Below, in pieces: positions 1 to 64,000 of a stretch of DNA of 64,000 nucleotides. The notes under the pieces are model-generated. The model did not search any database and was not told the origin of the DNA. It saw only the letters and a list, made by a program, of their open reading frames with translations. Numbering within the stretch: the first letter of the stretch is position 1; every line of letters begins with the position of its first letter. A program made the translations under genes and the position numbers. This DNA comes from Pseudomonadota bacterium. GTDB taxonomy: Bacteria > Pseudomonadota > Gammaproteobacteria > Steroidobacterales > Steroidobacteraceae. The DNA lies in assembly GCA_021816775.1 (NCBI GenBank), contig JAKAXA010000003.1, positions 1 through 64,000 on the forward strand. Reading direction: 5' to 3'.

Positions 1-1128
1 GCGCACCTCGGGGAGACGTGACATGAAGCGCTTGCGCCACGCCTGGAGGGTGCGGGCGTAGGAATCGCCGAAGTCCTCGAGCGCCACCAGAGCCATGTCG
101 CTCGCGCGGGTCTTGGCGCTCAGTAGGGCGCTCAGGGAGGGGATGAAGCTTCCCGGGAATACGTGGCGCTTGATGAAATCCACCGTGCGCAGCGCCTGCT
201 CGTAGCGGTGGTCCTCGATGGTGATTGCCTGCAGCACCGCCAATCCATGCGGCTGCAGCAGCCGCCCGAGCGTCGCAAAGTATTCCTCGAGATGATCGGC
301 GCCCACCGCCTCGATCATCTCGATGGACACCAGCTTGTCGTAGCGGCCGGTGAGCTCGCGGTAATCCTCGAGCAGCACATCGATGCGCTGCTGCAGCCCG
401 GCAGCGCGAATCCGCTCGCGGGCGAGCTCATACTGCCGCCGGGAGATCGTGGTGGTGGTGACGCGGCAGCCGTAGTGACGCGCCGCGTGCAGGGCGAAGC
501 CGCCCCAGCCGGTGCCGATCTCGAGCAGGTGATCGTTGCTGGTGAGCGCGAGTCTGCGACACACGGTCTCGAGCTTGCGTGTCGAGGCGACCTCGAGTGT
601 GTCGGGGTCGCTCGACCACAGCGCCGACGAGTACATCATGTCCGCCGATAGAAACAGCCCGAAGAACTCGTTGCTGAGGTCATAGTGCGCGGCGATGTTG
701 CGCCGGCTGCCGCCGCGGGTGTTGCCGCGGGTCGCGTGCCAGAGGCGGCGCAGCGCGCCGGCGAGGCTCGCGCCGCCGGACTCGAGCCCATCGAGCAGCT
801 CGCGGTTGCGCACCAGCAGCTGCACCAGCGCGACGAGCGCATCGGACTCGTTGAGCCCGCTCGCGCGGCAGCGCCACAGGCCGTCCATGTACGCCTCGCC
901 TGCCCCCACACTGCCGCCGGCGGCGACGGCGCGATAGAACGCGGGGTCCAGCACCTCGAGGCGGACGCTGGGCCCATCGGCACCTGAGCCGATTGTGGTC
1001 ACTGCGCCCGCATCGCACAGCTCGAGGCGGCCGTGGCGCAGCGCGCCCAGGCGCGACAGGAGCCGCGCGCGCAGGAATCGGTCGAGTGCGTGCCTGCGCG
1101 GACGCATCACAGCGGCGGCAGTACTCAT
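1..1128 (-). CDS. Cyclopropane/methyl fatty-acyl-phospholipid synthase family methyltransferase (3' end outside window)
   Basis: SAM-dependent methyltransferase of the Cfa/UfaA1 family, which adds a methyl or methylene carbon to the double bond of an unsaturated acyl chain in membrane phospholipid. Reading from ATG at 1128, the visible part shows HYDLSNEFFGLF, the SAM-binding loop LEIGTGWGGFA, SIEMIEAVG and RHVFPGSFIPS, all family hallmarks. The frame is open to base 1, so about 376 codons are visible and the end is cut by the window edge. The ATG overlaps the stop of the upstream DUF1365 gene by 4 bp, so it is the last visible gene of an operon with desaturase, FAD protein and DUF1365. Whether the product is a cyclopropane, a 10-methyl or a furan-precursor fatty acid cannot be told from sequence. 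Confidence 0.93.
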   Translation of the reverse strand, partial: MSTAAAVMRPRRHALDRFLRARLLSRLGALRHGRLELCDAGAVTTIGSGADGPSVRLEVLDPAFYRAVAAGGSVGAGEAYMDGLWRCRASGLNESDALVALVQLLVRNRELLDGLESGGASLAGALRRLWHATRGNTRGGSRRNIAAHYDLSNEFFGLFLSADMMYSSALWSSDPDTLEVASTRKLETVCRRLALTSNDHLLEIGTGWGGFALHAARHYGCRVTTTTISRRQYELARERIRAAGLQQRIDVLLEDYRELTGRYDKLVSIEMIEAVGADHLEEYFATLGRLLQPHGLAVLQAITIEDHRYEQALRTVDFIKRHVFPGSFIPSLSALLSAKTRASDMALVALEDFGDSYARTLQAWRKRFMSRLPEVR

Positions 1129-1913
1129 AGGCTTCCTCTGAGTCGTGATGAATGCTGCGGATGCCCGTAGACGGGCGCGCGCTTCAACCACAGGCGCAGC
1201 GCCTGCCAATAGATCGCGCCGATCACCTGCGTGCTCATCAGGGGGTAACGCCACAGCACGCGCGCCAGGCTTGCGCTCGTGAGCGGACGGCGGGTCAGCT
1301 CCAGATTGGCCGCGAGCTCCGGTTGAGCGCCGCGCCTGACCGACATGTGCACGCGCAGGCGCTCCTCGGGTGCGCTGAGGCGCCATAGGTAGCGCCGCTC
1401 GAGCGGCAGGAACGGCGAGACGTGGAAGGTCTTCTGGAAGTCCCATTGCCAGAGCGTGCCGCGGCGCTGCGCGCCGGCGATCGGCAGCACGTAGGCGTGG
1501 CGCTCGTTCCATGGCGTATTGGTGATCTCGGCGATGATCGCCTCGAGCGCACCGGCGCCATCGTGGCAGTAGTAGAAGCTCACTGGGTTGAATACGTAGC
1601 CGGCGTAGCGCAGGTGCGTCAGCAGCCGCACCGCCCCCGTAGGGCGCACTCCGGTCTCGCGTTCGACCAGCGCGCGCGCCGCCTCCGCGAGTGGCAGGGA
1701 CGCTGGCGCGAGGTAATCGCTGCGACGGAACTCGGCCAGGTTGCGGCCCCGGAACGACCACAGCCAGCGCCCGGCAAACACCTGTTCGAGTTCGTCGAGA
1801 TCGAGGCACAGCTGTGCGATGCGGTAGGCGAACGCGTGCCGCCGCGGCGCTAGGCGCCAATGGCGCACCGTGCCCTCGTATACCGCGCTGTTGAGCGCGC
1901 GCGCGCCGCTCAC
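1125..1913 (-). CDS. DUF1365 family protein
   Basis: Member of the DUF1365 family (262 aa), whose biochemical function is not established but which travels with Cfa-like enzymes and FAD oxidoreductases in lipid-modification clusters. Recognisable stretches are RHAFAYRI near the N-terminus, YVFNPVSFYYCHD, NTPWNERHAYVLP and KTFHVSPF. I place the start at GTG 1913 because this GTGA overlaps the TGA of the upstream FAD gene by 4 bp, the same coupling used at the next junction. An upstream ATG at 2258 would bury 115 codons in the FAD gene and is rejected. It probably assists the reaction of the neighbouring Cfa-like enzyme, by context only. Confidence 0.9.
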   Translation of the reverse strand: MSGARALNSAVYEGTVRHWRLAPRRHAFAYRIAQLCLDLDELEQVFAGRWLWSFRGRNLAEFRRSDYLAPASLPLAEAARALVERETGVRPTGAVRLLTHLRYAGYVFNPVSFYYCHDGAGALEAIIAEITNTPWNERHAYVLPIAGAQRRGTLWQWDFQKTFHVSPFLPLERRYLWRLSAPEERLRVHMSVRRGAQPELAANLELTRRPLTSASLARVLWRYPLMSTQVIGAIYWQALRLWLKRAPVYGHPQHSSRLRGSL

Positions 1914-3175
1914 GCGGCGCTCCTGCGCTCGCGAGCGCAGCGCGCATCGAGCGCCTCGGCCACGGCAAGCGCGCTGCGCATGCCGTCTTCGTGAAATCCC
2001 CAGCCCCAGTACGCGCCGGCGAACCAGGTGCGATTGACGCCCTGGATTTCCGCCCGCCTGCGCTGGGCGGTGAGCGCCGCGTGCGTGTGGAGCGGATGTT
2101 CGTAGCGCATCGTGCGCAACACCCTGGCCGGGTCGATCGCCGCGGTGCGGTTGAGGGTCACGATGAACGGTTCGGGCGAGTCGATGCCCTGCAGCAGGTT
2201 CATGCAGTAACTCACCGTGCACGCCGTGCCCGGCTCGCGCGGCACGTGCGCGTTCCACGCGGCCCAGGCCTTGCGCCGCCGGGGCAGCACCGATGCGTCG
2301 GTGTGCAGCACCGCCTCGTTGGGCTGATACGGGATCGCGCCGAGGATGGCGCGCTCGGCCGCGCTCGCGTCCGACAGCAGCGCGAGTGCCTGATCGCTGT
2401 GGCAGGCGAGCACCACGTGATCGAACCGCTCGGCGCCGCCGTCGTAGGCGATGCTGACCCCGTGCGCCTCGCGGCGCACCGCGCGGACCGGGCAGCCTGG
2501 CCGCTCACGCACGCGCCACCGCGCGCGCAGCGCGCGAACATAGCTTGCCGAGCCGCCACGCACCACTCGCCATTCGGGACGGCCCTGAATCGAGAGCATC
2601 TGGTGATTGGCCATGAACTGCACCAGGTAGCGCGCGGGGAACGAAAGAATCCGAGCCGGCGGCGAGGACCACAGCGCCGAGGCCATCGGCACGAGATGAT
2701 CGTCGCGGAACGCGGCACCGTAGCCGCCGGTGGCCAGATACTCCCCGAGCGTAGGCCCCGGGCCCTCACCCGCGAGCAGCGCCGGCGCCTCGCGATAGAA
2801 GCGCAGCAGATCGCGCACCATGCCGAGAAAGCGCACCGAGAGAAGGTTGCGGCGCTGGCAAAACAGCGTATCGAGACCGGTGGCGTTGTATTCGAGACCG
2901 CTCGCCTCGTTGCGCACCGAGAAGCTCATGGTGGTCGGCTGCGAACCGACCTGAAGCTCATCGAGCAGCGCGCTGAACAGCGGATAGTGGCGCGGACTGA
3001 AGACGATGAATCCGGAGTCGACCGCGTAATCGCCTCCGGCAAGACGCACCGGGTGCGTGTGCGTGTGTCCGCCGAGATAGCCGTTCGCCTCGAACAGCGT
3101 GACCTCGTGCAGGCGCGAGAGCAGCCAGCTCGAGGCGAGTCCGGCGATGCCCGCGCCGACGACCGCGATGCGCAT
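1910..3175 (-). CDS. FAD-dependent oxidoreductase of the amine-oxidase/NAD(P)-binding type
   Basis: Flavoprotein of 421 aa starting directly with the dinucleotide-binding fold (VVGAGIAGLASSWLL, then an acidic residue in LFEANGYLGG), typical of the flavin amine-oxidase/phytoene-desaturase-like family. It ends in a second nucleotide-contact segment, FAGAYWGWGFHEDGMRSA. Homologues sit beside DUF1365 and Cfa-like genes (for example Rv0449c next to ufaA1 in Mycobacterium tuberculosis), where a role in acyl-chain modification, perhaps reduction of a methylene intermediate, is suspected. It starts 5 bp after the desaturase stop and overlaps the next gene by 4 bp, so translation is probably coupled. 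Substrate unknown. Confidence 0.9.
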   Translation of the reverse strand: MRIAVVGAGIAGLASSWLLSRLHEVTLFEANGYLGGHTHTHPVRLAGGDYAVDSGFIVFSPRHYPLFSALLDELQVGSQPTTMSFSVRNEASGLEYNATGLDTLFCQRRNLLSVRFLGMVRDLLRFYREAPALLAGEGPGPTLGEYLATGGYGAAFRDDHLVPMASALWSSPPARILSFPARYLVQFMANHQMLSIQGRPEWRVVRGGSASYVRALRARWRVRERPGCPVRAVRREAHGVSIAYDGGAERFDHVVLACHSDQALALLSDASAAERAILGAIPYQPNEAVLHTDASVLPRRRKAWAAWNAHVPREPGTACTVSYCMNLLQGIDSPEPFIVTLNRTAAIDPARVLRTMRYEHPLHTHAALTAQRRRAEIQGVNRTWFAGAYWGWGFHEDGMRSALAVAEALDARCARERRSAA

Positions 3176-3179
3176 ATGG

Positions 3180-4142
3180 CTAGCGCCTCGCCCGCGCCAG
3201 CACGCGCGCCGGCAGCGGGCGCAGTTCGCTGATCAGCCCGAGGGCGGCGAGCAGCCGCAGTCCGTACCAGGTCAGATCGATCTCCCACCAGCGAAATCCC
3301 TGACGCGCGGTGCCCGGGTACCGGTGATGGTTGTTGTGCCAGCCCTCGCCGAAGGTCAGCAGCGCGAGCAGGAGGTTGTTGCGGCTGTCGTCGCGGGTGG
3401 CGAAGCGGCGCGAGCCCCAGCGGTGCGCCAGGGAGTTGATGGTGACGGTGGCGTGAAACAGTGCCACCGTGGAGATGCAGAACCCCCAGACCAGCAGCTG
3501 CGGGCCGTCGGCGCCGAGCCGCGGCGCGAGCCGGTGCAGCGCGGCGCCGAGCGCCAGGAGCGCCGCGGCGAGCAGGGCCGGCACGGCGATGTCATAGCGG
3601 TCGAGCCAGCGCAGCTCGGGGTAGCGGGCCAGATCCGGCACGCGCTTGAAGTCGGTGCGGAAGGCCCGCCGGGTGAGGAACCACCCCATGTGGCTCCAGA
3701 GAAAGCCGTGAACGCGCGGGGAGTGCGGATCGAGGGGAGTGTCGGCGTCGCGGTGATGGTTGCGATGATGCGCGGCCCACCACAACGGCCCACGCTGCAC
3801 GCAGGCCGCGCCGATGATCGCAAAGAGCAGCTGCACCGGGCGGGAGGCGCGGAAGGTGCGATGCGAGAAGCCGCGGTGATAGAAGCCGGTGAGCGCGAAC
3901 ATGCGCACCGCGTACAACGCGCCGGCCACGGCGAGTGCCGTGCCCGACACGCCCGTCCAGATGACCGCCAGACACCCGGCGTGCAGCCCGATAAACGGGG
4001 CGGCGCGCAGCCAGTCGATGCGATCGGCACTCGCCGCCTCGAGCGCTGCGCCGCTCTCGCGGGTGTCGAACCAGTGTCGCAGCGTCTGCCGGCGCGGCGG
4101 GCGGCTCGTGCCGGCGGGGGCGGGCTGTGGGTACGCGCTCAT
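3180..4142 (-). CDS. Membrane fatty acid (acyl-CoA delta-9 type) desaturase
   Basis: Integral membrane di-iron desaturase of 320 aa that introduces a double bond into an acyl chain, the likely substrate supply for the Cfa-like methylase downstream. The three histidine clusters are all present: HRGFSHR, HHRNHH and WHNNHHRYP. Hydrophobic segments lie between them in the usual order for the acyl-CoA desaturase/OLE1 family, and the length is normal. It is the first gene of the lipid operon, separated from the anti-sigma gene by 90 bp that holds a candidate ECF promoter. No strong ribosome-binding site precedes the ATG. Confidence 0.92.
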   Translation of the reverse strand: MSAYPQPAPAGTSRPPRRQTLRHWFDTRESGAALEAASADRIDWLRAAPFIGLHAGCLAVIWTGVSGTALAVAGALYAVRMFALTGFYHRGFSHRTFRASRPVQLLFAIIGAACVQRGPLWWAAHHRNHHRDADTPLDPHSPRVHGFLWSHMGWFLTRRAFRTDFKRVPDLARYPELRWLDRYDIAVPALLAAALLALGAALHRLAPRLGADGPQLLVWGFCISTVALFHATVTINSLAHRWGSRRFATRDDSRNNLLLALLTFGEGWHNNHHRYPGTARQGFRWWEIDLTWYGLRLLAALGLISELRPLPARVLARARR

Positions 4143-4172
4143 CGTAAGGCACCATCGGTGAGTGTGGTGCTC

Positions 4173-4201
4173 TATACGGAGCGGGCACGCTTTTGGATGC
4201 A
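4173..4201 (-). promoter_or_regulatory. Candidate ECF-sigma promoter for the lipid operon
   Basis: On the minus strand TGCATCC (4201-4195), a 16-base spacer and CGTATA (4178-4173) lie about 30 bases before the desaturase ATG. A similar CCATCC occurs upstream of the sigma gene itself (GCCATCC, 5717-5711). The pairing of a CATCC-type -35 with a CGTAT-like -10 is a plausible ECF promoter, but it rests on two sites only. Confidence 0.35.
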
Positions 4202-4232
4202 GGCGCCGGTGCGCCCGCAGCCCTCGGCCGGG

Positions 4233-5009
4233 TCAGGCCGGGCGGTGCCGGGATCTCAAGAGGCGCAGCGCCGTGGCGGGCGCCGGGGCGGCGCTCGCCG
4301 CGCCGATCGCGCCGGCGGCGATGACCGGCCCGGTGGGCTGCCCGGTGGGTGATCCGCCCCGGGGCTCGATGGAAACCGCGAGCCGGGCGGTCGGCCCGAG
4401 GCGCTCGACGAGGCTCGCGCGCAGCGCCAGGGTGATGGGTGCGCGTGTGGAGATGAGGCCGACGGCCATTGGCCGCCCGCCATGCGGAATCAGCCACAGT
4501 TCGGGCGTGCGGCCGGGCCGCACCGGCTGCGGGGCCGCCGGCACCACGATCATGCGGGCCTTGCCGATGTCCATCGTGGCCGTCCATCCGACCTGTCCGT
4601 CGGTTTCCGTGATGGTGGCGGCCATGTAGGGGATGGCCGGCGCGGGCGGGCGGCTGACGAGGATGAACACCAGCGCGGCACAGGCGGCCGCAAGCAGTGC
4701 GCCGGTGCCCAGGGTCAGCCAATGCCACAGCCGCAGGTTCATCCACAGCCCGCCGCTCGCGCGGCCGGCCGGCACGTCGAATTCCACAGCCGTGCGGATC
4801 CGCTGCCAGAGCCGCTCCGGCGGCATCTGCGGCGCCACTTCCTCCGCCAGCGGCAGCAGGCGCCGGCGCCACTGCATCTCAGCCGCCGCCGCGGCGCTGC
4901 TCGAGGCCAGTTGCTGCTCGACCGCGGCGCGCGCGTCGGCATCGAGCACCCCGAGCACGTACTCGGCGTAGCGCAGGTCGCCATCATCCTCGTTGGCCGG
5001 AGTAGTCAT
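4233..5009 (-). CDS. RskA-like anti-sigma factor
   Basis: Membrane anti-sigma factor of 258 aa. The N-terminal ~85 residues are the cytoplasmic sigma-binding part (RYAEYVLGVLDADARAAVE, then a PERLWQRI stretch). A single membrane helix follows at about 92-116 (LTLGTGALLAAACAALVFIL). The rest is an extracytoplasmic RskA domain with the VGWTATMD and LWLIPHGGRP segments typical of anti-sigma-K factors. There is no zinc-binding HxxxCxxC motif, so it is not a ChrR-type regulator. It overlaps the sigma gene by 4 bp, the normal pairing for a sigma/anti-sigma couple, and is expected to be released by regulated proteolysis. Confidence 0.9.
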   Translation of the reverse strand: MTTPANEDDGDLRYAEYVLGVLDADARAAVEQQLASSSAAAAAEMQWRRRLLPLAEEVAPQMPPERLWQRIRTAVEFDVPAGRASGGLWMNLRLWHWLTLGTGALLAAACAALVFILVSRPPAPAIPYMAATITETDGQVGWTATMDIGKARMIVVPAAPQPVRPGRTPELWLIPHGGRPMAVGLISTRAPITLALRASLVERLGPTARLAVSIEPRGGSPTGQPTGPVIAAGAIGAASAAPAPATALRLLRSRHRPA

Positions 5010-5563
5010 GTCTCAAGGCACGTGCGCAGTTGCAGCAGGGCGCGGCGGATCCAGCTCTTCATCGTCGCGAGCGGTACCTGACAGCGTATCGCCAGTTCGT
5101 TATACGTTGCGCCGGTGAAGAAGGCTTCACGCACCGAGCGGCTGTGCTTGGGGTCAAGCTGATCCAGACAGCGCTCGAGGCGCCGGTAATCCTCGCTCGC
5201 CTCGGCGCGCGCGGCCGGTCCGCGGCCCTCATCGGGCAAGCGCTCGAGGTCGAGAGCATCGGCGTTGGTGTCCGGGCGGCGTTGGCGCAGCCGGTCGATC
5301 GCCCGGTTGCGCACCAGTGTGGTGAGCCAGGTGCCGGCGCCGGCAACAGCGGGATTGTAGCCATCGGCCCGGCGCCAGATGGCAATGAACGCCTCCTGCA
5401 GCACCTCCTCCGCTTCGCCGCGATCGCGCATCATGCGTACGCATAGCCCGAACAGGCGCGGTGCGGTCCGTCGGTACAGTTCGGCGAATGCGGCGCGGTC
5501 GCGCATCGCGGTGCGAGCCAGGAGCTGCTCGAGCGTGACGGTCTCGGTGGATGTGTCGTTCAT
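5006..5563 (-). CDS. ECF RNA polymerase sigma factor (SigK-like)
   Basis: Extracytoplasmic-function sigma factor of 185 aa. Region 2 (FAELYRRTAPRLFGLCVRMM through TWLTTLVRNRAIDRLRQRR) contacts the -10, and region 4 (LDPKHSRSVREAFFTGATY and QVPLATMKSWIRRALLQLR) is the -35-binding helix-turn-helix. The start is ATG 5563, which gives a normal ECF length; longer readings run into non-coding sequence. Its partner is the overlapping RskA-like anti-sigma gene, and the likely regulon is the downstream desaturase-FAD-DUF1365-Cfa operon. The combination resembles the sigK-rskA locus of mycobacteria. Confidence 0.94.
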   Translation of the reverse strand: MNDTSTETVTLEQLLARTAMRDRAAFAELYRRTAPRLFGLCVRMMRDRGEAEEVLQEAFIAIWRRADGYNPAVAGAGTWLTTLVRNRAIDRLRQRRPDTNADALDLERLPDEGRGPAARAEASEDYRRLERCLDQLDPKHSRSVREAFFTGATYNELAIRCQVPLATMKSWIRRALLQLRTCLET

Positions 5564-5966
5564 CAGCTGACCGCGCTGCGGCGCCTGCCGTGTGGGTCGG
5601 GCTGCGGGCCGACTCTCGCTCCGCCGGATTGACGGCGTCAACCGGACCCGGCGATTCTCACGAATATTCCGGGCGCTTTCAAGCATACTGCCGAGCCACC
5701 GCTCGCGCACGGATGGCGAGTCGGTACATTCCGCAGCCGGTGACACGCAAGCCCGCATTTCCGGCGCCCGCGCTCCTGTACTACTCTTTCGTTGCCATGG
5801 CAGAGGCGGCCACAGTGTCCCGCGCGGATACGGCGCCTGCCGGCGCCGGGTGCCGGCACGCCGGCTCGCACGCTCGTAGCGCACGCGCGAGTGCGCCAAT
5901 GGCCGCGATCGGGTCCGCTGCGCCCGCAGGAGCGGCAGCGCGGGACCGCACTACCGGAGGATGGAA
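5564..5966. other. 403-bp divergent intergenic region between the sigma gene and cydA
   Basis: No gene supported. It contains a minus-strand GCCATCC (5717-5711) that could be the -35 of an autoregulated sigma promoter, a perfect 13-bp palindrome at 5629-5641, and several GC-rich inverted repeats near 5830-5870. The ribosome-binding site of cydA (GGAGG, 5956-5960) closes it. I found no FNR-type box in front of cydA. Confidence 0.6.
5629..5641. repeat. Perfect 13-bp palindrome TTGACGGCGTCAA
   Basis: Inverted repeat TTGAC-GGC-GTCAA located 66 bp before the sigma-factor start. It resembles a Crp/Fnr-type half-site pair but has a 3-base rather than a 4-base spacer, so FNR binding is doubtful. It could be an operator for an unknown dimeric regulator. 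Confidence 0.35.
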
Positions 5967-7580
5967 ATGATGGTCAACGGAACCGTTGTTGCTCTGTCGC
6001 GCATCCAGTTCGCCGCCACCGCGCTGTATCACTTTCTGTTCGTGCCGCTGACGCTCGGGCTGAGCTTCCTGCTCGCCGCGATGGAGACCGTCTACGTCAC
6101 CACCGGCAAGCCGATCTACAAGGACATGGCCCGCTTCTGGGGCAAGCTTCTGATGATCAACTTCGCCCTCGGGGTGGCGACCGGCCTGACCATGGAGTTC
6201 CAGTTCGGCACCAATTGGTCGTTCTATTCCGGTTTCGTCGGCGACATCTTCGGCGCGCCGCTCGCCATCGAGGGTTTGATGGCGTTTTTCATGGAGTCGA
6301 CCTTCATCGGCCTGATGGTGTTCGGCTGGGAGCGCCTCTCCAAGGGCCAGCACCTCGCCGTCACGTGGCTCGTGGCGTTCGGCTCGAACCTCTCGGCGCT
6401 GTGGATCCTGGTCGCCAACAGCTTCATGCAGAATCCCCGGGGCGCGGCGTTCGACCCGCTGACCATGCGCATGCAGCTCACCAGCTTCCCGCAGCTGATC
6501 TTCAATCCCGACGCGCAGTCGAAGTTCGTGCATACCAGCGTCGCCGGCTACGTCACCGCGGCCATCTTCGTTGCCGGCGTCAGCGCGTACTACATGCTGC
6601 ACAAGCGGCACGTCGAGCTCGCCAAGCGCTCCTTCCGCATGGCTGCGCTGTTCGGCGTGCTGGCCACGATTGCCGTGATCACCCTCGGCGATGCGCTCGG
6701 CTTCGTCGATGCCCGAGTGCAGCCGACCAAGCTCGCCGCGATGGAGGGGCTGTGGAAGTCCGAGGCCGCGCCCATGCCCTTCAACCTCATCGCCTTCCCC
6801 AGCCAGGCGCAGCGCAGGAACGTGGCCGACGTGCGCGTGCCGTATCTGCTGTCGCTGCTGGTGACCCATTCGCTCACCGGCACGGTGCCGGGCGCCGATG
6901 CGCTCGAGCGCCAGGCGGTGAGACGGATCAAGGACGGCATTCCGGCGGTGCAGGCGCTGCACGTGCTCGCCAGGAACCCGACGGATGCGGCGGCGCTCGC
7001 CGAGTTCGACGCGCACCGCAAGGATCTCGGCTACGGGTTTCTGCTCGAGCGCTACGCGCCGGATCTGAACGATGCGACTGCGGCGCAGCTCGAGCGGGCC
7101 GCCCGCGACATCATTCCGCCCGTGGCGGCGGTGTTCTGGTCGTTCCGCGTGATGGTGGCGCTCGGGCTGCTGATGCTGGCGTACTTCGTGATCACCGTCC
7201 TGTACACGCTGCGCAACCGGATCCAGCGCAAGACCTGGCTGCTGAAGACGGCGGTGTGGATGATCCCGGTGCCGTTCATCGCCAACGAGGCCGGGTGGCT
7301 CGTGGCCGAGCTCGGCCGCCAGCCCTGGACGGTGTTCGATGTGCTGCCGACGTGGATGAGCGCCTCGACGCACAGCGTGGCGTACATGGCGTTCTCGCTG
7401 ATCGGCTTCGTGGTGCTCTACTCGGTGTTCATCGCCGTCGAGATGTACCTGATGGTGCGGGCCATCCGGCTGGGCCCGGCCGAGCACGGCGATGCCGGCG
7501 GGCCGGGCCCGCAGGTGCGCCCGTCGCTCTCGCCGCGGCCGCTGCCCGCAGCGCCCTACGGCCGCAGACTGGAGGGTTGA
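5967..7580 (+). CDS. cydA: Cytochrome bd ubiquinol oxidase subunit I
   Basis: Haem-bearing subunit of the cytochrome bd quinol oxidase, which reduces O2 to water with high affinity in the inner membrane. Visible signatures are the haem-ligand histidine in LYHFLF (residue 22 from this start), the Q-loop segment with KLAAMEGLW, and GWLVAELGRQPW near the quinol site; about nine membrane helices are apparent. The start is ATG 5967 (or 5970), because GGAGG at 5956-5960 abuts the earlier ATG 5961 and leaves it no spacing. It is first in cydA-cydB-cydX-like-cydD-cydC. The 537-aa length is normal for the family. Confidence 0.97.
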   Translation: MMVNGTVVALSRIQFAATALYHFLFVPLTLGLSFLLAAMETVYVTTGKPIYKDMARFWGKLLMINFALGVATGLTMEFQFGTNWSFYSGFVGDIFGAPLAIEGLMAFFMESTFIGLMVFGWERLSKGQHLAVTWLVAFGSNLSALWILVANSFMQNPRGAAFDPLTMRMQLTSFPQLIFNPDAQSKFVHTSVAGYVTAAIFVAGVSAYYMLHKRHVELAKRSFRMAALFGVLATIAVITLGDALGFVDARVQPTKLAAMEGLWKSEAAPMPFNLIAFPSQAQRRNVADVRVPYLLSLLVTHSLTGTVPGADALERQAVRRIKDGIPAVQALHVLARNPTDAAALAEFDAHRKDLGYGFLLERYAPDLNDATAAQLERAARDIIPPVAAVFWSFRVMVALGLLMLAYFVITVLYTLRNRIQRKTWLLKTAVWMIPVPFIANEAGWLVAELGRQPWTVFDVLPTWMSASTHSVAYMAFSLIGFVVLYSVFIAVEMYLMVRAIRLGPAEHGDAGGPGPQVRPSLSPRPLPAAPYGRRLEG

Positions 7581-7583
7581 GTC

Positions 7584-8720
7584 ATGGAGCTCTATGCGAT
7601 CCTGCAGGTGACCTGGTGGCTGCTGCTCGGCGTGCTGCTGATGGGGCTCGCGGTCATGGTCGGCATGGACATGGGCGTCGGGGCGATCCTGCGCTACGTC
7701 GGGCGCAGCGACCTCGAGCGGCGCATCGCGCTGAACATCATCGGGCCGCACTGGGACGGCAATCAGGTCTGGTTCATCCTCGGGGGCGGGGCCATCTTCG
7801 CGGCGTTTCCGCTGATCTACGCCACGGCATTCTCCGGCTTCTACGTGGTGATGCTGCTGCTGCTGTGGACCATGATCATGCGCCCGCTCGGCTTCGAGTA
7901 CCGCAGCCAGCTCGCGAGCCCCGCCTGGCGCAACGTGTGGGACTGGGTGTTCCTCGTGAGCGGAGCGGTGCCGATGATCGTCTTCGGGGCGGCCTTCGGC
8001 AATCTCTTTCACGGCGTGCCGTTTCATTTCTCCTGGGACATGACCTCGTACTACACCGGCAGCTTCCTCGGTCTGCTCAATCCCTTCGCCATCGCCGCCG
8101 GCGTGCTCTCGCTCGCGCTCTCTGCGATGATGGGCTCGCTGACCGTGATGAACGGCGCCGAGGCGGCGCTGTTCCAGCGGGCGCGCCGGCTCGCACAGCT
8201 CGCCGCGGCGGTGGCGATCGCGCTGTTCGCGATCTGCGGCCTGTGGGTGCATGCGCTTGACGGCTATCGTCTGACCGGCGGCCCGGGGCCCGGGGTGCCG
8301 CAGACGCCGCTGCAGCAGAGCGTCGCGCTCGCGCCGGGCGCCTGGCTCTCGAACTTCGCTGCGCATCCGCTGCTGTGGCTGCTGCCGCTGGCGGGCTTCG
8401 CCGGCATGGCGGGCGCGCTGCTCGCGGCGCGCGCCGCTCGCTCGCACCTCGGCTGGTGGCTGGGGGCGCTGGCGTGGATCGGCGTCATCGGCACGGCGGG
8501 CGCGGCGCTCTTCCCGTTCATGCTGCCCTCCAGCACCGATCCGTCGATGAGCCTGACGTTGTGGAACTCCAGCTCGAGCCGGGCGACGCTGCTGTGGATG
8601 GTCGGATTCGCGGCCTTCTTCGTGCCGCTGATACTGTGGTACACGAGTTGGGCGTTCTGGGTGATGCGCGGCAAGGTCACCCCCGAGCAGATCACTCGAG
8701 GCGACGAGCACGCTTACTGA
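7584..8720 (+). CDS. cydB: Cytochrome bd ubiquinol oxidase subunit II
   Basis: Second core subunit of cytochrome bd (378 aa, usual length), a multi-helix membrane protein needed for quinol oxidation together with CydA. The N-terminus LQVTWWLLLGVLLMGLAVM, the GMDMGVGAIL segment and the GPHWDGNQVWFILGGGAIFA stretch are diagnostic of CydB. It follows cydA by 3 bp and is followed by the small cydX-like gene after 10 bp, so the three are certainly one transcript. Confidence 0.97.
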   Translation: MELYAILQVTWWLLLGVLLMGLAVMVGMDMGVGAILRYVGRSDLERRIALNIIGPHWDGNQVWFILGGGAIFAAFPLIYATAFSGFYVVMLLLLWTMIMRPLGFEYRSQLASPAWRNVWDWVFLVSGAVPMIVFGAAFGNLFHGVPFHFSWDMTSYYTGSFLGLLNPFAIAAGVLSLALSAMMGSLTVMNGAEAALFQRARRLAQLAAAVAIALFAICGLWVHALDGYRLTGGPGPGVPQTPLQQSVALAPGAWLSNFAAHPLLWLLPLAGFAGMAGALLAARAARSHLGWWLGALAWIGVIGTAGAALFPFMLPSSTDPSMSLTLWNSSSSRATLLWMVGFAAFFVPLILWYTSWAFWVMRGKVTPEQITRGDEHAY

Positions 8721-8730
8721 GGAGACGGCC

Positions 8731-8943
8731 GTGCGTACCTTCCTTTACTTTCTGCTGTACATGGTCATCGCCGTGGCTGTGATCTTTCTCGCCGCCGTTC
8801 TCGGGGCGCACGGCGCGTGGTACTTCGCCTGGCTGGTCGGCACCGCCATGATCGTGCTGATCAGCGCCGCCGGCGGCGCGCTGCTCGATACCCAGGAGGA
8901 GCACGCCGCGCAGCAGGCCCCCGCCGAGCGCGACCGGTCCTGA
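8731..8943 (+). CDS. CydX-like small membrane subunit with an extra N-terminal helix
   Basis: A 70-aa membrane protein between cydB and cydD, where cydX lies in other bacteria. Residues 29-37 (AWYFAWLVG) and the helix after them, ending in LLDTQEEH, match the CydX pattern (WYFAW-LG plus a hydrophobic helix and an acidic tail). A second helix (about residues 3-25) precedes it, whereas CydX normally begins at the WYF motif and has a single helix. The start is GTG 8731 with GGAG at 8721-8724. No in-frame start codon lies just before the WYFAW motif, so the two-helix form looks real. It probably stabilises the haem cluster of the oxidase. Confidence 0.8.
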   Translation: MRTFLYFLLYMVIAVAVIFLAAVLGAHGAWYFAWLVGTAMIVLISAAGGALLDTQEEHAAQQAPAERDRS

Positions 8944-8978
8944 CGGCACAGCCTCAGACGCCGCCGGCCGACCCGCCC

Positions 8979-10721
8979 GTGCGGCGCGGCGACCCATCGG
9001 CGGGGGAGTGGCTGCGCCGGCAGGCGCGCCAGCTGCGCGCGCCGCTCGCCCGCTCAGGGCTCCTCACCGTGCTGCAGGCGCTCGCCCTCGTGGCGCAGGC
9101 GTGGCTGCTCTCGGCAATCCTCACCGCCGCAGTCATCGCGCACGCGCCGCTCGCGCGGCTGTGGCCGCAGTGGCTCGCGCTGCTCGTGCTCGCGCCGCTG
9201 CGGCTGGGGCTGGGCATGGGCGCGCGGCGCACCGCCTTCCGCGCGGCGCAGCGGCTGGGTGCAAGCCTGCGCGCGGGGGTGCTGCGCGGCGCCCAGGCGC
9301 TCGGGCCCTACGGCCTGCGCGCGCAGGCGAGCGGTGACCTGATCACCCGCGTGGTCGATGGCATCGATGCGGTGCTGGCGTATTTCGCCCGCTACCTGCC
9401 CCAGGCCGCGGCGGCGGCCCTGGTCCCGCCCGTGCTCGGCGCGTTCGTGTTCCCGGCGGACTGGCTCTCGGGGCTGATCCTGCTGCTGACCGCGCCGCTC
9501 ATTCCACTGTTCATGATGCTGGTGGGCAAGGCCGCCGCGCAGGCGAGCGAGCGGCGCTACGGCCAGCTGAGGCGCCTCGGCGCGGCGTTCATCGAGGCGC
9601 TCGGCGGACTGGTCACGCTGCGCCAGCTGGGCGCCGCCGCGGATTTTGCCGAGCGCCTCGACGGCGAGAGCGAGGAGTACCGGGCGCTCACCATGCAGGT
9701 GCTGCGGGTCGCGTTCCTCTCGGCCCTGGTGTTGGAATTCTTCGCCACGGTCAGCATCGCCGTGGTCGCGGTGCTGATCGGCTTTCGCCTGTTGTGGGGT
9801 GAGCTGGCGCTGCGCGCGGGACTGTTCGTCCTGCTGCTTGCCCCGGAGTTCTACCTGCCGCTGCGCGCGCTCGGCGGTCTGCGCCATACGCGCATGGACG
9901 CGCTCGCTGCGGCGCAGGAGCTCCTGGCGCTCGAGGCCACCCCGCTCGAGGCGGCTGCGCCGCCTCATGCGGCACGTGTGCCGCGCGAGGCGGCGCCACA
10001 GATCCGCTTCGAGCGCGTCGGCTATGCGCACGGCGGACGGGCCGCGGCGCTCAGCGAGTGCAGCTTCACGGCGGCGGCGCGCGCCGTGACCGCGCTGGTC
10101 GGCGCATCCGGGGCAGGCAAAACCACGCTGCTCAGCGTACTGCTCGGGTTCGCCGCCCCCTATACCGGGCACGTCTGGATCGACGGCGTCGAGCTGTGCG
10201 AACTCGATGTGGCGCAGTGGCGCGCGCGCATTGCCTGGGTGCCGCAGCAGGGGCACGTGTTTGAAGGGAGCGTGCGTGACAACTTGCTGCTTGCCGCCCC
10301 CGGTGCCGATGCCGCGGCACTGCGGCGCGCCGCCGAGCGCAGCGGCCTCTCGGCGGTGCTCGAGCGCTTGCCGCACGGCTGGGAGACACCGCTCGGCGAG
10401 CGCGGCCTGGGTCTGTCCGGCGGCGAGCTGCAGCGTTTGGCGCTCGCGCGGGCGCTGCTGCGCGAGCAGGCGCGGGTCTGGCTGCTCGATGAGCCGACGG
10501 CGCACCTGGACAGTGCCGCCGCGCAGGCCGTGGAGGCGGTGATCCGCGCGGCCGCCGAGACGCGCACCGTGCTGCTGGTGGCGCACCGCTTGAGCGCGGT
10601 CCGCGCGGCCGACCGGGTCGTGGTTCTCGGCGCAGGCCGCGTGATCGAGCAGGGGCCGCCGCTCGAGCTCGCCGGGGCGCGGGGCGTGTATGCCGAGCTG
10701 CTGCAGGCGGAGCAGTCATGA
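8979..10721 (+). CDS. cydD: Heterodimeric ABC exporter CydDC, subunit CydD
   Basis: Half of the CydDC exporter, which moves thiols (cysteine, glutathione) or haem-related compounds across the inner membrane and is needed for assembly of cytochrome bd. The N-terminal half is a six-helix ABC1 domain. The C-terminal half has Walker A GASGAGKTTLL, signature LSGGELQRLALARAL and Walker B WLLDEPTAHLD with the H-loop in VAHRLSAV. The start is uncertain: GTG 8979 gives 580 aa, the usual size, but has no clear ribosome-binding site, and a CTG overlapping the previous stop at 8940 is an alternative. It overlaps cydC by 4 bp. Confidence 0.93.
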   Translation: MRRGDPSAGEWLRRQARQLRAPLARSGLLTVLQALALVAQAWLLSAILTAAVIAHAPLARLWPQWLALLVLAPLRLGLGMGARRTAFRAAQRLGASLRAGVLRGAQALGPYGLRAQASGDLITRVVDGIDAVLAYFARYLPQAAAAALVPPVLGAFVFPADWLSGLILLLTAPLIPLFMMLVGKAAAQASERRYGQLRRLGAAFIEALGGLVTLRQLGAAADFAERLDGESEEYRALTMQVLRVAFLSALVLEFFATVSIAVVAVLIGFRLLWGELALRAGLFVLLLAPEFYLPLRALGGLRHTRMDALAAAQELLALEATPLEAAAPPHAARVPREAAPQIRFERVGYAHGGRAAALSECSFTAAARAVTALVGASGAGKTTLLSVLLGFAAPYTGHVWIDGVELCELDVAQWRARIAWVPQQGHVFEGSVRDNLLLAAPGADAAALRRAAERSGLSAVLERLPHGWETPLGERGLGLSGGELQRLALARALLREQARVWLLDEPTAHLDSAAAQAVEAVIRAAAETRTVLLVAHRLSAVRAADRVVVLGAGRVIEQGPPLELAGARGVYAELLQAEQS

Positions 10722-12439
10722 GGCGCGCGCTGCCGCCGGTGCTGTCTCGGCTGTGGGCCCTGATGCGCCCCTATCGCGGCTGGATGGCCGGCGGCGCCGC
10801 GCTCGCCCTGCTGGCCGCGCTCGCCGCCATCGGTCTGATGGCCGTATCGGGGTGGTTCATCGCCGTCATGGCGCTGGCGGGGGCGAGCGGCGCGGCCATC
10901 AATTACTTCACGCCGGCGGCGGCCATCCGCGCCTTCGCCATCCTGCGCAGCGGCGCACGCTATGGCGAGCGGGTCGTCACCCACGAGGCGACGCTGCGCG
11001 CACTTGCGGGCCTGCGCGGCTGGCTGTTCCGGCGGCTGATTCCGCTCGCGCCGGCGCGGCTGTCGGCGCTGCGCAGCGGCGAGCTGTTCGCCCGGCTGCG
11101 CGCCGATATCGATGTGCTCGAGCATTTCTATCTGGCCGTATTGGTGCCCGCCTCGGTGGCGCTGCTCAGCATCGCGACGGCGCTCGTGCTCACCGCCATC
11201 GCGCTGCCTGCTGCGGCGCTGGCGCTGCTGCTCGGCACGCTGCTCGCCGCAGTCGTGTTGCCGCTGTGGATCGAGCGCCGCGCCGCGCGCGACTCGCAGC
11301 AGACGGTGCTCGATGCCGCGGCGCTGCGGGGTCTGCTGCTCGATGCGCTGCGCGGTCACAGCGAGTTGCTCGCCTGGGGCGGCGTCGCCGCGCACAACGC
11401 GCGCCTCGAGTCGCTTGCCGCGCGGCTGGACGTTCGCCGCACGCGCCTCGATCAGCTGCAGGCCGTCGGTGGCGCACTGGCCGGACTGTTTGCGCAACTG
11501 ACGCTCCTCGCCGTGCTGGTCCTCGGGCTGGCGGCGGTGCACGGCGGGGCGCTCGCGCCGCCCGAGCTGGTGATGCTGGCGCTGCTGACGCTCGCGCTGT
11601 TCGAGGCGATCACGCCGCTCGCGGAGGCGCTGGCGCAGTGGCGCGCCACAACCCTCGCCGGGCAGCGGGTGTTCGATCTCGCCGACACGCCGCCGGTGTT
11701 CATCGAGCCGGCGCCCGGCACGTCGCTGCCGCAGCGCTGCGACATCGAATTCGACAACGCGCGCCTGCGCTATGCGCCGCATCTGCCCTGGGCGCTCGAC
11801 GGGGTCGATCTCGTGCTCGCTGCCGGGGCGCGCGTGGCCGTGGTCGGTGCCTCCGGCGCGGGCAAGAGCTCGCTGCTCGCGGCGCTGCTGAAGTTCTACC
11901 CGCTGCAGCAGGGACGAGTGCTGTTCGGCGGTGAGCCGGTGGCGGGGCTGCCCGGCGATGAGCTGCGCCGGCGCATTGCGGTCATCGCGCAACAGACCAC
12001 GCTGTTCGATCTGTCGCTGCTCGACAACCTCCTGCTCGCCGCGCCCGATGCGAGCGCCGGGCAGATCGAGCGTGCCGTGAGCCTGGCGCAACTGGAGGCG
12101 TTCGTGGCGTCTCTGCCGCAGGGTTACGACACCGTGCTCGGCGAGGGCGGCGCACGGGTCTCCGGCGGCGAGGCGCGGCGCATCGTGATCGCCCGTGCGC
12201 TGCTGCAGGATGCGCCGGTGCTCGTGTTGGATGAGCCGACCGAGGGGCTGGATGCGCGCACGGCGCGCGATTTGTACACGGCGCTGGATGCGGCAGGTCG
12301 CGGCCGCACGCTGCTGCTGATCACGCACCGCTTGAGCGGCCTCGAGCGGCTCGTCGATGAGGTGGTGGTCATGGAGGCGGGCAGAATCCGCACGCGCACG
12401 CCGGCGAGGGAGTATCTGGCCGGGGAGCGCCGCCGCTGA
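10718..12439 (+). CDS. cydC: Heterodimeric ABC exporter CydDC, subunit CydC
   Basis: Second half-transporter of CydDC (573 aa). It has an ABC1 membrane domain followed by an ATPase with Walker A GASGAGKSSLLAALL, signature VSGGEARRIVIARALL, Walker B VLDEPTEGLD and H-loop ITHRLSGL. The start ATG overlaps the cydD stop (ATGA), so the two subunits are made in step. It is the last gene of the cyd operon; the next gene begins 185 bp downstream behind its own ribosome-binding site. Confidence 0.95.
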   Translation: MRRALPPVLSRLWALMRPYRGWMAGGAALALLAALAAIGLMAVSGWFIAVMALAGASGAAINYFTPAAAIRAFAILRSGARYGERVVTHEATLRALAGLRGWLFRRLIPLAPARLSALRSGELFARLRADIDVLEHFYLAVLVPASVALLSIATALVLTAIALPAAALALLLGTLLAAVVLPLWIERRAARDSQQTVLDAAALRGLLLDALRGHSELLAWGGVAAHNARLESLAARLDVRRTRLDQLQAVGGALAGLFAQLTLLAVLVLGLAAVHGGALAPPELVMLALLTLALFEAITPLAEALAQWRATTLAGQRVFDLADTPPVFIEPAPGTSLPQRCDIEFDNARLRYAPHLPWALDGVDLVLAAGARVAVVGASGAGKSSLLAALLKFYPLQQGRVLFGGEPVAGLPGDELRRRIAVIAQQTTLFDLSLLDNLLLAAPDASAGQIERAVSLAQLEAFVASLPQGYDTVLGEGGARVSGGEARRIVIARALLQDAPVLVLDEPTEGLDARTARDLYTALDAAGRGRTLLLITHRLSGLERLVDEVVVMEAGRIRTRTPAREYLAGERRR

Positions 12440-12624
12440 GGGGCGCCGGTACCCTCGCCCGCGGGTGGCGCCGGAATATGTCGTCTGCGTCATTGGCGAG
12501 GGGAAAATCAAGGAGTACAGTCACAAAAACAGAAGCTCGTACCCGTCAGCGGCGCCAAATTCGGGCTTCGGACTCGCTGCAGGCCCCTGGCGCACGGCCT
12601 GCACGGCCGACCCGGGAGATCAGA

Positions 12625-13149
12625 ATGAGAAAAGCACTTGGCATGATGCTGCTCGCGCTGCTGGCGGCGGCCGGATCGGCGAGCGCCACCTCACTGACGT
12701 TCGGCCAGTGGCGGGTCGCCACCACCGCGGACGGTCATTACACGTATGCGGCCACGATCAATCACCGCGGCGAGGTGTTCGGCGAGTTCTGTGATTTCAA
12801 ATCGGCCGCGTGTCACTGGCTGCTCGCGGTGCACACGCCGTGCCGCTTCGGCGACGTCTACCCGGTGCTCGCCAATTCCGCCACCGGCGCCAACCCCATC
12901 GCGATCTTCTGCGTCGGCGCGCTCGGCGGGCACACCTATGGCATGGCGCTGATGAACCAGAGGAAGCTCGAGGCCAGCATCGCGCACGCCCGGCGGGTCG
13001 CGTTCGCCGTGCCGCTCGATGGCGGCGGTTTCGCATTCACGCGCTTTGCGCTCACGGGCAGGCTCCACGCCACCGCGCTGCTGCAGAAGGCCCTCTCGGC
13101 GCAGGTCGCGCGGCGCCGCCGCTCGCGGGTCGCCCAGATGGGCCTCTAG
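12625..13149 (+). CDS. Secreted protein of unknown function with four cysteines
   Basis: Not recognised. It is a 174-aa protein with a clear signal peptide (MRKALGMMLLALLAAAGSASA, cleavage probably after ASA). The mature domain has four cysteines (in FCDF, AACHW, TPCRF and IFCVG) that could form two disulfides, and a basic tail RRRRSR. The start is ATG 12625 with GGGAGA at 12613-12618; upstream in-frame starts would hide the signal peptide. It sits alone between the cyd operon and the RND genes, and a weak GC hairpin follows at 13178-13193. Confidence 0.72.
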   Translation: MRKALGMMLLALLAAAGSASATSLTFGQWRVATTADGHYTYAATINHRGEVFGEFCDFKSAACHWLLAVHTPCRFGDVYPVLANSATGANPIAIFCVGALGGHTYGMALMNQRKLEASIAHARRVAFAVPLDGGGFAFTRFALTGRLHATALLQKALSAQVARRRRSRVAQMGL

Positions 13150-13177
13150 CCGCCTCCCTCTTCAGGGGGGCTTGCCC

Positions 13178-13193
13178 GACCGGCCCGCCGGTC
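13178..13193 (+). terminator. Possible weak terminator hairpin
   Basis: GACCGG-CCCG-CCGGTC forms a 6-bp perfect stem with a 4-base loop just after the secreted-protein gene. No T-run follows, so this would be at most a weak or Rho-assisted terminator. Confidence 0.25.
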
Positions 13194-13370
13194 TATCGTT
13201 CCGGGCGACGAGCGCCCCGGACGGTGCGCCCGGCGGAGCCGGGCGGGGCCTCGATTCGGTTAAAATAGCAGCCTATACCTTTGGGGATGCGCATGGCGCG
13301 GCTCCGGCGGCCCGGCCCCGGTCGGCCCGGTTGCGCGCGGCCCGCCCGAGGACGCAGGAGATTGGGAGTC

Positions 13371-14507
13371 GTGGACAAACGCGTAATGTGGCGGCGGCTG
13401 ATCATCGTGATCGTCGCGATGGCTGTCGTATTCGGCGGGGTGACGGCGTGGAACGCCATCAAGGCGCATTTCATCCATAAATTCATGGTGAAGAACGCCG
13501 AGCAGCCGCAGACGGTGAGCACCGCGGTCGTGAGTGACTCGCAATGGCAGCCGCAGGTGACCGCGGTCGGGAGCCTGCGCGCCGTGCACGGCGTCGAGGT
13601 GACCACGCAGGTGGCCGGCATGGTGGAAAGCGTGGACTTCAGGTCCGGGCAGACCGCCCACACCGGGCAGGTGCTGGTGCAGCTGAACGCCGCCCCGGAT
13701 ATCGCGAAGCTGCATTCATTGCAGGCGGCCGCGCACTACGCGGCGCTGACCTATCAGCGCGACATCCTCCAGTACCACGCCCAGGCCATCGGCAAGGCGA
13801 CGCTCGATGCCGCCACGGCCGACTGGAAGAGCGCAGAGGCGCAGGCGGCGGCGCAGGCGGCGCTCGTGGCCGAGGAGACCGTGCGGGCGCCGTTCGACGG
13901 GCGGCTCGGCATCACCACCGTCAATCCGGGCGAGTATCTGCAGCCTGGCACGGCGATCGTCAGTCTCGAGTCGCTCAATCCGATCTTCGTCGATTTCCGG
14001 CTGCCGCAGAGTGATCTGTCGCGCATCCGCGTCGGCGAGCCCGCTCGCGTGTCGACCGATGCGTTCCCGGGCAAGACCTTCATCGGCCGGGTGACCTCGA
14101 TCGATTCGCTGGTCGATCCCGCGACGCGCAACTTCGAGGCCGAGGCCACCATCACCAATCCGCAGCGCCTGCTGCGCCCGGGGATGTTCGTGGACACGGT
14201 GGTGGATGCGGGCGCAAAGCGCCGCTACCTGACGCTGCCGCAGACGGCAATCACCTACAACCCTTACGGCAACACCGTGTTCGTGGTGCACAGGAACCCT
14301 GGCCCCAAAGCGCGCATCACCGTCGAGCAGGTGTTCGTGACCCTCGGGCCGACCCGCGGCGACCAGATCGCGGTGCTGAAGGGTCTGAAGGCCGGCGACA
14401 TCATCGTCACGACCGGGCAGCTGAAGCTGAAGAACGGCTCTGCCGTCACCATCAACAACCGCGTGCAGCCGCTCAACAACCCCAATCCGTCGCCCCGGGA
14501 AGAGTGA
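13371..14507 (+). CDS. RND efflux periplasmic adaptor (membrane fusion protein)
   Basis: HlyD/AcrA-type adaptor that links an inner-membrane RND pump to an outer-membrane channel. An N-terminal helix (LIIVIVAMAVVFGGVTA) anchors it. The two lipoyl half-motifs follow (EVTTQVAGMVESVDFRSGQ and VRAPFDGRLGITTVNPGEY), then the beta-barrel with FPGKTFIGRVTSID and the membrane-proximal domain. I prefer GTG 13371 (AGGAG at 13356-13360, about 10 bases upstream) over ATG 13386. The RND permease gene begins 10 bp after its stop. No outer-membrane factor gene is in the window, so a TolC-like channel must be encoded elsewhere. Confidence 0.92.
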   Translation: MDKRVMWRRLIIVIVAMAVVFGGVTAWNAIKAHFIHKFMVKNAEQPQTVSTAVVSDSQWQPQVTAVGSLRAVHGVEVTTQVAGMVESVDFRSGQTAHTGQVLVQLNAAPDIAKLHSLQAAAHYAALTYQRDILQYHAQAIGKATLDAATADWKSAEAQAAAQAALVAEETVRAPFDGRLGITTVNPGEYLQPGTAIVSLESLNPIFVDFRLPQSDLSRIRVGEPARVSTDAFPGKTFIGRVTSIDSLVDPATRNFEAEATITNPQRLLRPGMFVDTVVDAGAKRRYLTLPQTAITYNPYGNTVFVVHRNPGPKARITVEQVFVTLGPTRGDQIAVLKGLKAGDIIVTTGQLKLKNGSAVTINNRVQPLNNPNPSPREE

Positions 14508-14517
14508 GGCACCCGGC

Positions 14518-17500
14518 GTGAAGTTCACCGAGATATTCATCCGCCGGCCGGTGCTCTCGGCCGTCGTCAGCCTGCTGATGCTGGTGCTCGGGCTGCGCGC
14601 GATCTTCCAGCTGCCGGTCACGCAGTATCCGAAGACCCAGAGCGCGGTCATCACCGTCACGACCTATTACTACGGCGCCGACGCGAACACGGTGGCGGGG
14701 TTCATCACCCAGCCGCTCGAGGCGGCGATCGCCCAGGCCCAGGGCATCGACTACCTGTCCTCCTCCTCGAGCACCGGGACGTCGGTGATCACCGCCACGC
14801 TGCGGCTCAATTACAGCGCCAACCGTGCGTTGACCGAGATCAGCGCCCAGGTGAACGCGGTGCGCAATCAGCTGCCGCCGCAATCGCAGCTGCCGGTCAT
14901 TCAGCTGGCCAAGAACCAGACGACCGACACGATGTACATCGGCTATTTCAGCAGTGTCATCCCCACCAACGCGCTGACGGACTTTCTCTTGCGCGTCGTG
15001 CAGCCGCAGCTGAACGCGATCCCCGGCGTGCAGAACGCCGAGGTGCTCGGCGGACGCACGTTCGCGCTGCGCGCCTGGCTCGATCCGCAGCGCATGGCGG
15101 CCCACGGCGTCACGGCCGCCGACGTCTCCCAGGCGCTCGCGGCCAACAACTATCTGTCCGCTGCGGGCCAGACCAAGGGTCAGATGGTGAGCATCAAGCT
15201 CACCGCCTCGACCGACCCGCACACCCTGCGTGAATTCCGCAATCTCGTCATCCGTGACCAGAACGGCGCGATCGTGCGCCTGAAGGACGTGGCCACGGTG
15301 GAGCTGGGCGCGCAGAACTACGACACGGCGGTGGCCTTCAGCGGCCGGCCCGGGGTGTTCATCGGCATCAAGGCCGCACCCAGCGCCAGCGTGCTCACCA
15401 TCGCCAAGCGCGTCAAGGCGGAGCTGCCGGTGATCGCCGCGCAGCTGCCGAACGGCATCACGCAGAAGGTGGTGTTCGATGCCACCACGTTCATCTATTC
15501 CTCGATCGTCGATGTGGTGCGCACGCTGATCGAGACGCTGCTGATCGTCACCATAGTCATTTTCCTCTTCCTCGGCAGTGCGCGCGCCTCCGCGGTGCCC
15601 GCGCTCGCCATGCCGCTGTCGATCGTGGGCGCGTTCATCTTCATGCTGGCGCTCGGCTACTCGATCAACCTGCTGACGCTGCTTGCGCTGGTGCTGGCAA
15701 TCGGCCTGGTGGTGGATGACGCCATTATCGTGGTCGAGAACATCGACCGGCACATGAAGGAGGGCAAGTCCCCGCTCGAGGCGGCGATACTCGGCGCGCA
15801 CGAGCTCAACGGCCCGATCATCGCAATGACCGTGGTGCTGGTGGCCGCGTACGCGCCGATCGCCTTTCAGACCGGGCTCACCGGCGCGCTGTTCACGCAG
15901 TTCGCCTTCACCTTGGTCGGCGCGGTGGTCTGCTCGGCCATCGTCGCGCTCACGCTATCGCCAATGCTCTGCTCGCGCATCTTTCGCAGCGATCAGGAGG
16001 ACAGTCGGTTCGCGCACCTGCTCGATCGCGGCTTCAACCGGCTGCGCAAGGGGTATCGGCGGGTGCTGTCGAGCTGGCTCGCCACCTGGCCGGTGCTGGT
16101 CCTGCTCGGCGTGGTGCTGCTCGGCGGTGTGTTTTATCTGTTCAGGACGTCCAAATCGCAGCTCGCGCCGCAGGAGGACCAGGGCGTGGTGATGTACCAG
16201 CTGATCGGGCCGCCGGATGCGACGCTGCAGCAGATGCAGACCTACACGCACCAGATCTTCAATATGGCGCGCACTCTGCCGGAGTACCGCCAGGCGTTCC
16301 AGATGATCGGCGTCCCCTCGCAGAGCCAGGGCCTTGGCGGCGTTCTGCTCAAGCCCTGGGATCAGAGGACCCGCACCGCGACCGAGCTGCAGCAGGTGCT
16401 GCAGCAGCGCTGGAACCAGATCGCCGGGGCTCAGGTGGCCGCCTTCCAGTTCCCCTCGCTCCCCGGGGCGCAGGGTCTGCCCGTGCAGTTCGTGATCACC
16501 ACCCCGGAGTCGATCAGCCGCCTGTATTCGGTGTCGCAGAAGGTGCTCGACCGGGCGCGCGCGAGCGGTCTGTTCTTCTTCGTCGCCTCCGACCTGAAGA
16601 TCGATCAGCCGCAGGATCAGATCGTGGTCAACCCGAACAAGGTGGCCGACCTCGGGCTGACGCAGCAGGATGTGGCCAACACCCTCGGCGCAGCGCTCGG
16701 CGGCGGATACGTCAATTACTTCGAGTTGGGCGGCCGCTCGTATGAAGTGATGCCGCAAGTGCTGCAGAAGTACCGGCTCAACCCGCATCAGGTGCTCGAT
16801 TACTACCTGCGCACCGCGGGCGGCGCTCTGGTGCGGCTCGGCACGGTGGCGCGCCTGAAGCGCGAAGTGGTGCCGGAGTCGATCAATCACTTCCAGCGGC
16901 TGAATTCCGCGACCATCGCCGGGGCGGCGGCGGTCCCGCAGGGCGAGGCGCTCGCCTTCCTGCGCAAGACCTTGCGGGAGGTGGCGCCGAGCGGCTTCAG
17001 CGCCAACTACTCCGGACAGTCCCGCCAGTTCATGGAGGGCTCGAACAGCTTCCTCGTGACCTTCGGGTTCTCGCTGATCATCGTGTTCCTGGCGCTCGCG
17101 GCGCTGTTTGAGAGTTTCCGCGATCCGGTGGTGATCCTGGTGTCGGTGCCGGCCGCGCTCTTCGGGGCGCTCCTGTTCATCAACATCGGCGTCACCACGC
17201 TCAACATCTACACCCAGGTGGGGCTGGTGACGCTGCTCGGCCTGATCAGCAAGCACGGCATTCTGATGGTGCAGTTCGCCAACGATCTGCAGCGCGCCGG
17301 GCACAGCAAGCTCGAGGCGATCGAGGAAGCCGCCGAGGTGCGGCTGCGGCCGATCCTGATGACGACCGCGGCCATGGTCGTGGGCGTGCTGCCGATGGTG
17401 TTCGCCACCGGCGCGGGAGCCGCCGGGCGGAGCGCGATGGGCATCGTGATCGCCACGGGACTGTCGATCGGGACGCTGTTCACCCTGTTCATCGTGCCGG

Positions 17501-17577
17501 CGGTGTATCTGCTCCTCGCGGCCGACCACGAGCGCGACCGCGCGCGGGCCGCGGGGATGCAGCCGGCCGCCGAGTAG
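14518..17577 (+). CDS. RND multidrug efflux permease (HAE1 family)
   Basis: Proton-driven inner-membrane efflux pump of the AcrB class (1019 aa, normal length). The N-terminus FTEIFIRRPVLSAVVSLLM and the two porter repeats are typical. The proton relay is intact: VVDDAIIVVENID in helix 4 carries both aspartates, and GLISKHGILMVQFAND carries the helix-10 lysine. The start is GTG 14518 with GAGG at 14506-14509. It forms a two-gene operon with the adaptor. Substrates cannot be predicted from the sequence alone. Confidence 0.95.
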   Translation: MKFTEIFIRRPVLSAVVSLLMLVLGLRAIFQLPVTQYPKTQSAVITVTTYYYGADANTVAGFITQPLEAAIAQAQGIDYLSSSSSTGTSVITATLRLNYSANRALTEISAQVNAVRNQLPPQSQLPVIQLAKNQTTDTMYIGYFSSVIPTNALTDFLLRVVQPQLNAIPGVQNAEVLGGRTFALRAWLDPQRMAAHGVTAADVSQALAANNYLSAAGQTKGQMVSIKLTASTDPHTLREFRNLVIRDQNGAIVRLKDVATVELGAQNYDTAVAFSGRPGVFIGIKAAPSASVLTIAKRVKAELPVIAAQLPNGITQKVVFDATTFIYSSIVDVVRTLIETLLIVTIVIFLFLGSARASAVPALAMPLSIVGAFIFMLALGYSINLLTLLALVLAIGLVVDDAIIVVENIDRHMKEGKSPLEAAILGAHELNGPIIAMTVVLVAAYAPIAFQTGLTGALFTQFAFTLVGAVVCSAIVALTLSPMLCSRIFRSDQEDSRFAHLLDRGFNRLRKGYRRVLSSWLATWPVLVLLGVVLLGGVFYLFRTSKSQLAPQEDQGVVMYQLIGPPDATLQQMQTYTHQIFNMARTLPEYRQAFQMIGVPSQSQGLGGVLLKPWDQRTRTATELQQVLQQRWNQIAGAQVAAFQFPSLPGAQGLPVQFVITTPESISRLYSVSQKVLDRARASGLFFFVASDLKIDQPQDQIVVNPNKVADLGLTQQDVANTLGAALGGGYVNYFELGGRSYEVMPQVLQKYRLNPHQVLDYYLRTAGGALVRLGTVARLKREVVPESINHFQRLNSATIAGAAAVPQGEALAFLRKTLREVAPSGFSANYSGQSRQFMEGSNSFLVTFGFSLIIVFLALAALFESFRDPVVILVSVPAALFGALLFINIGVTTLNIYTQVGLVTLLGLISKHGILMVQFANDLQRAGHSKLEAIEEAAEVRLRPILMTTAAMVVGVLPMVFATGAGAAGRSAMGIVIATGLSIGTLFTLFIVPAVYLLLAADHERDRARAAGMQPAAE

Positions 17578-17596
17578 CCGGCAGGCGCGGCGGAAA

Positions 17597-17610
17597 TTGA
17601 TCCGCGTCAA
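17597..17610 (+). promoter_or_regulatory. FNR box upstream of ubiD
   Basis: TTGAT-CCGC-GTCAA matches the FNR consensus TTGAT-N4-ATCAA at 9 of 10 positions. A weak -10 (TAGCGT, 17632-17637) follows after 21 bases, the class II activator spacing. That puts the transcript start at about 17645, directly at the ubiD ATG (17646). Confidence 0.65.
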
Positions 17611-17645
17611 ACCCGCGGGCGGACCGTGCGCTAGCGTGCGCGCGG

Positions 17646-19118
17646 ATGGCATTTCACGATCTGCGCACGTTTCTCGCGCACCTGGACGAGCGCGGCGATC
17701 TGCGCCGCGTCACTGTCCCGGTCAGCCCCGAGCTGGAAAGCACCTCGTTCTGCCTGCGCGCGCTGCGCCAGGCGGGCCCGGCGCTGCTGTTCGAGCGGCC
17801 CGCCGGCGCGCACCATGCGCTGCTCGGCAACGTGTTCGGTCATCCGCGGCGGATCGAGGCGGCGCTCGGGCGCGAGCGCGCCGGCGCGCTGCGCGAGCTC
17901 GGCGAGCTGCTCGCGGCGCTGAAGGAGCCGCACTGGCCCTCGAACGTGCGCGAGGCGCTCGCGAGCTGGCCGCAGTTCGCGCAGCTGGCGCACGTCGCGC
18001 CGCGGCGCGTGGGGCGCGCGCCGTTTCAGGAGCATACGCTCGGCGGCGGGCAGATCGACCTCGCGCACCTGCCGATCCAGCGTTGCTGGCCTGAGGATGT
18101 CGCGCGGCTGATCACGCTCGGTCTGGTGGTGACGCGCGGGCCGCGCAAGGAGCGCCAGAACGTGGCGATCTACCGCCAGCAGGTGCTCGGCCGGGATCGG
18201 GTGATCATGCGCTGGCTCGCGCACCGCGGCGGAGCGGGCGACTTCGCCGATTGGCAGGCGGACCGTCCCGGGCAGCCCTTCCCGGTGCTGATCGCCATCG
18301 GCGCCGATCCGGCGACGGTGCTGGCGGCCGCGGCGCCCATTCCCGACACGCTCTCGGAGTACGAGTTTGCGGGCCTGCTGCGCGGGGAGCGCAGCAACGT
18401 CGTGCGCTGCGAGCTCACCGGGCTCGATGCGCCGGCGGGGGCGGAGATCGTCCTGGAGGGCTTCATTCGGCCGGGCGAGACGGCCCGCGAGGGCCCCTTC
18501 GGCGATCACACCGGCTACTACAATTCCCAAGCCGACTTCCCCGTGCTCACCCTGGAGCGCATGCATCTGCGCGACGGGGCGATCTATCAGGGCAGTTACA
18601 TGGGCCGCTCGCCGCACGATGAGCCGTCGGTGATGGCGCTCGCGCTGAACGAGCTGTTCGTGCCGATCCTGCGGCGCGTGTTTCCGGAGGTCGTCGACTT
18701 CTACCTGCCGCCCGAGGCGTGCTCGTATCGCCTCGCGGTGGTCAGCATCCGCAAACAGTACCCGGGCCACGCGCGCCGCATCATGATGTCGATCTGGTCG
18801 TACCTGCGCCAGTTCACCTACACCAAGTTCGTGATCGTCACCGACGAGGACATCGATGTGCGCAACTGGCAGGAAGTGATCTGGGCGGTGGCCACGCGGG
18901 TCGATCCGGCGCGCGATGCGATGCTGGTCGAGAACACGCCGATCGACTACCTCGACTTCGCCAGTCCCGTGAGCGGACTCGGCTCGAAGCTCGGTCTGGA
19001 TGCGACGCACAAATGGCCGGGCGAGACCTCGCGCGAGTGGGGTCGCCCGATCCGGCTCGACGCGGCAGTCGAGCGGCGCGTCGATGCGCTGTGGCGCGAG
19101 TGCATGGGTCATGGCTGA
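17646..19118 (+). CDS. ubiD: UbiD family decarboxylase (3-polyprenyl-4-hydroxybenzoate decarboxylase)
   Basis: Prenylated-FMN-dependent decarboxylase that removes the carboxyl group of 3-octaprenyl-4-hydroxybenzoate in ubiquinone synthesis. At 490 aa it is the long form, close to E. coli UbiD. It contains the metal/prFMN-binding segment [11 protein letters not shown], the [13 protein letters not shown] stretch and the C-terminal [10 protein letters not shown]. Its stop lies inside the start of ubiU (8-bp overlap), so it belongs to one operon with the oxygen-independent hydroxylase genes. An FNR box lies at 17597-17610. The UbiX partner that makes prFMN is not in this window. Confidence 0.93.
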
Positions 19119-20124
19119 CCGCAGCGGGATCGAGCTGGTCTGTCCGGCCGGGAGCCTCCCGGCGCTGCACGCGGCGGTCGACAACGGAGCGGACGCGGTG
19201 TACCTCGGGTTTCGCGATGGACTGAACGCGCGCAACTTTCCCGGCCTGAATTTCTCTGCCGCCGATGCCCGCAGCGGCATCGAGTACGCCCACCGGCGCG
19301 GCGCGCGGGTCTTCGTCGCCCTAAACGTCTATCCGCCTCCGAGCCGCTGGGCGGCAGCCACCGCGGCGGTCGATGCCGCAGCCGAGGTCGGCGCCGATGC
19401 GCTCATCCTCGCCGACGCGGGACTGCTCGCCTATGCGGCCGAGCGTCATCCGGGTGTCAGCCGGCACCTCTCGGTGCAGGGGTCGGCGAGCAACTGGCAG
19501 GCGCTGCAGTTTTACCGCGAGCGATTTGCAATCCGCCGCGCGGTGCTGCCGCGGGTGCTCTCGGTGGCGCAGGTGGAGCGGGTGATCGAGCGCAGCGGGC
19601 TCGAGATCGAGGTGTTTGGCTTCGGAAGTCTGTGCATCATGGTCGAGGGCCGCTGCGCGCTCTCGGCGCACGTGACGGGCGAGTCGCCGAATACCCACGG
19701 GGTGTGCTCGCCGGCGCACGCAGTGCGCTGGGTGGAGCGGCCGAGCGGCCGGCAGGCGCGCCTCAACGGCGTGCTCATCGATGAGTTCGCGCCGGGAGAG
19801 GCGGCCGGATACCCGACGCTGTGCAAGGGCCGCTTCGAGGCGCTCGGCTCGGTCATGCACGCGCTGGAGGAGCCCACCAGCCTCAATGTGCTCGACATCC
19901 TGCCGCAGCTGATGGCCGCCGGCGTCAGCGCCATCAAGGTGGAGGGCCGCCAGCGCAGCCCGGCATACGTGGCGCAGGTGACCCGCGCGCTGCGCGCCGC
20001 GCTCGATGCCTGCCGGCGCGATCCGGCGAGCTATCGCCCGCCCGCGGTGCACGCCGCCGCGCTCGAGCGGCTCACCGAGGGCCGCACGCACACACTGGGG
20101 GCCTACAGCAGGCCCTGGCAATAG
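19111..20124 (+). CDS. ubiU: O2-independent ubiquinone hydroxylase subunit UbiU (peptidase U32 family)
   Basis: One half of the UbiU-UbiV complex, which hydroxylates the ubiquinone ring without oxygen, using prephenate as the hydroxyl donor according to published work. From ATG 19111 the protein is 337 aa, with cysteines at 175, 182, 199 and 238. The spacing (7, 17, 39) equals that of the four [4Fe-4S]-ligating cysteines of E. coli UbiU. The ATG sits 8 bp inside ubiD, and ubiV follows 14 bp after the stop behind AGGAGG-like sequence. Confidence 0.95.
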
Positions 20125-20137
20125 GAGGCGTTGAGCG

Positions 20138-21001
20138 ATGAAGCTGTCGGTCGGTCCGCTGCTGTACTACTGGGAGCGCTCGGACGTGTTCGCGTTCTAT
20201 CGTGCGCTCGCGCCGGCCGCCGTGCACAGCGTCTATCTGGGTGAGGTCGTCTGCTCCAAACGCAGGGCGCTGAAGCAGGCCGACTGGGCGGCGATCGCGA
20301 GCGAGCTCAGCGCCGCCGGCAAGGAGGTGATCTTCTCGACCCTGGCGCTGATGGAGGCCGAGTCGGAGCTGGCGGCGCTTGCGCGCATCGTCAGTGCGAG
20401 CGTGACCATCGAGGCCAACGACATGGCGGCGGTGCAGCTGGCCGGCGGCCGGCCGTTCGTCGCCGGCCCCCATCTGAATGTCTACAACGGGCAGACGCTG
20501 CGGCTGCTCGGCGCGCTCGGCGCGCGGCGCTGGGTGGCGCCGCTCGAGCTCGATGCGCCGGCGCTCGCCGAGCTGCTCGCCGAGCGGCCCGACGGCATGG
20601 AGTGCGAGGTGTTCGCCTACGGGCGCATGCCGCTCGCGTTCTCCGCCCGCTGCTTCAGTGCGCGCGTGCGGCGACACAACAAGGACGATTGCAGCTTCGT
20701 GTGCGGAGAGGACCGCGACGGCCTGACCGTCTACACGCGTGAGCACGAGCCGTTGTTCGCGCTGAACGGAGTGCAGGCGCAGTCGGCCCAGGTGCGCAAT
20801 CTCATCGATCGCGTGAGCGAGTTCGAGGCCGCCGGCGTGCAGATGCTGCGGCTCTCGCCGCATTCGGATGCCGCGGTGCCGTTTGCGCAGGTGATCGAGG
20901 CGTTCGCGCATGCGGTGCGCGGCGAGCGCCCCGTGGAGTGTCCGGCGAGCGCATTGCCGGGCGGCTATTGCAGCGGCCCGCTGCTCGAGGCCCGCCGGTA
21001 A
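20138..21001 (+). CDS. ubiV: O2-independent ubiquinone hydroxylase subunit UbiV (peptidase U32 family)
   Basis: Partner of UbiU (287 aa). The four cysteines expected to bind its own [4Fe-4S] cluster are at 39, 172, 185 and 189; the 13 and 4 spacings of the last three match E. coli UbiV. The GPLLYYWERSDV start and the CFSARVRRHNKDDCSFVC segment are diagnostic. It converges on ubiT, whose stop is only 4 bp away on the other strand. With ubiU, ubiT and the FNR boxes this indicates ubiquinone synthesis under low oxygen. Confidence 0.95.
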   Translation: MKLSVGPLLYYWERSDVFAFYRALAPAAVHSVYLGEVVCSKRRALKQADWAAIASELSAAGKEVIFSTLALMEAESELAALARIVSASVTIEANDMAAVQLAGGRPFVAGPHLNVYNGQTLRLLGALGARRWVAPLELDAPALAELLAERPDGMECEVFAYGRMPLAFSARCFSARVRRHNKDDCSFVCGEDRDGLTVYTREHEPLFALNGVQAQSAQVRNLIDRVSEFEAAGVQMLRLSPHSDAAVPFAQVIEAFAHAVRGERPVECPASALPGGYCSGPLLEARR

Positions 21002-21005
21002 GCCC

Positions 21006-21509
21006 CTAGGGCGGCGGGCGATGGCGGCCGAACGGGCCGCGTGGCGGGGGCGGCAGCGGCGGCAGCACTGCCCGCAGCAGCTGCACCGCGCCGTCGGGCA
21101 CGAGCGCCGCGAGGTGGCGCCGCCAGTCCCACTCGAGCGCATCGAGCGCGTTCTTGATGGCCAGGCCCGTTTCGGTCTCCCCTTCCAGGCTCAGCCGGCG
21201 CTGAAAGAACAGCGTGTCGGGATCCTCGGCGCGGGTGGCGAGCCGTGCAAAATCCGCCAGCCGCCCACGCAGGATGACGTGCGGCTCATCGCGTCCGGCG
21301 GCCGCCTTCAGGGCCCCGCCGGTGACGAGCAGGTTCAGCTGCAGCGGGGCGTCGGTGAGGCGGATGCGCACCCGCTTGCCCTCGAGCGCATCGAGCGCCC
21401 CGCCGATCGCCTGACCGCGCGCCCAGTGATTGAACAGGCGTGCGAAGACTTCGCTCAACGGATCGAGATCCGCGAGCGGCGGCGGACGGCGCGGCAGGAG
21501 CGAGATCAT
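21006..21509 (-). CDS. ubiT: SCP2-domain ubiquinone accessory factor UbiT
   Basis: Small SCP2 (sterol-carrier-like) lipid-binding protein of 167 aa, the anaerobic counterpart of UbiJ, thought to hold the hydrophobic ubiquinone intermediates for UbiU/UbiV. The SCP2 core is visible as the run from LEGKRVRIRLTDAPLQLNLL to LSLEGETETGLAIKNALD; the C-terminus is proline rich. It is divergent from the fnr gene. A TAGCAT -10 (21521-21516, minus strand) lies 21 bases from the shared FNR box and 6 bases from the ATG, suggesting an FNR-activated leaderless transcript. Confidence 0.9.
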   Translation of the reverse strand: MISLLPRRPPPLADLDPLSEVFARLFNHWARGQAIGGALDALEGKRVRIRLTDAPLQLNLLVTGGALKAAAGRDEPHVILRGRLADFARLATRAEDPDTLFFQRRLSLEGETETGLAIKNALDALEWDWRRHLAALVPDGAVQLLRAVLPPLPPPPRGPFGRHRPPP

Positions 21510-21542
21510 CAGCGGATGCTAGCGGGCGGGGCGGGGCAAAAC

Positions 21543-21556
21543 TTGATTCATGTCAA
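21543..21556. promoter_or_regulatory. FNR box between ubiT and fnr
   Basis: TTGAT-TCAT-GTCAA matches the FNR consensus at 9 of 10 positions. Towards ubiT it stands 21 bases from a -10-like TAGCAT, the same spacing as at ubiD. Towards fnr the best -10 is TATACT (21595-21600), 8 bases before the GTG start, which would place the box near -58. Confidence 0.7.
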
Positions 21557-21608
21557 GTACTGATATTCCGCATCGGCGCCGCGGCACGCGGCGATATACT
21601 GGCGTCGC

Positions 21609-22346
21609 GTGAGCACCAAAGGTCAACCGATCGAAGCGACCGCGCCGCCGTGCGTGTCCTGCCGGGAGTGCGCGCTGCAGGCCATTTGTCTGCCGGCCCA
21701 CCTGCCAGGCGAGGAAGCCCGCGCGCTCGAGGCGGCTGTGCAGCGCGGGCGGCAGCTGCGCCCCGGCGTCACCCTGGTGCGCGCCGGCGAGCCGATGGCC
21801 GCACTGTTCGTGGTGCGCAGCGGCTCGGCGAAGCGCTACAGCGTGACGCTCGGCGGAGGCGAGCAGGTCCACGGCTTTGTCCTGCCCGGCGAGGCGGTCG
21901 GCCTCGAGGGCTTCGCGAGCGGCCGCTATACGTGCGAGGTCAGCGCGCTCGAGCCGCTCAGCTACTGCCGCGTTCCGATCCGCAAGCTCGAGCAGCTGCT
22001 CGAGCGGCTGCCGGGACTGCGGCGCGAGATTCTGCGCCTGCTCGGTCAGGCGCTCGATGAGTCGCAGCGGCTGCGCGGGGATCTGGCGCAAAGCGATGCC
22101 CGCGGCCGCGTGGCGCATTTCCTGGCCGATCTGTCGCATCGCCTCGCGCGGCGCGGACTGTCGCCGACCGAGTTCCGCCTGAGCATGAGCCGCGCCGACA
22201 TCGCGCGCCATCTGGGCCTGACGCTCGAGACCGTCAGCCGCGCCCTCGGCACCTTCAAGAGGGAAGGCTGGCTGCGGGTGCGGGCGCGGGACATCAGCGT
22301 TCTGCGGCCCGATGCGCTCGCCGCGCTCGGCGGCGGTATCGCCTGA
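21609..22346 (+). CDS. fnr: FNR-type oxygen-sensing transcription regulator
   Basis: Crp/Fnr family regulator of 245 aa. Four cysteines at 15, 18, 21 and 27 (CVSCRECALQAIC) plus one at 109 (YTCEV) recall the [4Fe-4S] ligands of E. coli FNR (C20, C23, C29, C122), so it should sense oxygen through cluster loss. The cyclic-nucleotide-binding-like barrel follows. The C-terminal helix-turn-helix has the ETVSR recognition motif that reads TTGAT half-sites, matching the three boxes found nearby. The start is GTG 21609; a TATACT -10 just 8 bases upstream suggests a leaderless message. Confidence 0.93.
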   Translation: MSTKGQPIEATAPPCVSCRECALQAICLPAHLPGEEARALEAAVQRGRQLRPGVTLVRAGEPMAALFVVRSGSAKRYSVTLGGGEQVHGFVLPGEAVGLEGFASGRYTCEVSALEPLSYCRVPIRKLEQLLERLPGLRREILRLLGQALDESQRLRGDLAQSDARGRVAHFLADLSHRLARRGLSPTEFRLSMSRADIARHLGLTLETVSRALGTFKREGWLRVRARDISVLRPDALAALGGGIA

Positions 22347-22352
22347 GGGCTC

Positions 22353-24230
22353 TCACGCGCCGGGCGCGCTCGCCCGCAGCCGCAGCTCGAACGGCCACGC
22401 CTGCGAGAGCATCGAGGCGTGCAGCGAGCCGGTCTCGATCGAGATGCGGTCGGCGAAGCGGCGCAGCCGGCGCAGCAGCCGGCGCATGCGCGGCAGGTCC
22501 GCGCCGCTGACCTGATCGATGTTCAGCGTCAGCCGCGCCGGCGTTTCGCGCAGCAGCGCGCCGAGCTCGGCGCCAATGCGCCGCAGCGCGCGGCCGGGCA
22601 TCGCGTACAGCCGCAGATCGAGCACCAGCGCGCTCTGCTGGGGCGCGCCGGGACTGACCGAGACCTGACCGGCGCGCAGGCGGCGCAGGGTGCGCGCCAG
22701 GCGCGCGAGGCGCTCACCGCCGGCCTGCGTGTCCGCGCGGGCTGCGGCGCCGAAGTGGCGGCGAGCGTAGTCCTGCATCGACAGCCCGACAATCCAATCG
22801 CCGACCACGAACGGGAACTGCCAGGGCTTGCGCCACGGAAGGGTGCGCAGGAAGTGCCAGTGACGGGCCGGGCCGCCGGGCAGGATGCCCCGCCACAGCA
22901 GGCGCGCGAGGATGGCGAGCCCGGTCGCCGCGCGGTACTCCATGCCGCCGGCGGGGCGGCCGAGCGAGCGGCATTTGCTGCGGATGCGCCGCGCGATGGC
23001 CGTGTCAGCGAGCAGCCGCCGGTGCAGCTCGCGGTAGCCGTCGATGAGCTCGTCACGGCTCATGTTGAGCGGCTCGACGTTGGTGTCGAGCTTGGTGTTA
23101 TCGCCGCCGCTGTCGGTCTCGCGCAGGCGGCCGGCCTTGCGCAGCCGCTCGTACAGCGGCGTGCGCGGCATGGCATGCAGCAGGCCGATCATGGCCGTCT
23201 GGATCCCCGAGCGCGCGATGAACTGAAACTGGCGATCGAAGGTCGAGACGGTGTCGTTGTCGAAGCCGACGATGAAGCCGGCCAGCACCTCGATGCCGTG
23301 ACCGTGGATGCGCTGCACCGACTCGAGCGCATCGGCGCGCATGTTCTGCACCTTGCGCATCTCGCGCAGGCTCGCCTCGTCCGGGGATTCGATGCCGATG
23401 AACGTCCAGCGGAAGCCCGCCGCCCGCATCAGCAGCATCAGCTCCTCGTCCTCGGCGAGGTTCAGCGAGGTCTCGGTGCCGAAGCTGAACTCGTAATCGT
23501 GGCGGCGCTGATAGTCGGCGAGAAAGCGCAGCAGCTGCTTGGCGATGGCGCGATGGCCGATGAGGTTGTCATCGACGAAGAAGACCTTGCGCACGCCGAG
23601 GGCGCGCAGCGCATCGAGCTCGCGGCCGACCTGCTCCAGAGGCTTCTGGCGCGGCTTGCGGCCGAACATGACGATGATGTCGCAGAACTCGCACAGGTAC
23701 GGACAGCCGCGCGAGAACTGCATCGTCGCCGTGGTGTAGAGGCTCAGTCGCAGCAGGTCGAAGCGCGGCACCGGGGAGTCCGCCAGATTGATCACGCCGT
23801 CCTCACGGTACAGCGCCTGCGCGGCGCCGGCTTCGAAGTCGGCGCAGAAGCGCGGCCAGATGCGCTCGGCCTCTCCGGAGATGACGGCATCCGCGAGGCC
23901 CTCGTAGCGCTCGGGGCACAGCGAGGCGAAGCTGCCGCCGACGACGACGAAGTGGCCGAGGCCGCGGTAGTACTCGATGAGCTCGCGCTGGCGGGGAAAC
24001 TGCACGCCCATGCCGCCGATGCCGATCACATCGGCCTCGGGGGCGAGCGGCAGCGGCTCGACGTTCTCATCGACGATGCGCACCTGCCAGTGCGGTGGGC
24101 ACAGCGCGGCGAGGGTGGCGAGCCCGAGCGGCGGATTGACCGCGCGCTTGCCGCCGAGCACCTCGCTCACGGCCCAGTGGAAGTTCCAGAAGCTCTCCGG
24201 CGATTTGGGGTTGATCAGCAGCAGGCGCAT
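22353..24230 (-). CDS. B12-binding-domain radical SAM protein (DUF4070 type)
   Basis: Radical SAM enzyme of 625 aa. The N-terminal ~140 residues form a cobalamin-binding-like Rossmann domain (LLLINPKSPESFWNF, IGIGGMGVQFPRQ). The radical SAM core carries the cluster motif GCPYLCEFCDI (CxxxCxxC). A DUF4070-like region follows, then an unusual C-terminal ~150 residues rich in arginine and leucine. Substrate unknown; related proteins act on lipids, hopanoids or tetrapyrroles. It lies beside fnr (convergent, stops 7 bp apart), with an FNR-like box at 24329-24342 about 100 bp before its ATG, so an anaerobic role is likely. Confidence 0.88.
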   Translation of the reverse strand: MRLLLINPKSPESFWNFHWAVSEVLGGKRAVNPPLGLATLAALCPPHWQVRIVDENVEPLPLAPEADVIGIGGMGVQFPRQRELIEYYRGLGHFVVVGGSFASLCPERYEGLADAVISGEAERIWPRFCADFEAGAAQALYREDGVINLADSPVPRFDLLRLSLYTTATMQFSRGCPYLCEFCDIIVMFGRKPRQKPLEQVGRELDALRALGVRKVFFVDDNLIGHRAIAKQLLRFLADYQRRHDYEFSFGTETSLNLAEDEELMLLMRAAGFRWTFIGIESPDEASLREMRKVQNMRADALESVQRIHGHGIEVLAGFIVGFDNDTVSTFDRQFQFIARSGIQTAMIGLLHAMPRTPLYERLRKAGRLRETDSGGDNTKLDTNVEPLNMSRDELIDGYRELHRRLLADTAIARRIRSKCRSLGRPAGGMEYRAATGLAILARLLWRGILPGGPARHWHFLRTLPWRKPWQFPFVVGDWIVGLSMQDYARRHFGAAARADTQAGGERLARLARTLRRLRAGQVSVSPGAPQQSALVLDLRLYAMPGRALRRIGAELGALLRETPARLTLNIDQVSGADLPRMRRLLRRLRRFADRISIETGSLHASMLSQAWPFELRLRASAPGA

Positions 24231-24328
24231 GAGGTTGTGAGCGGATGCCTTGGATGGGAGGGCCCGGGCCTGGGGCCGCGGCGCTCGAGCGAGCAGTGGC
24301 AGAGTAATGCGGTGCCCGGCCGGGCTTT

Positions 24329-24342
24329 TTGACGAAGATCAA
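24329..24342 (-). promoter_or_regulatory. FNR box upstream of the radical SAM gene
   Basis: Read on the minus strand this is TTGAT-CTTC-GTCAA, 9 of 10 to consensus and the same half-site order as the box before ubiD. It lies 99 bp before the radical SAM ATG. The -10 that would fit (around 24303-24309) is poor, so the activation geometry is less convincing than at ubiD and ubiT. Confidence 0.5.
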
Positions 24343-24420
24343 ATCGGCTTGCCGCGGGCAGGTCTCGCGCCGGCTCGCGCGCGGCTGCCGCGGCCGCCGG
24401 ATCGTGCTAATTTTCCGCTC

Positions 24421-25190
24421 ATGTCCCATTGCGAGCGCGCCCGCCGGGCCCCGACGGACCCAACGGTCCGCCGGATCGCGGCGAATTTCAACCGGTCCGC
24501 CGACACGCACCGGATCCCGATGGAGCTGGCGCATCACCCGGGAATCGAGCGCTGCCGGAAGGACGAGTCGAGCCGCCCGACCGGCAGCCTCAAGCACAGG
24601 CTCGCCCGTTCACTCTTCCTCTCCGCGCGGTGCAACGGCTGCATCGGCACCGACACGACCCTGGTGGAAGCATCGGGCGGCTCCACTGCGGTTCCCGAGG
24701 CGTACTCTTTACGCATGCTCGGGCTGTGCTTCATCGCGGTGGTGCCCCGTGCGATCGCGGCGGAGAAGATCGCCGCCGTCGAGTTCCAGGGCGGGCAGTG
24801 CCATCTCGCCGGCCGCAGCGTGACCTCGGTCGAGCGCTGTCAGAGCTGCATCGAGGCTATCGGCCGCCCACGGGTCGAACCGTCGTTCATTCCGGACGTG
24901 GTCGCTCGCATGGTCGGGGTGCGCGATGCCGACAGCATCGCCGCGGCGCGCGTGCTGAGCGAGCGGCGGGGCGACGGTGCGGGGGCGCCACCGGCACCAA
25001 TCTCTGCGCCTGCGCGGCTGAGCGGCGAGATGGCCGGGCAGGGCCTCGCCGGCCCGGTCGTGTCGATCCTGTGCGAGCAGGCCGAGCGTTACGCCTCGAC
25101 GTGTTTCAACGACCCGTGGGTCGCGCGCAACGGGCTCGACCTCGCGCCGGGTAGGCGGACGATGCGCGAGTTCTTCCCGGGCGCGGGTTC
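24421..25190 (+). pseudogene. Degraded PLP-dependent cysteine-synthase-family gene
   Basis: Remnant of a PLP-dependent cysteine synthase/cystathionine-beta-synthase-like gene. The N-terminal part is clear (NRSADTHRIPMELA, KDESSRPTGSLKHRLARS with the PLP lysine, VEASGGSTAV), as is the C-terminal part (IEAIGRPRVEPSFIPDVV, SIAAARVLSE, ILCEQAERYASTCFNDPW). Roughly 100 codons between them are missing, including the phosphate-binding loop. Around 24965-25015 a compensated frameshift hides the conserved GGATGTNL, which reads correctly only in a neighbouring frame. The frame has no stop and runs on into the esterase gene. Non-functional by these criteria. Confidence 0.8.
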
Positions 25191-25248
25191 ACGGCGTCTT
25201 GAACGGGGCACTGGTAGGGCGGCACGAGTGGAAAGTGGAGGGGGAGAT

Positions 25249-26835
25249 ATGAGCAGTGGCAAGGCGATGCGCGCGCTCGGCGCGGCGTGGCTCGTGGCGC
25301 TGGGGCTGATGGGCGGGCCGGCCCATGCCGCCCAGGCGCCAGAGACAGTGAAAACGCAGTACGGCCGGGAGCGCGGGGCGCTCGAGCACGGCGTGCTCGC
25401 CTTCAAGGGCATCCCGTACGCGGCGCCTGCGCAGGGCGCACTGCGCTGGGCTGCCCCGCAGCCGCCAAGGCCGTGGCGCGGTGTGCGCCCGGCGCTTCGA
25501 TTCGCGCCCGACTGCATGCAGCGGCCCACCCCGGGAGACATGGCGCCGCTGCGCACGCGGCCGAGCGAGAACTGCCTGTACGTGAACGTCTGGCGCCCCG
25601 CGCGGGCCACGCATAAACCGCTCGCGGTGATGGTGTGGATCTACGGCGGCGGCTTCGTCGACGGCGGCACCTCGCCGGCGGTGTACGACGGTACGGCGTT
25701 CGCGCGCGACGGCGTCGTGCTCGTCAGTTTCAACTATCGTCTCGGCAATTTTGGCTTCTTCGCCTTCCCTGCGCTCGTGCGCCGCGGCCTGCCGGCCGGC
25801 AATTTTGCCCTCATGGACCAGATCGCCGCGCTGCGCTGGGTGCGGCGCAACATCGCGGCCTTCGGCGGCAATCCGCACAACGTGACGATCTTCGGCGAGT
25901 CCGCTGGCGGCATGTCGGTCAATGCGCTGCTGATCAGCCCGCTCGCGCGGGGGCTCTTTCAGAAGGCCATCGTCGAGTCCGGCGGCGGCCGGGCGCTGAT
26001 GCCGATCCGGCCGCTGCGCGGCGGCGCCGGTTCGGCCGAGGCGATGGGCGTGCGCCTGGCGCGGCACCTCGGGGTATCGGGCGAGGGAATGCGCGCTCTC
26101 GAGGCGCTGCGGGCACTGCCGGCGGAGCGCGTCCTCGACCGGTTGAACATGGCGACCGAGTCGCACGATAAGACCTACGTCGGCGGTCCCGTGATCGATC
26201 AGAGGACGTACTTCGGTCCCGCGGTGCATGAATACGCCAAGGGGATGGGCGCGCGCGTGCCGGTGATGATCGGCACCAACAGCGAGGATCTGGGCTGGGT
26301 CAGGGCAAAATCGCTGCCGGCGCTGTTCGCCAAGTTCGGCCGGTATGCCGGCGAGGCGCGCGCCGTGTTCGATCCGCACGGCACGCTCACCCTGCAGCAG
26401 GCCTGCGCCGAGGTCGGCGGCGCGCGCGATATGCTCGAGCCGGCGCGCGCCATCGCGCGGATTCTCTCGGCCCGCGGCCAGCCGGTCTACGAATACCGCT
26501 TCTCCTACGTCGCGACCTCCATGCGCCGGGTCTGGGCGAGCGGCGCGCCGCACGCGAGCGAGATTCCCTACGTCTTCGACACCCTCAGGGCGCATTATGG
26601 CGCGCACACGACGGGCGCCGATGAGGCCATGGCCCGGGCGGTGCACCGTTACTGGGTCGCCTTCGCCAAGACCGGCCGGCCGGATCCGGCCGGCGAGCCC
26701 GCTTGGCCGCGCTACCATGCCCGCTCCGACCGGCTGATGAACTTCACCGAGCGCGGCCCGGTGGCGGAGCGCGACCCGTGGCGCAGGCGGCTCGATCTGG
26801 TCAGGCGGCTCGCGGTGGGCGATCCGGATCTCTGA
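25249..26835 (+). CDS. Secreted type-B carboxylesterase
   Basis: Alpha/beta-hydrolase of the carboxylesterase type B family (528 aa) with a signal peptide (LGAAWLVALGLMGGPAHA), so periplasmic or exported. Family landmarks are AFKGIPYAAP, NCLYVNVWRP, the oxyanion segment WIYGGGF, nucleophile elbow FGESAGG and catalytic His in PHASEIPYVF. The start is ATG 25249 with GGAGG at 25237-25241. The open frame extends 333 codons further upstream, but only through the cysteine-synthase remnant, so the longer reading is rejected. Natural ester substrate unknown. Confidence 0.9.
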   Translation: MSSGKAMRALGAAWLVALGLMGGPAHAAQAPETVKTQYGRERGALEHGVLAFKGIPYAAPAQGALRWAAPQPPRPWRGVRPALRFAPDCMQRPTPGDMAPLRTRPSENCLYVNVWRPARATHKPLAVMVWIYGGGFVDGGTSPAVYDGTAFARDGVVLVSFNYRLGNFGFFAFPALVRRGLPAGNFALMDQIAALRWVRRNIAAFGGNPHNVTIFGESAGGMSVNALLISPLARGLFQKAIVESGGGRALMPIRPLRGGAGSAEAMGVRLARHLGVSGEGMRALEALRALPAERVLDRLNMATESHDKTYVGGPVIDQRTYFGPAVHEYAKGMGARVPVMIGTNSEDLGWVRAKSLPALFAKFGRYAGEARAVFDPHGTLTLQQACAEVGGARDMLEPARAIARILSARGQPVYEYRFSYVATSMRRVWASGAPHASEIPYVFDTLRAHYGAHTTGADEAMARAVHRYWVAFAKTGRPDPAGEPAWPRYHARSDRLMNFTERGPVAERDPWRRRLDLVRRLAVGDPDL

Positions 26836-26913
26836 GGCGACCGAGGCCGTGGGGAACCTGGCGCATCGCACGCCGGTCAAGGCATATCAGCGAACGAGCG
26901 GGAGGCGTTGGTC

Positions 26914-27453
26914 ATGAGACGCGTGCGAGACATTGCGTTCGTGTGCCTTCTGACGCTGATTCCGGCATGCGCGTCGGCGCGCGGGGCGCCGCCGGTCAAG
27001 GCGCAGCCGGCCGTCTGGCGCACGTACGAGCTGGTCGTGGACCTGGACAACCTCTCGCGCACCTATACGTGCGACCAGCTCTGGTACGTGTTCCACGGCA
27101 TCCTGCTGCGCCTCGGCGTGCCGATCGACACTCTGAACGTGCTGCCCTACGACTGCAGCCGCACGCCTTCAGGTGACCTGCGCTCGCCTCGCGTGCAGGT
27201 GAGCTTCCGCATGCCGGCCGTGTTGCACGGGGCGTCGGTCAAATGGGCCGAGCTGTCAGCGGTGCGCCGTGTCATCGCGATCCGGCCGGGCGAGCCGAAG
27301 CGGCTCAAGCCCACCGACTGCCGCCTGATGCGCCAGATCCGCGAGACCCTGCTGGCCTCACTGCCGATTAAGGTGGTCCACAGCGACCTCGACTGCGGGG
27401 CCGGGAAGCGCTTCGGTGTCAGGGTGCGCGTGTGGGTAGCGCGCCCCGGGTAG
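26914..27453 (+). CDS. Secreted protein of unknown function with four conserved-looking cysteines
   Basis: Not recognised. It has 179 aa, and an N-terminal hydrophobic stretch (DIAFVCLLTLIPACASARG) could be a signal peptide or, through the cysteine in IPAC, a poor lipobox. The mature part has cysteines in YTCDQLW, YDCSRTP, TDCRLMR and LDCGAGK, spaced for disulfides. The start is ATG 26914 behind GGAGG at 26901-26905. It stands alone between the esterase and FeSOD. Confidence 0.68.
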   Translation: MRRVRDIAFVCLLTLIPACASARGAPPVKAQPAVWRTYELVVDLDNLSRTYTCDQLWYVFHGILLRLGVPIDTLNVLPYDCSRTPSGDLRSPRVQVSFRMPAVLHGASVKWAELSAVRRVIAIRPGEPKRLKPTDCRLMRQIRETLLASLPIKVVHSDLDCGAGKRFGVRVRVWVARPG

Positions 27454-27534
27454 GGGCGCGCCGGGGCGCGATCGAGCGGACGGCCTGGGCGGGCGCCGCG
27501 CGCGGCGAGGCCTCCAGGCGGACCGCCAGGCCGC

Positions 27535-28143
27535 TCAGGCCGCGGCGAGCTGCGCGGCGGCGAACTCGAAGTTGGCCAGCTTGGAGAGGAAGTTGTCCGC
27601 GAAATCCGCGCGACGGTTGCGGAAGTCGACGTAGTAGGCGTGCTCCCACACATCGAGCACCAGCAGCGCCTTGCCCTCACCGGTGGCGAGCGGGGTGCCG
27701 GCGTTGCCGGTCTTGGTGATCTTCAGCCGCCCGTCGCCCGCGAGCACGAGCCACGCCCACCCGGAGCCGAATTGGCCGAGCGCGGCGGCCTTGAAGGTCT
27801 CCTTGAATTTATCGACGCTGCCGAAGTCGCTTGCCAGCTTCTTCTCGAGGCTCCCCGGAATGCCCCCGCCCGTGGCCGAGAGAGAGTTCCAGAACAGACT
27901 GTGGTTCCAGTGCTGGCCGGCGTTGTTGAACACCGCGGTGAGATCGTCGCGCCTGTAGGCCGTGCGGATGATCTCCTCGAGGCTCTTGCCCTTGAGCGCG
28001 TCGTTCTTCTCCACCAGGCCGTTCAGCGTGTTGACGTAAGTCTGGTGGTGCTTGCCGTGATGCAGCTCCAGGGTCTCCTGGCACATGCCGCGGGCGGCGA
28101 GCGCGCCAGGCGCGAAGGGAAGCGAGGGTAGTGTGAAGGTCAC
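27535..28143 (-). CDS. sodB: Superoxide dismutase, iron type
   Basis: Converts superoxide to hydrogen peroxide and oxygen in the cytoplasm. At 202 aa it has the metal ligands in LELHHGKHHQTYV, NAGQHWNHSLFW and DVWEHAYYVDFRN. The glutamine in NNAGQHWNH is the position typical of FeSOD (MnSOD has glycine there). The start is GTG 28143 with GGAGGAG six bases upstream. It is monocistronic and divergent from the ClC gene, sharing a 145-bp intergenic region with repeats. Confidence 0.95.
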   Translation of the reverse strand: MTFTLPSLPFAPGALAARGMCQETLELHHGKHHQTYVNTLNGLVEKNDALKGKSLEEIIRTAYRRDDLTAVFNNAGQHWNHSLFWNSLSATGGGIPGSLEKKLASDFGSVDKFKETFKAAALGQFGSGWAWLVLAGDGRLKITKTGNAGTPLATGEGKALLVLDVWEHAYYVDFRNRRADFADNFLSKLANFEFAAAQLAAA

Positions 28144-28192
28144 GGTGGCTCCTCCGTCAGTGATACCGATCCCGGTGGGCGAGCCCCGAAGG

Positions 28193-28230
28193 CTAGGAGA
28201 CTTTTTGGAATTTGTCTAGGAGTCTCCTGG
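28193..28230. repeat. Direct and inverted repeats between sodB and the ClC gene
   Basis: CTAGGAGA (28193-28200) recurs as CTAGGAGT (28216-28223), 23 bases apart. GGAGAC (28196-28201) and GTCTCC (28222-28227) form an inverted repeat around an AT-rich centre. It lies in the divergent control region and could be an operator for sodB, the channel gene, or both; the regulator is unknown. Confidence 0.4.
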
Positions 28231-28288
28231 TGGGCCTTCAGGGCATAATGCCACGCTCAGGAACGCGTCCCCACCCCGGGGCAGACCG

Positions 28289-30073
28289 ATGCAGCCGAAC
28301 GCCGAGGCCCGAAAATCCGCGCGCAATCCGCTCGCGCTGCTGCTACGGCTGCGTCTGGCCCTGTTCGGGCACGAGGAGCTCGCGGGCATCCTGTTCTGGT
28401 CGACGCTGATCGGCATCGCCGGCGCGCTCGCCGGCTTCGTGTTTCGCGCCGGCATCCGCCTGTGCATCCGCCTCTTCAGCGGCTACTGGCCGCATTCCGA
28501 GCACGGCTCGGGACTGGTTGCCGTGGCGATGCAGCTGCCGTGGTGGCACCGGGCGATCATGCCCGTGGCCGGGGGACTGCTCGCCGGCGCGGTGCTGCTG
28601 TTCGTGCGGCGCCGGTTCGTCTCCGCCCAGGCCGCCGATTACATCGAGGCGGTCAACGTGGGCGACGGGCGGATCGGCTTTCGCGCCGCGATCCTGAAGA
28701 GTCTCGGCTCGATGCTGACCATCTCCTCGGGCGGCTCGATCGGCCGCGAAGGCTCGATGGTGCAGCTCGCCGCCATGCTCGGCTCGCGCATCGGCCTGCT
28801 CGCGCGCGCGCCGGTGCCGAGGCTGCGCTTGATGGTCGCGTGCGGCGTGGCCGCCGGCATCGCCGCGGCCTACAACGCGCCCATCAGCGGCGCCCTGTTC
28901 GCCTCCGAGATCGTTCTCGGCTCGATGGCGATGGAGAGTTTCGTCCCGCTGGTGATCTCCTCGGTGATCTCCAATGCGACGCTGCATCGGCTCACACATT
29001 TCACCCCGGTCTTTTTCGTGCCGCACGTGTCGGTGGCGAGCAACTGGGAGCTCATTTTCTACATCCTGCTCGGCGTGCTGCTCGGACACCTCGCGCCACC
29101 GTTTCTCGCGCTGCTGGATTTCAGCAAATCGCGGTTCGTGAAGCTGAAACTGCCGCTGTACTTCCAGCTGGCGCTCGGCGGCCTCGGCGTCGGCATCATT
29201 TCCGTGTTCGTGCCCCAGGTCTGGGGCAATGGCTACAGCGTGGTGAGCAACATGCTGCTCGGCAACGTCTTCGGCTGGACGCTGCTCGCGATCCTGCTCG
29301 CCAAGGTGCTCGCGACCGCCTCGACCGTCGGCTCAGGCGGCGTGGGCGGTGTGCTCACGCCGTCGCTGTTTATCGGCTCGGCGGTCGGGACGCTCTTCGG
29401 CGGCGGGCTGCAATGGATGATGCCGCACGTCATCTCCCAGCCCGTCGCGTTCGGCGTGATCGGCATGGGCGGATTCCTGGCGGCGACCACGCAGGCGCCG
29501 CTCACCTCGATCCTGATGATTTTCGAGATGACCGTCGACTACAACGTGGTGCTGCCGCTGATGCTGACGTGTGTGACCGCGTATTTCACCGCCAAAGTCT
29601 ATCGGCACGGCAATTCGGTCTATACCGCCACGCTCGCTCAGGCCATCGTTGCCGAGCAGGGCGATGACTGGCGCGTGCGCACCGTGCAGGCGCTGGTCAA
29701 GCCGGCGGCGGTGGTGGTGCCTCGCCAGACAACGCTCGCCGAAGTGTTTGACCGCCTCTCGCGCCGCTCGGTGCGCCGCGTCTACGTCACCGAAGGCGAT
29801 CAACTGGTCTCGTGGTTCAGGCCGCGCGATGTGCACGAGCGCCTGCGCAAGGGCGAGGTCGGCTGGGACGCCCCGGTCGTGGCGGTTGCCGAGCCGGTGA
29901 ACGAGGCGCTCTCGCCCGATATGTCGCTCACCGAGGCGCTCGAGACGTTTCTGCGCGAGAAGGCGCGTACGCTGCCGGTGACGCCGGGGCAATGGCGTTA
30001 CACCCTGCTCGGGGAAGTGTCGCGCGATGACGTCCTGCTGGCGATCCGCGACCGCCTCACCGTGATCAAATGA
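28289..30073 (+). CDS. ClC-type chloride channel/transporter with CBS domains
   Basis: Membrane ClC protein of 594 aa. It keeps the anion-pathway segments GGSIGREGSMVQ (with the gating glutamate in GREG) and GVGGVLTPSLFIGSAVG; the first GSGIP-type motif is not preserved as such (ADYIEAVNVGD at that place). The C-terminal ~125 residues contain a CBS pair (VVVPRQTTLAEVFDRLSRRS; DMSLTEALETFLREKARTL) that probably binds adenine nucleotides. Whether it is a channel or an H+/Cl- exchanger cannot be decided here. Its last codon overlaps the rlmKL start by 4 bp, an unusual pairing. Confidence 0.92.
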   Translation: MQPNAEARKSARNPLALLLRLRLALFGHEELAGILFWSTLIGIAGALAGFVFRAGIRLCIRLFSGYWPHSEHGSGLVAVAMQLPWWHRAIMPVAGGLLAGAVLLFVRRRFVSAQAADYIEAVNVGDGRIGFRAAILKSLGSMLTISSGGSIGREGSMVQLAAMLGSRIGLLARAPVPRLRLMVACGVAAGIAAAYNAPISGALFASEIVLGSMAMESFVPLVISSVISNATLHRLTHFTPVFFVPHVSVASNWELIFYILLGVLLGHLAPPFLALLDFSKSRFVKLKLPLYFQLALGGLGVGIISVFVPQVWGNGYSVVSNMLLGNVFGWTLLAILLAKVLATASTVGSGGVGGVLTPSLFIGSAVGTLFGGGLQWMMPHVISQPVAFGVIGMGGFLAATTQAPLTSILMIFEMTVDYNVVLPLMLTCVTAYFTAKVYRHGNSVYTATLAQAIVAEQGDDWRVRTVQALVKPAAVVVPRQTTLAEVFDRLSRRSVRRVYVTEGDQLVSWFRPRDVHERLRKGEVGWDAPVVAVAEPVNEALSPDMSLTEALETFLREKARTLPVTPGQWRYTLLGEVSRDDVLLAIRDRLTVIK

Positions 30074-32241
30074 GCATGCAATCGCTGCTCGCGACGGTGC
30101 CGCGCGGACTCACCGACCTGGCGGCCGCCGAGCTCGTCGCGCTCGGGGCGCAGGACCTGCGCGAGCACAGCACCGCGGTCGCCTTCAGCGGTACGCTCGA
30201 AACCGCGTACCGGGCCTGTCTCGAGTCGCGGCTCATCAACCGCGTGCTGCTCGAGATTGCCCGGTTCGAGGCCCCGAGCACCGAGGCGTTCTATCGCCTC
30301 GCGCGCGAGGTGCCCTGGAGCGGGCATCTGGCGGCGGGTGCGAGTCTCGCGTGCGAGTTCACCGGGCGCCATCCGACGATCACGCACAGTCACTTCGGCG
30401 CTCTGAAGCTCAAGGACGCCATCGTCGATGCCCTGCGCGCCGCGAGCGGCGCCCGGCCCGATGTGGTGCGGGATCGGCCCGGCGTGCGGGTCCATGCGCA
30501 CGCGCACGGCACTGCGGTCACGCTCTACCTCGATCTGGCCGGGGAGAGCCTGCACCGGCGGGGCTATCGGGGCGAGGCGCTCGCGGCGCCGCTGAAGGAG
30601 AATGTCGCCGCCGGCGTCCTGCTGCGCAGCCGCTGGCCGCAGCTTGCCGCCGAGGGCGCACAGTTTCTCGATCCGCTGTGCGGCTCGGGCACGCTGGTGA
30701 TCGAGGCGGCCCTGATCGCCGCAGACCGCGCCCCCGGCCTGACGCGCAGCTATTTCGGCTTTCTCGGCTGGCGCGGACACGATGCGGCGCTCTGGCGGCG
30801 CGTGTGCGAGACGGCGCGCGCGCGCTGCCGGCAGCCGAGTGCGGATCGGCCCGCCCTGCGCGGCCGCGACCGTGATCCGGCTGCGGTGCGGGCCGCCGTG
30901 GCCAACGCCGAGCGGGCCGGCATCGGCCCATGGGTGCGCTTCGAGGTCGGGCCGCTCGAGGCGGCGCGGCCGGCCGGCACGGGCAGCGGACTGCTGTGCA
31001 CCAATCCGCCCTACGGGGCGCGCCTCGCGGACCTGGAGGCGGCGCGCGCGGTGCATCGGCAGCTCGGCACCGTGCTGCGCGAGCATTTCCCGGGGTGGCG
31101 AGCGGCGCTGCTCACCGGAGCGCCGCAGCTCGGGATGGAACTGGGCATTCGCGCCGAGCGCACGCACACGCTGTGGAACGGGGCGATCGAATGTCGCCTG
31201 CTGCGCATGCGCATCGAGCCGGGGAGCCTTCGTCAGCCGGGCACGCTGGCGCGCGAGGACAGCCCGCTCGCCGAGACGCCGGGGGCGCGGATGTTCGCCA
31301 ACCGGCTGGCGAAGAACATCAAGCGCCTGCGCGGCTGGGCCGAGCGCGAGGCGGTCGCGTGTTACCGCCTGTATGACGCGGACATGCCCGAGTACGCCTT
31401 CGCCATCGACCGGTACGTGACCGTGGATGAGGCGCTCACCTGGCTGTATGTGCAGGAGTACGCTGCACCGCACACGATCGACGAGGAGGCGGCTCGCCGC
31501 CGCCGCGGCGAGGTGCTGGCGAGTCTGCCGGCCGTGACGGGCGTGCCGCGCGAGCGGATCAAGCTGCGCACGCGGCGGCGCACCCGCCGCGGCGAGCAGT
31601 ACGAGAAACTCGGCGGCGAGGGGGCGTTTCACGTGGTGAGCGAGGGCGGGCTGAAGTTCCGGGTCAACTTCACCGATTACCTCGACACCGGACTGTTCCT
31701 CGATCACCGCCTGACCCGCGAGCGGCTGCGGCGCGCGGCCGACGGGGCCCGCTTTCTCAACCTGTTCGCCTACACGGGCACGGCCACGGTGTACGCGGCA
31801 GCCGGCGGCGCGCGCAGCACCACTTCGGTCGATCTGTCAAACACCTACCTGGACTGGGCACAGCGCAATCTGGCGCTGAACGCGCTCTCGGGCCCCCGGC
31901 ACGAGTTCGTGCAGGCCGACTGCCTGCGCTGGTTGAGCGAGGCATTGCGCGCCCGGCAGCGCTACGAGCTCATCTTTCTCGATCCGCCGACCTTCTCCAA
32001 CTCCAAACGGATGCAGGGCGTGCTCGAGGTGCAGCGCGATCATCGCGCGCTCATCGAGCAGTGCATGCAGCTGCTCTCACCCGGCGGAGCGCTCGTGTTC
32101 TCGACCAATGCCCAGCGCTTCCGGCTCGATCCCGAGCTCGAGCGGCGCTATGCGCTCAAGGACATCTCCGCGGCGACCCTGCCGGCGGACTTCGAGCGCA
32201 ACCCGCATATTCACCGCTGCTTCGAGCTGCGCGCGCGCTGA
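30070..32241 (+). CDS. rlmKL: Bifunctional 23S rRNA methyltransferase RlmKL
   Basis: Fused enzyme (723 aa) making m2G2445 (RlmL part) and m7G2069 (RlmK part) in 23S rRNA. The order is a THUMP domain (about 45-155), the RlmL methyltransferase with FLDPLCGSGTLVIEAA and TNPPYGAR, then the RlmK methyltransferase with FLNLFAYTGTATVYAA and FLDPPTFSNSKRM. The fused form is characteristic of Gammaproteobacteria, which helps place the organism. Its 3' end overlaps the antisense ribbon-helix-helix gene by 31 bp. Confidence 0.96.
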   Translation: MSMQSLLATVPRGLTDLAAAELVALGAQDLREHSTAVAFSGTLETAYRACLESRLINRVLLEIARFEAPSTEAFYRLAREVPWSGHLAAGASLACEFTGRHPTITHSHFGALKLKDAIVDALRAASGARPDVVRDRPGVRVHAHAHGTAVTLYLDLAGESLHRRGYRGEALAAPLKENVAAGVLLRSRWPQLAAEGAQFLDPLCGSGTLVIEAALIAADRAPGLTRSYFGFLGWRGHDAALWRRVCETARARCRQPSADRPALRGRDRDPAAVRAAVANAERAGIGPWVRFEVGPLEAARPAGTGSGLLCTNPPYGARLADLEAARAVHRQLGTVLREHFPGWRAALLTGAPQLGMELGIRAERTHTLWNGAIECRLLRMRIEPGSLRQPGTLAREDSPLAETPGARMFANRLAKNIKRLRGWAEREAVACYRLYDADMPEYAFAIDRYVTVDEALTWLYVQEYAAPHTIDEEAARRRRGEVLASLPAVTGVPRERIKLRTRRRTRRGEQYEKLGGEGAFHVVSEGGLKFRVNFTDYLDTGLFLDHRLTRERLRRAADGARFLNLFAYTGTATVYAAAGGARSTTSVDLSNTYLDWAQRNLALNALSGPRHEFVQADCLRWLSEALRARQRYELIFLDPPTFSNSKRMQGVLEVQRDHRALIEQCMQLLSPGGALVFSTNAQRFRLDPELERRYALKDISAATLPADFERNPHIHRCFELRAR

Positions 32242-32426
32242 GCCGGCAGCGACTGGTCTTCCGGGCGCCACGACCGCCCCTGCCTCTGCTCGATGTAGCC
32301 CCGGATCAGCCGCCGCACCACCTGGGAGGGCGTCGCGTCTTCCTCGGCGCACAGGCGCTCGAAAACGGCCTTCTTGCGCGGATCGATCAGGATGGTCAGG
32401 CGCGCGGTGCGGGTTTCGAGGGGCAC
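32211..32426 (-). CDS. Small ribbon-helix-helix (CopG/Arc-type) DNA-binding protein
   Basis: A 71-aa protein whose first 48 residues fit the ribbon-helix-helix fold: a beta strand (ARLTILIDPRKKA) then two helices (VFERLCAEED, PSQVVRRLIRGYIEQ). The start is GTG 32426 with GAGGA upstream. It overlaps the end of rlmKL on the opposite strand and is divergent from the hydrogenase-like operon. Its likely targets are therefore its own promoter and perhaps the Ehr-type operon. No toxin gene accompanies it. Confidence 0.75.
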   Translation of the reverse strand: MPLETRTARLTILIDPRKKAVFERLCAEEDATPSQVVRRLIRGYIEQRQGRSWRPEDQSLPAQRARSSKQR

Positions 32427-32447
32427 GGCAGGGAATCCTCTTCACAT

Positions 32448-32469
32448 TTGATCTGTATCCAATGATAAT
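32448..32469. promoter_or_regulatory. Candidate operator/promoter between the RHH gene and the Ehr-type operon
   Basis: An AT-rich island in GC-rich surroundings. TTGATCTGTATCCA (32448-32461) is 9 of 10 to an FNR box, and GATAAT (32464-32469, preceded by T at 32463) is a good -10 for the plus-strand operon. An FNR-like protein here would overlap the promoter and repress rather than activate; alternatively it is the operator of the RHH protein. Confidence 0.35.
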
Positions 32470-32511
32470 AGCATGCACCGCTTGGTGCGTCCCTAATCAC
32501 CCCACCCCCCC

Positions 32512-34509
32512 ATGCTCCTCGTCGGCTGCATCGCGCTCCTGCTGGGCTGGACGGGGATCGGCCTCGCCGGGCTGCTGCGCCCGCGCAGCGTCGTGCTGGC
32601 GGGGCGGTTCCTGTTCCCCCTCGGCGCGCTGCTCGGGTTTGCGCTGGCGGGGCTGGCCGCGGCGAGTCTGCTCGGTGGCGGGATCGAGCGGCTCATCGTG
32701 CCGCTGGGGCTGCCCGGGCTGCCGGCGCACCTGCGGCTCGATCCGCTCTCGAGCGTGTTCCTGGTGCTGCTCGGGGCAAGCTCCGGCGGGATTTCGCTCT
32801 TTGCGGGAGGGTATTTCCGCGCCGGGGAAGGCGCGCCCCCGGGACTGCTGTGCCTGCAGTACCACCTCTTTCTCGCGAGCATGGGGCTGGTGCTCATCGC
32901 CGACGATGCGTACAGCTTCCTCGTGGCCTGGGAAGTGATGGCGCTGTCGTCCTACTTCCTGGTGGTGACGCAACACCGCATGCCTGAGATCCGCAGTGCG
33001 GGCTTTCTCTATCTGCTGATGGCGCACGTCGGGGCGATCTGCCTGCTGCTCTCCTTCGGGGTGATGCAGGGGGGCAGCTGGCTCTTCACCTTCGCCGCCA
33101 TGCGCGCGGCTCACCTCTCGCCGGGCTGGGCCGCGGCGGCGTTCCTGCTGGCGCTCATCGGCTTCGGGGCCAAGGCCGGGCTGGTGCCGCTGCACGTGTG
33201 GCTACCGGAGGCGCACCCGGCGGCGCCGTCGCCGGTCTCGGCGCTCATGAGCGGCGTGATGCTCAAGACCGCCGTGTACGGCATGCTGCGGGTGGGGCTC
33301 GACCTGCTCGGCCCACCGGTGTGGTGGTGGGGACTCGCGCCGCTGATCCTGGGGCTGCTCACCATCTTCTACGGCGTGCTCTTCGCGGCCGTGCAGACGG
33401 ACATGAAGCGCCTGCTCGCCTACTCCTCGGTCGAGAACATCGGCATTGTGTTCACCGGCATCGGGCTCACGATCGTCTTTGCGGGCTCGGGGATGAAGGC
33501 GGTGGCGGCGCTTGCGCTGCTCGCCACGCTCTATCACTGTCTGAACCACGCGTTCATGAAGAGCCTGCTGTTTCTCGGCACGGGCTCGGTGCTGCATGCC
33601 ACCGGCGAGCGCAATCTCGGGCGCCTGGGGGGACTGATTCACCGCATGCCCTGGGTGGCCTGGCTGATGCTCATCGGGACACTCGCGATCGCAGGGATCC
33701 CGCCGCTCAATGGCTTCGTGTCGGAGTGGCTGCTGCTGCAGTCGTTCCTGTTCGCCGATCATCTGCCGCACGAGTTCGTGAACCTGCTGATCCCGATGGG
33801 CATGGCGCTGGTGGCCCTCGGCGCGGCGCTCGCCGGCTACGTCATGGTGAAGTTCTACGGGGTCATCTTCCTCGGCCAGCCGCGCGAGGCCTCCCTGGCG
33901 CAGGCGCACGACTGCGGCTGGCTCGAGCGGGTGGGGCTCACCTGGCTCGCGCTCGGCTGTCTGGCGCTCGGGCTGTTTCCCCTTCAGGTGATCGACGCAC
34001 TCGGTGCGGTCACCCGCCAGCTGATCGGTGCGGTCGTTCCGCAGGCCTCGCCCCACTGGTGGCTGCTCGCGCCCGTGCCCGGCCGGCCAGTCTCGTACGG
34101 ACCTCTGGTGTTCCTGACGGCGACCCTCGCCGTGGTGCTCCTGACAGTGTTCGGGGTGCGCCTGACATACCATCAGCGCGTGCGGCGCGGTCCCGCCTGG
34201 GACTGCGGCTTCGGCGCCGTGACGCCGCGCATGCAGGACACGGCCGAAGGCTTCGGCCAGCCGATCCGGCATCTGTTCCAGTCGTTTTTCGAGATCGAGC
34301 GCGAGCTCCCCGCGCCGGCCGACCGCGCGCCCCGCTACCGTATCGCCATCCGGGAGCGGATCTGGAGGCTGGCATATGAGCCGATCTCGGGCGCCGTCGA
34401 GCGGCTGGCCAACACGGCCGCCCGCCTGCAGCAGGGGCGGATCTCGATCTACCTGCTCTACAGCTTCGCGACCTTGCTGGTGCTGCTGGCGGTGGCGTTG
34501 TTGTCATGA
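32512..34509 (+). CDS. hyfB: Hydrogenase-4 subunit B-like (NuoL-type) membrane protein of an Ehr complex
   Basis: Antiporter-type membrane subunit of 665 aa, homologous to HyfB/HycC and complex I NuoL. Proton-path residues of the family are kept: the glutamate in FLVAWEVMALSSYF, lysine and histidine in GFGAKAGLVPLHVWLPEAH, and lysine in HAFMKSLLFLGTGS. About 14-16 helices. First gene of six (hyfB-C-E-F-G-I order), each overlapping or nearly touching the next. The ATG has no clear ribosome-binding site. It is expected to pump protons or sodium when the hydrophilic arm passes electrons. Confidence 0.92.
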   Translation: MLLVGCIALLLGWTGIGLAGLLRPRSVVLAGRFLFPLGALLGFALAGLAAASLLGGGIERLIVPLGLPGLPAHLRLDPLSSVFLVLLGASSGGISLFAGGYFRAGEGAPPGLLCLQYHLFLASMGLVLIADDAYSFLVAWEVMALSSYFLVVTQHRMPEIRSAGFLYLLMAHVGAICLLLSFGVMQGGSWLFTFAAMRAAHLSPGWAAAAFLLALIGFGAKAGLVPLHVWLPEAHPAAPSPVSALMSGVMLKTAVYGMLRVGLDLLGPPVWWWGLAPLILGLLTIFYGVLFAAVQTDMKRLLAYSSVENIGIVFTGIGLTIVFAGSGMKAVAALALLATLYHCLNHAFMKSLLFLGTGSVLHATGERNLGRLGGLIHRMPWVAWLMLIGTLAIAGIPPLNGFVSEWLLLQSFLFADHLPHEFVNLLIPMGMALVALGAALAGYVMVKFYGVIFLGQPREASLAQAHDCGWLERVGLTWLALGCLALGLFPLQVIDALGAVTRQLIGAVVPQASPHWWLLAPVPGRPVSYGPLVFLTATLAVVLLTVFGVRLTYHQRVRRGPAWDCGFGAVTPRMQDTAEGFGQPIRHLFQSFFEIERELPAPADRAPRYRIAIRERIWRLAYEPISGAVERLANTAARLQQGRISIYLLYSFATLLVLLAVALLS

Positions 34510-35456
34510 GTGCGCTCGACTGGATCACCCAGGTGCTCGAGATGGTGGTGGCGCTCGCGGCGGCACCCGCCCTGCTCGGCTGGGTGAACCAGTGCCGCGC
34601 GTGGCTGCAGAACCGGCGCGCCCCGAGCCTGTGGCTGCCCTACCGCAGTCTGCACAAGCTCTTCCACAAGGAGGCGGTGATCGCCGAGAACGCCTCGCCG
34701 CTGTTTCGCATCGCCCCCTATGTCGTATTCGGCGCGATGGTGCTCGCCGCGGGCATCATTCCGTCGATGGGCACGCGGCTGCCGTTGGTCGTCTCGGCCG
34801 ACGCCATTGCCCTGGTGGGGCTGCTCGCAGCCGCGCGCATGTTCATGACTCTGGCGGCGATGGATGTCGGCACCGCGTTCGGCACTCTGGGCGCGCGCCG
34901 CGAGATGATGGTCGGCTTCCTCGCCGAGCCGGCACTGCTGATGGTCATCTTCGTCGCCTCCCTGGTTTCCTCGAGCACCGCGCTTCCGGCCATCACCGAG
35001 CACCTCGCCTCGGGGCATCTCGGGCTCTCTCCCGGGCTTGCCTTCAGCGCCGTGGCCTTCATCCTGGTGCTGCTGGCGGAGAACGCGCGCATCCCTGTCG
35101 ACAATCCCGCCACGCATCTGGAGCTGACCATGATCCACGAGGCCATGGTGCTCGAGTACTCGGCGCGTCACCTGGCACTGATGGAGTGGGGCGCGCAGCT
35201 GAAGCTGTTCAATTACGTCTGCATCGGCTTCGCGCTGTTCCTGCCCTGGGGTGTGGCAACCGGGCACATCGGCCCCGTGGGATTGCTCGTGGCCATCCCG
35301 GCGCTCGCGGTGAAGCTCGCCGCCGCCGGCGCGGGACTGGCGCTGATCGAGACGGTGTCGGCCAAGATGCGGGTCATGCGCATTCCGGAGTTCCTCGGCA
35401 CGGCGTTCCTGTTTGCCGTGCTCGGCCTTCTGGTGCACGTGTTGCTTGGAGCATGA
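34506..35456 (+). CDS. hyfC: Hydrogenase-4 subunit C-like (NuoH-type) membrane protein
   Basis: Homologue of HyfC/HycD and NuoH (316 aa), the membrane subunit that contacts the hydrophilic module. The acidic loop NARIPVDNPATHLELTMIHE followed by EYSARHLALMEWG corresponds to the glutamate-rich quinone-side loop of NuoH. About eight helices. It overlaps hyfB and hyfE by 4 bp each, showing tight translational coupling. Confidence 0.93.
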   Translation: MSALDWITQVLEMVVALAAAPALLGWVNQCRAWLQNRRAPSLWLPYRSLHKLFHKEAVIAENASPLFRIAPYVVFGAMVLAAGIIPSMGTRLPLVVSADAIALVGLLAAARMFMTLAAMDVGTAFGTLGARREMMVGFLAEPALLMVIFVASLVSSSTALPAITEHLASGHLGLSPGLAFSAVAFILVLLAENARIPVDNPATHLELTMIHEAMVLEYSARHLALMEWGAQLKLFNYVCIGFALFLPWGVATGHIGPVGLLVAIPALAVKLAAAGAGLALIETVSAKMRVMRIPEFLGTAFLFAVLGLLVHVLLGA

Positions 35457-36130
35457 GCGCGATGACACCCCTTCCTTTGTATCACCAGCTGCTCGATGCC
35501 TGCGCGGCGCTGCTGCTGCTGCTGTCCTTCGCCATGTTGTCGCAGCGGCGCGTCGTGACGCTCGTCAATCTCTACGCCGTGCAGGGCGCGGTGCTGGCCG
35601 CGGCGACTCTGCTGCTCGCGTGGCGCACGGGCGAGGGGCATCTGTATCTCTCGGCCGCCCTCACGCTCGCGCTCAAAGTGGCATTCCTGCCGTGGCTGTT
35701 GCACCGGCTGATCCGCAGGCTCGAGGTGTATTGGGACACCGAGCCGCTGCTCAACGTCTCCGGGACCATGATCGTCGGCCTGGTGATCGTGGTGTTCGCC
35801 TTCGCGCTGGCGCAGCCGATCACCCGGCTCACGAGCACCGCGACCCGCAGCGCCATCGGAATCGCGGTGAGCGTCGTGCTGCTCGCCTTCCTGATGATGA
35901 TCACGCGCCGCAAGGCGATGTCGCAGGTCGTGGGGTTCCTGTCGATGGAGAACGGCGTGTTCTTCGGCGCCATGAGCGCGAGCTACGGCATGCCGATGGT
36001 GGTCGAGCTCGGCGTCGCCCTCGATGTACTGGTGGCCGTGCTGGTGATGGGGGTGTTCTTCTTCCAGATCCGCGAGCGCTTCGAGAGTCTCGACCTGCAT
36101 CACCTCGAGTCGCTGAAGGAGCGCGAATAG
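35453..36130 (+). CDS. hyfE: Hydrogenase-4 subunit E-like membrane protein
   Basis: HyfE family (225 aa), a small membrane subunit of Hyf/Ehr complexes whose C-terminal part resembles NuoK. At least six helices are visible (from LLDACAALLLLLSFAML to VAVLVMGVFFFQI), with the conserved lysine stretch ALKVAFLPWLL and FLSMENGVFF near the end. The start is ATG 35453, overlapping the hyfC stop by 4 bp; the frame is open further upstream but only antisense or out-of-frame to hyfB and hyfC. Confidence 0.9.
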   Translation: MSAMTPLPLYHQLLDACAALLLLLSFAMLSQRRVVTLVNLYAVQGAVLAAATLLLAWRTGEGHLYLSAALTLALKVAFLPWLLHRLIRRLEVYWDTEPLLNVSGTMIVGLVIVVFAFALAQPITRLTSTATRSAIGIAVSVVLLAFLMMITRRKAMSQVVGFLSMENGVFFGAMSASYGMPMVVELGVALDVLVAVLVMGVFFFQIRERFESLDLHHLESLKERE

Positions 36131-36131
36131 G

Positions 36132-37589
36132 ATGGAACTGCTGCTGCTTCTGACGCTGCCCATCGCGGGCGCCGCCGTGCTCGGGGTCATCGGCGCCGAC
36201 CGCCGTGCGCCCGAGGTCAACGCGCTGTTCAGCCTCGGAACCTTCCTCTGCGCCTGCGCGCTCGTGGTGCGGGTCATCCGTCACGGCAATCTGCTGCTCG
36301 GGGATGAGCAGTTCTTCATCGATCCCTTCAATGTCTTTCTGGTGGCGCTGACGGCGTTCGTGGGGCTGACCACGGCGCTGTTCTCGCGTCCCTACATGCG
36401 CGTGGAGCTCGAGCACGGCCGCCTGAGCGCAGGCAGGCTGCGGCTCTACCACAGCATGTATCAGCTGTTCATGTTCACCATGCTGCTGGCGCTGACGACC
36501 AACAACATGGGGCTGATGTGGGTGGCGATGGAAGGCGCCACGCTCTCGACGGTCCTGCTGGTGACCCTGTACCGCACCCCGGGGAGCCTCGAGGCGGGCT
36601 GGAAATACTTCATCCTGTGCGGCGTCGGCATCGCGCAGGCGCTGTTTGGGACCATCCTGCTGTACGTCGCGGCCGGAAAGGTGCTCGGCGCGCAGGGCAT
36701 GACAGCACTGCTGTGGACGCATCTCGATGCGGTCAAAACTCAGCTCGAGCCGACGGTGCTGGCGCTGGCGTTCGTATTCCTGCTGATTGGCTACGGCACC
36801 AAGGTGGGTCTCGTGCCGCTGCACAGCTGGCTGCCGGATGCGCACGCCGAGGGTCCGACGCCGATCTCTGCCGTGCTCTCGGGTCTGCTGCTCAACGTCG
36901 CCCTCTACGCGGTGGTGCGCAGCAAGGTGCTGGTGGAGGGGTCGCTGCACTCCGAGCTCCCATCGATGATGCTCATGGGCTTCGGGCTGCTGTCGGTGGT
37001 GCTCGCCTCGCTCCTGCTTTGGCGCCAGCGCGATATCAAGCGGCTGTTCGCCTATTCCTCCATCGAGCACATGGGCATCGCGACCTTCGCCTTCGGCATG
37101 GGAGGTCCGATCGCCAACTTCGCGGCGCTGCTGCACATGACAGTGCATTCGCTGACGAAATCCTCGATCTTCTTCACCGCCGGCCACGCCGCGCAGAAGG
37201 CCGGCACGCAGCAGATGGAGCGCATCCGCGGCCTCATCACGCTCTCGCCCACGGTGGGGTGGGGGCTGATGCTCGGCTCGCTCGCCATCCTCGGTGTGCC
37301 GCCCTTTGGGGTGTTCACCAGTGAGTTTCTGATCCTGACGACGGCCATGCGCACTCAGCCCTGGGCGACGCCGATTCTGCTGGCGGCGCTCGCCGTGGCT
37401 TTCGCGGCCATCTTCTCCAAGGTGCAGCCCATGGTGTTCGGCGAGACCACCGGGCGGCGCCTGCCGCACCCGCCGGCTCTGCTGCCGGTGTTCGCGCACC
37501 TCGCCATCGTGCTGCTGCTGGGTCTGTACATTCCGCCGTATCTCGCCGACTGGTACCGCGCGGCCGCGCACCTGATCGGGGGGCCATAG
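36132..37589 (+). CDS. hyfF: Hydrogenase-4 subunit F-like (NuoN/M-type) membrane protein
   Basis: Second antiporter-like subunit of the complex (485 aa). Conserved charged residues of this family are present in VAMEGATLSTVLLV, YGTKVGLVPLHSWLPDAH and HSLTKSSIFFTAGHAAQK. It starts 1 bp after hyfE. With HyfB this gives two large ion-pumping subunits, as in Hyf and Ehr complexes rather than the single one in formate hydrogenlyase-1. Confidence 0.93.
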   Translation: MELLLLLTLPIAGAAVLGVIGADRRAPEVNALFSLGTFLCACALVVRVIRHGNLLLGDEQFFIDPFNVFLVALTAFVGLTTALFSRPYMRVELEHGRLSAGRLRLYHSMYQLFMFTMLLALTTNNMGLMWVAMEGATLSTVLLVTLYRTPGSLEAGWKYFILCGVGIAQALFGTILLYVAAGKVLGAQGMTALLWTHLDAVKTQLEPTVLALAFVFLLIGYGTKVGLVPLHSWLPDAHAEGPTPISAVLSGLLLNVALYAVVRSKVLVEGSLHSELPSMMLMGFGLLSVVLASLLLWRQRDIKRLFAYSSIEHMGIATFAFGMGGPIANFAALLHMTVHSLTKSSIFFTAGHAAQKAGTQQMERIRGLITLSPTVGWGLMLGSLAILGVPPFGVFTSEFLILTTAMRTQPWATPILLAALAVAFAAIFSKVQPMVFGETTGRRLPHPPALLPVFAHLAIVLLLGLYIPPYLADWYRAAAHLIGGP

Positions 37590-37626
37590 CGATGGACGGC
37601 GTGATGCGCTGCATGAGGAGCCGCCC

Positions 37627-39102
37627 ATGCCGCTGAGGCGTTGGTGGGAGCACGCGCAGAAGATTGCGGGCGCATCGAGCGTGCGTGGCCTCGGTGTCGG
37701 CGCCGAGCATTGGCTGCAGGTGGCAAGCGATGTCGCCGACGCGGGCGGCTTGCTGCACACGCTGTGGGTCAACCGCGAGCCGGCGGGCGATGCGGCGGTC
37801 TACGGCGCGTATCTCACCGAGTTGGGCGTGCTGGTCGCGGAGCTCGCGCTGCCCGCCGGCGGCGAATCCGTCTACTACCCGGGCCTCGAGGACATCTTTC
37901 CTGCCGCATCCCGCCTGCAGCGAGCCGCCTTCGACCTCTCCGGCGTGCGCTCCGGCGACCCGGACCGCAGGCCCTGGCTGAATCACGACAGGCCGTATGA
38001 ATTTGTGCGGGTGGACGGGGAGGGTGTCCATGAGATCGGCGTCGGACCGGTCCATGCCGGCACCATCGAGCCGGGGCACTTCCGCTTCTCGGTGGTCGGG
38101 GAGAAGGTGCTGAGGCTGGAGGAGCACCTGGGATACGTCCACAAGGGCCTCGAGCAGCGCTTCACACAGCTGCCCATTCTGCAGGGTCATCGGCTGGCCT
38201 CGCGTGTGTCGGGTGACTCCGCGATCGCGTTTTCATGGGCCTACTGCCAGGCTCTGGAGGGCATGAGCGGCCGTGCACTGCCGCCGCGGGCAGCCTGGCT
38301 TCGCGCGGTGTGCCTCGAGCTCGAGCGACTCGCCAATCATCTCGGCGACCTTGGCGCGCTCGGGAACGATGCAGGGTTTGCGTTCGGACTCGCGCAGTTC
38401 TCCCGCCTCAAGGAGGATCTGCTGCGGGCGGTGTCGGCCGCGTTCGGCCGGCGCTATCTGTTCGACATCGTCGTGCCGGGCGGGGTGGCAGTGGATGTGT
38501 CGAGTCAGGCGGCTCGTGCCTTGGCCGAGGTGGTGCGCACCGTCTGCGCCGAGATCATCGAATTGCGCGGCATCTACGACGAGCACGAGGGCGTGCGCGA
38601 TCGCTTCACGGGCGCCGGGTGCCTGGCGCCAGAGCTTGCCGCGCGGCTCGGCGTGCTCGGGCTCGCGGGGCGCGCCAGCGGGCAGGCGCGGGATGCGCGC
38701 GTCGACCTGCCGTGCGCGCCGTACACGGAGCTGGCGGTTGCGAAGATCGTGCAACAGGGCGGGGACGTCGCGGCACGGGTGGCGGTTCGTTTCGAGGAGG
38801 CACAGGAGTCCGGCAGGCTGTTGAGGCGGCTGCTGGCGGCACTGCCCGAGGGCGAGCATGCGGTAACGGTCGATGCGCCGGCCGCCGATGCCTTCGGCGT
38901 CGGTCTGATCGAGGGGTGGCGCGGGCCGGTGCTTGTGGCGCTGCAGGCGGGGCCGGCGGGCTCGATCCGTCGCTGTCACCCGCACGATCCCTCATGGCAG
39001 AACTGGCCGGCGCTCGAGTACGCCATCCTGGGCAACATCGTGCCCGACTTTCCGCTGATCAACAAATCGTTCAACCTCTCCTATAGCGGCGTAGATCTGT
39101 AG
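37627..39102 (+). CDS. hyfG: Hydrogenase-4 large-subunit homologue lacking the Ni ligands
   Basis: Homologue of HyfG/HycE, fusing an N-terminal NuoC-like domain (about 1-120) to a NuoD/NiFe-large-subunit domain (491 aa). The four cysteines that bind Ni-Fe in hydrogenases are all replaced: the first motif (RxCGxC) is RVSGDS at 193-198, and the C-terminal DPCxxC is NLSYSG at 483-488. It therefore cannot be a hydrogenase and belongs with the Ehr (energy-converting hydrogenase-related) proteins. GAGGAG lies 6 bases before ATG 37627. No Hyp maturation genes or endopeptidase are nearby, in keeping with loss of the metal site. Confidence 0.92.
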   Translation: MPLRRWWEHAQKIAGASSVRGLGVGAEHWLQVASDVADAGGLLHTLWVNREPAGDAAVYGAYLTELGVLVAELALPAGGESVYYPGLEDIFPAASRLQRAAFDLSGVRSGDPDRRPWLNHDRPYEFVRVDGEGVHEIGVGPVHAGTIEPGHFRFSVVGEKVLRLEEHLGYVHKGLEQRFTQLPILQGHRLASRVSGDSAIAFSWAYCQALEGMSGRALPPRAAWLRAVCLELERLANHLGDLGALGNDAGFAFGLAQFSRLKEDLLRAVSAAFGRRYLFDIVVPGGVAVDVSSQAARALAEVVRTVCAEIIELRGIYDEHEGVRDRFTGAGCLAPELAARLGVLGLAGRASGQARDARVDLPCAPYTELAVAKIVQQGGDVAARVAVRFEEAQESGRLLRRLLAALPEGEHAVTVDAPAADAFGVGLIEGWRGPVLVALQAGPAGSIRRCHPHDPSWQNWPALEYAILGNIVPDFPLINKSFNLSYSGVDL

Positions 39103-39105
39103 ATC

Positions 39106-39615
39106 ATGCTCAAGACGCTGCGCAAGATCGCCTCCATCGGCCTCGTCTCGGAGCTGCCGCCAGGGCCCGACGAGCTGCTGCGGGTGCGCCGCGCGCTTGA
39201 CGATCGAATTGCCGCGGTGCTCGGCAGGGCATTGTGCATCCGTCACGTGGATGCGGGGTCCTGCAACGGCTGCGAGCTCGAGATCCAGTCGCTCAGCAAC
39301 CCGTATTACAACCTGGAGGGCTGCAACATTCGCTTCGTGGCAAGCCCCCGCCATGCGGACCTGTTGCTGGTCACCGGGCCGGTGGTGAAGAACATGGAAG
39401 CGGCGCTGAAGCGCGTCTACGCGGCCGCACCGGATCCCAAACTGGTCGTGGCGCTCGGGGATTGCGGCTGCACGGGCGGCATTCTCGGCGAATGCCCCGC
39501 CTCGCTCGGCCGGGTCTCGAACGTCATCCCGGTGGACGTGGCGGTGCCGGGCTGCCCGCCGAGCCCGGTGCGCATCCTGCAGGGGATCGTGACGGCCATA
39601 TCGCCACCGGTGTGA
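39106..39615 (+). CDS. hyfI: Hydrogenase-4 subunit I-like (NuoB-type) iron-sulfur protein
   Basis: Small subunit homologous to HyfI/HycG and complex I NuoB (169 aa). The proximal [4Fe-4S] (N2-like) cluster ligands are intact: C53 and C56 in GSCNGCELE, C120 in GDCGCTGG and C150 in PGCPPSP. It follows hyfG by 3 bp and is the last gene of the operon. So the electron-transfer site is kept while the neighbouring Ni-Fe site is lost. No HyfA/HycB-type ferredoxin subunit is present in the window. Confidence 0.93.
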   Translation: MLKTLRKIASIGLVSELPPGPDELLRVRRALDDRIAAVLGRALCIRHVDAGSCNGCELEIQSLSNPYYNLEGCNIRFVASPRHADLLLVTGPVVKNMEAALKRVYAAAPDPKLVVALGDCGCTGGILGECPASLGRVSNVIPVDVAVPGCPPSPVRILQGIVTAISPPV

Positions 39616-39891
39616 ATTTCCAATTCCCGTCTGCTGCTCGGGCGCGCCTCGTTGATGCGGCAATCGGTGCGGATGACGGGTCTGCGGATTGAGCCCGAGG
39701 TACGTGAGGCGAGGCCCCCTGAGGCTAATGTGTTGACGGGGGAGTGAAATCGGTCGAGGATCGCGCTAGGCCGGCACGCCACCCGTGCCGCTCTCCCGCC
39801 ATCGCGCCGTGTCACTGAAAGAGCACCTATTGCTTCGCGCACCCTCGCCCTCGCATAGTGGCCGCCTTCAAGCCAATCCGAGAATTTCCTC

Positions 39892-40377
39892 GTGAGCCTC
39901 CAATCCGTCCGTGACTTTCTGTCCGCGCACGCACCTGATCTGCAGATCGTGCAAAAGCCCACAAGCACCGCGACTGTCGCCGAAGCGGCCCGTGCGCACG
40001 GTGTTGAGCCGGCGCAGATCGCCAAGACACTTTCGCTGCGCTTGAACGAGGAGGTAATCCTGATGGTGATGAGTGGGGATGCGAAAATCCATAACCAGAA
40101 GTTCAAGGCGCGCTTCAACGCCAAGGCCAAGCTGCTCTGCACCGAGGAAGTGGTGGAACTTACCGGTCACCCGGTGGGCGGCGTTTGTCCTTTTGGACTG
40201 CCCAGTCCGCTGAGGGTCTATGCGGACCAGACATTGAGGAAGTTTGACGCCGTCATTCTTGCTGCAGGCGCAACCAATGCCACCGTGCGGATTGCGCCCG
40301 ATCGGATTGTGCAGCTGGTCCATGCCGAGTGGATTGACGTTGCGCAAACCCCCCAAGGTAATGGCAATGGCGCTTAG
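39892..40377 (+). CDS. YbaK/ProX-family aminoacyl-tRNA deacylase-like protein
   Basis: Member of the YbaK/EbsC superfamily (161 aa), which hydrolyses mischarged aminoacyl-tRNAs (for example Cys-tRNAPro). The fold is recognisable from AEAARAHGVEPAQIAKTLSL, the MSGDAKIHNQKFKARF stretch and the GGVCPFGL loop typical of the active-site region. The start is GTG 39892. It stands alone after a 276-bp gap downstream of the Ehr-type operon and opens a looser region with pseudogene debris. Confidence 0.85.
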   Translation: MSLQSVRDFLSAHAPDLQIVQKPTSTATVAEAARAHGVEPAQIAKTLSLRLNEEVILMVMSGDAKIHNQKFKARFNAKAKLLCTEEVVELTGHPVGGVCPFGLPSPLRVYADQTLRKFDAVILAAGATNATVRIAPDRIVQLVHAEWIDVAQTPQGNGNGA

Positions 40378-40643
40378 CGCGCTGCGGCGCGGATCGTCGT
40401 GCCTGGCCGCAGCGCTATCGCAGTGCCGACGGTTTGAGCGCGCCAGTGGCCGCCTTGCGGGAAGTTCGGGGAACGCCGCGAACGGCCGGAGGTGGCCACA
40501 GGTTTGCAGTCAGGAGCCGGCGGATTCGTGCCGATCCGTAGCGGGACTCGGCGTTTCTCGATAGCTGCGATGCATCATTTTGTCGGTGGCGACTTTCGCC
40601 ACAGTGTTCATTGTCACAGGCCTGCAATTGGGACTCCAGACGT

Positions 40644-41765
40644 ATGCGGTCAAGCCGCTCGGCGGTGCTCATCAGCGGTGCATCGGCGAAAACACCCGGC
40701 TTCGGGAGCGATCATCCCCTGGCGATTCCGCGCGTGGCGACGGTGCTCGCGCTGTGCAAAGAGCTGGGTTGGCTCGATGCCGGTCAGCTGCGCGAGAGTC
40801 CTGAGGCCTCCGAGGCCGAGTTGGGCCAATTCCACGACGCCGAATACCTCTCGGCACTGCGCGAGGCTGAGGCGGCAGGTGTCGCCACCGTGGCGGTACG
40901 TGAGCGGTTCAGGATAGGAACGCGTGAGAATCCGCTGTTTCCCGGCCTTTTTTCCAGGGCAGCGGCGACGGTGGGTGGCTCCTTGCTCGCGGCAGAGCTT
41001 GCGCTGGAAGGATACATCGTGTTTCACCCGAGCGGCGGCACGCACCACGGGCGACCGGACCGAGCCAGTGGGTTCTGCTACTTCAATGATCCGGTATTTG
41101 CACTGCGCCGCCTCGCGGACCACGGTTTGACGCGAATCCTGTACGTTGATCTCGACGCTCATCACGGTGACGGCGTCCAGGATGCCGTGTGTGACGATCC
41201 GCGCATTCATACTCTCTCGATTCATGAGGCGGGTCGCTGGCCGTTCACCGGCGGTACGGATGAGCGGGGTCGCGGTCGGTCGGTGAATTTTCCGGTACCC
41301 AAGGGGTTTCACGACGCGGAGTTGCGATTTCTGATGCAGGCAGCGGTCCTGCCTTACGCGCGCCAAGTGCAGCCGCAGGCGGTAGTCATTACCTGCGGAG
41401 CGGACGGACTGGCGGGCGACCCGTTGTGCGGGATGGAACTGAGCAACGGCGTGTTGTGGAGTGCGGTTGAGGAGTTGATCGAGCTCGCGCCGGCCGCCGT
41501 CGTGCTCGGAGGAGGAGGGTACAACCCGTGGACGGTGGCTCGGTGCTGGACCGGTCTGTGGGGAACGCTGAGCGGCAGGCGCATTCCCGAGGAATTGCCA
41601 CCCGCGGCCCGGCGTATTTTGGCGGGGCTGTCGTGCGATCTGATCGATGATGACGAGGTCGACCCCCTGTGGCTGCGGACCCTCGCAGACCCGTCGCAGG
41701 ACCGCCCGATCCGGCGGGCGGTCGCCGATCTTGCGCAGCAGGTGCGGCTGCAGGCTGCCCTGTGA
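40644..41765 (+). CDS. Histone-deacetylase/AcuC-family amidohydrolase
   Basis: Zinc-dependent deacetylase of the HDAC/AcuC/AphA superfamily (373 aa). The general-base histidine pair is H134-H135 (GGTHHGRPDRASGFCYFND), the metal ligands lie in YVDLDAHHGDGVQD and the CGADGLAGDPL segment, and GGGGYN closes the site. Relatives deacetylate acetyl-CoA synthetase, acetylpolyamines or other small amides; given the polyamine genes downstream, an acetylpolyamine amidohydrolase role is possible but unproven. The start is ATG 40644; a TTG-type start 33 bp upstream is unlikely. Confidence 0.85.
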   Translation: MRSSRSAVLISGASAKTPGFGSDHPLAIPRVATVLALCKELGWLDAGQLRESPEASEAELGQFHDAEYLSALREAEAAGVATVAVRERFRIGTRENPLFPGLFSRAAATVGGSLLAAELALEGYIVFHPSGGTHHGRPDRASGFCYFNDPVFALRRLADHGLTRILYVDLDAHHGDGVQDAVCDDPRIHTLSIHEAGRWPFTGGTDERGRGRSVNFPVPKGFHDAELRFLMQAAVLPYARQVQPQAVVITCGADGLAGDPLCGMELSNGVLWSAVEELIELAPAAVVLGGGGYNPWTVARCWTGLWGTLSGRRIPEELPPAARRILAGLSCDLIDDDEVDPLWLRTLADPSQDRPIRRAVADLAQQVRLQAAL

Positions 41766-41949
41766 ACGCCGTGTGTGGGCTGTAATCACCGTTGCGGCAA
41801 TCGGTGCACTCAGGGGCTCTCCCTGGCACGAGGCTGCCTGGGTCGGCTCGAGGAGCAAATACGCATCAGCGGCGCACTTGCCGGCCTGTGCTGGCAATCC
41901 GGCCCAGGGGGCATCGCATCGTGGTTGCTGCGGGGTTCGGCGGCAAGGG

Positions 41950-42474
41950 AGGTCAGGAAGTTGCGCGACGTCACCGTGGCCGGGTAGCGATACTGCTCCC
42001 ATCGCAGCTCCTGCGCCCGCCTTGAAGTATGCGGGGTGGGTGACAATGATCGCGCGCTGCAGCGTCCCCGCTCAGTCTGATCAGGCCCATGTTCGCCGCG
42101 AGCAAGCGAATCAGGTCACGAGCAGTCGATTTGATGTCGTGCGCTTCGGCGGCCAGCACGCCGGGCGCCAGGCGGCTGCTCAGCGCCGCATGGGACGCGA
42201 GCGTCACCGTGAACGTCTTGCTCACGGATCCGATTGCAAACAGCGTATCCGGCGTCACCGGGCGACGGGATTGCAATGATGCCTCGCCGTAATTGAAGAC
42301 CCGCGTGCGCCCGTCAACGATGACGCCGACCGCCAGGCCCGCAATGCCCTTCTGTCGGCATCAGCGGTCGCATTACTGCGTCAGCCACATGCTTGAGCTG
42401 CCCGTGCGAACGATGGAGACAGGGGCTGCCGCCAGAATCATGAGCACCAACAGCTGAATGCTCTTTGAATTCAC
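41950..42474 (-). pseudogene. Degraded class C beta-lactamase (AmpC-like) gene
   Basis: Minus-strand remnant that begins at GTG 42474 behind GAGG. A signal-peptide-like start (IQLLVLMILAAAPVS) is followed, after a frameshift near 42407, by [14 protein letters not shown]. After another shift comes [20 protein letters not shown], then [14 protein letters not shown] and the active-site SxxK motif GSVSKTFT. The reading then jumps to [18 protein letters not shown], implying loss of roughly 190 codons including the YxN motif, and a further fragment LRWEQYRYP lies in a different frame. At least three frameshifts and a large deletion mean no functional enzyme. Confidence 0.82.
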
Positions 42475-43133
42475 CGGCTGCCTCACGGTGTCGTCATCAC
42501 AACAGCATGCCGTCGCGAAGACGCCGCGGTGGCCCATTGTGTGGCGCACGGGCCGTCTTGAGGTCTGATCGCCGCACCGCGCGATGGTGCCTTGTCGTCG
42601 CCACGCTCGGGTGGAGTCGAAAAGAACCCTGACCGGCGGATTCGTTACCTCTCGATCCCTGTGGCGCGACGTCTTCTCCTCAAAGCTGGAGTCGGCGGTC
42701 GGTGCTCATTCATACGGACGCATGAATCCGGACCAACATGCCGCGAGGTCTGTGCGCGACGAGCGGACTGTTCGGGAAAAACCGCCGGCCGGAATTGACC
42801 TGTTCATCCCTCTTGGTCTTGCGTTGCGGCGGGCCGGCGGGCATGTGTATGTCATGTAGGGACGGTCATTACACTGCTCCTCGGCGGGTCGCCGTGCCGG
42901 TGAGAACGGGTGTCAATGCGAGCGCGTTGCGTGCGGAGTTTCGCGAGCTTGCGGTGCCCGGCCAATTTGAGCGGAAGCTCCCCTTGGGCCAAGGCGGACC
43001 GAAGCGCAGGCCGGCGAGCTCATCATGATGGTTCACGCACACGCCGGCCGCACGGCGCGCGCCGGTCTCGTTCCGTGGCTGGCTCCGGCCGTGTCGCGCC
43101 CGGTGGCATGCTTGGGGCGCCGCGTAGTTTCAC
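42475..43133. other. About 660 bp without a recognisable gene
   Basis: Neither strand gives a protein I recognise. The short open frames lack ribosome-binding sites and look like chance. An intact ampC is often flanked by a divergent LysR-type ampR; I looked for one here and did not find even a remnant. Composition is less GC-rich than the surroundings in places. Confidence 0.5.
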
Positions 43134-43162
43134 TTTACAGCGTGCAGTGCTTCCGGTAACTT
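43134..43162 (+). promoter_or_regulatory. Predicted promoter of the asd leader
   Basis: TTTACA (43134-43139), a 17-base spacer and TAACTT (43157-43162) form a sigma-70-like promoter with a good -35 and a moderate -10. Transcription would start near 43169-43171, immediately before the leader-peptide ATG at 43172. Confidence 0.5.
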
Positions 43163-43171
43163 CCCCTCACC

Positions 43172-43243
43172 ATGTTCACGCAAAAGCGCATGATGACCCT
43201 CAAGAAACCCGGCAGCGGGGCTCTGGGGGAACGCGCGCGCTGA
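43172..43243 (+). CDS. asd leader peptide (Thr/Lys/Met-rich attenuator peptide)
   Basis: A 23-codon frame directly upstream of asd. Seven of residues 3-12 are threonine, lysine or methionine (TQKRMMTLKK), exactly the end products of the pathway branching from aspartate semialdehyde. The predicted promoter places the transcript start 1-3 bases before the ATG, so it may be translated leaderless; no ribosome-binding site is seen. The stop (43241-43243) lies just beyond the antiterminator arm, so a ribosome that reaches it would block that arm and let the terminator form. The reading as a regulatory peptide is inference from sequence and RNA folding by eye. Confidence 0.65.
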   Translation: MFTQKRMMTLKKPGSGALGERAR

Positions 43244-43278
43244 AGGCGCCGGAACGTCCCGAGACACCAGAGGCCCCG
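43208..43278 (+). promoter_or_regulatory. Competing hairpins of the asd attenuator (1:2 and antiterminator 2:3)
   Basis: Arm 1 CCCG (43208-43211) can pair with CGGG (43216-43219) around a GCAG loop. Arm 2 GGGGCTCTGG (43217-43226) can instead pair with CCAGAGGCCCC (43267-43277), ten base pairs with one bulged G, plus a flanking C-G pair. Arm 3 is the 5' side of the terminator, so the two structures are mutually exclusive. Ribosome stalling on the Met/Thr/Lys codons (43190-43207) would break 1:2 and favour the antiterminator. Confidence 0.65.
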
Positions 43279-43308
43279 CCGGAGCAACCGTCGGGGCCTT
43301 CGTTTTTT
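43271..43308 (+). terminator. Intrinsic terminator of the asd attenuator
   Basis: AGGCCCCG (43271-43278) pairs perfectly with CGGGGCCT (43292-43299). Inside, after one mismatch, CGG pairs with CCG around AGCAA. A run of six T follows at 43303-43308. The asd ATG is only 27 bases further, so this terminator can only serve to regulate asd. Confidence 0.85.
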
Positions 43309-43334
43309 CCCAGCCTGAGAATCGGAGCCTGTCC

Positions 43335-44360
43335 ATGTCATCTGGTCGTTCGGCCGGCGCCCTGCCGGTAGTCGCAATCGTCGGTGCCACCGGGGCCGTC
43401 GGTGTCGAGTTGATCCGCTGTCTCGAGCGGCGCAATTTCCCGCTGGCGCAGCTTCGGCTGCTGGCCTCGGCGCGCTCGGCGGGCAAGACCCTGCCGTTTC
43501 GCGGCGCGGCGCTGCCCGTGGAGGAGCTCACCGAGGAGAGCTTCCGCGGCGTCGACATCGCGCTGTTTTCCGCCGGCAGCGGCATCTCCAAGCGTTTCGC
43601 GCCGCTTGCCGTCGCGCAGGGCGCGGTGGTCGTCGACAATTCATCGGCTTTTCGGCGCGATCCGGCCGTGCCGCTCGTCGTGCCGGAGATCAATCCGCAG
43701 GCGCTGAAGACACACCGCGGCCTCATCGCGAACCCCAACTGCTCGACGATCATCGCGATCACGCCGCTGTGGGCGGTGCACCGCCGCAATCCCATCAGGC
43801 GGATGATCCTCGCGACCTATCAGGCGGCCTCCGGGGCGGGCGCGGCCGCCATGGAGGAGTTGCGCGAGTCGACCCGCGCCTACCTCGAGGACCAGCCGTA
43901 CGAGCCACGGGTGCTGCCGCACCCCTACGCCTTCAATCTGTTCAGCCACAACTCACCGATCGATGCGCAGACCGGCTACAACGAGGAGGAATTGAAGGCC
44001 CTGCACGAGACCCGCAAGATCTACGGCGATGCATCGATTCGCGTGACTGCGACTTGCGTGCGAGTGCCGGTGCTGCGGGCACACGGCATTGCCGCCACTT
44101 TCGAGTGCGAGCGCGAGATCACACCGGGCGAGGTGCGCGCTCTCATGGCGGATGCCCCTGGCGTGAAGCTCATCGACGATCCCGAGCGCAATTACTTCCC
44201 CATGCCGAAGGATGCCTCCGGCAACGACCCGATTCTCGTCGGGCGCATCCGCGCGGACATCTCGGACCCGAGCGGGCGGTCGATCGCGTTGTTCATCGTA
44301 GGCGATCAGCTGCTGAAGGGCGCGGCGCTCAACGCCGTGCAGATCGCGGAACTGCTCTGA
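43335..44360 (+). CDS. asd: Aspartate-semialdehyde dehydrogenase
   Basis: NADPH-dependent reduction of aspartyl phosphate to aspartate semialdehyde, the common step to lysine/diaminopimelate, threonine and methionine. At 341 aa it shows the nucleotide-binding GATGAVGVEL, catalytic cysteine in ANPNCSTI, and the LPHPYAFNLFSHN and RVPVLRAH segments of the substrate domain. GGAG at 43324-43327 is 7 bases before ATG 43335. Upstream lies the proposed attenuator with its Thr/Lys/Met leader peptide. Downstream the next gene is on the other strand, so asd is monocistronic. Confidence 0.96.
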   Translation: MSSGRSAGALPVVAIVGATGAVGVELIRCLERRNFPLAQLRLLASARSAGKTLPFRGAALPVEELTEESFRGVDIALFSAGSGISKRFAPLAVAQGAVVVDNSSAFRRDPAVPLVVPEINPQALKTHRGLIANPNCSTIIAITPLWAVHRRNPIRRMILATYQAASGAGAAAMEELRESTRAYLEDQPYEPRVLPHPYAFNLFSHNSPIDAQTGYNEEELKALHETRKIYGDASIRVTATCVRVPVLRAHGIAATFECEREITPGEVRALMADAPGVKLIDDPERNYFPMPKDASGNDPILVGRIRADISDPSGRSIALFIVGDQLLKGAALNAVQIAELL

Positions 44361-44419
44361 TATCGGCGGACACGTCGCGGCTCAACCCGGCCGGGGAGAG
44401 ACCGCGGACGGGGTGCGCT

Positions 44420-45688
44420 TCACAACAGGTCGCGGAGTCTGTAGTACAGCATCGCCAGGGCAAGCAGCGGACGGCGGGCGAGCGCGCCGCCGGGAAAGCC
44501 GCGGTGTCGGATGCGCGCGAACACGTCGAAGCGCTCGGCCTGCCCGGCGAGCGCTTCGGCGACGAGTTTGCCCGCGATGCCCGCGAGCGCGATGCCGTGT
44601 CCGGAGAAGCCCTGGAGAAAGTAAACGTCGGGTGCGAGGCGGCCGAAGTGCGGAGCGCGGTTGGCCGTCAGATCGAGCAGACCGCTCCAGGTGTACTCGA
44701 TGCGGGCCGTGGTGAGCTGTGGAAACACACGCAGCATGCGCGCACGGTTCGCGGAGCGCGCGGCGAAATGGCCGTTCCCCGCATAGCTGATTGCCCCACC
44801 GAACAGCAGACGGTGATCGGCGGTGCGGTGAAAGTAATCGAGCGCCCAGTTCATGTCGCTGACCGCGGCGTTGTTGGCGATCAGTGTGCGCGCGCGGTCC
44901 TCGCCGAGCGGCTCGGTCGCGATGAGGTGTGTGGCAACCGGGATGATCCGCTCGGCGAGGGGCGGCGCGAGCGCGCCGAGATAGGCGTTGCCGCAGAGCA
45001 CGATGTAGCGGGCGTGCACTTCGCCGTCTTGCGTGCGCACACAACCCGGAGAGATTGCGACGGCGCGCGAGCCCTCGAACACGCGGACCCCGGACCGTTC
45101 GGCGGCGGCAGCGAGTCCACGCGTGTACGCGAGCGGCTGCAGGTGCCCGGCGTTTGCATCGAACATCGCGCTGACGTATCGCGCACTGCAAATCGAGGCC
45201 CGTACCTCCTCGAGCGGCATATAGCGGACCGAGTGGTAATCGTAGCGCGTGTGCAGCTCATCAACCTCGGCGCGAAGCTCGCGGTCATGGCGAGGCTTCA
45301 GGGCGGTGAGCATGTAGCCGTCCACCCAGTCGCACGCGATGTCGTGGCGCGCAATCAGCGAGCGCGTGAGCCGCACCGCCTCGGTGGCGACCTCCCACAC
45401 GGTGCGCGCACCGATCGCGCCGAGCAGCCGCTCGAGCGAGCGCTGCCCGCAGGCGACGCCGTGGATGACCTCACCGCCGCTGCGTCCCGATGCGCCCCAG
45501 CCGATGCGGTGCTGCTCGATCAGAACCGTCGAATAGCCCCGTTCGGCGAGGTGCAGAGCGGCCGAACAGCCGGCGATTCCCCCGCCGACCACGCAGACGT
45601 CGGCGCTGACGGCGCCGGTGAGCGACGCCCGCCCGGTATCCGGTCCGGCCGCGGCGGCGTAGTAGGAAGGGGTGTACTCGTTGGCCAT
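44420..45688 (-). CDS. puuB: Gamma-glutamylputrescine oxidase-like FAD oxidoreductase
   Basis: DAO-family flavoenzyme (422 aa) matching PuuB, which oxidises gamma-glutamylputrescine to the aminoaldehyde in putrescine catabolism. It has the FAD-binding VCVVGGGIAGCSAALHLAER, the GRSGGEVIHG loop typical of PuuB/OrdL-type enzymes, and the C-terminal FLQGFSGHGIALAGIAGKL. The start is ATG 45688, giving the usual length. It is divergent from puuD-puuA across a 398-bp region, a natural partner of those genes. Other OrdL-like amine oxidases cannot be excluded. Confidence 0.87.
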   Translation of the reverse strand: MANEYTPSYYAAAAGPDTGRASLTGAVSADVCVVGGGIAGCSAALHLAERGYSTVLIEQHRIGWGASGRSGGEVIHGVACGQRSLERLLGAIGARTVWEVATEAVRLTRSLIARHDIACDWVDGYMLTALKPRHDRELRAEVDELHTRYDYHSVRYMPLEEVRASICSARYVSAMFDANAGHLQPLAYTRGLAAAAERSGVRVFEGSRAVAISPGCVRTQDGEVHARYIVLCGNAYLGALAPPLAERIIPVATHLIATEPLGEDRARTLIANNAAVSDMNWALDYFHRTADHRLLFGGAISYAGNGHFAARSANRARMLRVFPQLTTARIEYTWSGLLDLTANRAPHFGRLAPDVYFLQGFSGHGIALAGIAGKLVAEALAGQAERFDVFARIRHRGFPGGALARRPLLALAMLYYRLRDLL

Positions 45689-46086
45689 GGCTGGGCGGTC
45701 TCTCACGGATGATAGCGGCCCAGAGGGCTCGAGCGGCTGCGCTTGCCGCCGCGCGAGCCTCAGACGCCATGCCCCGCAGCTGAAATCAGCTGCCCGTCGG
45801 CTGGTGAGCGCCGTGCAGCGCTGGACCGCCGAGCCAAGCTGGATATCGATCCAGCCCATCGAATCGCCGATCGCCACCGCGACGCAATTCGGGGCGCACC
45901 GGAGGTCCTGCGGCCGCTCGGCGGGGGCAATGAGCGGGAAAAGCCGCAATGCATCACAAGTTTGCCGCGAGGCAGCACGCTTCTGACGGCAGCGCCACCT
46001 CGAGAGGCCCGTGTGAGCGCGGTCAGGATTGCGTAGTCCCGCATCATCGGGGATGGATGAATCTTTATATAATCAGCCACACTCCC
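45689..46086. other. 398-bp divergent region between puuB and puuD
   Basis: No gene supported. A perfect TATAAT lies at 46068-46073, 13 bases before the puuD ATG, with no strong -35, so the puuD transcript would have only about a 7-base leader and no ribosome-binding site. The part near 45800-45930 holds several overlapping short repeats of GATCGC/GCGATC type without clear order. Confidence 0.5.
46068..46073 (+). promoter_or_regulatory. -10 element for puuD
   Basis: TATAAT in an otherwise AT-poor region, 13 bases before the puuD ATG. The -35 is not obvious, so an activator may be required. Confidence 0.45.
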
Positions 46087-46842
46087 ATGGCATCGCCGCG
46101 CTCCCTCATTGGACTTCCCGCTGACCGCCGCATGATAGGCGCGCACGCCTTTCACGCGGCCGCGGAGAAGTACGCGCGCGCGCTGCTCGATGCCGCCGAT
46201 GCGCTGCCGCTGGTGATTCCCGCGCTCGCCGAGGAATTGCGCTTCGAGGAGCTGCTCGAGCGGCTCGATGGGCTGCTGTTCACCGGCAGCCCCTCCAACG
46301 TCGAGCCGCATCATTACGCCGGCCCGCCGAGCGCCCCGGGCACTCTGCACGATCCGGCCCGCGACGCGACCACGCTGCCGCTGATCCGCAAAGCGGTCGA
46401 GCGCGGCGTGCCCGTGCTCGGCATCTGCCGCGGTTTCCAGGAGGTCAATGTCGCCTTCGGCGGCACTCTCCATCAGCGCGTGCACGAAGTGCCGGGTTAT
46501 CTGGATCATCGCGATGATGAGGGCCAGCCGCTCGAGGTGCAGTACGGGCCGGCGCACGAGGTCATGCTCGAGCCCGACGGAGTGTTACGCACGCTCGCCG
46601 GCAGCGAGCGCGTGTGCGTCAATTCCCTGCACTGGCAGGGCATCGATCGGCTGGGCCGCGGGCTCATCGTCGAGGCGCGCGCGCCCGATGGGCTGATCGA
46701 GGCGTTTCGGGTTGCGCGGGCGCCGAGCTTTGCGCTGGCCGTGCAGTGGCATCCTGAATGGAAGGTCATGGACAACCCTTTCTCGCGCGCGCTGTTCAGC
46801 GCGTTCGGCGCAGCCTGCCGCGAGCGGGCGGCTCATCGGTGA
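46087..46842 (+). CDS. puuD: Gamma-glutamyl-GABA hydrolase-like class I glutamine amidotransferase
   Basis: Peptidase C26 / PuuD family (251 aa), hydrolysing gamma-glutamyl-GABA to glutamate and GABA in the putrescine pathway. The nucleophile cysteine is in LGICRGFQEVNVAFGG and the His-Glu pair in VQWHPEW; the N-terminal IGLPADRR and FTGSPSNVEPHHY stretches fit the family. The start is ATG 46087, the first ATG after the TATAAT; longer readings enter the intergenic region. puuA begins 11 bp after its stop. Confidence 0.9.
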   Translation: MASPRSLIGLPADRRMIGAHAFHAAAEKYARALLDAADALPLVIPALAEELRFEELLERLDGLLFTGSPSNVEPHHYAGPPSAPGTLHDPARDATTLPLIRKAVERGVPVLGICRGFQEVNVAFGGTLHQRVHEVPGYLDHRDDEGQPLEVQYGPAHEVMLEPDGVLRTLAGSERVCVNSLHWQGIDRLGRGLIVEARAPDGLIEAFRVARAPSFALAVQWHPEWKVMDNPFSRALFSAFGAACRERAAHR

Positions 46843-46853
46843 AAGGCACGACC

Positions 46854-48194
46854 ATGGTCAGCGAAGTCAGTCAATTCTTCCGTGATCACGGCATCTCCGA
46901 GGTCGAGGCCATCATTCCCGACATGGCGGGCATCGCCCGCGGCAAGATCATGCCGGCGGAGAAATTCGCCGAGGACGGTGGCATGCGTCTGCCCGAGAGC
47001 GTGTTTCTGCAGACGGTCACCGGCGACTACCCGCCCGAGACCGGGCAGGCGATGAGCCCGGCGGAGATCGACATCATTCTCAAGGCCGATCCGAAGACCG
47101 TGCGGCGCGTGCCCTGGGCGGCGGAGCCGACCGCGCAGGTGATCCACGACTGCTTCTACGCCGACGGCCGGCGCGTGACCATGGCGCCGCGGCACGTGCT
47201 GCGCAATATTCTCGAGCTGTATGCCCAGCGCGGCTGGGAGCCGGTGGTGGCCCCCGAGCTCGAATTCTATCTGGTCGAGCAGAACAAGGACGCCGATTAT
47301 CCGCTGCGCCCGCCGGTGGGCCGCTCGGGCCGCGCCGAGCCCGGCCGCCAGTCCTACAGCATCGCCGCGGTGAACGAGTTCGATCCGCTGTTCGATGACA
47401 TCTACCAGTTCTGCGAGGATCAGGAGATCGAGATCGATACCCTGATCCACGAGGACGGGCCGGCGCAGATGGAGATCAACCTGATCCACGGCCACCCGAT
47501 GGATCTCGCCGATCAGGCGTTTCTCTTCAAGCGCACCGCGCGCGAGGCGGCGCTGCGCCACAAGATGTACGCCACGTTCATGGCCAAGCCCCACGCCAAG
47601 GAGCCGGGCAGCGCCATGCACATTCACCAGAGCGTCATCGACACCCGGACGCGGCGCAACGTCTTCAGCAATCCCGACGGCAGCCCGTCGGCGCTGTTTT
47701 TCGCGCACATCGGTGGACTGCAGAAGTATCTGCCGGCCGCCATGGCGCTGTTCTGCGCCAATGTCAACTCTTACCGGCGGCTGACGCGCTACCTTTCGGC
47801 GCCCATCAACGTGCACTGGGGCTACGACAATCGCACCGCGGGCCTGCGCGTGCCGATGTCCGATCCCGAGGACCGGCGTGTCGAGAACCGCATCTGCGGG
47901 GCCGACGCCAACCCGTACATCGCGCTTGCCGCCTCGCTCGCCTGCGGCTACCTCGGCATGGTCGAGGGACTGCAGCCCTCAGAGCCGATCTCCGGCAGCG
48001 CGCACGAGCTGCCGTTCGGCCTGCCACGCTCGCTCGATGAGGCGCTGCGCGAGCTGCGCCGCAGCGCCGCGCTGGTCAAGATCCTCGGCGAGCCCTTCGT
48101 ATCGGCGTTCACCATCGTCAAGGAGGCCGAGTACGAGGTGTTTCTGCAGGTGATCAGCTCCTGGGAGCGCGAGCATCTGCTGCTGAACGTCTGA
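46854..48194 (+). CDS. puuA: Gamma-glutamylputrescine synthetase-like glutamine synthetase family enzyme
   Basis: Glutamine-synthetase-fold ligase (446 aa) of the PuuA group, joining glutamate to putrescine with ATP. Landmarks are FYLVEQNKDADYPLRPP, MEINLIHGHP, GSAMHIHQS (ATP/metal site) and GADANPYIALAA near the end. The start is ATG 46854 with AAAGG upstream; an in-frame GTG 15 bp earlier is possible. Immediate linkage to puuD and the opposite puuB supports polyamine use over nitrogen assimilation. PuuC, the aldehyde dehydrogenase step, is not in the window. Confidence 0.9.
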   Translation: MVSEVSQFFRDHGISEVEAIIPDMAGIARGKIMPAEKFAEDGGMRLPESVFLQTVTGDYPPETGQAMSPAEIDIILKADPKTVRRVPWAAEPTAQVIHDCFYADGRRVTMAPRHVLRNILELYAQRGWEPVVAPELEFYLVEQNKDADYPLRPPVGRSGRAEPGRQSYSIAAVNEFDPLFDDIYQFCEDQEIEIDTLIHEDGPAQMEINLIHGHPMDLADQAFLFKRTAREAALRHKMYATFMAKPHAKEPGSAMHIHQSVIDTRTRRNVFSNPDGSPSALFFAHIGGLQKYLPAAMALFCANVNSYRRLTRYLSAPINVHWGYDNRTAGLRVPMSDPEDRRVENRICGADANPYIALAASLACGYLGMVEGLQPSEPISGSAHELPFGLPRSLDEALRELRRSAALVKILGEPFVSAFTIVKEAEYEVFLQVISSWEREHLLLNV

Positions 48195-48289
48195 CGGCGC
48201 GCCCGGCAGGCTCGCCCGCGCCCGGGGGGCGGGATGATGATAGAGTCGCCGGCGGCGCTGCGGCGCCCATCCCGGAATGACACGCGAGC

Positions 48290-49045
48290 ATGAGTATGAC
48301 GGACAATGTGTTGGGCATCGATGTCGGCGGATCCTCGATCAAGGCGGGGGCGGTGGATGTCGGGACCGGAAAGCTGATCGGGACGCTGATTTCGGCGCCG
48401 ACGCCGAGCCCGGCGACGCCGGAGTCGATGATGCCGGTGATCGCGGCGCTCGCGGCGCGGCTGCCGCAGGCGACCGGCCGGATCGGTCTGGCGTTCCCCG
48501 CGGTGGTCAAGCATGGCCGCGCGCGCACGGCCGCGAACGTCGATCACGCCTGGATCGGGGCCGACGGCGCGGCGCTGGTACGCCGCACGCTGAACCGTCC
48601 GGCGCTGTTTTTGAACGATGCCGACGCGGCGGGCCTCGCGGAGATGCGCTTCGGGGCCGGGCAGGGCGAGGCCGGCACGGTGATCATGCTCACTTTCGGC
48701 ACGGGCATCGGCACGGCGCTGTTCACCGGCGGGCACCTCTTTCCCAACACCGAGCTTGGCCACATGGAGCTCAACGGCATGGACGCGGAAAAGTGGGCCT
48801 CGGCGCACGTGAAGACGGTGCAGGGCCTCGATTGGGAAGGCTGGATCGAGCGGGTCAACGTGTACCTGGAGCGCATGCACGCGATGTTCTGGCCGGACCT
48901 GTTCATCCTCGGCGGCGCGATCAGCGAGCGCTTCGCGGATTTCGCCCCCCTGCTGCGCTCCGAGGCGCGCATCCGAGCGGCGCAGTTCGCCGGGCAGGCC
49001 GGCGTGGTTGGTGCGGCGATCGCGGTGGCCGAGGCCGCCGCCTGA
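48290..49045 (+). CDS. ppgK: Polyphosphate glucokinase (ROK family)
   Basis: ROK-fold sugar kinase (251 aa) closely resembling the polyphosphate/ATP glucokinase of actinobacteria. It phosphorylates glucose to glucose-6-phosphate using polyphosphate. Shared stretches are GIDVGGSSIKAG, RTAANVDHAWIG, LNDADAAGLAEMRFGAG, MLTFGTGIGTAL, PNTELGHMELNG and WPDLFILGGAIS. The start is ATG 48290 (a second ATG lies 6 bases later). It is followed 28 bp downstream by the aminotransferase on the same strand. The match is by eye to the family pattern; ATP-only use cannot be excluded. Confidence 0.85.
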   Translation: MSMTDNVLGIDVGGSSIKAGAVDVGTGKLIGTLISAPTPSPATPESMMPVIAALAARLPQATGRIGLAFPAVVKHGRARTAANVDHAWIGADGAALVRRTLNRPALFLNDADAAGLAEMRFGAGQGEAGTVIMLTFGTGIGTALFTGGHLFPNTELGHMELNGMDAEKWASAHVKTVQGLDWEGWIERVNVYLERMHAMFWPDLFILGGAISERFADFAPLLRSEARIRAAQFAGQAGVVGAAIAVAEAAA

Positions 49046-49073
49046 TGCGCGCGGCGAGCGCCGCCGCCGATCG

Positions 49074-50252
49074 ATGAGCTGGCTCGCTCGCAGCAAGCTT
49101 CCCGACGTCGGCACGACGATCTTCACCGTCATGTCGCGCCGCGCCCAGGCGCTCGGCGCGATCAACCTCGGGCAGGGTTTCCCCGACTACCCGATTGATC
49201 CGCTGCTCACCGAGCTCGTCGCGCGCTCGATGCGCGACGGCCACAATCAGTACGCGCCCATGGAAGGGGTGCCGGCCCTGCGCGAGGGCATCGCGGCCAA
49301 GCTCGCGGCGAGCTACGGGCTTCGCTTCGATCCCGACAGCGAGATCACCGTGACGCTCGGCGCCACGGAGGCGATCTATTCGGGCATTCAGGCGGTGGTC
49401 GGGCCGGGCGATGAGGTGATCGCGTTCGATCCGGCCTATGACGCTTACGAGCCGGCGGTGCGACTCGCCGGGGCGCGCTGCATCCGCCTGCCGCTCGCCC
49501 CGCCGCAGTTCCGCTACGACTGGGATCGGGTGCGGGCGGCGATCGGCGCGCGCACCAGGCTGATTCTCATCAACTCCCCGCACAATCCTGCCTGCACGGT
49601 GGCGAGCGCAGCTGATCTGGAGGCGCTTGCCGCGGCGATCCGCGGGCGTGACGTCACGGTGCTGTCCGATGAAGTCTACGAGCACATGGTGTTCGACGGA
49701 CGATCCCACGTCTCGGTGCTGACCCACCCGGAGTTGCGCGCGCGCAGTCTCGCGGTGTTCTCCTTCGGCAAGACGCTGCACGCCACGGGCGTGCGCGTCG
49801 GCTACGCGATCGGGCCCGAGGCACTCACCGCCGAGCTGCGCAAGGTGCACCAGTTCAACACTTTCAGCATCGCCCATCCGCTGCAGCGGGCCATCGCCGA
49901 CTACCTCATCGAGCGGCCCGCGACCGGTCTCGACCTGCCGGCGTTCTTCCAGGCCAAGCGCGACCGGCTGCGCGCGGCGCTCAGCGGCTGCGGGCTGCGC
50001 CTGCCGCCTGCGCAGGGCACGTTCTTCCAGCTGCTCGATTTTTCCGCCATCGCGCCGCCGGGCGACATCGAGTTCGCCGAGCGGCTGTTGACCGAGGCCG
50101 GTGTGGCCGCGATCCCGCTGTCGCCGTTTTATGCCGAGCCGCCACAGCTCTCGTGCGTGCGCCTGTGCATCGCCAAGCGCGCCTCGACGATCGATGCGGC
50201 CGCGGAGCGTCTCGCAGCCTTCGCCGCACGGCTGGCTCGCGGCGGAGCGTGA
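49074..50252 (+). CDS. Class I/II aminotransferase (YbdL/methionine aminotransferase-like)
   Basis: PLP aminotransferase of 392 aa, fold type I. INLGQGFPDYPIDPLL, NQYAPMEGVPALREGIA, TLGATEAIYSGIQA, INSPHNPACTV and the PLP lysine in FSFGKTLHATGVRVGY are those of the YbdL/kynurenine-aminotransferase group, which prefers methionine, phenylalanine or similar and serves methionine salvage. The start is ATG 49074, 28 bp after ppgK. Exact amino donor not predictable. Confidence 0.88.
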   Translation: MSWLARSKLPDVGTTIFTVMSRRAQALGAINLGQGFPDYPIDPLLTELVARSMRDGHNQYAPMEGVPALREGIAAKLAASYGLRFDPDSEITVTLGATEAIYSGIQAVVGPGDEVIAFDPAYDAYEPAVRLAGARCIRLPLAPPQFRYDWDRVRAAIGARTRLILINSPHNPACTVASAADLEALAAAIRGRDVTVLSDEVYEHMVFDGRSHVSVLTHPELRARSLAVFSFGKTLHATGVRVGYAIGPEALTAELRKVHQFNTFSIAHPLQRAIADYLIERPATGLDLPAFFQAKRDRLRAALSGCGLRLPPAQGTFFQLLDFSAIAPPGDIEFAERLLTEAGVAAIPLSPFYAEPPQLSCVRLCIAKRASTIDAAAERLAAFAARLARGGA

Positions 50253-50261
50253 TACGCCGCC

Positions 50262-50462
50262 TCAGCGGCGCAGGATCCAGGCGATGATGGAGATCACCAG
50301 GCTCACCAGCAGCATGGTGGTGATGGGAAAGAAGAACTGGAACCCGGGCCGGTCAATGACGATGTCGCCCGGCAGTTTGAACAGCGGCAGTCGCCTGACC
50401 CACGGCCAGAGCAGGCCGATGAGGATCAGCACGACGCCGAGCACGATCAGGATGCGGCTCAT
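50262..50462 (-). CDS. DUF2905 family small membrane protein
   Basis: A 66-aa protein with two membrane helices (ILIVLGVVLILIGLLWPWV and PITTMLLVSLVISIIAWIL) flanking the conserved short loop LPGDIVIDRPGFQFFFP of the DUF2905 family. Function unknown. The start is ATG 50462; an upstream in-frame start would add an implausible arginine-rich stretch. It converges on the aminotransferase gene with 9 bp between stops. Confidence 0.85.
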   Translation of the reverse strand: MSRILIVLGVVLILIGLLWPWVRRLPLFKLPGDIVIDRPGFQFFFPITTMLLVSLVISIIAWILRR

Positions 50463-50540
50463 GGTGCGGGAGTCTACCGTGCGGCGCGGGCCGATCAATG
50501 CCCCCGGCCGCAGCGGGGCAGCGCCGCCGCCGGGGCCGGG

Positions 50541-51125
50541 CTAATCGAAATCCGCAGGCAGCCCCGGGTGCAGGTGATGCTCGTAGAGCCGTGCGATCTG
50601 CGGGCCGAGCACGCGCCCGGTGGACAACTCCGGCAACGCGCCCACCGGGAAGAATCCCACCGCGTCGGTCTCGGTGCTGACTGCGGCGTTCCCGCCGGTG
50701 AGTTCGCAGACGAACATCAATTTGTAGATGTGATGGACACTCGGCGGATGCGGGTGCTTGCGCCGGTCGACGAGAGCGGCGAGCTTCACCGCCCGGGCGT
50801 GGTAGCCGGATTCCTCGCGGATCTCGCGCTCGACCGCCTCGGCCGGCGAGTCGTTGACGTCAACCCAGCCGCCGGGAAGCGTCCACTTGCCGTCGGCGCG
50901 CTCGCGCACGAGCAGCACCCCGTCAGCCGTAAAGACCGCGCCCCGCACGTCGACCTTCGGGGTCGCGTAGCCTGCCTCGCCGCTCCAGAACGCCTCGGCC
51001 CGCTCGAGCGGGATGTCGAGCTCCCCGGCGAGCAGCGCAGCCGCCAGGCGCTCGAGCTCCCTGTAGCGCTCGCGGTCGAAGGGATCACGGGTGAAGGCGA
51101 GGCCGCTTTGGGCGAGCGCGCGCAC
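50541..51125 (-). CDS. NUDIX hydrolase
   Basis: NUDIX pyrophosphatase of about 194 aa with an N-terminal helical domain (up to about 50) and the Nudix box around GGWVDVNDSPAEAVEREIR and EESGY. The coordinates use GTG 51125. However, relatives usually start some seven codons earlier with a WARxxxALAQxGL pattern. Here an AGGAGG (51158-51153) precedes an in-frame ATA at 51146 by six bases, giving FDWARKVRALAQSGLAF. A true start at the rare codon ATA is therefore possible. Substrate unknown. Confidence 0.88.
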   Translation of the reverse strand: MRALAQSGLAFTRDPFDRERYRELERLAAALLAGELDIPLERAEAFWSGEAGYATPKVDVRGAVFTADGVLLVRERADGKWTLPGGWVDVNDSPAEAVEREIREESGYHARAVKLAALVDRRKHPHPPSVHHIYKLMFVCELTGGNAAVSTETDAVGFFPVGALPELSTGRVLGPQIARLYEHHLHPGLPADFD

Positions 51126-51186
51126 CTTGCGCGCCCAATCGAATATGGCCGCCCTCCTGTCGATGACTGCGCTCCCGCCACGCCGT

Positions 51187-52494
<1,308 letters not shown>

Positions 52495-52849
52495 GATGAT
52501 GAGCTCCTCGATCGATCCAGATCCGCCTGCCGAGTGCGGCCGAGCGGGCCGATGATCGTAGCACGGGCCCCGGCTGCCCGGCGCGCGCAGGGCGATCGTG
52601 GATCCATCTGGCGGCCCGGGGCGGACGGCCGCTGCGGCGGCGTCGTGCGGCGGCCGGCCGCTCGGGGCGGTCAATCGAGCTCCCTCGAGGGCTTGACTGG
52701 ATCGCGAAATTCGTCGGGGACTTCTCGGGGGGCAAGCCCTGCCCGAGGGCCCAGGGTGAGGCAAGCTCCCGCGGCGCTCGTCCCCGGTGCACTCGCCGAC
52801 GGCAGCGCGCGGGCCGGGAAGTCTTCGCGCAACAGGCTTCTCGAGCTTT
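52495..52849. other. 355-bp gap between icd and the wHTH-GHKL gene
   Basis: No gene supported. On the minus strand TACGAT near 52555 could be the icd -10, but a matching -35 is weak. The rest is GC-rich with short inverted repeats (for example around 52730-52750) and no T-run that would make a convincing terminator. Confidence 0.4.
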
Positions 52850-53938
52850 CTAGGAACGCCGCCGCGGCTCCTTGGAAGACTGGCGGTCGCTTTGTGGCGG
52901 CGCGGCCGCGTTGGATCTTGCCCGCGCTATCATCCGCTTCACCTGCGGGTTTGCATGTATGGGAGCCAATTGTATTTCCGGGTGCGTGGCCTGAAAGACC
53001 CGAAAGATCTCATCGGCGAATGCTTGCCCGATGGACGGGACTTCATGGAAGTCGAGAATGACGACCTTGAACAGCTCGACCCGGGCCAGGAGGCGTTTGG
53101 CTTGGGAGCGTGAGATCAGGTTCTCGTGGCCATATCTGGCCAACTTCACGGGCACCGTGGTCTTGCTGAAGCCGTAGTCATCGCCCGAGGTGTACTGATC
53201 GAAGATCTTACCGAGCGTTCTTGCGGTGTGGTTGCTCAGTTTCATCCACACGAACGTTCCCGGGCTCGCCGCTGCGTCTCGCCGGCCAGTCCAATCCCAA
53301 TCGTCGCGAAACTGGTGGCTGAAGGAAACCCCGCCGGACCGGATGTCGAATTCGTCAAACACTCTCGATGAGAAAAAGATGCCTTCGCCGCTATGCCTGC
53401 TTGGATCCGTGGTCAGTTTGCCCTTGGCCAATTCCAGAACCGCGTGCCTTTCGTCCAGCAGATTCAGCGCTGTCTGAATTTTCCTGAATATGCCGATTCC
53501 GTCATCGAGGAGCGCCATCTCGGTTGTAACAGCCGTCTTCTTGATGCCAACGTGGATCCACGTTCCCCGGGAATGATCCAGCGCATTGTTGAACATCTCG
53601 GTGAACCCGTAATTCCAGATGGTCAGGACGTTATCCGGCAGTTCGCCAAGAACCTTGGCAATCGGATCCCGCCAGACAACATCCTCGGCCATCCCTGCCG
53701 AAATCTCGAACGCGCCTCGCCACTGCAGCAGCGCGGCCAATCCGTATGCGCGGCCTCTCGTCCGGCCCGTCTGGATGATCGCGTTCTCCTTGAGAAGCCG
53801 ATCCAGATGCTTGTTGACCGCCTGCCTCGTGATGCCGAAGTGTTCGGCCGCTACGCGGCCGATGTTCGTCGGATGGCGCTGCAGCTTCTCCAGGATGAAG
53901 CGCCGGACATCCGCCCCTCTGGCGCGAACCCTCCTCAT
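52850..53938 (-). CDS. Regulator combining wHTH, GHKL ATPase and STAS-like DUF4325
   Basis: A 362-aa protein with three parts. Residues 10-60 form a winged helix ([20 protein letters not shown]). About 95-235 is a GHKL/HATPase_c domain with N-box [11 protein letters not shown]1 DDGIGIF and a glycine loop SGEGIFF. About 260-340 is a DUF4325 STAS-like domain ([19 protein letters not shown]). This joins in one chain the DNA reader, anti-sigma-kinase-like ATPase and anti-anti-sigma-like module that partner-switching systems split among proteins. Codon use and base composition are less GC-rich than the neighbours, suggesting transfer. Three phased TTGACAA repeats lie just upstream and may be its operator. 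Function unknown; a solitary regulator is my reading. Confidence 0.82.
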
Positions 53939-53978
53939 CTGCGGCCTCGCCCCGCAATGGCGGGACCCTGCTCATTTA

Positions 53979-54030
53979 ATTGTCAATCTTTTGAATAATT
54001 ATTGTCAACTCTAAAGGCTATATTGTCAAC
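53979..54030 (-). repeat. Three phased TTGACAA repeats upstream of the wHTH-GHKL gene
   Basis: On the plus strand TTGTCAA occurs at 53980-53986, 54002-54008 and 54023-54029, at 22- and 21-bp intervals (two helical turns), in an AT-rich patch ending about 40 bp before the gene start. Read on the minus strand each is TTGACAA, so one could also act as a -35 hexamer. The layout suggests cooperative binding by the wHTH protein itself. Confidence 0.6.
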
Positions 54031-54560
54031 TTCCTGCGTGAGCTTGCGCGTCATGGATGAGCCCGAACCTGTTGCCGGCTTTCGGCTCAATTGCAGTCTG
54101 ATCCGCACGACTGCCGGCATCGCGGGCCGAGCCGGGTTCAGGCAGTCGAGCGCGCGCGCCGGCCGCGGTGTCCCGCGCACGCAGTCCGCAGAGCAGGGTC
54201 CCTCGGAATGGGCCGGCCGATCGGTTCCACTGCGGGATCCTGAGGGTGTGCGGCTGCGCCGATCACGTTCGCACTGCAAGCGCCGCCCCGGGCAAGGGCG
54301 GGCATTTCTGGGCTTCGATCGCGCTGCGATCGGTTCGCAGCGGATCCGATCGTGTCGGCGGTGTGCGATCAGGCCGCCGAGCAATGAGCATTTCCGGCCC
54401 CGGGCTCGGGCGGCGGCACATCCGCTCGCGCCCTCGCGCGCGGCACCGTGAATCTGTCACATGATGCTCGCCGGTCTTCGTGCGGCCGCTCGGGCAGTCC
54501 CGCCTCATCTATGCGACACTTGCCGTCCATAATTATTGGGTCGATGGGGTTGCCTGGATC
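54031..54560. other. 530 bp without a recognisable gene
   Basis: Short open frames on the plus strand are arginine-rich and resemble nothing I know. The 3' end carries an AT-rich TAATTATT (about 54531-54538) some 22 bases before the permease ATG that may be part of its promoter. Confidence 0.45.
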
Positions 54561-56045
54561 ATGAACGACGCCACCGAGAGCGACGCACCGGTCGCGCAGG
54601 GACACTCGCTGCTGCGCAAGCTCTTCGCCGTGCACCCGGTGGTCGCGCCCGAGCGCGCCGGAGCGGAGCGGCTGAAGCAGGCACTGTCGGTGTGGGCGCT
54701 CATGGCGATCGGCATCGGCGCGACCATCGGCACCGGCATCTTCGTGCTCACCGGCACGGTGGCGGCGAACCAGTCGGGTCCCGCGATCACCATTTCACTC
54801 GGCATCGCCGCCTTCGGCAGCGGACTTGCGGCGTTGTGCTATGCGGAGTTTGCCGCGTTTCTGCCGGTGCCCGGCAGCGCCTACAGCTACACGTACGCGA
54901 CGCTCGGCGAGGTGACGGCGTGGTTCATCGGCTGGAACCTGCTGCTGGAATACGGCATCTCCGCCTCGGCGGTCGCGGTGAGCTGGTCGGCGTACGTCGC
55001 CAATCTGCTTGGCAGCTGGGGCATTCATATGCCGGCGATGTGGATCAATGCGCCGCTGCAGGAGAACGCCGCCGGGCACCTCGTGGCCACGGGTGCGATC
55101 GTGAACGTGCCGGCGGTGCTGATCGTGCTGGCGCTCAGCGCCGTGTGTTATGTCGGCATCCAGGAGACCGCGCGCGCCACGAATTTCATGGTGGCGCTGA
55201 AGGTGGCGGTGATCCTCGTGTTCGTCGTGGCCGGACTGAAGTTCATCTCCCCGAGCAACTGGCACCCGTACATTCCGCCCAACACGGGCACGTTCGGCCG
55301 CTTCGGCTGGACGGGGGTTTTTCAGGGCGCGGGCATCATATTCTTCTCCTACGTGGGATTCGATACGGCCTCCACCACGGCGCTCGAGGCGCGCAACCCG
55401 CAGCGCGACCTGCCGCTCGGCATCATCGGGACATTGGTGGTTTCCACGGTGCTGTACATGGCCATGGCCGCGACCATCACCGGCATGGTGCCGTATTTCA
55501 AGCTCAACGTGGCAGCGCCCGTGGCGGTGGCGCTCGATGCGCACCCGGCGCTGTCCTGGCTGCGCTCGCTGGTGATCCTCGGGACGATCATCGGCATGAC
55601 ATCGGTCATTCTGACCTCGATCCTGGGCCAGCCGCGCATCCTGCTGTCGATGGCCGATGACGGGCTGCTGCCCCCGGCGATGAGCCGCTGTCATCCGCGC
55701 TTCAAGACGCCGCATGTTTCCACCGCGATCACGGGGATCGGCGCGGCTTTGATCGCCGGGATCTTTCCGCTCGATGTGCTGGCGGACCTGATCTCCATCG
55801 GCATTCTGCTGGCCTTCGCCGTGGTGTGCATCGGCGTGCTGGTCATGCGCCACACCCGCCCGGACGTACCGCGTCCGTTCCGGGTTCCCTGGGCGTGGCT
55901 GCTCTGCCCGCTCGGGGCGGTGGTGTGCCTCGGCATGACGTACTTCCTGTCCGATGCGACCTGGATCCGGCTGGTGGTCTGGACCCTGGTCGGCGGGGCG
56001 ATCTACGTGTTCTACGGATTCCGGCACAGCAAGCAGCGCGCATGA
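54561..56045 (+). CDS. APC-superfamily amino acid/polyamine permease
   Basis: Secondary transporter of the APC superfamily, cationic amino acid transporter (YhdG-like) branch, 494 aa with about 12 helices. The first helix carries GIGATIGTGIFVLTG, the conserved APC substrate-binding signature; FFSYVGFDTASTTALEARNP and SILGQPRILLSMADDGLLP are also typical. The start is ATG 54561. It overlaps the agmatine deiminase gene by 4 bp, so the substrate is likely arginine, agmatine or another polyamine. Confidence 0.9.
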   Translation: MNDATESDAPVAQGHSLLRKLFAVHPVVAPERAGAERLKQALSVWALMAIGIGATIGTGIFVLTGTVAANQSGPAITISLGIAAFGSGLAALCYAEFAAFLPVPGSAYSYTYATLGEVTAWFIGWNLLLEYGISASAVAVSWSAYVANLLGSWGIHMPAMWINAPLQENAAGHLVATGAIVNVPAVLIVLALSAVCYVGIQETARATNFMVALKVAVILVFVVAGLKFISPSNWHPYIPPNTGTFGRFGWTGVFQGAGIIFFSYVGFDTASTTALEARNPQRDLPLGIIGTLVVSTVLYMAMAATITGMVPYFKLNVAAPVAVALDAHPALSWLRSLVILGTIIGMTSVILTSILGQPRILLSMADDGLLPPAMSRCHPRFKTPHVSTAITGIGAALIAGIFPLDVLADLISIGILLAFAVVCIGVLVMRHTRPDVPRPFRVPWAWLLCPLGAVVCLGMTYFLSDATWIRLVVWTLVGGAIYVFYGFRHSKQRA

Positions 56046-57187
56046 GCTTGCTCGATGTCGGCGCGCTGCCCGGTACGCCGGCCGGCGACGGCTGGTGGAT
56101 GCCGGCGGAGTTCGAGGCGCACGAGGGCTGCTGGATGCTCTGGCCCGAGCGTCCCGACAACTGGCGGGAGCGGGCCGGTCCTGCGCAGGCGGCGTTCGCC
56201 GCCGTGGCTGAGGCCATCAGCCGCTTCGAGCCGGTGCGCGTGGGCGTTTCGCCCGCGCATGCCGCGGCGGCGCGCGCGCAGTTGCCCCCGCAGGTCGGGG
56301 TGGTCGCGCTGGCGCACGATGACTGCTGGATGCGCGATGTCGGTCCGACCTTCCTCGTCAGCGAACGCGGCGGGCTGCGCGGCGTGCACTGGCGGTTCAA
56401 CGCCTGGGGTGGGCTCGAGGGGGGGCTGTATCACCCCTGGGATCAGGATGAGCGCGTGGCTGCCGAGGTGCTCTCGCTCGAAGCGCGTCCCCGCTACCGG
56501 GCGCCCATCGTGATCGAGGGCGGAGCGATCCATGTCGACGGCGAGGGCACGGCGCTGCTCGCCGAGGAGTGTGTGCTCAACCCCAATCGCAATCCCGGCA
56601 TGAGGCGCGAGCGCATGGAGGCGGTGCTGCGCGAGTATCTCGGCGTGAGTCAGTTCATCTGGCTCGGTCTGGGCGTGTACAACGACGAGACCGACGGGCA
56701 CATCGACAACCTCGCCTGCTTCCTCGCGCCGGGCAAAGTGTGCCTCACCTGGACCGACGACCCGGCCGATCCGCAGTATCAGCGCTCGCGCGAGGCGTGG
56801 GAGCGCCTGAACGGCGCGCGCGATGCGCGCGGCCGGCGGATCGAGGTGGCGAAGCTGCCGATGCCGGGGCCGCTTTACATGAGCGAACAGGAATCGCAAG
56901 GTCTCGCACCGAGCGAGGCCTGCAAGCCGCGCCGCGCCGGCGAGCGACTCGCGGCGAGCTACGTGAACTTCTATTTCGCCAATGGCGGGCTGGTGATGCC
57001 GCTGCTCGATGCGCGCACCGATGCGCAGGCGGCCGGGATACTGCGGCGCCTGTGCCCTGATCGGGAGGTGATCGGCGTGCCGGCGCGCGAGATCCTGCTC
57101 GGCGGCGGCGGCATCCACTGCATCACCCAACAGGTGCCGGATTCGCGCGCACCGCGGGTGAGGCCTGTGGCGCCTCGCGCTGCCTGA
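56042..57187 (+). CDS. aguA: Agmatine deiminase
   Basis: Hydrolyses agmatine to N-carbamoylputrescine and ammonia (peptidyl-arginine deiminase superfamily, 381 aa). Conserved pieces are MPAEFEAHEGCWMLWPERPD, DDCWMRDVGPTF, IEGGAIHVDGEGT, DETDGHIDNLACF and the catalytic cysteine in GGGGIHCITQQ. The ATG overlaps the permease stop. The next enzyme, N-carbamoylputrescine amidohydrolase, is not in the window. It may feed putrescine to the Puu genes 8 kb upstream. Confidence 0.95.
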   Translation: MSLLDVGALPGTPAGDGWWMPAEFEAHEGCWMLWPERPDNWRERAGPAQAAFAAVAEAISRFEPVRVGVSPAHAAAARAQLPPQVGVVALAHDDCWMRDVGPTFLVSERGGLRGVHWRFNAWGGLEGGLYHPWDQDERVAAEVLSLEARPRYRAPIVIEGGAIHVDGEGTALLAEECVLNPNRNPGMRRERMEAVLREYLGVSQFIWLGLGVYNDETDGHIDNLACFLAPGKVCLTWTDDPADPQYQRSREAWERLNGARDARGRRIEVAKLPMPGPLYMSEQESQGLAPSEACKPRRAGERLAASYVNFYFANGGLVMPLLDARTDAQAAGILRRLCPDREVIGVPAREILLGGGGIHCITQQVPDSRAPRVRPVAPRAA

Positions 57188-57199
57188 GTCCCGCGCGGC

Positions 57200-58186
57200 T
57201 CAGCCGGCTCGGGCGGCGTCCGAGCTTGCGAGCAACGCGGCGAATTGCGTCAGGTCGATGTTGCCGCCCGAGAGAATCACCCCGACACGCTTGCCGGTGA
57301 GGCCGAGCCGGCCGCCGAAGGCGGCTGCGGCAGCCAGAGCCCCGGTCGGCTCGACGACGATCTTCATGCGCTCGGCGAAGAAGGCCATCGCTGCGACCAG
57401 CTGCGCATCGCTCACCGTGACGATGTCGGTCACGAGCTCGGCGATCACCGGGAAGGTGTGCTTGCCGAGGTGTTGGGTCTGCGCGCCGTCGGCGATGGTC
57501 GAGGGCGTGGCGATGTGCACGATGTGCCCGGCGCGCAGGCTCTGCCGGCCGTCATCGCCCGCCTCAGGCTCGACGCCGAGCACCGCGCAGCCGGGACTGA
57601 GCGCGCGCGCGGCGAGCGCGCTGCCCGAGAGCAGTCCGCCGCCGCCGAGCGGCACGAGGAGCGTATCGAGCGGACCTGCCGCCTCGATGAGCTCCGCCGC
57701 GGCGGTGCCCTGGCCGGCCATGATGTCGGGGTGATCGTAGGGCGGAATGAGAGTGAGGCCGCGCTCGGCCGCGAGGCGCCGGCCGAGCGCCTCGCGGTCC
57801 TCGCGGTAGCGGTCGTAGAACACCACCTCGCCGCCGTAATGGCGGGTCGCGGCAACCTTGCTGCGCGGGGCATCCTGCGGCATGACGATGACTGCGTGGC
57901 TCTCGAGCAGCCGGCAGGCGAGAGCGATCGCCTGGGCATGGTTGCCCGAGGAGAAGGCGACCACTCCGGCGGCGCGCCGCGCCGGCTCGAGGCGCGCGAC
58001 GGCGTTGTAGGCGCCGCGGAACTTGAACGCGCCCATGCGCTGGAAATTCTCGCACTTGAAGTAGAGTTGCGCGCCGCACATCGCATCGGCGGTGCGCGAG
58101 GTCAGAACGGGCGTGCGGTGCGCTACGCCATCGAGCCGCCGCTGCGCGGCCCGGATGTCCTCGAACGAGATCGCCAGCTCGCTCAT
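57200..58186 (-). CDS. Threonine dehydratase/serine racemase-like PLP enzyme
   Basis: Fold-type II PLP enzyme (328 aa) without the regulatory ACT domain of biosynthetic IlvA, so of the catabolic threonine dehydratase or serine/threonine racemase type. The PLP lysine is in ENFQRMGAFKFRGAYNA, the phosphate loop is GGGGLLSG, and SSGNHAQAIALA is the substrate loop. The start is ATG 58186. Pirin lies 13 bp upstream on the same strand; the two may be co-transcribed, pirin first. Confidence 0.9.
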   Translation of the reverse strand: MSELAISFEDIRAAQRRLDGVAHRTPVLTSRTADAMCGAQLYFKCENFQRMGAFKFRGAYNAVARLEPARRAAGVVAFSSGNHAQAIALACRLLESHAVIVMPQDAPRSKVAATRHYGGEVVFYDRYREDREALGRRLAAERGLTLIPPYDHPDIMAGQGTAAAELIEAAGPLDTLLVPLGGGGLLSGSALAARALSPGCAVLGVEPEAGDDGRQSLRAGHIVHIATPSTIADGAQTQHLGKHTFPVIAELVTDIVTVSDAQLVAAMAFFAERMKIVVEPTGALAAAAAFGGRLGLTGKRVGVILSGGNIDLTQFAALLASSDAARAG

Positions 58187-58199
58187 GTGGCGTGCCGGC

Positions 58200-59120
58200 T
58201 CAGGCCGGATCCGGCAGCGCAATGAACTCGTGCTCGTCGCCCGGCACCCTCGGGAAGCGGCCCTCGCGCCAGTCACGCTTGGCCTGCTCGATGCGCTCGA
58301 GCGAACTCGACACGAAGTTCCAGTAGATGTGCCGCTCGCCGACCGGCTCGCCGCCGAGCAGCGCCACGCGCGCACCGCTCTCGGTGCGCAGCGTGGCCGA
58401 AGCTCCCTCGGCGAACACCAGCATGCGGCCCGGGCCTGCCGGTTCGCGCGCACAGCTCAGGCGTCCCTCGATCACGTAGGCGGCGCGTTGCGAGTAGGCA
58501 TCCGTGAGCGGAAACTCGCACCCCGGCGGGAGGGAGACGTCGGCGTAAAAGAGCGGCGAGAGCGTCGCCACGGGCGATTGCCGTCCGTAAACCTCTCCGG
58601 CGATGATGCGCACCCGCGCGCCGGCGACCTCGACGATCGGCAGCGTATCGGCCGGATGATGATGAAACTGCGGGTCGGTCTCCTCGTGCGCCGGGGGCAG
58701 CGCGACCCACAGCTGCAGGCCGTTCAGGCGCGAGCCGTTGCGCCGCCGCTCGGCAGCGGTGCGCTCCGAGTGCACGATGCCGCGCCCGGCGGTCATCCAA
58801 TTGACGTCCCCGGGGCGGATGGCCTGATGCGAGCCCAGGCTGTCGCGGTGGATGATCTCGCCCTCGAACAGATACGTGACCGTCGCGAGGCCGATGTGCG
58901 GATGCGGCCGCACGTCGATGCCGTGCCCGGGCGGCAGGTCGGCCGGGCCCATGTGATCGAAGAAAATGAACGGGCCGACCATCCGGCGGGCCGCCGAGGG
59001 CAGCACGCGGCCGACCACCAGGTCACCGAGATCGCGCGGCCGGGCGTCGATGATCGTCGCAAGCTGCGGCGTTGCCGGGCGGTCCGTACAGACCGGCTCG
59101 GCGGTGGGCAATGCGCTCAT
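58200..59120 (-). CDS. Pirin family protein
   Basis: Bicupin protein (306 aa) of the pirin family; members bind iron and some have quercetinase activity, while others modulate metabolic enzymes. The metal site is formed by histidines in [19 protein letters not shown] and by [11 protein letters not shown]. The N-terminal cupin is well conserved, the C-terminal one less so ([14 protein letters not shown]). The start is ATG 59120. Divergent from the dehydrogenase gene. Cellular role unknown. Confidence 0.92.
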
Positions 59121-59203
59121 CCTGGACTCTCCCGCTGGATCCCCCGGGTACGATGCTAGCATCGTGGGCGATGGGCGGCGCATTGAACGAGGTGGAGGGG
59201 AAT

Positions 59204-60076
59204 ATGAACGTGGGATTCATCGGACTCGGCAATATGGGGCGCGCCATGGCCGAGCGGCTGCTCGCCGCGGGTCATGCGCTGCGGGTATGGAACCGCTCGA
59301 GCGAGCCGGCGCGACAGCTGGCCGCCCGGGGCGCGCAGGCGATGGCCACGGCGCGCGAGGCGTGCGATGCCGAGGTGGTGTTCTCCATTCTGAGTGATGA
59401 CCGCGTGGTGCGCGAGGTGCTGCTCGGCGCAGCACTGCCCGCCGCACGAGCCGGCATCGTGCACGTCAACATGGCGACCATCTCCCCGCAGCTGAGCGAT
59501 GAGCTCGCTGCGCGCCTCGGCGAGGCCGGCTGCGGTTACATCGCCGCGCCGGTGCTCGGCCGCCCGGACGTCGCGGCGGCCGGCAAGCTCAATATTCTCG
59601 CCGCGGGAGCGGCGGCGGACATCGCGCGGGTGCAGCCGTTGCTCGATGTCATCGGGCAGAAGACCTGGCGCTTCGGCGAGCGCGCCGCACAGGCGAACGT
59701 GGTCAAGCTCGCCGTCAACTTTCTGCTGGCCGCGGCGATCGAGTCGATGGGCGAGGCGGCCGCGCTCGCCGGCGGCTACGGTATCGAGCCGTCGAGGCTG
59801 TTCGAGCTCATCGGTCAGACGCTCTTTCCCGGTCCGGTGTATCAGGGCTACGGGCGGGTGATCGCCGAGTCGCGCTTCGAGCCGGCCGGGTTCAGAGCCC
59901 GGCTCGGCCTGAAGGACGTACGCCTGGCGCTCGCGGCCGCCGAGGCCGTCAATACCCCGCTGCCGATCGGCAGCTGGGTGCGGGACTCGATGCTCGAGGC
60001 GCTCTCGCGCGGCGAGGGGGAGAAGGAGTTCGGCGCGGTGCTGGGGCGCGCGGCGATGCGCCGCGCGGGCCGTTAA
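59204..60076 (+). CDS. Beta-hydroxyacid dehydrogenase (3-hydroxyisobutyrate/tartronate semialdehyde reductase family)
   Basis: NAD(P)-dependent oxidoreductase of 290 aa. The Rossmann motif is GFIGLGNMG at the very start, the substrate loop is [12 protein letters not shown], and the catalytic lysine is in [11 protein letters not shown]. The arginine in [10 protein letters not shown] suggests NADPH preference. The start is ATG 59204 with GGAGGGG at 59194-59200. The stop shares bases with the stop of the convergent TPR gene (TTAA). Closest by pattern to GLYR/succinic-semialdehyde reductase-type members; substrate not certain. Confidence 0.9.
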
Positions 60077-60804
60077 GCGAGCCGGGCCGCCGCATCGAGC
60101 CAGGCGCGCTGCGCCCGGCGGTAGTGCGCCGGGGCGATGCGCGCCTGATCGAGCAGCTCGCGGACGACCTTGCGCGCCTCCTCCCGCCGGCCCTGCCGAT
60201 CGAGCAGCTGCGCGTAGCGCACCGCCGCCTCCGCACCCGGATAGGCGGGCGCGAGCGTGCGGTATTCATCCACGGCCCGCTCGAGATTGCCTTCCTCCTC
60301 GAGCGCGCGCGCGTAGAGCAGATGCCGCTCCGGGGAGTTGAAACCGGGGTTGTGCTGCATCAGCGTCTCGAGCGTGGCCCGCGCCGCGGGCGCATCGCCC
60401 TTGTCGAACTGCGCACGCGCGAGCCCCAGCATGAGGTTCGGATCGTGCTCGTACAGCCCGGTCAGGGTCTGCTGGTACTGGGCGATCGCCTCCTCGTAGC
60501 GGCCGTGGCGGGCGAGTTCCTCGGCGTAGCGCTGCCGGCTCGCCACGTTGCCGGTCACTTGGGCTTCCCGCTCGAAGCGGCGCAGATCCCCGAACGGATC
60601 CATGGCCTTCTTCAGGCCGCGCGCGGTGCGCTGGCCCGACCGGCTGCGGAACAGCTCCGGCACGATCTCCACCGCCGTGTACGCCAGTGCGCCAAGCAGC
60701 GGCAGGAACAACATCACCCAGACCCAGATCCAGTTCCGCCCGGTCTTGATGCAGTGGATGATCAGGGCGATGGACAGGGCGTACGGGAGGATCAGGTACA
60801 GCAT
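60073..60804 (-). CDS. Membrane-anchored TPR protein
   Basis: A 243-aa protein with two N-terminal membrane helices (LYLILPYALSIALIIHC and WVWVMLFLPLLGALAYTAV) that look like the phospholipase-D-nuclease N-terminal anchor. About four TPR-like helix pairs follow (for example RQRYAEELARHGRYEEAIAQ, LYARALEEEGNLERAVDEY, VRYAQLLDRQGRREEARKV), facing the cytoplasm or periplasm. Probably a scaffold or assembly factor. Divergent from the patatin gene, 79 bp apart. Confidence 0.85.
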   Translation of the reverse strand: MLYLILPYALSIALIIHCIKTGRNWIWVWVMLFLPLLGALAYTAVEIVPELFRSRSGQRTARGLKKAMDPFGDLRRFEREAQVTGNVASRQRYAEELARHGRYEEAIAQYQQTLTGLYEHDPNLMLGLARAQFDKGDAPAARATLETLMQHNPGFNSPERHLLYARALEEEGNLERAVDEYRTLAPAYPGAEAAVRYAQLLDRQGRREEARKVVRELLDQARIAPAHYRRAQRAWLDAAARLA

Positions 60805-60883
60805 GAGCGCGGTATCCTACCCCATCCCGCCGGCGACCCGCTCGGGCGGGAGATCGTTCCGTGATGCTGATATTCTGCCGCGC

Positions 60884-63196
60884 ATGAAAGTCCTCACGGC
60901 GGCCGGTGTGCGCCTGGGCGTGCTCGGCCTCGCGGCACTGCTCGGCTCGCACCTGCGTGTCGCCGCCGCGGCGGACGCTCCCCATTTGCCGAGACTGCGC
61001 GCCGGGGTGTACGTGGCGAACCCCGCTGCGCTGCGCCCGGGGGCAGCCCATCGCCCGCGCATCGGGCTCGTGCTCTCCGGAGGCGGTGCGCGTGGCCTGG
61101 CGCACATCGGCGTGCTCAAGGTGTTGCAGAAGCTGCGCGTGCCGGTCGATGCGATCGCCGGCACCAGCATGGGCGCGGTGGTCGGGGGGCTCTACGCCAG
61201 CGGGCTCACTGCCGGGCAGATCGAGGCGGTGGTGCATTCGCTCAACTGGCAGGAGGCCTTCCGCGATCAGCCGCCGCGCCAGGACCTCTCGCTGCGCCGC
61301 AAGGAGGAGGACGACAACTTCCTCGTCAATTTCCGCATCGGCGTCAAGGACGGCGAATTGGTGCTGCCGCAGGGCCTGATCGAGGGGCAGGGTCTCACCG
61401 AGATCCTGCGCCGCCTGACGCTGCCGGTGGCGCGGATCACGAATTTCAACGATCTGCCGACGCCGTTTCGCGCCGTGGCCACCGACCTCGCGACGGGCAA
61501 GGAAGTGGTGATGAGTTCCGGCGATCTGACCAGCGCGATGCGCGCGAGCATGTCGGTTCCGGGAGTATTCGCGCCGGTGGCGCGCAACGGACGGCTGTTG
61601 ATCGACGGCGGCGTGTCCGACAATGTTCCGATCGACGTCGCCCGCGCCATGGGCGTCGATGTGCTGATCGTGGTCGACGTCAGCTACCCGCTGCGCTCGC
61701 CGATGCGCCTGAACGGTGTGGCCGGCATCAGCGCCCAGACGCTCGCGATCCTGATGCAGCGCAAGTCCGACGAGCAGCTGGCCACGCTGAGCCGGCGCGA
61801 CGTGCTTATCCGGCCGAGCCTGCAGCGCATCTCCTCGTTCGATTTCGGCAACGTCAACCGGCTGATCGCCATCGGCGAGGCGGCCGCCTGGAAGATGCGC
61901 AGGCGCCTCGAGGCGTTCTCGGTGAGCCCGGCGGCCTACCGCCGCTACCAGGAGCGCCGCGCGCGCATGCGCCGGCCGCCGCCGCGCATCGCCTTCGTCG
62001 AGGTGCAGGTCGGCTCGAGCCGCTTCTCGGCCCCCGTCGAGAAGCTCTTCAGCGGCATCATCGGCAAGCGGCTCGACCCGAACGCGATCTCGCGGCGCAT
62101 CACCACGCTCTACGGCCAGGGCGGCTTCGATACGATCGATTACCAGCTGGTGCGCCGCGGCAAGCGCTACGGCCTGCTGATCGACGCGCGCCGCGCGGCG
62201 ATCGGCCCGAACTACCTGCGCTTCGGCGTCAGTTTGCAGGATGACTTCGCGGGGGATGCGACCTACGAGGCGGCCGCCCGTTACGTCATGTCGGAGATCA
62301 CCCGACCGGGCGGGGAGTGGGTGACCGACGGGGAGATCGGCCAGACCTCCAGGCTCGCCACCGAGGTGTATCTGCCGTTTTCCAAGTTCTCCGGCTGGTT
62401 CGTCCTGCCGCAGGTGTCGGTCGCGGCGAGCGACCTGCCGTTTCTGGTCGGCCAGAGCGTGCGCGCGCAGTATCGCGTGCACACGTTCAAGTACGGGCTG
62501 GATTTCGGCAAGCAGTTCGGCGACTGGGGCGAGATCCGCGCCGGGGCGTACCGCGAGCAGGGGCACTCACGGCTGACGATCGGCGATCCGAGCGACCCCG
62601 CGCTGCCGTTCCCGCCGCTGCAGAGCTTCGGCTCGCTCACCTACTTCGTGCGCTTCAGCTACGACACGCTCGACAACATCGATTTCCCGCACTCCGGCGA
62701 GCAGGCGTCCCTGCAGTGGAGCAGCGCGCACGATGCGGTCGGCGCGGTGCCGAGCTACAACCGGGTGACGTTCAGTTTTCTCGCGGCGCACACCTGGCGT
62801 GACCGCAATACCGTGGCGTTCTCGCTCTCGGGCGGGAGCCTGCTCAATCGCGCCACCAGCCTGCGCATGGAATTTCCGCTCGGCGGGTTCCTGAACCTCT
62901 CGGGCCTGAAGCCCTACTCGCTCTACGGACCGCACTACGGCATCGCGCGGCTGCTCGTGTACCGCGAGGTCGACCGCGGGGGCCCGGGCTACCTCGGCGT
63001 GCCGATCTACCTCGGCATGTCGCTCGAGGCGGGCAACGTGTGGCAGAACATGAGCGAGGCGAAGTGGAGCGGCCTGCACAAGGATGCGAGCATCTTTCTC
63101 GGGCTCGACACCTTCCTCGGCCCGCTCTACCTCGGCAGCGGCTTCGACGACCACGGCAACCAGGCGTACTACCTGTTCCTCGGCCGTACGTTCTGA
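60884..63196 (+). CDS. Patatin-like phospholipase autotransporter (type Vd, PlpD-like)
   Basis: A 770-aa exported protein with a signal peptide (about 1-30) and a patatin lipase domain (about 58-260): oxyanion loop [10 protein letters not shown], serine in GTSMG (S95) and aspartate in LLIDGG (D241). A POTRA-like domain follows (about 325-400, [16 protein letters not shown]), then a C-terminal outer-membrane beta-barrel of the Omp85 type that ends in phenylalanine (YYLFLGRTF). This order is that of type Vd autotransporters such as Pseudomonas PlpD. The start is ATG 60884. It likely acts on phospholipids at or outside the outer membrane. Confidence 0.92.
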
Positions 63197-63218
63197 GGCG
63201 CCGCGCGCGCCCGAGCGG

Positions 63219-63485
63219 CTAGATGCCGTGGCTCCCGATGAGGTTCTCGACCTTCTCGAACAGCAGCGCCGGCTTGTCCCCGGCGCGCGAGTACAGGTGT
63301 CGGCGGCTCATCTCGGCGAGCGCCGCGTCGCGCTGCGCGGCCGTGGCGTACCAGTGCAGGCGGTGCCACTCGGGCCCGACCACTTTGCGGAACGGATCCC
63401 CGGGCAGCAGGCTCACGCGCACGCCATAGGGCCGCTGCCGCTCGGCGGGGGGCGCTTTGAGGTTCTGTGGCTGGCTGATTCCCAT
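63219..63485 (-). CDS. Small conserved-looking protein of unknown function
   Basis: An 88-aa basic protein, not recognised. It has the pattern [18 protein letters not shown], then [20 protein letters not shown] and a C-terminal [10 protein letters not shown], with no signal or membrane segment. The start is ATG 63485. It fills the space between the convergent patatin gene and the divergent msrA; the intact frame and codon use suggest a real gene. Confidence 0.6.
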
Positions 63486-63569
63486 GGCGCGCGAAGCTTA
63501 CGGTGCGGGCCACGGCGGACGCAAGGGCGCGCCGCGGACGCGGTATCATTTGCCCCGGAGGAGCTCATC

Positions 63570-64000
63570 ATGGCCTCGTCGCACAAGAGAATGACCCTGC
63601 CGCAGGCGCACGAGGCGCTGCCCGGGCGCGCCGCAGCGCTCGTGGTGCCCGCCCTGCATTACGTGAGCGGCCATCGCATCGTGCCGCCGTTCCCGCCCGG
63701 CCTGCGCGAGGCGCTGTTCGCGATGGGCTGCTTCTGGGGCGCGGAGCGGCTGTTCTGGGAGCTGCCCGGCGTGTACGCCACGGCGGTCGGGTACGCCGGC
63801 GGCGCGACGCCCAATCCGACGTACCGCGAGGTGTGCACGGGCCTGACCGGGCATGCCGAGGTCGTGCGGGTGATCTACGATCCGGCGCGCATCGGCTACG
63901 AGGCGCTGCTGAAGGCGTTCTGGGAGTCGCACGATCCCACTCAGGGCATGCGCCAGGGAGGCGATGAGGGCACCCAGTACCGCTCGATGATCTTCCCGGC
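63570..64000 (+). CDS. msrA: Peptide-methionine (S)-S-oxide reductase MsrA (3' end outside window)
   Basis: Repairs oxidised methionine. About 143 codons are visible before the window ends. The catalytic cysteine motif is [13 protein letters not shown], followed by [31 protein letters not shown] and [10 protein letters not shown], all diagnostic of MsrA. The start is ATG 63570 with GGAGGAG at 63557-63563. The N-terminal ~45 residues ([19 protein letters not shown]) are the extension seen in E. coli-type MsrA. Confidence 0.96.

Follow-up and report, generated by a model that had tools for sequence, protein, structure and literature searches.

A putative Thr/Lys leader-peptide attenuator upstream of asd in Steroidobacteraceae and related bacteria

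The asd locus and its leader region

The stretch of 64,000 nucleotides analysed here, called the window in the following, is contig 41 of a draft genome of 3.94 Mb in 90 contigs. It carries asd, the gene for aspartate-semialdehyde dehydrogenase (Table 1). The enzyme makes aspartate semialdehyde, the last intermediate that the pathways to lysine/diaminopimelate, threonine and methionine share. The asd gene of E. coli is repressed by several end products and is not known to have a typical attenuator. The gene in the window is the sole asd detected in its genome at E <= 1e-40, and since the next frame on its 3' side with a family match (44420-45949) is encoded on the opposite strand, it probably forms a unit of one gene. 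For the thrA-like gene of the same genome, no complete ATG-started ORF of at least 10 codons was found within 420 nt on the upstream side (GTG and TTG starts were not counted).

Some neighbouring genes were noted in passing. The region 44420-48194 beside asd encodes an FAD oxidoreductase on the minus strand, together with proteins that resemble gamma-glutamyl-GABA hydrolase and glutamine synthetase/gamma-glutamylputrescine synthetase, respectively. Each scored below its NCBIfam cut-off, and the gene content suggests a polyamine-use cluster. At 41971-42276 on the minus strand lies a degenerate-looking fragment, with similarity to two distinct segments of class C beta-lactamase-type serine hydrolases. 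The adjacent NuoD-like and NuoB-like proteins encoded at 37627-39615 score under the complex I cut-offs and probably belong to a hydrogenase-like or related complex.

A preliminary description of the DNA upstream of asd had listed a promoter, a 23-codon ORF, an early hairpin, an antiterminator and a terminator, and every one of these elements was found where it had been placed (Table 1). The distance from the terminator to asd had been given as 27 bp; on recounting, the gap between the end of the T-run and the asd ATG is 26 nt. The pairing of arm 2 with arm 3 contains one bulged G. Two Met codons (43190 and 43193) lie inside the stretch of regulatory codons and are not conserved.

Table 1. Coordinates of asd and of the elements of its leader in the window
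Feature	Position	Strand	Remarks
-35 hexamer TTTACA	43134-43139	+	read from the sequence; pattern kept in relatives
-10 hexamer TAACTT	43157-43162	+	17-nt spacer from -35; 9 nt to leader ATG
Leader ORF, 23 codons, MFTQKRMMTLKKPGSGALGERAR, then stop	43172-43243	+	also precedes asd in relatives
Regulatory codons Thr 43178, Lys 43184, Thr 43196, Lys 43202, Lys 43205	43178-43207	+	
1:2 (protector) hairpin, CCCG 43208-43211 with CGGG 43216-43219	43208-43219	+	
Antiterminator arm 2, GGGGCTCTGG	43217-43226	+	
Arm 3, CCAGAGGCCCC, common to antiterminator and terminator	43267-43277	+	
Intrinsic terminator, stem 43271-43299 and T-run 43300-43308	43271-43308	+	
asd, aspartate-semialdehyde dehydrogenase, 341 aa	43335-44360	+	above cut-off for TIGR01296 (asd_B)/NF011456 (NCBIfam); Pfam Semialdhyde_dh, Semialdhyde_dhC

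The DNA upstream of the leader ORF was searched for the pattern TTTACA-N16-18-TANNNT in the 35 leaders with enough upstream sequence. The pattern was present in 32 of them, with a spacer of 17 in 30 cases and of 18 in two, and it ends 6-10 nt before the start codon; it was not found in L080, L088 and L101. Because of this position of the -10 box, the transcript probably starts at the leader start codon or within a few nucleotides of it, which would make the ORF nearly leaderless.

Taken from the window alone, the attenuator signal is weak and barely above chance. The duplex of arms 2 and 3 (2:3) reached p = 0.035 against dinucleotide shuffles and p = 0.050 against synonymous-codon shuffles, the Lys plus Thr content of the leader p = 0.060, and the fold of the whole region z = -1.95, with six of 200 shuffles at least as good. 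A generic promoter and terminator scan of the window listed neither the promoter nor the terminator of the putative attenuator. Across relatives, the arrangement is far beyond chance. The 2:3 duplex had p < 0.05 by dinucleotide shuffle in 32 of 37 distinct leaders (it beat synonymous-codon shuffles in only 16 of the 37), and the covariation score lay above all 500 column shuffles for the antiterminator and the terminator helix alike. The observation made in the preliminary description is confirmed.

Conservation among relatives

Fifty-five primary Asd loci were taken from genomes that are largely drafts, namely the window's own, 53 from the same genus or family and one from the same order (G098). 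Left out were G044 (partial match), G009 and G057 (which have only the 46-47% type), G059 (36%), and G008, G012 and G052, which gave no match at 1e-40. As G013 had no DNA upstream of its Asd locus, 54 loci were assessed. The rule applied to them is blind to amino acids: it uses a terminator-like stem and an ATG-started ORF of 15-35 codons that ends 12-45 nt before this stem. Such an ORF was found at 29 loci, and at 27 of these it encodes at least five Lys plus Thr residues. Six more loci (G006, G034, G035, G039, G049 and G055), at which the script picked another stem, were recognised by eye as having a leader. Together, these 27 and six loci give 33 of 54 at which the leader arrangement precedes asd. 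The other 21 loci are without leader; ten of them have a terminator-like stem, whereas the rule detected no terminator at eleven.

Several deviating loci deserve mention. At L114, L119, L124, L135, L113 and L055 the asd promoter is followed almost directly by the same GC-rich terminator, with no ORF between them; these are perhaps decayed attenuators or 5' stabilising hairpins. At L019 and L022 (G056 and G007) the terminator is retained and other sequence replaces the usual promoter and leader ORF. At L109 the leader terminator is separated from asd by a short piece that by eye resembles the start of asd, as a partial duplication would leave it.

For a closer comparison we used 38 leaders with 37 distinct coding sequences, drawn from these genomes and other contig records. 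Most of them had been picked with at least two Lys and at least one Thr, a selection bias that the amino-acid-blind locus count avoids, and they are interrelated, with an effective number of 3.64. The usual core of the peptide is K-[KT]-[RC]-[TK]-x-[TI]-x-K-[KT]-P. The distance from the stop codon to the terminator stem, as measured by script, is 25-30 nt in 31 of the 38 leaders and 14-24 nt in the remaining seven, often because the stem was run further upstream; the gap of L062 (G010) was 36 nt in the amino-acid-blind locus scan. Distant rows show little conservation of the spacer that links the stop codon to arm 3.

In the alignment (A1), 87.1% of the 456 cells of the 2:3 helix are paired, and sliding one partner by 1-3 columns lowered this value to 36-57%. 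Twelve cells are changed on both sides (shuffle mean 3.8), and the covariation of 0.141 compares with 0.103 for shuffles, none of which was as high in 500 trials, and with at most 0.091 for the slid versions. Counted as pairs changed on both sides, the helix has three, which is not above the shuffles (2.5), while slid versions have 2-5. Some distant rows of A1 are one column out of register, which counts against the 2:3 helix. The terminator helix is paired in 98.1% of cells and has four pairs changed on both sides, a number reached in none of 500 shuffles; when slid by 2-3 columns it has a covariation of 0.069-0.070, compared with 0.065 unslid, and about half of its cells are paired. For the 1:2 hairpin, three pairs were counted on A1, with 97.2% of cells paired and weak covariation. 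An RNAalifold consensus contained no 2:3 helix; it gave the terminator and a competing stem in which arm 2 pairs with the end of the ORF. Comparison of the relatives shows the ORF, its Lys and Thr codons, both predicted helices and their spacing, with some compensatory changes in the stems. The proposal of the preliminary description that the 2:3 helix and the terminator helix (3:4) are mutually exclusive is supported by the duplex tests, the covariation and the folding scan described below.

The same leaders bear on the question of which amino acids are read. In the preliminary description, a single attenuator senses Thr, Lys and Met alike. This fits the textbook route from aspartate semialdehyde to these three amino acids, as well as the pair of internal Met codons that the window's leader has in its stalling zone. 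Among the 855 residues of 37 leaders (start Met excluded), Lys accounts for 14.7%, Thr for 12.3%, Ile for 5.6% and Met for 2.1%; the corresponding values for six window genes are 2.1%, 3.3%, 4.8% and 1.4%. At least two Lys are found in all 37 leaders and at least two Thr in 33, but an internal Met occurs in only 15, ten of which have it at residues 3-5. The Met-Met site of the window is Thr-Thr in the closest relative (G048, with an Asd 97% identical) and Thr-Ile in 16 of the 37 leaders, and no other leader has Met-Met. Because of these residue fractions and the replacement of Met-Met in relatives, we conclude that the leader is likely to read Thr and Lys, and not Met. The Lys and Thr part of the earlier proposal therefore stands on conserved codons, whereas Met sensing was rejected on the comparison of the 37 peptides, and control by all three products is very improbable.

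Even less probable, in our judgement, is a plain premature terminator or terminated small RNA in which the short ORF is incidental and asd is expressed by leaky read-through. It would suit those relatives, such as L114, L119 and L124, that keep promoter and terminator without a leader ORF, but against it stand the Lys/Thr ORF, the near-fixed spacing and the covariation of the 2:3 helix, an arrangement present at 33 of 54 loci, and the clustering of leader-bearing rows on the gene tree (see below).

Folding model and proposed mechanism

The effect of ribosome position was modelled on the 37 leaders by moving a ribosome along them that keeps positions -17 to +12 around its A-site unpaired, and by scoring the pairing of arm 3 with the leader at the stage when arm 4 is still missing. 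The calculations treat truncated RNAs at equilibrium. The 2:3 helix formed in 37 of 37 leaders when the A-site lay 13-19 codons ahead of the stop; with 12 codons it formed in 29, and with 3-10 codons in 0-2. Lys or Thr, counted back from the stop, occupies 27-84% of leaders per position at positions 12-21 and 0-5% at positions 2-10. The regulatory codons therefore end where the modelled switch closes.

According to the preliminary description, a ribosome terminating at the stop codon would mask arm 2. This was not reproduced, as the 2:3 helix formed in 30 of 37 leaders with the A-site at the stop. However, before arm 3 emerges, arm 2 is already paired (P > 0.5) in all 37 leaders without a ribosome and in 28 of them when a ribosome occupies the stop codon, and thus can be kept from arm 3. 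In the model, termination with a ribosome at the stop would rest on arm 2 having paired earlier. Without a ribosome, the equilibrium calculation still forms 2:3 in 21 of 37 leaders before arm 4 is out. Once the full terminator is present, 3:4 wins on average in every modelled state (mean P 0.74-0.90), with single exceptions such as L020 when stalled early. Since 3:4 is favoured on average in all states, antitermination must be kinetic, that is, a matter of timing.

We favour, at a probability of about 0.86, a ribosome-mediated transcription attenuator of the trp/thr type that would control asd in response to the charging of Thr-tRNA and Lys-tRNA. The leader-peptide attenuator put forward in the preliminary description is supported in this respect by the conserved ORF, its Lys/Thr codons, the stems and the exclusive helices. 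The locus has the parts of such a device: an ORF with clustered codons for products of the pathway, a terminator between ORF and gene, and an exclusive antiterminator that, by computation, is freed by stalling. RNA polymerase would start at or beside the leader ATG, and a ribosome would translate the peptide with its many Thr and Lys residues. With Thr-tRNA or Lys-tRNA in short supply, this ribosome would stall at a Thr or Lys codon upstream of arm 2; arm 2 would then pair with the emerging arm 3, the terminator would come too late, and asd would be transcribed. If both tRNAs are charged, the ribosome would pass over arms 1 and 2 or finish translation, and the 1:2 hairpin would take arm 2. Arm 3 would then be left to pair with arm 4, and transcription would stop at about 43308. 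The order of folding and the ribosome positions in this scheme are computed predictions; the start site, termination in vivo and the response to Thr and Lys are inferred.

Known systems and other Asd lineages

Thr_leader, the lysine riboswitch and the T-box are Rfam families, as is the asd RNA motif of lactic acid bacteria. At gathering score, no Rfam family matched the window or any of 12 related loci. This includes the asd RNA motif in both sets, and Thr_leader, the lysine riboswitch and T-box families in the window. At E <= 5, the interval 43100-43360 gave five chance-level matches, among them His_leader (16.3 bits, with a gathering score of 49); Thr_leader, the asd RNA motif, the lysine riboswitch and the T-box were not among them. 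A riboswitch or protein-binding antiterminator, in which a metabolite or protein binds the leader RNA and no ribosome reads it, would fit the terminator/antiterminator layout taken alone, but it is the least probable explanation in view of the missing Rfam family, the poorly conserved stop-to-arm-3 spacer among distant rows, and a conserved unit that consists of a reading frame with Lys/Thr codons just before arm 2.

As a putative ribosome-sensing device, the asd leader can be compared with the thrL attenuator, which has Thr and Ile codons and precedes thrABC in E. coli and Vibrio natriegens (PMC12925634). Both have a leader peptide rich in product codons and a terminator hairpin, and both belong to the aspartate family. 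Here, however, the gene is asd and not thrABC, Lys codons occur besides Thr, and Ile is hardly enriched (5.6% vs 4.8%).

The closest parallel in a description is SEP5 of Sinorhizobium meliloti, a small ORF that carries six Thr and three Lys codons towards its end and whose translation was demonstrated by Ribo-seq and Western blot (PMC10117765). It is located in the 5' UTR of a gene which the paper names "aspartate dehydrogenase" and which may be asd; the authors suggest that SEP5 is possibly a leader peptide (PMC10117765). The passages on SEP5 mention neither a terminator nor an antiterminator and state that it is conserved only in Sinorhizobium (PMC10117765). The same source describes the S. 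meliloti trpL (rnTrpL) as an attenuator leader ORF on a leaderless transcript, with the AUG first (PMC10117765). This is like the asd leader, whose -10 box 6-10 nt before the start codon points to a similar start site, but trpL has Trp codons and serves trp genes (PMC10117765). For metX/metZ of betaproteobacteria, a candidate terminator-antiterminator element was predicted, which is likewise on a branch of the aspartate family; it concerns other genes and another structure, and the term "leader peptide" is absent from the text (PMC4239095).

A literature search outside subscription papers yielded no description of a leader-peptide attenuator of asd among the matches listed. The texts of PMC2965389, PMC1262725 and PMC10219788 contain neither "asd" nor "semialdehyde", and that of PMC2659441 does not contain "asd". 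In a Caulobacter coding-map paper among the matches listed (PMC4117421), "asd" stands for anti-Shine-Dalgarno. The earlier statement that no peptide attenuator sensing all three products had been described for asd has to be qualified by the SEP5 suggestion (PMC10117765). While the class of mechanism is classical, asd as its target and the combination of Thr and Lys codons appear new, with a novelty that SEP5 reduces. A Thr/Lys leader before this branch-point gene would be a ribosome-sensing device of a known kind in a place where it has drawn hardly any attention. If the proposed mechanism is true, one leader peptide reads two end products of a branched pathway, and the asd leader offers a defined, conserved RNA for testing the logic of stalling at two kinds of codon.

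The same type of Asd together with a Thr/Lys ORF was also found in further records, among them those titled Asticcacaulis (L074, L079, L104), Parvibaculum sedimenti (L099) and Steroidobacter agaridevorans (L101). For a second set, 23 such leaders were again chosen for Lys and Thr: 18 that their title or search class assigns to Alphaproteobacteria, L107 from a record with the title Marinimicrobia, and four leaders of the family to which genome G100 belongs. By rule, a terminator follows 21 of these 23 leaders, in 18 of the 21 at 21-28 nt from the stop codon to the stem. The 2:3 duplex had p < 0.05 in 12 of the 21 with a terminator, including eight of the 16 alphaproteobacterial ones; in this test, none of the three Asticcacaulis leaders had a 2:3 duplex at p < 0.05. 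At E <= 1e-110, this Asd type is uncommon: it was detected in nine of the 114 genomes sampled from the class of G099, in five of 60 of its order and in 17 of 80 of the family of G100.

On a tree of 86 Asd proteins, with leader labels assigned by hand from ORF lists, the leader label changes 10 times, compared with a mean of 28.1 for shuffled labels, and 48 of 49 leader rows fall within one branch of 77 rows (100/97). The bootstrap of this tree has not settled, its deep forks are uncertain and it contains some long end branches. Of 61 regions that precede the other alphaproteobacterial Asd type, 10 had an ORF that passed the Lys/Thr filter, and five of these (L211, L246, L249, L251, L268) were judged leader-like. 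In four of these five, a terminator by rule lies at most 40 nt after the ORF; the terminator of L268 is doubtful and that of L211 was caught only by the looser rule of the second-set test. A leuB test on this other asd type matched 0 of 61 rows, and no linkage claim rests on it. The chances are about even that the leader is an OR gate for Thr or Lys at a branch-point enzyme, built from a single nearly leaderless ORF, that it is conserved in a distinct Asd lineage which Steroidobacteraceae have in common with several alphaproteobacterial groups, and that it has arisen again or been kept before the other asd type (about five of 61 regions, perhaps with SEP5).

The possibility of a wider regulon was rejected after searches with a model of the leader (R1), which gave one site in the window's genome and mostly Asd-bearing loci elsewhere: 22 of the 27 matched loci (L180-L206) include Asd. 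L202 and L204-L206 have no asd and match less strongly. L181 is also without Asd, yet among the strongest matches, and this locus ends about 40 nt past the match. Under stricter filters at 1e-6, only G000, G060 and G443 matched among 276 genomes of the class, and the match in G443 lies beside long ORFs that by eye are not asd-like.
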